A model generated the notes under the pieces. That model was not told where the DNA came from and made no database searches. It saw only the letters and a program-made list of their open reading frames with translations. Below, piece after piece: positions 1 to 20,227 of a stretch of DNA of 20,227 bases. Positions within the stretch are counted from its first letter, which is position 1; each line of letters starts with the position of its first letter. The stretch lies in the NCBI GenBank assembly GCA_002385265.1, contig DGDD01000124.1, forward strand, positions 1 to 20,227, read 5' to 3'. The stretch comes from Chitinophagaceae bacterium UBA3961 (GTDB lineage: Bacteria > Bacteroidota > Bacteroidia > Chitinophagales > Chitinophagaceae). The position numbers were made by a program, and so were the translations under genes.

Positions 1-127
1 TTCATTTTTTGAGTACCATTCGTCCATATCTGCCGAAAACGATGTTCGAAGCCATTTCGAGCATGCTTCGCAAGGCCGAAGGCCTGAAGAAGGATGCGAG
101 AAATCTGGGTTCTTTCAAAAAAATCCT

Positions 128-180
128 CGTCATCCCGAACGAGCGAGGCTGCGAAGCAGCCGCAGCGAGAGAGGGACCTC
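128..180 (+). repeat. hairpin-tipped intergenic repeat, copy 1
   Basis: The copy begins CGTCATCCCGAACGA and ends GAGAGAGGGACCTC. Its centre is a perfect 6-bp hairpin, GGCTGC-GAA-GCAGCC (147-161). The same element occurs inverted at 446-496 with a different but still self-complementary hairpin tip. The flanking text resembles the abundant extragenic repeats seen in many Bacteroidota genomes; family membership is inferred. Confidence 0.6.
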
Positions 181-445
181 AAAACGCGTTGTTATGTAAG
201 AGGCGGTTTTGAAGCAGTTTTTTTTCACTAAACTCGTTGGTGAGTTTTTGAGTGATTTAGTAGTTTAGTTGTTGAGTTTGGGCATTACAAAAGATCCCGG
301 TTTGAATTTGTTCTTTGCGCATTCTTGCGTGAACATGAGCGCCATGAGTCAATGGTGAAGCGACTTAAAAACTAAACAACTAAATTACTTAATACCATGT
401 AGCTTTAGTGCTTCGAAATAGGATTCTTTCTGAAAAACCCATTCA

Positions 446-496
446 GAGGGTCCTCTCTCCTTCGTTTGCTTTGCAAACTCATTCGTTCGGAATGAC
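446..496 (-). repeat. hairpin-tipped intergenic repeat, copy 2 (inverted)
   Basis: Read on the minus strand it begins CGTCATTCCGAACGA and ends close to GAGAGAGGACCCTC, matching copy 1 at 128-180. The tip is GTTTGC-AAA-GCAAAC (464-478), so both arms changed together relative to copy 1. Confidence 0.6.
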
Positions 497-545
497 GCCG
501 CTTTTTTTTTATTAAAGTTTCGATATTTTTCGCTGGACCTTCATC

Positions 546-591
546 GGCCCTTCGACTAAACCTGCGGTCTTGCTCAGGGACCTCGAAGGCC
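546..591. repeat. imperfect inverted repeat, GGCCCTTCGA / TCGAAGGCCC
   Basis: The outer arms, near 546-556 and 582-591, are complementary around a roughly 25-nt loop containing GCTCAGGGACC. A related text (CCTTCGACTGTGCCTTCGG and GCTCAGGACAAGTCC) recurs near 17040-17080. I take both as dispersed intergenic repeat material. Confidence 0.35.
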
Positions 592-733
592 CAAGCTCAA
601 AATATCGGTTGGAGGAGTCGCTTGGATAGAAGATTACACTGTTATATAGTGCGAACGCACATTAACTAGTATGTCATGAAATGTTTGAACCTCTTTATTT
701 CAATAGCACAAATCGTTAGTTTTCAAAAATAAA

Positions 734-762
734 AGTCTACTAAAAAGATAGGGTAAATATTG
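734..762 (+). promoter_or_regulatory. sulfur-regulon operator-like site 1 (distal to TonB receptor)
   Basis: The site reads AGTCTACTAAA, then AAGA, then TAGGGTAAATATTG. It aligns without gaps to sites at 945-973 and 9448-9476. A minus-strand TAnnTTTG match (724-731) lies beside it, but no gene follows in that direction. It may be an auxiliary site for the receptor promoter. The protein that binds it is unknown. Confidence 0.5.
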
Positions 763-779
763 AAAATTTATCAATAACA

Positions 780-930
780 GTTCCAATTATTGTTTTTTTG
801 CTAATCCGGTTTCGCACCGGTATTCCTCCCAGCTGTACTTTATTCTTCTGTAATCCCACGCCGGAAAAGCGTTGCGGTTATTCTAATCACTTTCTCACAT
901 AAATTAAAGGCAACAGGTATACGAGTGCCT
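780..930 (-). promoter_or_regulatory. possible degenerate cobalamin-riboswitch-like element
   Basis: On the minus strand, positions about 831-799 read GGGAGGAAT, then ACCGGTGCGAAACCGG. This resembles the conserved GGGAA-CCGGUG-AAACCGG core of cobalamin riboswitches, and an ACTGTTA follows downstream near 780. The usual CCCGCNACUGUAA block and the 3' AUACCUGCC block are not in the right place: an ATACCTGTTGCC lies upstream instead. The element points away from the TonB receptor and no gene lies downstream of it. It could be a decayed riboswitch, an unrelated structured RNA, or coincidence. Confidence 0.2.
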
Positions 931-944
931 AAGTAATGTTTAAT

Positions 945-973
945 AGTCTACAAATTTGGTAGAATAAATATCG
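945..973 (+). promoter_or_regulatory. sulfur-regulon operator-like site 2 (receptor promoter)
   Basis: The site reads AGTCTACAAA, then TTTG, then GTAGAATAAATATCG. It is a gap-free match to site 1 (734-762), with TAAATAT preserved. It covers the TTG (956-958) of the predicted receptor promoter, so a bound protein would be expected to block that promoter. The binding protein is inferred only. Confidence 0.5.
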
Positions 974-986
974 TATATTATGTTTG
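956..986 (+). promoter_or_regulatory. Bacteroidota-type promoter of the TonB receptor
   Basis: TTG at 956-958 is followed after 20 nt by TATGTTTG at 979-986. This is an exact match to the TTG / TAnnTTTG consensus known for Bacteroidota primary sigma factors. Transcription would start near 992, leaving a leader of about 150 nt. A 7-bp hairpin, GGTTGTT-GTGA-AACAACC, sits at 1111-1128 just before the start codon. Confidence 0.55.
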
Positions 987-1141
987 CATCAGAATAGTAT
1001 CAAATCTCTTGTACCAGAAGTTAAATCATATACCAGCTATTACTTCGTACCGATGTTGATTTAGAACATTAGGCTATTGCTTTGCCTGCCTCTTTATTTT
1101 ATTTATTAATGGTTGTTGTGAAACAACCAAACAACTGTTTT

Positions 1142-3724
1142 ATGCAAAAGAAAATCAGCTTTCTGTTTTTTAGTTTTTTAGTCACCTTTAGCGTTTTTGC
1201 GCAATCGTCACTATCGGGTATAATAGTAGACGGGAAGGGCACCCCTGTTGATGGAGCTACCATCCGAGTGAAATCTACAAAAGCATTTGCAATTGCAGAT
1301 GCGAAAGGAAAATTCACCATACAGGCACCTTCAACGCTCCCATTTGTTCTGCAGATTTCATCCGCAGGTTTTTACCCCGTTGAAACGGAGATTCGCGAAA
1401 TCAAAGATTCTACATTGAACATCGTATTGGTAGAAAATACCCAACTTTCCGAGGTAGTGATTACATCAAGACGAAGAATTGAATCGGCTCAGAATGTGCC
1501 TATTCCTATCTCGGTTGTATCAGGAGCACAAGTTGAAAATTCGGGATCATTCAATGTGAATCGTTTAAAAGAATTGGTACCCAGTTTACAACTGTACAGT
1601 TCCAATCCTCGCAATACAGGTATCAATATTCGTGGCTTGGGTTCTCCATTTGGTTTAACCAATGATGGACTGGATCCTGGTGTTGGATTCTATGTAGATG
1701 GAGTTTACTTTGCTCGCCCGGCTGCTGCCACTTTCGATTTTATCGATATCGAGCAAGTGGAAGTATTGCGTGGTCCTCAAGGAACCCTGTTCGGGAAGAA
1801 TACCACTTCAGGTGCGTTCAATATCACTACAAAAAAGCCTTCTTTCAAGTCTGGAGCAAATTTTGAAGTAAGCTATGGGAATTATTCGTTTGTACAAGCC
1901 AAAGCTTCAGTAACGGGTAAACTTACTAAAAACATTGCCGGACGAATTTCATTTTCCGGTACCAATAGAAATGGTTTGGTTGAAAACGTTCGCACAAAGA
2001 AATATACAAACGAGTTGAACAACGCGGGGGTGCACGGCCAATTGCTGTACAAACCCTTTGAAAACACATCGGTTTTATTGTCGGGCGATTTTTCGCGTCA
2101 AGATCCCGACGGATATGCGCAAGTATTGGCAGGAGTTGTGACTACCAAACGAGCAGCGTATCGCCAGTTCAATGCCATCATTTCAGATTTGGAATATACC
2201 CCTCCCAGCTATAATGCTTTTGATCGCAAAATAGACCAGGATGTACCATGGAATTCGGGCAACGAATTAGGAGGGCTGTCATTGAATATAGACCAGAAAA
2301 TTGGTTTTGGTAAGCTTACTTCAACCACTGCTTGGAGGTATTGGGATTGGCGACCTTCCAATGACCGCGACTTTACCGGATTAGAAGCATTGGCAAAATC
2401 TCAAAATCCCTCTAGGCATACCAATTGGTCGCAAGAAATTCGCTATGCAGGTGAACTTTCTCCTAAGTTTAGCGGTGTGGTGGGGTTGTTCTACATCGAT
2501 CAAATTGTTACAACGGAGGGGTTGGAAGAAGCCGGTAAAGATCAGTGGCGTTTTGCTCAAAGCAGTACAAGTACCTTGTGGAAGACTCCCGGATTATTCG
2601 AAGAATTTGGAATTAGTACACAATCTTCTATTAAATCGCAAAGTGCCGCAGTGTTTGCCAACGTAGATTGGGAATTTGCAAAAGGTTTCCATTTTCAACC
2701 GGGCATTCGATACAATTATGACAACAAGGATGTAGTGTACAATCGTGTAGCATCAGGAGGATTGGATACCGCTACTTACAATGGAACAACTGCAGAGAAA
2801 GCAACACTTCAAGGATTTAAGAACAGCGTATACACCAGCCAGTCATATGTTGCCGCTGCTGATGAGCGTAATTTCACTTATCAGGTGACGCTTTCTTATC
2901 GACCAAACAAACGCATCAATGCATTCGCTACTTACTCAACCAGCTTTAAACCAGTTGGTGTAAATGTGGCAGGTTTGCCAACTGTGAATGGCCAGCCTGC
3001 AACCGATTTGGCTGTTATTAAACCTGAGGATGTGAAGCATTATGAAATAGGGGTAAAAACAAATCCAACAGATAACTTCACTTTGAACATTGTATATCAC
3101 AATACTGATATTAAAAATTATCAGGCCAATGTGCAATCTCCTGAATTAGGTGTAAATAGAGGGTACATCGCAAATGCTGAAAAAGTAAGAGTGAATGGGG
3201 TTGAATTGGATGCAAACCTTCGGGTAGGCTCAAGCTTTACCTTCTTTGGAGCACTTGCTTATACGGATGCCAAATATGTGAAGTTCACCAACGCGCCACT
3301 TCCTTTGGAAGAAACTGGGCTAACTGAAAACGGAGTTCAAAAAGCATTCAAAGATATTTCCGGAAGTCGATTACCGGGGATTTCAAAATGGTCGGGCAGT
3401 TTCGGTGGGGAGTGGACAACGCCATCATCATTTTTCCACAACAACGGAAAATTCTTTAGTGCGTTAGAAACTTTTTATCGCTCCGAATTTTCATCAAGCC
3501 CTTCACCTTCTACCTATTTAAATATTCCGGCCTACGCTATTGTAAATGCACGGGTAGGATTTAGAGTGAACACAACCGGTTTGTCGGTATTTGTTTGGGG
3601 AAGAAATATCTTTAACAAGAACTACTACGAACAATTATTGCCAGCCGGTGGAAATGCGGGACAGTATGCGGCAGTATTGGGTGATCAACGCACGTATGGA
3701 ATTACCTTTCGCTACAGTCTATAA
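1142..3724 (+). CDS. TonB-dependent outer-membrane receptor
   Basis: This is an outer-membrane active transporter that draws energy from TonB/ExbBD. I start it at ATG 1142 because the protein then opens with a clean signal peptide (MQKK, a hydrophobic run, cleavage after VFAQ, about residue 21). The reading frame extends upstream to a TTG at 1082, which gives no plausible leader. The mature protein (860 aa in all) has a carboxypeptidase-regulatory-like beta domain (about 22-100), a TonB-box-like stretch near SEVVITSRRR, and a plug domain containing NIRGLG, YVDGVYF and VEVLRGPQGTLFGKNTTSGA. A long beta-barrel ends in YGITFRYSL. No SusD partner is adjacent. The operator-like sites upstream place it in the sulfur regulon, so a sulfur-containing ligand (sulfonate, sulfate ester, or a chelate) is plausible. 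The substrate cannot be read from sequence. Confidence 0.9.
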   Translation: MQKKISFLFFSFLVTFSVFAQSSLSGIIVDGKGTPVDGATIRVKSTKAFAIADAKGKFTIQAPSTLPFVLQISSAGFYPVETEIREIKDSTLNIVLVENTQLSEVVITSRRRIESAQNVPIPISVVSGAQVENSGSFNVNRLKELVPSLQLYSSNPRNTGINIRGLGSPFGLTNDGLDPGVGFYVDGVYFARPAAATFDFIDIEQVEVLRGPQGTLFGKNTTSGAFNITTKKPSFKSGANFEVSYGNYSFVQAKASVTGKLTKNIAGRISFSGTNRNGLVENVRTKKYTNELNNAGVHGQLLYKPFENTSVLLSGDFSRQDPDGYAQVLAGVVTTKRAAYRQFNAIISDLEYTPPSYNAFDRKIDQDVPWNSGNELGGLSLNIDQKIGFGKLTSTTAWRYWDWRPSNDRDFTGLEALAKSQNPSRHTNWSQEIRYAGELSPKFSGVVGLFYIDQIVTTEGLEEAGKDQWRFAQSSTSTLWKTPGLFEEFGISTQSSIKSQSAAVFANVDWEFAKGFHFQPGIRYNYDNKDVVYNRVASGGLDTATYNGTTAEKATLQGFKNSVYTSQSYVAAADERNFTYQVTLSYRPNKRINAFATYSTSFKPVGVNVAGLPTVNGQPATDLAVIKPEDVKHYEIGVKTNPTDNFTLNIVYHNTDIKNYQANVQSPELGVNRGYIANAEKVRVNGVELDANLRVGSSFTFFGALAYTDAKYVKFTNAPLPLEETGLTENGVQKAFKDISGSRLPGISKWSGSFGGEWTTPSSFFHNNGKFFSALETFYRSEFSSSPSPSTYLNIPAYAIVNARVGFRVNTTGLSVFVWGRNIFNKNYYEQLLPAGGNAGQYAAVLGDQRTYGITFRYSL

Positions 3725-3795
3725 TGTTAACTAGTAGCTTGAAAATGCTTTCTATGCGTTTTTAAGATCATTTGAATACGAATTCTAATTGAAAT

Positions 3796-3834
3796 AAAAG
3801 GGAACGCCGTCTCATTGAGACGGCGTTCCCTTTT
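3796..3834. terminator. bidirectional intrinsic terminator
   Basis: A perfect 18-bp stem, AAAAGGGAACGCCGTCTC, faces its complement across a 3-nt ATT loop. A-rich and T-rich sides make it usable from both directions. It lies between the convergent ends of the TonB receptor (3724) and metZ (3851). Short outer arms ATTGAAA/TTTCAAT (3788-3794, 3841-3847) extend the symmetry. Confidence 0.85.
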
Positions 3835-3850
3835 ATATTGTTTCAATATT

Positions 3851-5023
3851 TTAGCTAGCTGCCAGCGCTTGTTCGATATCAGCAATAATGTCTTCAACAG
3901 CTTCTAGGCCTACGGAAACTCGAATCAATCCGGCCGTAATTCCTACTCCGGCTTTTTCAGCATCACTGAGTTTGCTATGAGTTGTAGAAGCGGGGTGAGA
4001 AGCAATGGTTCTGCTATCACCAAGATTATTGGTCATAGAACACATCTGCAATGCATTGAGGAATTTTCTTCCTGCTTCTACGCCCCCTTTAATTTCCATT
4101 GTAACAATACCGCCACCATTGCTCATTTGCTTTTTGGCGATTTCGTATTGAGGATGGGTGGGAAGAAATGGATACTTTACCCAATTTAATTTCGGATGAT
4201 TTTGAAAATGTGTTGCCAATGCCAACGCATTGGAAGCGTGTTTATCCATTCGTAAGAACAATGTCTCCAAGCTTTTCGTGAGTACCCATGCATTGAATGG
4301 ACTCATGCTAGGTCCTGTATTTCGAACGAACAAATACATTTGATAGATCAAGTCTTTAGGACCTACCACTACACCACCGAGTACACGACCTTGTCCATCT
4401 ATGAATTTAGTAGCAGAATGCAAAACCAAATCGGCGCCCAATTCAATAGGTTGCTGAACTGCCGGTGTTGCAAAGCAATTGTCTACAACCAACAGTACTT
4501 TGTGTTTTTTGCAGATATCAGAAAGAAATTTGATATCAATGATGTCTAAACCCGGATTTGAAGGGGTTTCCACATACATCATTTTTGTATTTGGCTTGAT
4601 CAGTGCTTCTACTGTTTCAGGTTTTGCCATATCAAAATACGAGTACTCAATTCCCCATTTGGGCATGTACTTCGTGAGAATGGTATGGGTTGAACCAAAT
4701 ACAGCAGAAGCGGATACAATATGATCTCCTTTACTAAGGAAAGTCATGAAAGTACTGAACACTGCAGCCATTCCTGTTCCGGTAGCAATACCATCTTCGG
4801 CACCTTCCAATACTACGATCTTTTCAACGAATTCGTCTACGGTTGGGTTGGAGAAACGGCTGTAGATATTTACATCCAAGCTGTCGTCCATAAAAGCTGC
4901 CGCCATATCTTCAGCAGAATCATACACAAAACTACTGGTTAAAAATAGCGGAGTGCTGTGTTCTTTCTGTTCGGTACGTTTGGTTTGTGTACGTATTGCT
5001 TTTGTACTGCGTTGTTGAGCCAT
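3851..5023 (-). CDS. metZ: O-succinylhomoserine sulfhydrylase-like PLP enzyme (MetZ type)
   Basis: This is a PLP-dependent Cys/Met-metabolism (trans-sulfuration family) enzyme, 390 aa, normal for the family. The PLP lysine is K206 in LHSATKFIDGQGR; D181 (VVDNCFATP) would contact the pyridine nitrogen; YSRFSNPT (54-61) carries the Tyr and Arg that grip the cofactor phosphate in the neighbouring subunit. The ATKxIDGQGR(V/C)LGG text is characteristic of MetZ, which joins sulfide to an activated homoserine to give homocysteine. Cystathionine gamma-synthase or methionine gamma-lyase activity cannot be excluded from sequence. It starts 10 bp after the OsmC gene stop, so the two are almost certainly cotranscribed. 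A second sulfhydrylase, metY, lies at 17910. The activated homoserine used here may be the acetyl ester, since metX is also present. Confidence 0.85.
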   Translation of the reverse strand: MAQQRSTKAIRTQTKRTEQKEHSTPLFLTSSFVYDSAEDMAAAFMDDSLDVNIYSRFSNPTVDEFVEKIVVLEGAEDGIATGTGMAAVFSTFMTFLSKGDHIVSASAVFGSTHTILTKYMPKWGIEYSYFDMAKPETVEALIKPNTKMMYVETPSNPGLDIIDIKFLSDICKKHKVLLVVDNCFATPAVQQPIELGADLVLHSATKFIDGQGRVLGGVVVGPKDLIYQMYLFVRNTGPSMSPFNAWVLTKSLETLFLRMDKHASNALALATHFQNHPKLNWVKYPFLPTHPQYEIAKKQMSNGGGIVTMEIKGGVEAGRKFLNALQMCSMTNNLGDSRTIASHPASTTHSKLSDAEKAGVGITAGLIRVSVGLEAVEDIIADIEQALAAS

Positions 5024-5033
5024 GTCATTCCTT

Positions 5034-5477
5034 TTATAATGAAGCTTTTACTTCTTCTCCGTTTACAATTACTTTAAAGTTTACTTTTCCGCCCGCTCTG
5101 CGTAGGGTTTCTGCAACTGTGCAATATTTATCAATTGAAAGTGCAGCGGCGCGGTAAACTTTCTGAGCATCTACGTTTCCGGTAAGGGTGAATACTACTT
5201 CAACAGTTTCCCAGATCGCTAGATCTTTATCTTTCTCGCGTTCGCCATCAACAGTAATATTAAGCGTTTCATAATCCTGACGTTGTTTTTTCAGGATATT
5301 GACCATATCAACACCACTGCAACCACTGAGTGCAGCAAGTAGCAATTGCATCGGACGAAAACCCGTTCCATTTCCTCCTTGATCTTCAGGAATGTCAATG
5401 GTAAGATGGTGACCTGCACTGTCTTTAACAGAGAATCCATAATCACGAGTGGCCAGGTCTGCATTCATAATAGGCAT
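5034..5477 (-). CDS. OsmC/Ohr family protein
   Basis: The OsmC fold is a small dimeric thiol peroxidase family with two redox cysteines. Here they are in SGCSGVDMVNIL and in DKYCTVAETLRR (C53 and C119 from the chosen start), the spacing and context expected of the family. The frame is open to a TTG at 5486, but the predicted promoter puts the transcript start near 5488. I therefore prefer ATG 5477 (MPIMNADL); ATG 5468 is also possible. About 147 aa. It heads an operon with metZ, 10 bp apart. A role in thiol or peroxide handling tied to sulfur metabolism is likely. Whether it acts on hydroperoxides or other thiol substrates is not visible. Confidence 0.85.
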   Translation of the reverse strand: MPIMNADLATRDYGFSVKDSAGHHLTIDIPEDQGGNGTGFRPMQLLLAALSGCSGVDMVNILKKQRQDYETLNITVDGEREKDKDLAIWETVEVVFTLTGNVDAQKVYRAAALSIDKYCTVAETLRRAGGKVNFKVIVNGEEVKASL

Positions 5478-5494
5478 ACATAACAATTTGAGTG

Positions 5495-5502
5495 CAAAGA
5501 TA
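5495..5502 (-). promoter_or_regulatory. -7 promoter element of osmC-metZ
   Basis: The minus strand reads TATCTTTG, an exact TAnnTTTG match, placed so that transcription would begin just upstream of ATG 5477. The -33 TTG is not clear (TTATT in that region). No copy of the 29-bp sulfur operator is seen here. Confidence 0.45.
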
Positions 5503-5646
5503 GCCTCATTCTACGGAATAATAAGCTACTTGCCCTTGACACTTTCATCGTTTTACATTTTAATGATGAATGCTTGTTAGTATTTTAAAGGATCAAGGAT
5601 TGAGGGACTTTCAAGTTGTTTCCTGCGAAGTTTAAGTGGTTGATGA

Positions 5647-6543
5647 TTAGTATTTTTGATTGGTTGAAGCTGCGTAGAGTTGATACCAGTCTTGTCGATC
5701 TAACTCAAAATTGAAAGCATCTGCAACATGATGAATACGCGCCTCATTAGTGGTACCTATGAGGGGAATCGCTCCAAGGGATACAATCCAGGCGACTGCC
5801 AATGATTCAATATCAGCATTGTATTTAGGCGCCAATTTTTCCAAAACTGATCTAACTGCCAATGCTTTGTGGTCGGTACTGTTGGCAATGTCTCCACCGG
5901 CTAAAGGTGAGGAGGCGAGGGGCCTCATAAAGCGCTGTTTGATATAATCGAGCTGGCCATTCTCCAAAGGTTCGGTTTGAAGAAGGTTGAGTTCAATGTG
6001 ATTGGTCACAATGGGAAAACGGAGCACTGAGGCTAATAACTGATGTTGAAAAACGGTAAAGTTGGCCACACCAATGTTTTTAACTTTGCCCGATTCTTTT
6101 AGTTGCGCCAATGTTATCGCTGTTTCCTCTAGATTGGAAAGTGGATCAAGATGGTCTAACAGAAATATATCGATATAGTCTGTTTTCAAACGTTTCAAAG
6201 AATTGTCTAAACTTTCTTTGATATGCTCTCTTGAAGTGTTGTAATGCTTGATTCGAATACCCGGTTGATTGTGATTGGGTAAGCTAATGCCGCATTTAGT
6301 GAACAGAACAATATCTTCTCTTTTGAATGATTTTTTTGCGATCACGTCACCAAACCATGACTCTGCTAATCCATGACCATAAATATCGGCGTGGTCAAAT
6401 GTATTGATTCCCAGTTCTAAGCAAAGATTAACAATGCGCTCCATTTTTTGAGGAGCATTTTCTGTTTCTGCATCCCATCTCCAGAAGCCATAAACTGCTT
6501 CAGATACTTTTGGGCCTGAATCGCTTAAATAAATCTTTTTCAT
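5647..6543 (-). CDS. aldo/keto reductase
   Basis: This is an NADPH-dependent aldo/keto reductase, a soluble TIM-barrel oxidoreductase, 298 aa. The catalytic tetrad is complete: D50 and Y55 in FDHADIYG, K83 in FTKCG, H131 in LLDHLDP. The C-terminal IPLIGTTNEARI matches the cofactor-phosphate-binding loop (IPGT/IPLIGT-type) of the family. It resembles the YdhF-like branch. The substrate is unknown. The siroheme-synthase fusion lies upstream on the same strand, with a 94-bp gap that contains an operator-like site (6565-6593). This suggests separate control but the same regulon. Its link to sulfur metabolism rests only on that site and on its neighbours. Confidence 0.9.
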   Translation of the reverse strand: MKKIYLSDSGPKVSEAVYGFWRWDAETENAPQKMERIVNLCLELGINTFDHADIYGHGLAESWFGDVIAKKSFKREDIVLFTKCGISLPNHNQPGIRIKHYNTSREHIKESLDNSLKRLKTDYIDIFLLDHLDPLSNLEETAITLAQLKESGKVKNIGVANFTVFQHQLLASVLRFPIVTNHIELNLLQTEPLENGQLDYIKQRFMRPLASSPLAGGDIANSTDHKALAVRSVLEKLAPKYNADIESLAVAWIVSLGAIPLIGTTNEARIHHVADAFNFELDRQDWYQLYAASTNQKY

Positions 6544-6564
6544 CTTTGAGTTGATCTGGGTTTA

Positions 6565-6593
6565 AATTCAAATATCAATTAAAATAGTAGACT
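6565..6593 (-). promoter_or_regulatory. sulfur-regulon operator-like site upstream of aldo/keto reductase
   Basis: On the minus strand it reads AGTCTACTATT, TTAATT, GATATTTG. The left half matches the other sites exactly; the right half is degenerate. It lies 22 bp upstream of the reductase start. No good TAnnTTTG element was found beside it, so this is one of the weaker members of the set. Confidence 0.35.
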
Positions 6594-6637
6594 AATAGTT
6601 CTTAAGTAAGGGAGTACCTGTTTCGATTGTGATTTAA

Positions 6638-8143
6638 TTAGAATAATTTAATCAAAATTCTTGCACTCCAGAAAATAACCAAGGCGCCTAACAATAAGAA
6701 AGCCGTTTTGCGGGGCAGTTTGCCGGCAAGTTTTGCGGCAATAGGAGCTGCAATGGTTCCGCCAATAATAAGTCCTACAATGGTTTGCCAGTGGGTGAGG
6801 CCTATCATAGTAAAGAAAGTAAAAGCGCTGGATACGGTAACGAAAAATTCGGTTAAGCTTACCGTGCCCACGGCAAAGCGGTGATTTCTACCTCGGTTGA
6901 TTAGTGTTGAAGTAACAATGGGTCCCCATCCACCACCGCCAAATGAATCAAAAAAACCTCCTACGGCTGCCAATACTGAATATCGTTTTATCTTTTTTTG
7001 AGGCTTAATTTCCTTAAAGGCATTGATAATGAATTTGATCCCTAGAAACAATGTATATATGGCAATAAATGGACGAACATAATTACCATATTTATCTCCC
7101 AACTGTGTTAATAGAATTGCTCCGGCCACAGCCCCTAATACACCGGGTATCACGAGTGCTTTGAATAATTTCATGTTCACATTTCCGAACTTGTAATGAC
7201 TGTATCCCGATACACCCGAAGCAAATGTTTCGGCAGTGTGGATACTGCCACTAATTGCGGCGGGACTAACTCCGGCCGACATTAATACTGTGGCACTGGT
7301 TACCCCATAACCCATTCCAAGTGCGCCATCAACCAACTGTGCAATAAAGCCGGCGAGCAACATGATAGGGAAATTTGCATCAAGAGATTTGTACAATTTA
7401 GTTACTGAGGCGCCAATCGTTTCGTAAGGGAAATACGAAAAAAGAAGATGACCCAATACCATGAAACCAAAAGCTGCTAATGTGTAGCTTGCTACTTTTT
7501 TCCACTTCTTTGCTTGCAGCTCTTGATCGTCCACTAAACTACTGGTGAGTTTGTTGAGTTTTCTAACCTTATTGTTAAAATCGCCGTTTAAAGTGGCACG
7601 TACTTTATTGATATTCCCAATTAGATCATCGATCTCATTAGGGAAGGCGTCGTTCAAAACTTCTTTTACACGTTTAGCAACGGTGGGTGATTTGCCATTG
7701 GTTGAAATAGCCATTTTTAAATAACCCTTTTGTACAATACTGCCTAAATAGAAATCGCACAACAAGGGAGTATCGGCTACGTTTACAAGCAAGTTTTTGG
7801 CATGAGCCTGTTCTCTAATTTGAACGTGTAGTTCTTGGTTGTCAGTTGCACATATAATCAAGTCCTTGCCTTCCAAGTCTGTTTCTTGATAAGCCCTTTC
7901 ATGTATGGTAACATTTGAATAGTCCGAAACGAAAGAGCGAAATTCTTCTCTTACCAAAGGGGCCACAATGCTCACTCTTGTATTGGGTGAATTGCGCAAA
8001 ACCGATTGCACTTTTTCCAACGCTACATTGCCTGCACCTACCAACAAAAGATCAAATTCCTCCAGCTTTAAGAAGATGGGGTACAATGGATTTTTATTAG
8101 CGGTTTCCACTGTGCTTTGTGTTGAATCTATTTGTGCAGACAT
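6638..8143 (-). CDS. siroheme synthase (Met8/CysG-N type) fused to TSUP/TauE membrane permease
   Basis: This is a two-domain protein of 501 aa. Residues about 18-205 form a precorrin-2 dehydrogenase / sirohydrochlorin ferrochelatase-type domain: NAD-binding VGAGNVALEKV (35-45), the Asp of CATDN (D101) at the position of the CysG/Met8 catalytic Asp, and STNGKSPTVAKR (147-158), the CysG-like SxGxSP loop. Residues about 218-501 form a multi-helix TauE/SafE (TSUP) permease with a TM at about 218-240, GFIAQLVDGALGMGYG, the repeated GGFFDSFGGGGWGP signature, and a final TM. TSUP proteins carry sulfite, sulfate or sulfonates. The fusion joins siroheme synthesis, needed by the neighbouring sulfite reductase, with a sulfur-anion permease in one polypeptide. 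The gene follows hemA by 20 bp. Transport direction and substrate are not readable from sequence. Confidence 0.9.
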   Translation of the reverse strand: MSAQIDSTQSTVETANKNPLYPIFLKLEEFDLLLVGAGNVALEKVQSVLRNSPNTRVSIVAPLVREEFRSFVSDYSNVTIHERAYQETDLEGKDLIICATDNQELHVQIREQAHAKNLLVNVADTPLLCDFYLGSIVQKGYLKMAISTNGKSPTVAKRVKEVLNDAFPNEIDDLIGNINKVRATLNGDFNNKVRKLNKLTSSLVDDQELQAKKWKKVASYTLAAFGFMVLGHLLFSYFPYETIGASVTKLYKSLDANFPIMLLAGFIAQLVDGALGMGYGVTSATVLMSAGVSPAAISGSIHTAETFASGVSGYSHYKFGNVNMKLFKALVIPGVLGAVAGAILLTQLGDKYGNYVRPFIAIYTLFLGIKFIINAFKEIKPQKKIKRYSVLAAVGGFFDSFGGGGWGPIVTSTLINRGRNHRFAVGTVSLTEFFVTVSSAFTFFTMIGLTHWQTIVGLIIGGTIAAPIAAKLAGKLPRKTAFLLLGALVIFWSARILIKLF

Positions 8144-8163
8144 GTATTATTGTCGATTAAATT

Positions 8164-9393
8164 TTAATAAATATGATGGCTGAGTGCCGGATCTTCTACT
8201 TTGAATTTTCCCAATACTTTTTGCAATGCATAGGTTAATACATTCAGATGCTTGGGATGATGCTTCGCAGTAATGATCAATCTCAAACAGGCTTCGCCAA
8301 TAGGTACTGTTGGATGATTGATTGGTTGCATATAAATTCCATGGTCTTCTAATAAGGCGGATGCAATTTGTTTGCACAAATGAGCGTCTCCTATGGGAAT
8401 ATTGGTGATATGTGATTTGTTGGGACTGAAATAGACTCCATGTGCAGTAAGCGTGCGACGAGCTTGCTTCACTTGTTCATGGAAAAGCCTTCTTTTTTCA
8501 GCGTTTTTTTGAATCGATTCAATACTTTTTTCCGCGGCTGCGCAAATTGCAGGCGGAATAGAAGTGGTGAAAATAAATCCAGGTGCGAAGCTTCTAATAA
8601 AGTCGATCAATAGTTCTGACCCGGCAACATAACCACCGTATACACCGATTGCCTTTGAAAGTGTACCGTTGATTAGATCAATCTCTTCAGCACAATTTTC
8701 TTGCTCACTCATACCTGCCCCTGTAGGTCCGTAGAGTCCTACAGCATGAACTTCGTCTAAGTAGGTGAGTGCTTGGTATTTTTTAGCTAGCGTTATGATC
8801 TCTTTCAGTGGTGCAATAGTGCCTTTGATAGAATAAACCGATTCAAAGACGATTATTTTTGGGGTTTCAATTGAAACCGATTGCAATTTCAATTCGAGGT
8901 CTTGCAAATCATTGTGGCGGAATATTTTCTTCTCGTTTCCGGCTGCGCGCATGCCTTCTATTAAGGAAGCATGGTTTCTTTCGTCGGAGAAGAACACCAA
9001 GTTCGGAATGTTCCGCCCGAGGGTTTGTAAACAAGCGTGATTGGCTGCATAAGCACCATTGAATACAAGGGCTCGATCTTTCTTGTGCCAATTAGCTAGG
9101 GTGGTTTCTAAGCTTACATGGTGGTTGGTGCTTCCGGAAATATTTCGGGTTCCTCCACTGCCTGTTCCTGATCTATGGGCTACAAAGGAGAGTTTCGCAA
9201 TTACATCCTCTTCCGTGCTTTGTCCTAGATAATCATTGCTGCAAAAATTAATAGCTGAACGGTATCTCCCGGAAGAATCGGTGAAGTAAAACTGTGGAAA
9301 GTGCTGCGCACTTCGGTTTACCTCCAAAAATTGGCGGTAATTCCCTTCTCGGCGAAGGGTATTTAATTTGGTAGAAAGATGATCCGTCCACAT
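8164..9393 (-). CDS. hemA: 5-aminolevulinate synthase (ALAS)
   Basis: ALAS is a PLP-dependent enzyme making 5-aminolevulinate from glycine and succinyl-CoA. It belongs to the alpha-oxoamine synthase family, 409 aa. The text fits ALAS rather than Bio[68 protein letters not shown]. Key residues line up with Rhodobacter capsulatus ALAS at an offset of one: R20, N53, T82, N84, H141, D213, H216 and PLP lysine K247 (GTLSKAIG). It heads a unit with the siroheme-synthase/TSUP fusion, 20 bp apart, and sits divergent to the siroheme sulfite reductase. It probably supplies precursor for siroheme. Most Bacteroidota make ALA by the C5 glutamyl-tRNA route, so an ALAS here is unusual and may reflect transfer. 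The predicted transcript start lies only a few nt before the ATG. Confidence 0.85.
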
Positions 9394-9417
9394 AATACCC
9401 TACAAAAATAGTAGACA
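9389..9417 (-). promoter_or_regulatory. sulfur-regulon operator-like site on the hemA promoter
   Basis: The minus strand reads TGTCTACTATT, TTTG, TAGGGTATTATG. It overlaps the -7 element (9410-9403) and the start codon of hemA, a position suited to repression. Confidence 0.5.
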
Positions 9418-9433
9418 ATAGAACCTCAGCCAA
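9403..9433 (-). promoter_or_regulatory. Bacteroidota-type promoter of hemA
   Basis: On the minus strand, TTG (9433-9431), 20 nt, then TATTTTTG (9410-9403) gives an exact TTG-N20-TAnnTTTG match. The expected start near 9397 leaves almost no 5' leader before ATG 9393. Confidence 0.5.
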
Positions 9434-9447
9434 ATAAATTCCTTAAA

Positions 9448-9476
9448 AGTCTACTAAATAAATAGGATAAATACTA
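9448..9476 (+). promoter_or_regulatory. sulfur-regulon operator-like site in the divergent hemA / sulfite reductase region
   Basis: The site reads AGTCTACTAAA, TAAA, TAGGATAAATACTA. It is the closest relative of site 734-762 in the window. It lies between the two divergent promoters and could serve either one. Confidence 0.55.
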
Positions 9477-9526
9477 ACGTTCATTTAAAAAAGCAGTTTT
9501 TCTTAGGTCAGGTGGGCAGATTTCGT

Positions 9527-9534
9527 TACTTTTG
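9527..9534 (+). promoter_or_regulatory. -7 promoter element of sulfite reductase
   Basis: TACTTTTG is an exact TAnnTTTG match. The -33 element is weak (TTAGG near 9503-9507). Transcription would start at about 9541, inside the palindromic operator at 9539-9559, leaving a leader of roughly 68 nt. Confidence 0.45.
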
Positions 9535-9538
9535 TTAC

Positions 9539-9565
9539 AGTCTATTAATGTAGTAGACTAATAAA
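9539..9565 (+). promoter_or_regulatory. palindromic sulfur-regulon operator of sulfite reductase
   Basis: AGTCTA (9539-9544), 9 nt, TAGACT (9554-9559) is a perfect inverted repeat placed at the predicted start point, and it continues AATA as other members do. It matches the minus-strand cysH site, with TAGTAGACTAATA shared exactly. This is the best evidence that the motif is bound by a symmetric (dimeric) protein. Confidence 0.55.
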
Positions 9566-9608
9566 AAACAGTAAAACTCGATTGTAAAATCAACACATTC
9601 AATAAGCT

Positions 9609-11696
9609 ATGCAAAGTTTTCGTACGGAATTAGAAAATCCTTTAGTAGAGAAAGACATATTGGAACTGGAGCGCAAAATTCGCGCATTTAAGGAAGGAAG
9701 CATCCCTGAGGAAAAGTTCAGATCACTTCGATTGGCGCGTGGGGTGTACGGTCAGCGTCAGCCCGGCGTACAGATGGTTCGGATTAAACTGCCTTATGGT
9801 AAAATGACACTTGCGCAGTGGAAGCGTATTTCAGATGTTTCGGATGAATATTCTACCGGGAACTTGCACTTAACAACACGACAAGACATTCAAATCCACT
9901 TTGTGAGCCTCGATCGCACTCCGGAGCTTTGGAGTGAATTAGAGAAAGACGCCATTACCATTCGTGAAGCTTGTGGTAATACGGTTCGCAATATCACAGC
10001 GTCCGATATGGCGGGTATTGATCCTGAAGAGCCCTTCGATGTAACTCCTTATGCGCATGCCATGTTCGAATATTTCTTGCGCAAGCCTTTGTGTCAAGAA
10101 ATGGGGCGTAAGTTTAAGATAGCATTTAGTAGCAGTGAGAAGGATACGGCCTTAACGTTCATGCACGATTTAGGTGCCATTCCTCGTATTCGTGTGATTG
10201 ACGGAAAAGAAGTGCGTGGTTTTAAAATATTGATTGCAGGTGGATTGGGTGCCCAGCCTCACTTAGCGGTTGCCACCCACGAATTCTTGGAAGCTTCATT
10301 ATTGATTCCTTATCTAGAAGCCGTTTTGCGTGTGTTTGATAGACATGGAGAACGCAACAGTCGTCATAAAGCCCGAATCAAATTCCTCGTTCAAAAGATT
10401 GGTATCGATGCGTTCAATGAGCTAGTAGCAGCGGAGCAATTGGCTCTAACCTATCAAGAATACCCGGTGAACGCAGATGCGTTTCCTGAGGCTGCTTTAC
10501 CATCGTACGAAGGCGATACAGCAGCAAGTCCGGTAGATCCCCTGAAATATGAGTTGTGGCAGGCCACGAATGTAGTACCGCAAAAGCAGGAAGGATTTTT
10601 TGCAGTTTATGTGCGTGTGCCTAACGGCAACATTAGTAGCGACACAAGCCGTTTTCTCGCCGAGCGTTTGAAAAACGTAATTGGTGATGATGTGCGTGTT
10701 ACCATCAACCAAGGCTTGCAGTTTCGATTTGTGAAAAAGGAGCATTTAGTATATATCTACAATACACTAGCAGAGGTGAACTTGGCGGCTGCAGGTTTTG
10801 GTAGTGTAGCGGATATCACAAGCTGTCCGGGTACAGATACCTGCAATCTCGGTATCTCTAATAGTACCGGCACTGCATTGGTACTATCGGAAGTGATTGA
10901 AGAAGAGTTTCCGGAATTCTTATACAATAAAGAAATTGCCATTAAGATCAGCGGCTGTATGAACAGTTGTGGTCAACATGGAATGGCCTCCATTGGGTTT
11001 CATGGAAGTTCCTTGAAAGCAAAAGGATTGGTATTGCCTGCCTTGCAAGTGCTGGTGGGTGGTGCTGTATTGGGGAGTGGGGAAGCAAGAATAGCAGATA
11101 AAGTAATTAAAGTTCCTAGTAAAAGAGCACCTGAAGTATTGCGCGTTGTACTCAACGATTATATCAGCAACGCAGCAGGTAAAAGTTTTGCCGACTACAG
11201 CTTTGAAAAAGGCGATCGTTATTACTACGAACTGCTCAAACCTCTTGCAGGATTGGAAGCTTTACAAGACGAAGACTTTATCGATTGGGGACAAGAACAG
11301 AAATTCTCAACTGCCATTGGAGTAGGAGAGTGTGCCGGTGTGATGATAGATTTAGTGGCAACACTGATCTTGGAAGCAAGAGAAAAATTAGCTCTGAGTG
11401 AAGCTACGGTAGCCACTCAATCGTGGGCCGATGCCATTTATCATGCTTATGCAGCGCAAGTACATGCAGCCAAAGCATTGTTGTTAAAAGAGGGCGTGCA
11501 ATGTAACACTCAAGCAGGCATCTTAAAAGATTTCGATACGCATTTCATTGCAACAGGAAAAATTACAGGCTTTACAAGTTTCAAAGAATCGGTGATGCGT
11601 ATGAATGATCACATTCCTTCAGAAGCATTTGCTGCAGAATATTTGCAACAGGCTGCTTCGTTTGTAGATCAAGCCGAAGCGTATAGAACAGTTTAG
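9609..11696 (+). CDS. siroheme/4Fe-4S sulfite reductase with C-terminal HEPN-like domain
   Basis: This is a nitrite/sulfite reductase family hemoprotein of 695 aa that reduces sulfite to sulfide with six electrons. N-terminal ferredoxin-like half-domain and siroheme region: GNLHLTTRQDIQIH (85-97). The cluster/siroheme cysteines are C406 and C412 (SCPGTDTCNLG) and C450 and C454 (SGCMNSCGQH), the C-x5-C...C-x3-C pattern. The context (cysDNH, siroheme genes) argues for sulfite rather than nitrite. Residues about 570-695 are an additional helical domain resembling HEPN (SWADAIYHAYAAQVHAAKALLLKEG split across helices) without a visible RxxxxH nuclease motif. No CysJ flavoprotein lies nearby, so ferredoxin is the likely electron donor. 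It is transcribed alone, with a terminator directly after it and an operator at its promoter. Confidence 0.9.
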   Translation: MQSFRTELENPLVEKDILELERKIRAFKEGSIPEEKFRSLRLARGVYGQRQPGVQMVRIKLPYGKMTLAQWKRISDVSDEYSTGNLHLTTRQDIQIHFVSLDRTPELWSELEKDAITIREACGNTVRNITASDMAGIDPEEPFDVTPYAHAMFEYFLRKPLCQEMGRKFKIAFSSSEKDTALTFMHDLGAIPRIRVIDGKEVRGFKILIAGGLGAQPHLAVATHEFLEASLLIPYLEAVLRVFDRHGERNSRHKARIKFLVQKIGIDAFNELVAAEQLALTYQEYPVNADAFPEAALPSYEGDTAASPVDPLKYELWQATNVVPQKQEGFFAVYVRVPNGNISSDTSRFLAERLKNVIGDDVRVTINQGLQFRFVKKEHLVYIYNTLAEVNLAAAGFGSVADITSCPGTDTCNLGISNSTGTALVLSEVIEEEFPEFLYNKEIAIKISGCMNSCGQHGMASIGFHGSSLKAKGLVLPALQVLVGGAVLGSGEARIADKVIKVPSKRAPEVLRVVLNDYISNAAGKSFADYSFEKGDRYYYELLKPLAGLEALQDEDFIDWGQEQKFSTAIGVGECAGVMIDLVATLILEAREKLALSEATVATQSWADAIYHAYAAQVHAAKALLLKEGVQCNTQAGILKDFDTHFIATGKITGFTSFKESVMRMNDHIPSEAFAAEYLQQAASFVDQAEAYRTV

Positions 11697-11735
11697 TCAT
11701 TGTTTATTCCAACCATCTGTTATTTGTTTCAGCAC

Positions 11736-11765
11736 ACACGAGTCTTATGGGCTCGTGTTTTTTTT
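11736..11765 (+). terminator. intrinsic terminator of sulfite reductase
   Basis: ACACGAG (11736-11742) pairs with CTCGTGT (11752-11758) across a 9-nt loop and is followed by eight T. It lies 40 bp after the stop codon. Confidence 0.85.
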
Positions 11766-11788
11766 GGGGAAGTTGGAATTAGGACGAG

Positions 11789-11840
11789 GTAATTAATAAT
11801 TAAGAAGTAATAATTAATAATTAATAATGAAACAGCCAGG
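11789..11840 (+). repeat. AT-rich dispersed repeat, copy A
   Basis: The text GGTAATTAATAATTAA, GAAGTAATAATTAATAA, then AATGAAACAGCCAGG recurs in inverted orientation at 17175-17220, apart from a 9-bp insertion here. The two copies bracket the cobA-cysNDH segment. Confidence 0.6.
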
Positions 11841-11991
11841 GAGCTAATTGGTGAATTTGGGAGTTTGTGAATGTGGGAATGAAATACAAAAAAGAGGAGG
11901 GAAGAGGTAGACTGTCCATCCTGTAAATCCTTTAATCCTGTGAATCCTGATCGCAGTTAGGTTGGTTGAATATCGGAGGCTAATCTGTGGG

Positions 11992-12131
11992 AATCTGTAC
12001 TAATCAGTGTTATTTGTGGTCAAAAAAAGAGCTCTTCAATTATATTCATTCATCAAAATTTCCAATTAGTAGACTCTACCGCAAAGAGAGGAAGAACACA
12101 ACGATGCGCAAAGAAAGTTGCCGCGAAGCTG
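11992..12131 (+). repeat. 140-bp direct repeat, unit 1
   Basis: The unit begins AATCTGTACTAATCAGTG and ends GCGAAGCTG. It is repeated 144 bp downstream with only a handful of substitutions. It contains TTAGTAGACTCTACCGC, which shares TAGTAGACT with the operator motif, and the GCGCAAAG text common in extragenic repeats of this phylum. Confidence 0.85.
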
Positions 12132-12135
12132 TGCC

Positions 12136-12275
12136 AATCTGTAATAATCAGTGTTATTTGTGCTCAAAAAAAGAGCTCTTCAACTATATTCATACATCAA
12201 AATTTCCAATCAGTAGACTCTACCGCAAAGAGAGGAAGAACACAACGATGCGCAAAGAAAGTTGCAGCGCAGCTG
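12136..12275 (+). repeat. 140-bp direct repeat, unit 2
   Basis: This is a near-identical copy of 11992-12131, the same length with no indels. The differences are single bases (for example T/C in ATTAG/ATCAG). The close identity suggests a recent tandem duplication. Confidence 0.85.
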
Positions 12276-12355
12276 CACAGAACTTAATAACTTAAAACTC
12301 AATAACTCATAACTCAACCTTGAAAGCCATCTCTGGTAAAATAGCGCCACATTCA

Positions 12356-12781
12356 CTAATTATCATAATACGTGTGATCTTTTACAATCTTTCCGTTTTT
12401 GATCGTGAAAATCGTAGTAATAGGAAGAAATAGTTTTGTGCTATCAAGACCCGTACCAATTGAAATAAACTCCGCTGTTATTACATCCGATCCTGATTGG
12501 TAAGTTCTAATGACACTGTCTTTTATATTCGGGAAAATAGCTTCTAGTTCTGAGTACTTTTTTACAATACTATCCTTTGATTGCACAACTTCTTTCAAGC
12601 CCAAGGAAGGGTCTAAAAACAATGCAGAATCGGCATACATTGAAGCCATGCTTTTCCAGTCATGTTTGTTGAAGTGGAAGTACAATGAATCCACTACAGG
12701 TTTCAGATCAACCGTCTTCTCAAGGGGAGAAGTGCAGGAGATCAATAATCCTAAAGAAAGACAAGCTATAAGCAGTTTCAT
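12356..12781 (-). CDS. small lipoprotein with NTF2-like (SnoaL/DUF4440-type) domain
   Basis: The protein is 141 aa. The N-terminus MKLLIACLSLGLLISC is a lipoprotein signal with the acylated Cys at 16. The remainder has the cone-fold pattern of the NTF2-like superfamily: an opening helix (VVDSLYFHFNKHDWKSMASMYADSALFLDP) followed by strands ending FTIKNGKIVKDHTYYDN. Such domains bind small ligands or act as accessory proteins; no catalytic residues can be assigned. It lies 88 bp after cobA on the same strand, behind a strong hairpin (12788-12831) sitting just before its start. It may be a weakly coupled last gene of the cys operon or an independent unit. A sulfur role is not supported by the protein itself. 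Confidence 0.8.
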   Translation of the reverse strand: MKLLIACLSLGLLISCTSPLEKTVDLKPVVDSLYFHFNKHDWKSMASMYADSALFLDPSLGLKEVVQSKDSIVKKYSELEAIFPNIKDSVIRTYQSGSDVITAEFISIGTGLDSTKLFLPITTIFTIKNGKIVKDHTYYDN

Positions 12782-12787
12782 AGCAAT

Positions 12788-12831
12788 TCAGTTTTCGGTA
12801 ATTGTGAATACTACAATTTACCGAAAACTGA
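12788..12831 (-). promoter_or_regulatory. long stem-loop directly before the lipoprotein start
   Basis: The left arm TCAGTTTTCGGTAATTGT (12788-12805) pairs with 12813-12831 with a single bulged base and a 7-nt loop, giving an 18-bp stem. It ends 6 nt before the start codon (12781). There is no T-tract on the minus strand, so it is not a standard terminator. A stable stem this close would affect ribosome access, or it could be an operator palindrome or an mRNA-end stabiliser for cobA. Confidence 0.6.
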
Positions 12832-12869
12832 TCAATATTGTGCTAGGCATTCTTACTATTACATTTAAA

Positions 12870-13670
12870 CTAACTTGTAAAATACGCCTCCTGTTTACCG
12901 CTGTTCTTTAACCAACTGAATTGTTCGTGTAAGGCCACCACTTTCCCGATGATCACCAAAGAGGGCGATTGGAATTTCAATCCGGCAAAAGTTTGCTTGT
13001 GATTGTGGATGGCTGAAATATAGGCATTTTGATTTTTAGTAGTTGCTTGTTCAACAACAGCAATGTATTTATCGGAAGTGATGTTGTGTGCTCTTAGGCG
13101 GTCTACCAACTCATCAAGGGTTTCAGACGACATGTAGAAAACCAAGGTGTCATCTGTATTTGCCAGATCGTACCAATAGTCTGCAGGTACCGCATCATGT
13201 TTATAGAAGGTGAGTAAACGAACCCCTAATGCATAATTACGGGCAGTCAGTGGAATTCCGGTATACGCAGCAGCACCCATTGCAGCCGATACCCCGGGAA
13301 TCAATTCGTACAGAATATCATGTTCTACCAATGTTTGCAATTCATCCAAAATATTTGAAAACACTGAAATGTCTCCTCCTTTCAAACGTACCACGGTTTT
13401 ACCTTGTGAAGCATGTTCTACCATCAATTCATTGATGGTTTTTTGCGGAGTTGATTTTCCTTTATGTCCTTGCTTGCCCACTTTAATGATGAGCGCATTA
13501 GAAGGTACATGGGTTTTTAAGATTTCCGGACTCACCAAGCGATCCGTTAACACCACATCGGCAGTGCTCAATGCATTGGCTGCTTTAATGGTGATAAGAT
13601 CGGGGTCGCCGGGACCTGCGCCGGCTAGAATTACTTTTCCTTGTTTAAGGCCTACCTGGTGTAAGATCAT
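12870..13670 (-). CDS. cobA: uroporphyrinogen-III C-methyltransferase (SUMT)
   Basis: SUMT adds two methyl groups from SAM to uroporphyrinogen III, giving precorrin-2 for siroheme. The protein is 266 aa, the normal single-domain length. Motifs: GAGPGDPDLIT (17-27), RLKGGD (95-100), ELIPGVSAA followed by GIPLT (122-142). It lacks a CysG N-terminal domain; that activity is supplied by the fusion protein at 6638-8143. It begins 9 bp after cysN stops, so it is cotranscribed with cysHDN and would be made in step with sulfate reduction. It could also feed cobalamin synthesis, but no other cobalamin gene is in the window. Confidence 0.93.
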   Translation of the reverse strand: MILHQVGLKQGKVILAGAGPGDPDLITIKAANALSTADVVLTDRLVSPEILKTHVPSNALIIKVGKQGHKGKSTPQKTINELMVEHASQGKTVVRLKGGDISVFSNILDELQTLVEHDILYELIPGVSAAMGAAAYTGIPLTARNYALGVRLLTFYKHDAVPADYWYDLANTDDTLVFYMSSETLDELVDRLRAHNITSDKYIAVVEQATTKNQNAYISAIHNHKQTFAGLKFQSPSLVIIGKVVALHEQFSWLKNSGKQEAYFTS

Positions 13671-13679
13671 GGTGTTGTT

Positions 13680-14933
13680 TTAAGACAGTGATTGTTTAAA
13701 CAGTACGGCGGCAACAGTACTATTGCTGGTTTCATCGATCAAAATAGCCGTGCCGTTTAAAGGCAATTGATCGTAGGCGTCGAATACCAATGGGGAAGCT
13801 GTTTTAATGGTAGCTTTTACTACTTCATTCAATTTAACACCTCCCTCTATCGCTTGCTCTTCCAAACTGTTTACATCTAATTTGTAAGCAAGATTTCGAA
13901 CCATGGCGCGAACCAGTCTACTGTTGTGTTGTAATAAGTATTTATTTCCGGGCTGTAGAGGCTTTTCATCGAGCCAGCACAGCAAGACTTCTAATTCGTT
14001 GGAAACATTGGGTTGTTGGTGTGATAGTACAATACTGTCACCTCGGCTGATATCAATGTCTTCGTTCAAATGTATCACGGCACTTTGTGGTGCAAAAACT
14101 TCTTCTACTTCTTTTCCGGCAATTTCGAGTTTGGAAATAGTGGCGGGTAATTGCTGCGGAAGGATCGTAACTTGATCGCCTTTTTTATAAACCCCGCTGA
14201 TTACTTTCCCTGCATAGCCACGGTAATCATGAAGGTCAGCAGTTTGAGGACGAATTACCAATTGCACTTGAAAGCGGGCCGTTGATAAGTTGATATCATT
14301 TTGAAGCGGCACTTCTTCCAAGAACTCTAATAACGAAGGCCCTTCGTACCAATTCATGTGCGTAGAGCGGTCTACAATATTGCCTCCATTTAAGGCACTG
14401 ATTGGTACATAGGTTACTTCTTCTAAACCTAATTGTTTGGCAACTGTTGCGTAGTCGATCACGATATCGTTGTAGCGCTGTTGATCGTATTCAACCAAAT
14501 CCATTTTATTAATGGCCACTACTACATGCGGGATCTTCAAAAGAGAAGCGATGATGGAGTGACGTCTGGTTTGTTCTACAACACCCTGTCGGGCATCGAT
14601 CAAAATGATGATCAGATTCGAATTAGACGCCCCGGTGATCATGTTACGGGTATATTGAACATGACCGGGTGCGTCCGCTATAATGAATTTACGTTTTGGG
14701 GTAGAAAAATAGCGATAAGCTACATCAATGGTAATGCCTTGTTCTCTTTCAGCTCTTAGTCCATCTGTTAACAAGGCGAGATCTATTTCACCGGCAGCTT
14801 TGTTCTTGGTTTGTTTTTCCAAAGCTTCCAATTGATCAATAAGAATGTTCTTACTATCGTAGAGCAAGCGTCCAATCAAAGTTGATTTTCCATCATCTAC
14901 ACTGCCTGCTGTTATAAATCGGAGTAAATCCAT
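13680..14933 (-). CDS. cysN: sulfate adenylyltransferase subunit 1 (GTPase)
   Basis: CysN is the regulatory GTPase of ATP sulfurylase; GTP hydrolysis drives CysD to form APS from ATP and sulfate. It is an elongation-factor-like GTPase of 417 aa: P-loop GSVDDGKST (10-18), switch GITID (66-70), DAPGH (87-91), NKMD (142-145), followed by EF-Tu-like beta-barrel domains. It ends after those barrels with no APS-kinase (CysC) extension, consistent with the APS-reducing CysH in this operon. It is separated by 102 bp from cysD upstream and by 9 bp from cobA downstream. Confidence 0.95.
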   Translation of the reverse strand: MDLLRFITAGSVDDGKSTLIGRLLYDSKNILIDQLEALEKQTKNKAAGEIDLALLTDGLRAEREQGITIDVAYRYFSTPKRKFIIADAPGHVQYTRNMITGASNSNLIIILIDARQGVVEQTRRHSIIASLLKIPHVVVAINKMDLVEYDQQRYNDIVIDYATVAKQLGLEEVTYVPISALNGGNIVDRSTHMNWYEGPSLLEFLEEVPLQNDINLSTARFQVQLVIRPQTADLHDYRGYAGKVISGVYKKGDQVTILPQQLPATISKLEIAGKEVEEVFAPQSAVIHLNEDIDISRGDSIVLSHQQPNVSNELEVLLCWLDEKPLQPGNKYLLQHNSRLVRAMVRNLAYKLDVNSLEEQAIEGGVKLNEVVKATIKTASPLVFDAYDQLPLNGTAILIDETSNSTVAAVLFKQSLS

Positions 14934-15035
14934 GAGAGTTGTTTGTGTTGGTTATTAAGTCTTGAGTTTTGTGTTCTTGGTTATGAATGTTCCGAAATTA
15001 CTAGTACAGGAAGCTCATAACTGATTGCTTATAAC

Positions 15036-15953
15036 TTAAAAATAGCCGTTCTTTTTTCTGTCTTCCATTGCCGCTTCGGTTACTTTGTCATCGATGCGGG
15101 TTTCGCCGCGTTCGCTGATTCGCGTAGCCGTGATTTCTTCAATCACTTCTTCTAAAGTAGCAGCTTTGCTTTCAACTGCAGCCGTGCAGGTCATATCACC
15201 AACTGTTCTATAGCGAACGCGTTTTGTTTCTATTTTGTCGTTAGGTTCTAGCTGTACAAATTCAGACAAAGCCACCCATTGACCCTCATGATCAATTACT
15301 TTACGATCATGCGCGAAGTAGATTGATGGCAAGGCTATTTTTTCTTTTTTGATATAGTTCCAGATATCAAGTTCGGTCCAGTTGCTGATTGGGAACACAC
15401 GTACGTTTTCTCCTTTATGAATGCGGCCGTTGAAAGTGCTCCACAATTCCGGACGTTGGAGTTTAGGATTCCACTGACCGAATTCATCACGCACAGAGAA
15501 AATGCGTTCTTTGGCGCGTGCTTTTTCTTCGTCTCTTCTTGCGCCACCAATGCAGGCATCGAATTGAAACTCTTCGATGGTGTCGAGTAGGGTATAGGTT
15601 TGCAACCAGTTTCTGCTGGCGAATTTACCTTTTGGTTCGGTGAGATTGCGTTGTTTGATGGTATCGCCAACCAAACGAACTACCAATTCGGCGTTTACTT
15701 CTTTTGCCAAAGCATCACGAAATTCGAGTGCTTCGGGGAAGTTGTGTCCGGTATCGATGTGCACCAATGGAAAAGGAATTTTTCCGGGTGCAAATGCTTT
15801 TCTGGCTAAATGAACGAGCGTGATGGAGTCTTTTCCACCACTGAACAATAAAGCGGGGCGTTCGAATTGCGCTGCTATTTCGCGAAAGATATGAATGCTT
15901 TCTGCTTCCAGTTGTTCGAGATAGTCCAATTGTCTGTTGTTCACACTACTCAT
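15036..15953 (-). CDS. cysD: sulfate adenylyltransferase subunit 2
   Basis: CysD is the catalytic ATP pyrophosphatase subunit of ATP sulfurylase, 305 aa. PP-loop SGGKDS lies at residues 38-43. Family blocks include PLVHIDTGHNFPEALEFRD, GGARRDEEKARAKERIFS and FPISNWTELDIW. The C-terminus carries TRISERGETRIDD and ends MEDRKKNGYF, as in other CysD proteins. It starts 16 bp after cysH stops, so both share a transcript. Confidence 0.96.
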   Translation of the reverse strand: MSSVNNRQLDYLEQLEAESIHIFREIAAQFERPALLFSGGKDSITLVHLARKAFAPGKIPFPLVHIDTGHNFPEALEFRDALAKEVNAELVVRLVGDTIKQRNLTEPKGKFASRNWLQTYTLLDTIEEFQFDACIGGARRDEEKARAKERIFSVRDEFGQWNPKLQRPELWSTFNGRIHKGENVRVFPISNWTELDIWNYIKKEKIALPSIYFAHDRKVIDHEGQWVALSEFVQLEPNDKIETKRVRYRTVGDMTCTAAVESKAATLEEVIEEITATRISERGETRIDDKVTEAAMEDRKKNGYF

Positions 15954-15969
15954 AGTATAAGCTTCTTAG

Positions 15970-16704
15970 TTATGCATTTGATACGGATGCATGTACATGC
16001 AAACCACATTCTTTTTTTGATGCGTCTTCCCACCACCATCTTCCGGCTCGGAAATCTTCGCCGGGTTTTATGGCTCTGGTACAGGGGGCGCAGCCGATGC
16101 TTACAAATCCTCTATCGTGTAAAGGATTGTAAGGAATGACATTAGAGTTGATATAACTTTTTACTTGTTCTTGTGCCCAATTGAACAGCGGGTGCACTTT
16201 GATGAGTTGATTGCCTTCGTCCCATTCAATCCAATGCATGTCTGTTCTGTTTGGAGAGTGAGCGGCGCGGATACCGGTGATCCAGATTTTTTTTCCGGCG
16301 AGTGCGCGTTTCAAAGGTTCTACTTTGCGGATCTGGCAACATTGTTGGCGAAGGGCTACGGAATCGTAGAACGCATTGGGCCCATTACTGCCCACAAAGT
16401 TCTGTAGCGCAGCATCGTTCGGGTAATAAGCAGTAATGGGTTTTTGATAGCGTTCCAAGGTGGCCGACCATGTGCTATAAGTTTCGGGGAAAAGGCGTCC
16501 GGTGTCGAGCGTGAAAACAGCAATGTCTAATCCCTGTTCAAAAATTTGATGGGTTAAAATTTGATCTTCTTCGCTGAAACTAGTGGAAAGGGTTACGGCG
16601 CCGGGGGCATAGTTTGCCAGCCAGCGGAGTTGATCTTCCGTTTTCAGAGAAGCCAGGTTTTTTTCAATTTCCTGTAATTCAGTATGGATGCTGTTTTGCG
16701 TCAT
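15970..16704 (-). CDS. cysH: assimilatory APS reductase (4Fe-4S type CysH)
   Basis: This enzyme reduces adenylylsulfate to sulfite and AMP with thioredoxin-type electrons, 244 aa. The paired cysteines C122-C123 (RQQCCQIRK) and C205-C208 (GCAPCTR) are the 4Fe-4S ligands that separate APS reductases from the cluster-free PAPS reductases. The catalytic Cys is C233 in KKECGLH. STSFSEEDQ (40-48) matches the P-loop-like phosphate-binding site. APS can therefore be used directly, which fits the absence of cysC. It is the first gene of cysH-cysD-cysN-cobA, and an operator-like palindrome covers its promoter. Confidence 0.95.
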   Translation of the reverse strand: MTQNSIHTELQEIEKNLASLKTEDQLRWLANYAPGAVTLSTSFSEEDQILTHQIFEQGLDIAVFTLDTGRLFPETYSTWSATLERYQKPITAYYPNDAALQNFVGSNGPNAFYDSVALRQQCCQIRKVEPLKRALAGKKIWITGIRAAHSPNRTDMHWIEWDEGNQLIKVHPLFNWAQEQVKSYINSNVIPYNPLHDRGFVSIGCAPCTRAIKPGEDFRAGRWWWEDASKKECGLHVHASVSNA

Positions 16705-16712
16705 AGTCTATT

Positions 16713-16741
16713 AGTCTACTAGAGAAGTAGAGTAATGCAAA
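16713..16741 (-). promoter_or_regulatory. sulfur-regulon operator of the cysHDN operon
   Basis: On + it reads AGTCTACTAGAG, AAG, TAGAGTAATG, with an inner palindrome CTACT-N5-AGTAG. On the minus strand TAGTAGACTAATA is shared exactly with the sulfite reductase operator at 9539-9565. A partial second AGTCTATTA starts at 16705, next to the start codon. It overlaps the -7 element and the predicted transcript start. Confidence 0.55.
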
Positions 16742-16745
16742 TGTA
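16738..16745 (-). promoter_or_regulatory. -7 promoter element of cysH operon
   Basis: The minus strand reads TACATTTG, an exact TAnnTTTG. No good TTG lies at -33, which could fit a promoter that needs help or is weak. The leader would be about 27 nt. Confidence 0.4.
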
Positions 16746-17281
16746 CGTCATTATTTTGAAAAGGAGGGGGAAAGTTTGGTTAATATTTTGTGGGGTGAAC
16801 GGGTGTTTGTAAGTGTGTGGGGTGGGTAAATAGTATATGAAGGTTTCAAATTTAGAATATGTACAATGTGAATTGTAGGAATGAGGAAGTGCGGGTTCTG
16901 TTTTTGAATAAGCCTGATTTGGCAGTTTTAGATTTCACCGCGGAGATCGCAAAGCCCACTAAGTTGTCGCAATGAGCCTTCAACGTCTTTTCCATCTTCC
17001 CGAATCTCGATCTTTTTCTTTCACCGCGGCGGCGCAGCGTCCTTCGACTGTGCCTTCGGCCCGCTCAGGACAAGTCCGCAGCGGTTCCGCAGCGTTGGCA
17101 GTACCGTTGTATATCCTCCTTTATACCTCTTCTTTGTTGTATTTCCTCGTCTCCTCCTTCCTCCATCCTGTATTCCGGCTGTTCCATTATTAATTATTAC
17201 TTATTAATTATTAATTACCCCGGCTGTTTCATTCTTAATTGCCTCTGCCAGCGCCCAATTTTTTATTTTCTCAACAATCCC
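16746..17281. other. gene-free spacer before the met leader
   Basis: There is no supported gene. 16750-16850 is rich in G and T. 16935-17100 is repeat-like text (TTTCACCGCGG twice, CCTTCGACTGTGCCTTCGG, GCTCAGGACAAGTCCGC). 17175-17220 is the AT-rich repeat that matches 11789-11840 in reverse. Confidence 0.5.
17175..17220 (-). repeat. AT-rich dispersed repeat, copy B (inverted)
   Basis: The reverse complement reads GGGTAATTAATAATTAA, TAAGTAATAATTAATAAT, GGAACAGCCGG, the same element as 11789-11840 minus about 9 bp. Confidence 0.6.
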
Positions 17282-17289
17282 TATCTTTG
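17282..17289 (+). promoter_or_regulatory. -7 promoter element ahead of the SAM riboswitch
   Basis: TATCTTTG is an exact TAnnTTTG match. The expected start, near 17295, lies about 14 nt before the aptamer. The -33 region is T-rich without a clear TTG. Confidence 0.5.
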
Positions 17290-17308
17290 CATCAGTTCTT
17301 TCAATACT

Positions 17309-17423
17309 ACTTATCAAGAAAGGCGGAGGGTATGGCCCGACGATGCCTTGACAACCTGTTTGTTATGAGTTACTTATAACAGGCAAGGTGCCAATTCCAT
17401 CCCGTATTACGGGGCAGATAAGT
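17309..17423 (+). promoter_or_regulatory. SAM-I (S-box) riboswitch aptamer
   Basis: The closing helix ACTTATC (17309-17315) pairs with GATAAGT (17417-17423). Inside are the conserved S-box blocks AAGAAAGGCGGAGGG, TGGCCCGACGATGCC, TTGACAACC and AAGGTGCCAATTCC. A variable hairpin TGTTATGAGTTACTTATAACA and a CCCGTATTACGGGG hairpin are also present. It binds S-adenosylmethionine and lowers expression of the methionine genes metY and metX when SAM is plentiful. Confidence 0.95.
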
Positions 17424-17466
17424 CAGATCCTACGCTCGATATTTCAACTCTACTTTTATAATATTT

Positions 17467-17502
17467 AGCGCTTCTGACGAACTGTTGGAAGCGCTTTTTT
17501 TT
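17467..17502 (+). terminator. riboswitch-controlled intrinsic terminator
   Basis: AGCGCTTC (17467-17474) pairs with GAAGCGCT (17488-17495) and runs into eight T. It lies 43 nt after the aptamer and is the natural expression platform of the SAM-I element. About 230 nt and a second promoter follow before the leader ORF. Confidence 0.9.
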
Positions 17503-17692
17503 GCTTTCAACGTTCCTTTTGCCAGCTTCTTGGTGTAGTGTATTACGAACCTGTTTATCAATTTATTCACCCGCTTTGCGGAAAAAAAATGTTTAACATG
17601 TTTCAAAACACAGAAAAGCCCATCTCACCAACGGTGTATGAAGGATGGCAGAGGGATTTACTACCTCTTAACTTAAATTTTAGAAATTCAAT

Positions 17693-17724
17693 TTGGTGGT
17701 TCGTAAAAAAGTCTATTACCTTTA
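17693..17724 (+). promoter_or_regulatory. predicted second promoter, downstream of the SAM terminator
   Basis: TTG at 17693-17695, 21 nt, then TACCTTTA (17717-17724) is a 7-of-8 match to TAnnTTTG. Transcription would begin near 17730, only about 5 nt before the leader ORF start. Such a start would bypass the SAM riboswitch. This is inferred from motif position. Confidence 0.4.
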
Positions 17725-17738
17725 TAGAGAATTTATGC
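17710..17738 (+). promoter_or_regulatory. sulfur-regulon operator-like site at the metY second promoter
   Basis: The site reads AGTCTATTACC, TTTA, TAGAGAATTTATG. It fits the motif (AGTCTAYTA, then TAG) and, like the hemA and cysH sites, covers the -7 element and the start point. Confidence 0.4.
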
Positions 17739-17812
17739 CACAAAACAACAACCATAGTTTCTTCTTCGCTGCAGTTCCTTGCTGCATCAGTTGTTGTTGT
17801 TGTATGCCCTAG
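17735..17812 (+). CDS. cysteine-rich leader peptide (putative attenuator uORF)
   Basis: This is a 25-codon ORF, ATG 17735 to TAG 17812. The peptide starts MPQNNNHSFFF and ends AVPCCISCCCCMP, with six Cys codons (residues 16, 17, 20-23), four of them consecutive TGT. It lies 97 bp upstream of metY on the same strand, behind a predicted promoter that would make it nearly leaderless. The RNA can fold two ways. TATGCC at the ORF start and GTATGCC at its end both complement GGCATAC (17813-17819), and the Asn codons (ACAACAAC, 17745-17752) complement the TGT run. Ribosome stalling at Cys codons when charged tRNA-Cys is scarce would change the fold. Poly-Cys leaders upstream of cysteine genes are known in mycobacteria; here the function is inferred. 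The peptide itself probably has no activity. Confidence 0.65.
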   Translation: MPQNNNHSFFFAAVPCCISCCCCMP

Positions 17813-17819
17813 GGCATAC
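17802..17819 (+). promoter_or_regulatory. perfect 18-bp palindrome at the leader ORF stop
   Basis: GTATGCCCTAGGGCATAC is its own reverse complement. As RNA it gives a 7-bp stem with a CUAG loop. It overlaps the last TGT codon, the stop codon and the 7 nt after it. No T-tract follows, so if it controls transcription it would do so through Rho or pausing; control of translation is the other option. Confidence 0.6.
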
Positions 17820-17888
17820 CTATTTCCATATAAACCTATTGGGTATTCTCCTGTTCGTATTCCATTGGAATCAAAGCCTTCATTTTAA

Positions 17889-19229
<1,341 letters not shown>

Positions 19230-19234
19230 TATAG

Positions 19235-19264
19235 AAGCCGTGTCGTTACAAAGCGACACGGCTT
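19235..19264 (+). terminator. metY-metX intercistronic hairpin, possible weak terminator
   Basis: AAGCCGTGTCG (19235-19245) pairs perfectly with CGACACGGCTT (19254-19264) across an 8-nt loop. Only a short T stretch follows (TTTC), so termination would be partial. It may set the ratio of metY to metX or protect the metY mRNA end. Confidence 0.55.
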
Positions 19265-19292
19265 TCAACAACTCTAAGTGATTTAAGCTACT

Positions 19293-20227
19293 ATGTCAAC
19301 AACGATTTTTCATTACAACCAACCCTTCAAGTTGGAAAGCGGTACAACGCTCCCGGCTATTCATTTAGCTTACACTACCTTGGGAGAGCTGAACGCACAA
19401 AAATCCAATGTGGTTTGGATTTTTCATGCACTCACAGCCAACAGCAACCCGGCTGAATGGTGGCCCGGACTCGTAGGTGAAGGAAAGTTTTTCGATCCTT
19501 CCAAACACTTTATTATTTGTGTGAACAAACCGGGTAGTCCGTATGGAAGTATTTCTCCTTTAAGCACCAATCCTGAAACCGGTAAACCTTATTACGACAG
19601 TTTTCCGGTATTCACTATTCGCGATATCGTTCAATCTTACCAATTGTTGAAAGAACATTTAGGTATTACAAAAGTGTGGATGGGGTTAGGGGGAAGCACC
19701 GGTGGCATGCAGTTATTGGAATTTGCTATTGCCGAGCCTGAACTGTTCGAGCATATTGTTCCCATCGCAACCAGTGCGGTTTTATCACCATGGGGCGTTG
19801 CATTCAATGCCTCTCAACGGATGGCCATTGAAGCTGATCCTACTTGGAAGGAGCATAGTGCCAATGCAGGCGAGCGAGGTTTGGCTGCAGCTAGAAGCAT
19901 TGCCCTTCTTTCTTATCGTCATTACAACGGATACGGCATTACACAGCCTCGTGATAAAGCCTTTCTTCCCATTACTGATGATGTAACCTATGCAGCAGAT
20001 AATTATCAACGTTACCAAGGATTGAAATTGGTGAATCGTTTTCATGTGTTGTGTTATTATCGTTTAACGCAGGCCATGGACAGTCACGATATTGCTCGCA
20101 ATCGTGGAACTGCAGTTGAAGTGTTGAAGGGAATCAAGTCAAAAACATTGGTGATTGGCATTGATAGTGATGTGTTGTATCCTCTCGAAGAGCAACAGTG
20201 GTTACAAGAGCATATCGATGGCGCGGA
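19293..20227 (+). CDS. metX: homoserine O-acetyltransferase, 3' end cut by the window
   Basis: MetX transfers acetyl from acetyl-CoA to homoserine, making the substrate of MetY. It is an alpha/beta hydrolase. 311 codons are visible from ATG 19293, in frame to the window edge with no stop. Motifs: HALTANSNPAEWW (oxyanion region), NKPGSPYGSISPLSTNPETGKPY, the nucleophile S135 in GLGGSTGGMQ, and IGIDSDVLYP, which carries the catalytic Asp. The catalytic His near the C-terminus is beyond the window. The usual length is about 340-380 aa. The elbow reads GGSTGG rather than the more usual GxSMGG. It forms an operon with metY. Confidence 0.93.
   Translation, partial: MSTTIFHYNQPFKLESGTTLPAIHLAYTTLGELNAQKSNVVWIFHALTANSNPAEWWPGLVGEGKFFDPSKHFIICVNKPGSPYGSISPLSTNPETGKPYYDSFPVFTIRDIVQSYQLLKEHLGITKVWMGLGGSTGGMQLLEFAIAEPELFEHIVPIATSAVLSPWGVAFNASQRMAIEADPTWKEHSANAGERGLAAARSIALLSYRHYNGYGITQPRDKAFLPITDDVTYAADNYQRYQGLKLVNRFHVLCYYRLTQAMDSHDIARNRGTAVEVLKGIKSKTLVIGIDSDVLYPLEEQQWLQEHIDGA

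Follow-up and report, generated by a model that had tools for sequence, protein, structure and literature searches.

Cysteine codons and a stop-codon hairpin upstream of metYX

The window (the whole stretch of DNA analyzed here, 20,227 nucleotides long) carries metY and metX, preceded by a short open reading frame (ORF) that ends in a cluster of cysteine codons. This arrangement raised the question of whether the ORF senses cysteine for metYX, and how a ribosome translating it could act on the genes behind it. The genes cysH, cysD and cysN, together with further sulfur and siroheme genes, were oriented divergently to metYX. Features of the leader and of the genes it precedes:

17735 to 17812, + strand: poly-Cys leader ORF, MPQNNNHSFFFAAVPCCISCCCCMP followed by a stop (read from the sequence; conserved in relatives)
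17780 to 17803, + strand: sensor codons Cys-Cys-Ile-Ser-Cys-Cys-Cys-Cys (sequence, and in-frame TGY counts in relatives)
17802 to 17819, + strand: hairpin P3, GTATGCC-CTAG-GGCATAC, 18 nt, spanning the last Cys codon, Met, Pro and the stop (folding z in 26 family leaders)
17910 to 19229, + strand: metY, O-acetylhomoserine aminocarboxypropyltransferase / cysteine synthase (TIGR01326, 686.5 bits, cut-off 495)
19293 to 20227, + strand: metX, homoserine O-acetyltransferase, cut by the window end (best match TIGR01392; its 304 bits, below the full-length cut-off of 500, come from this cut copy)

The first-pass annotation had described 25 codons, six of them Cys and four of these consecutive, ending 97 nt before metY, and reading of 17735-17812 confirmed this. 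The codons are ATG CCA CAA AAC AAC AAC CAT AGT TTC TTC TTC GCT GCA GTT CCT TGC TGC ATC AGT TGT TGT TGT TGT ATG CCC TAG, with TGC TGC at 17780-17785, four TGT at 17792-17803, and 97 nt between the stop and the metY ATG at 17910. The proposed pairing of GTATGCC (17802-17808) with GGCATAC (17813-17819) also held, as a perfect inverted repeat in the window and as a hairpin conserved in family leaders. Its 4-nt loop (17809-17812) is made of a C and the TAG stop of the leader. A second copy of TATGCC lies at the leader start codon (17734-17739), and ACAACAAC sits within the 5' portion of the ORF.

The ORF is probably the sensor of a ribosome-mediated, cysteine-responsive attenuator that would control transcription of metYX from a separate promoter. 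The cysteine-sensor role itself is strongly supported by sequence comparison among relatives.

Conservation of the leader among metY loci

Genomes of the window's family (117) were searched with MetY, yielding 52 matches at E <= 1e-150; 50 were taken, two were left out, and one of those taken (L100) had no upstream DNA, which gave 49 metY loci. Leaders were defined as ATG ORFs of 10 to 60 codons with at least three Cys in the last 14 residues, located at most 300 nt upstream of metY. Such ORFs occurred in 26 of the 49 loci (5 of 49 on the reverse strand). Dinucleotide shuffles (60 rounds), which take no account of relatedness among loci, averaged 0.9 and reached at most 4. When at least four Cys were required, the counts were 22 of 49 loci, 1 on the reverse strand and 0.07 in shuffles. 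As judged from these counts, the Cys leader before metY is not a product of chance, and 23 of the 49 loci lacked one at the level of at least three Cys. Cys codons, frame and stop-codon hairpin were kept in about half of the family loci; conservation of the Cys codons and their frame was what the earlier reading had hinged on.

Family leaders include MTTVLHTNFPHNYAGICCICCMP, MQQHNRNIISFFSQLACCRCICCMP and MNSSNRLHTKTYSPGNFCCYRCCMP. The leader of a same-genus relative (L063), MAHILPSPTFVLPRKFDGSCCCMPQGIR, differed from that of the window at the N-terminus and kept Cys-Cys-Cys-Met-Pro as well as P3. A functional Cys-rich micropeptide, such as a metal or persulfide binder, would find its conserved part in the Cys cluster, usually followed by Met-Pro, but is hardly probable at all: by eye, no other residue was common to the family leaders, the number and spacing of Cys varied, the Met-Pro codons belong to P3, and the position before metY was fixed.

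Beyond the family, the Cys-hairpin core pattern TGYTGYATGCCGYAAGGCAT was scanned in one genome each of 84,980 species. The 55 matches comprised 53 in Bacteroidota or groups within them, one in an uncultured bacterium and one in a betaproteobacterium, the last of which was rejected as not being a leader. Four other contigs were cut; among the 50 readable matches that were not betaproteobacterial, metY, judged from its first 60 residues, was the next gene in 50 of 50, 46-113 nt after the leader stop. Carriers included Terrimonas ferruginea, T. ginsenosidimutans, Lacibacter luteus, L. cauensis, Flavisolibacter ginsengisoli and Parafilimonas terrae. Across 31 non-redundant loci, TGY occurred 88 times in the leader frame within the eight codons preceding the pattern, versus 4 and 18 times in the other frames. 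These in-frame Cys codons were TGT (61) and TGC (27), which indicates that the amino acid was kept rather than one codon.

Searches with other patterns covered fewer genomes. The exact-hairpin pattern, scanned in 395 genomes of the phylum, matched the window and one other site, so that the exact form looks nearly confined to the window's group, in agreement with the named matches of the species scan. Broad Cys patterns were rejected as returning mostly repeats and coding noise; among 22 places from one of them, leaders recognized by eye were those of the window and of L042 and L043 (two genomes of one other family).

Folding energies set P3 apart from its surroundings. Around the last Cys codon of the 26 family leaders, chosen only for Cys, the mean folding z was -2.56, with z < -1 in 21 of 26, versus -0.79 and +0.10 in control windows shifted 45 nt up and down. 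The hairpin was kept with other arms in L055 (TTGTATG/CATACAA), L070 (GTATGT/ACATAC), L079 (GCGCT/AGCGC) and L094 (ATGTGC/GCACAT), and its loop was GTAA or GCAA in 15 of the 26 leaders, like stable RNA tetraloops. The 18-bp palindrome at 17802-17819, perfect in the window and present in many near-identical copies, might be read as a DNA operator for a transcription factor, the Cys-rich frame being incidental. This is highly improbable, as in-frame Cys enrichment reaches upstream of the palindrome (the 88 versus 4 and 18 given above), the arms differ together in these four loci, and the loops are of the tetraloop type in more than half of the leaders.

The copy of TATGCC at the start codon had been put forward as a competing partner of the 3' arm of P3. 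This pairing needs a Met-Pro start, which among the 26 family leaders only that of the window has when leaders are read from the first ATG that follows the promoter motif; the proposal did not extend to the relatives. The longest ORF of L053 also starts with Met-Pro, but from an ATG located upstream of that motif.

At one family locus (L068), P3 and the promoter were kept with few Cys in the ATG frame. From its sequence, this leader reads as decayed or frameshifted.

SAM-I riboswitch and second promoter

Features between the SAM-I aptamer and the leader:

17308 to 17424, + strand: SAM-I riboswitch aptamer (RF00162), upstream of the leader on the same strand (cmscan 76.5 bits, gathering score 44.4)
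17467 to 17502, + strand: terminator-like hairpin AGCGCTTC / GAAGCGCT (17467-17474 / 17488-17495), followed by eight T (read from the sequence)
17692 to 17696, + strand: putative -33 element TTTGG of a second promoter (sequence; TTTGG present here in many relatives by eye)
17713 to 17724, + strand: putative -7 element CTATTACCTTTA of the second promoter (position-specific matrix from family loci)

RF00162 was the sole Rfam match in the window. No other family reached its gathering score, including Bacteroid-trp (RF01692), presumably a Trp leader, and the leader itself matched none. The hairpin with eight T at 17467-17502 reads, by its sequence and placement, as the intrinsic terminator of SAM-I itself, and L063 displayed the same arrangement of SAM-I and terminator-like hairpin.

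SAM-I aptamers were found upstream in 25 of the 49 family loci. Both modules were present in 15 loci, the Cys leader alone in 11, SAM-I without leader in 10 and neither in 13, a split showing that SAM-I and the Cys leader are separable. The first-pass annotation had the locus sensing cysteine rather than SAM. The idea of a cysteine sensor is supported by the conserved Cys codons and frame, but the exclusion of SAM did not stand, given the aptamer at 17308-17424 upstream on the same strand.

Built on 27 family loci anchored by hand, the matrix for the -7 element (consensus CTATTAAATTTGTAGGGTAA) scored at least 13 in 38 of 49 pattern loci, where shuffles expect 0.0, and in 27 of 31 non-duplicate loci. 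TTTGG and the -7 motif presumably match the known -33/-7 promoter consensus of Bacteroidota. With a promoter-like motif between the SAM-I terminator and the leader, the leader appears to open a transcript of its own that has a short 5' UTR. In a leaderless-start test confined to sequence, the ATG followed the putative -7 element by about 10 nt in the window and by up to about 25-35 nt in relatives.

The -7 region was palindromic in several relatives (CTACTAAATTTGTAG, TCTACTAAATTAGTAGA), with sites at 17713-17728 in the window and upstream of metY in L082, L095, L099 and L101. A motif like it was also seen directly before metY in leader-less loci. The palindromic motif is possibly an operator for a transcription factor acting on the second promoter.

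In the interval from the SAM terminator to the second promoter, the window (17603-17690) and L063 have an ORF stretch in common (EGWQ..LPLNLNF / QGWQNTFPPVNLNF). The block TTAACTTAAATTTTAG in the same interval was also common to these two genomes of the genus.

RNA pairing and termination behind the leader

Pairing tests were run on 57 leaders, 26 from loci not selected for the hairpin and 31 selected by the hairpin pattern, after removal of 13 near-duplicates from 70. Also dropped beforehand were L122, L106, L108, L119, L137 and L142 (chance match or cut contigs) and, for weak promoter scores, L109, L123, L129, L134 and L148. Two features of the window concern the segment behind P3:

17727 to 17732, + strand: GAGAAT, 5' strand of the putative long-range helix P1, partner at 17845-17850 (own versus swapped partners)
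17820 to 17874, + strand: C-rich, G-poor segment after P3 (C 22%, G 13%), holding the 3' strand of P1 at 17845-17850 (composition)

P1, which joins the RNA 5' end to the segment behind P3, paired better with its own than with swapped partners across the 57 leaders (z -3.08, p 0.001), and three controls were null. P2, in which the N-terminal codons pair with the Cys codons, gave z -3.4 versus swapped partners, but the reversed-sequence control gave an equal z of -3.4; P2 was rejected, and the earlier proposal that ACAACAAC pairs with the TGT run is not separable from composition. An alternative pairing of the P3 3' arm was predicted in the window (17812-17822 with 17840-17850). Across relatives, this classical type of alternative pairing, between the 3' arm of P3 and RNA downstream of it, received no support (z +1.5).

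Terminator-like hairpins after the leader (score <= -4) were found in 19 of 57 loci versus 5.3 expected (t -4.5), and termination looks intrinsic, on this sequence criterion, in about a third of the relatives. The other 38 leaders, that of the window included, lacked such a hairpin at the -4 level. Under a looser rule the mean agreed with the excess, but only 31 of 57 leaders beat their own shuffles. A strict scan found terminators in 4 of the first 26 loci, clear only in L071 and L074, and no convincing terminator was present behind the leader of the window (score -1.1 versus -2.0 in shuffles).

The 38 leaders without such a hairpin are what translational attenuation would predict, in which stalling on the leader alters access to the metY start codon and not transcription; actinobacterial poly-Cys leaders are likewise reported without obvious terminators in passages of PMC1262725. 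This alternative is nevertheless unlikely. Sequestration of the metY start was not borne out, modelled stalling leaving its unpaired probability alike in 26 loci (0.563 free versus 0.552 stalled), and related poly-Cys leaders use intrinsic terminators.

Rho-dependent attenuation of the tnaC type is a special case of transcription attenuation and overlaps with the preferred explanation. In it, release of the ribosome at the stop codon would expose a C-rich Rho-loading site that a stalled ribosome would block. The Cys codons adjoin the leader stop codon, and composition agrees with this route: in 26 loci the segment after P3 averaged 28% C and 12.6% G (C/G 2.24), with C exceeding G in 26 of 26, compared to a C/G of 1.34 at -90 to -35 in 17 leader-less metY loci. 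These 26 loci were picked by eye and differ in part from the 26 of the Cys-ORF and P3 tests, including L068, L076 and L096 and omitting the leader-bearing L077, L089 and L093 (promoter unanchored). The excess of terminator-like hairpins (19 of 57) speaks against the tnaC-type route, and a model with Rho only leaves no evident job for P3; it was considered possible, though somewhat doubtful. For transcription attenuation as a whole, the preferred reading has P3 as a hairpin that, by its geometry, would be sensitive to ribosome position, and a termination step that may differ between species or be partly Rho-based.

Proposed control of metYX

Under transcription attenuation, the predicted promoter just upstream of the leader ATG would give an RNA whose first translated unit is the leader. 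When Cys-tRNA is scarce, the ribosome would stall on the six Cys codons and cover the 5' arm of P3, so that P3 could not form and RNA polymerase would continue into metY. When cysteine is plentiful, the ribosome would reach the stop codon in the P3 loop and leave. P3 would then form, the RNA 5' end could pair behind it through P1, and transcription would end before metY, which in the window would require a weak or Rho-type site. RNA reading through the SAM-I terminator must pass the leader, which would place SAM and cysteine checkpoints in series on that RNA, and RNA from the second promoter would meet the cysteine checkpoint alone.

MetY forms homocysteine from sulfide in a direct reaction that does not consume cysteine. 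If the proposed control is true, SAM and cysteine would both control metY, which stands where direct sulfhydrylation and the use of cysteine diverge. Cysteine-sensing leader peptides would be extended to Bacteroidota, with a simple genomic signature findable in dozens of species.

Poly-Cys leaders elsewhere in Bacteroidota

The suggestion that the logic of the mycobacterial leaders also operates in Bacteroidota gained ground, as poly-Cys leaders with terminators occurred in another family and in another class. In the phylum sample (metY match in 189 of 247 genomes), 28 metY loci outside the family were looked at, and a poly-Cys leader was found in 11 of them (one locus cut).

A locus of another class (L184) carried a poly-Cys leader with a strong terminator, followed by SAM-I with a second terminator and then metY, the reverse of the module order in the window. 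Within the window's order, one genus from a different family had a poly-Cys leader before a cysteine synthase-like gene, with DNA matches in 5 of 18 genomes. The assignment as cysteine synthase-like comes from one scanned protein (best model cysM, 275 bits, below its cut-off) and, for the others, from an N-terminal motif recognized by eye. Four distinct versions of this leader were found (MKSNMFHSLCCICCCCCGVTGHGYRWT, MNLSRLNSQLVMCCCCSATQYGYWWT, MKFNCLHTLMCCCCCCKAQLTGYWWA and MINRYTYLRHCCCCCCAEPPGYGWR), each with a stable hairpin and then 9 or 10 T behind it.

In these loci (L188-L192), the last leader codons formed a hairpin in 4 of 5 predicted folds, with a loop (GGTGGA or similar) complementary to the terminator 5' arm. 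Such a loop would be what an antiterminator needs, in a pairing that was read by eye and that the folding program displayed in one of the five. The stop codon lies in the 3' arm of the L188-L192 hairpin. One genome of the same genus (L051) also contained a different short ORF with the ending CCCICCCCC.

Relation to known leader-peptide systems

In classical trp-type attenuators, the sensor codons of the leader ORF overlap the first hairpin, as they do in the window. The difference lies in the terminator/antiterminator pair: clear terminators were confined to certain relatives, to the leaders before cysteine synthase-like genes and to a single metY locus from another class, and none was convincing behind the leader of the window. 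Mycobacterial poly-Cys leaders were reportedly named cysteine-responsive attenuators by Canestrari et al. (2020, Mol Microbiol), and the leaderless poly-Cys short ORF of mycobacteria has its run of Cys codons near the stop, as has the window leader.

Poly-Cys leader ORFs are described for actinobacterial cys and cbs genes in passages of PMC1262725 and, by that description, resemble the leader of the window in their run of Cys codons by the stop, their position before a sulfur operon and the lack of an obvious terminator. The window differs from them in its phylum, its metY/metX genes, the conserved stop-codon hairpin, the predicted short 5' UTR and the nearby SAM-I aptamer. Sections of PMC8632094 present uORFC-8-2, located before cysS in Rhodobacterales, as a ribosome-mediated attenuation sequence, with Cys codons in a leader ORF and structure around these codons as in the window. 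According to the same sections, uORFC-8-2 belongs to alpha-proteobacteria, has two tandem Cys codons usually at positions 14-15 and a terminal U run in all cases; it precedes cysS, whereas the window leader precedes metY.

Tandem SAM-I / T-box(Met) elements before metX and metY, mentioned in parts of PMC9481103, similarly combine two sulfur amino-acid signals before the same genes. The second sensor here would be a leader peptide reading cysteine and not a T-box reading tRNA-Met. The terms 'leader peptide' and 'uORF' were absent from the text of this tandem riboswitch review.

For Bacteroidota, excerpts mention leader-peptide attenuation of amino-acid operons in Flavobacterium psychrophilum (PMC9723704) and short ORFs in Bacteroides thetaiotaomicron (PMC7366714), and list Bacteroid-trp (PMC2864571). 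No publication on a Cys leader in the phylum was found in a search that reached few subscription journals. The earlier statement that no Bacteroidota example is described can be kept for Cys leaders within that search; leader-peptide attenuation as such is reported in the phylum, in the excerpts of PMC2864571 and PMC9723704.

Fusion of SAM-I and poly-Cys leaders in other families

In three other families of the class (f23, f28 and f29), the leader ATG came directly after the SAM-I aptamer. Family f23 (33 metY loci examined, from 73 genomes with a match) had SAM-I in 30 loci, an ATG ORF 6-11 nt after the aptamer in 30 of 30, and at least three Cys in the last 14 residues in 27 of these 30 ORFs. 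Family f28 (32 loci, from 78 genomes with a match) had SAM-I in 32 of 32 and an ATG ORF at 4-15 nt in 25, with at least three Cys in 16 of 32 within that spacing and in 21 of 32 when spacings up to 45 nt were allowed. The fusion was present in both loci of f29. The ORF kept its position without Cys in L163, L165, L166 and L294 (f28) and in L262 (f23), which counts against a strict rule. Genomes of these families yielded 20 more SAM-I sites; the seven of them that were scanned had no fused leader. A motif search read 13 of a set of 30 SAM loci.

Terminator scores of -6 or lower followed 22 of 50 SAM-fused leaders versus 22% of shuffles (paired t -2.9), with no terminator common to the 50. The closing helix of the aptamer ends at the place needed for ribosome binding, and SAM would therefore be expected to gate leader translation. 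The chances are about even that metY control in Bacteroidota is a composite two-input RNA gate, in which the SAM-I switching helix abuts the start codon of the poly-Cys leader, SAM deciding whether the leader is translated and Cys-tRNA whether the ribosome stalls. As part of this composite reading, the window would be a split form of the SAM/cysteine sensor, with SAM-I and its terminator followed by a separate promoter and the Cys leader. Together with the reverse order in the locus of another class, the split form suggests that the pairing of SAM and cysteine sensing arose or was rearranged more than once.

A fusion of SAM-I and leader peptide was found in no publication within the reach of the same search (few subscription journals). 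By comparison of sequences, the window leader is real and conserved, and the composite of the other families is the more novel, new as a combination. If true, the fusion of SAM-I aptamer and leader peptide would amount to a naturally occurring RNA device with two inputs, testable in vitro.

In L161, SAM-I and the poly-Cys leader preceded another gene (OsmC-like by eye) and then metY, so that the operon differs within one family. In L176, the leader after SAM-I had many Met residues besides its Cys (MCSPSMRMRMPMSCFSYMCA), a composition compatible with a possible methionine-sensing variant.
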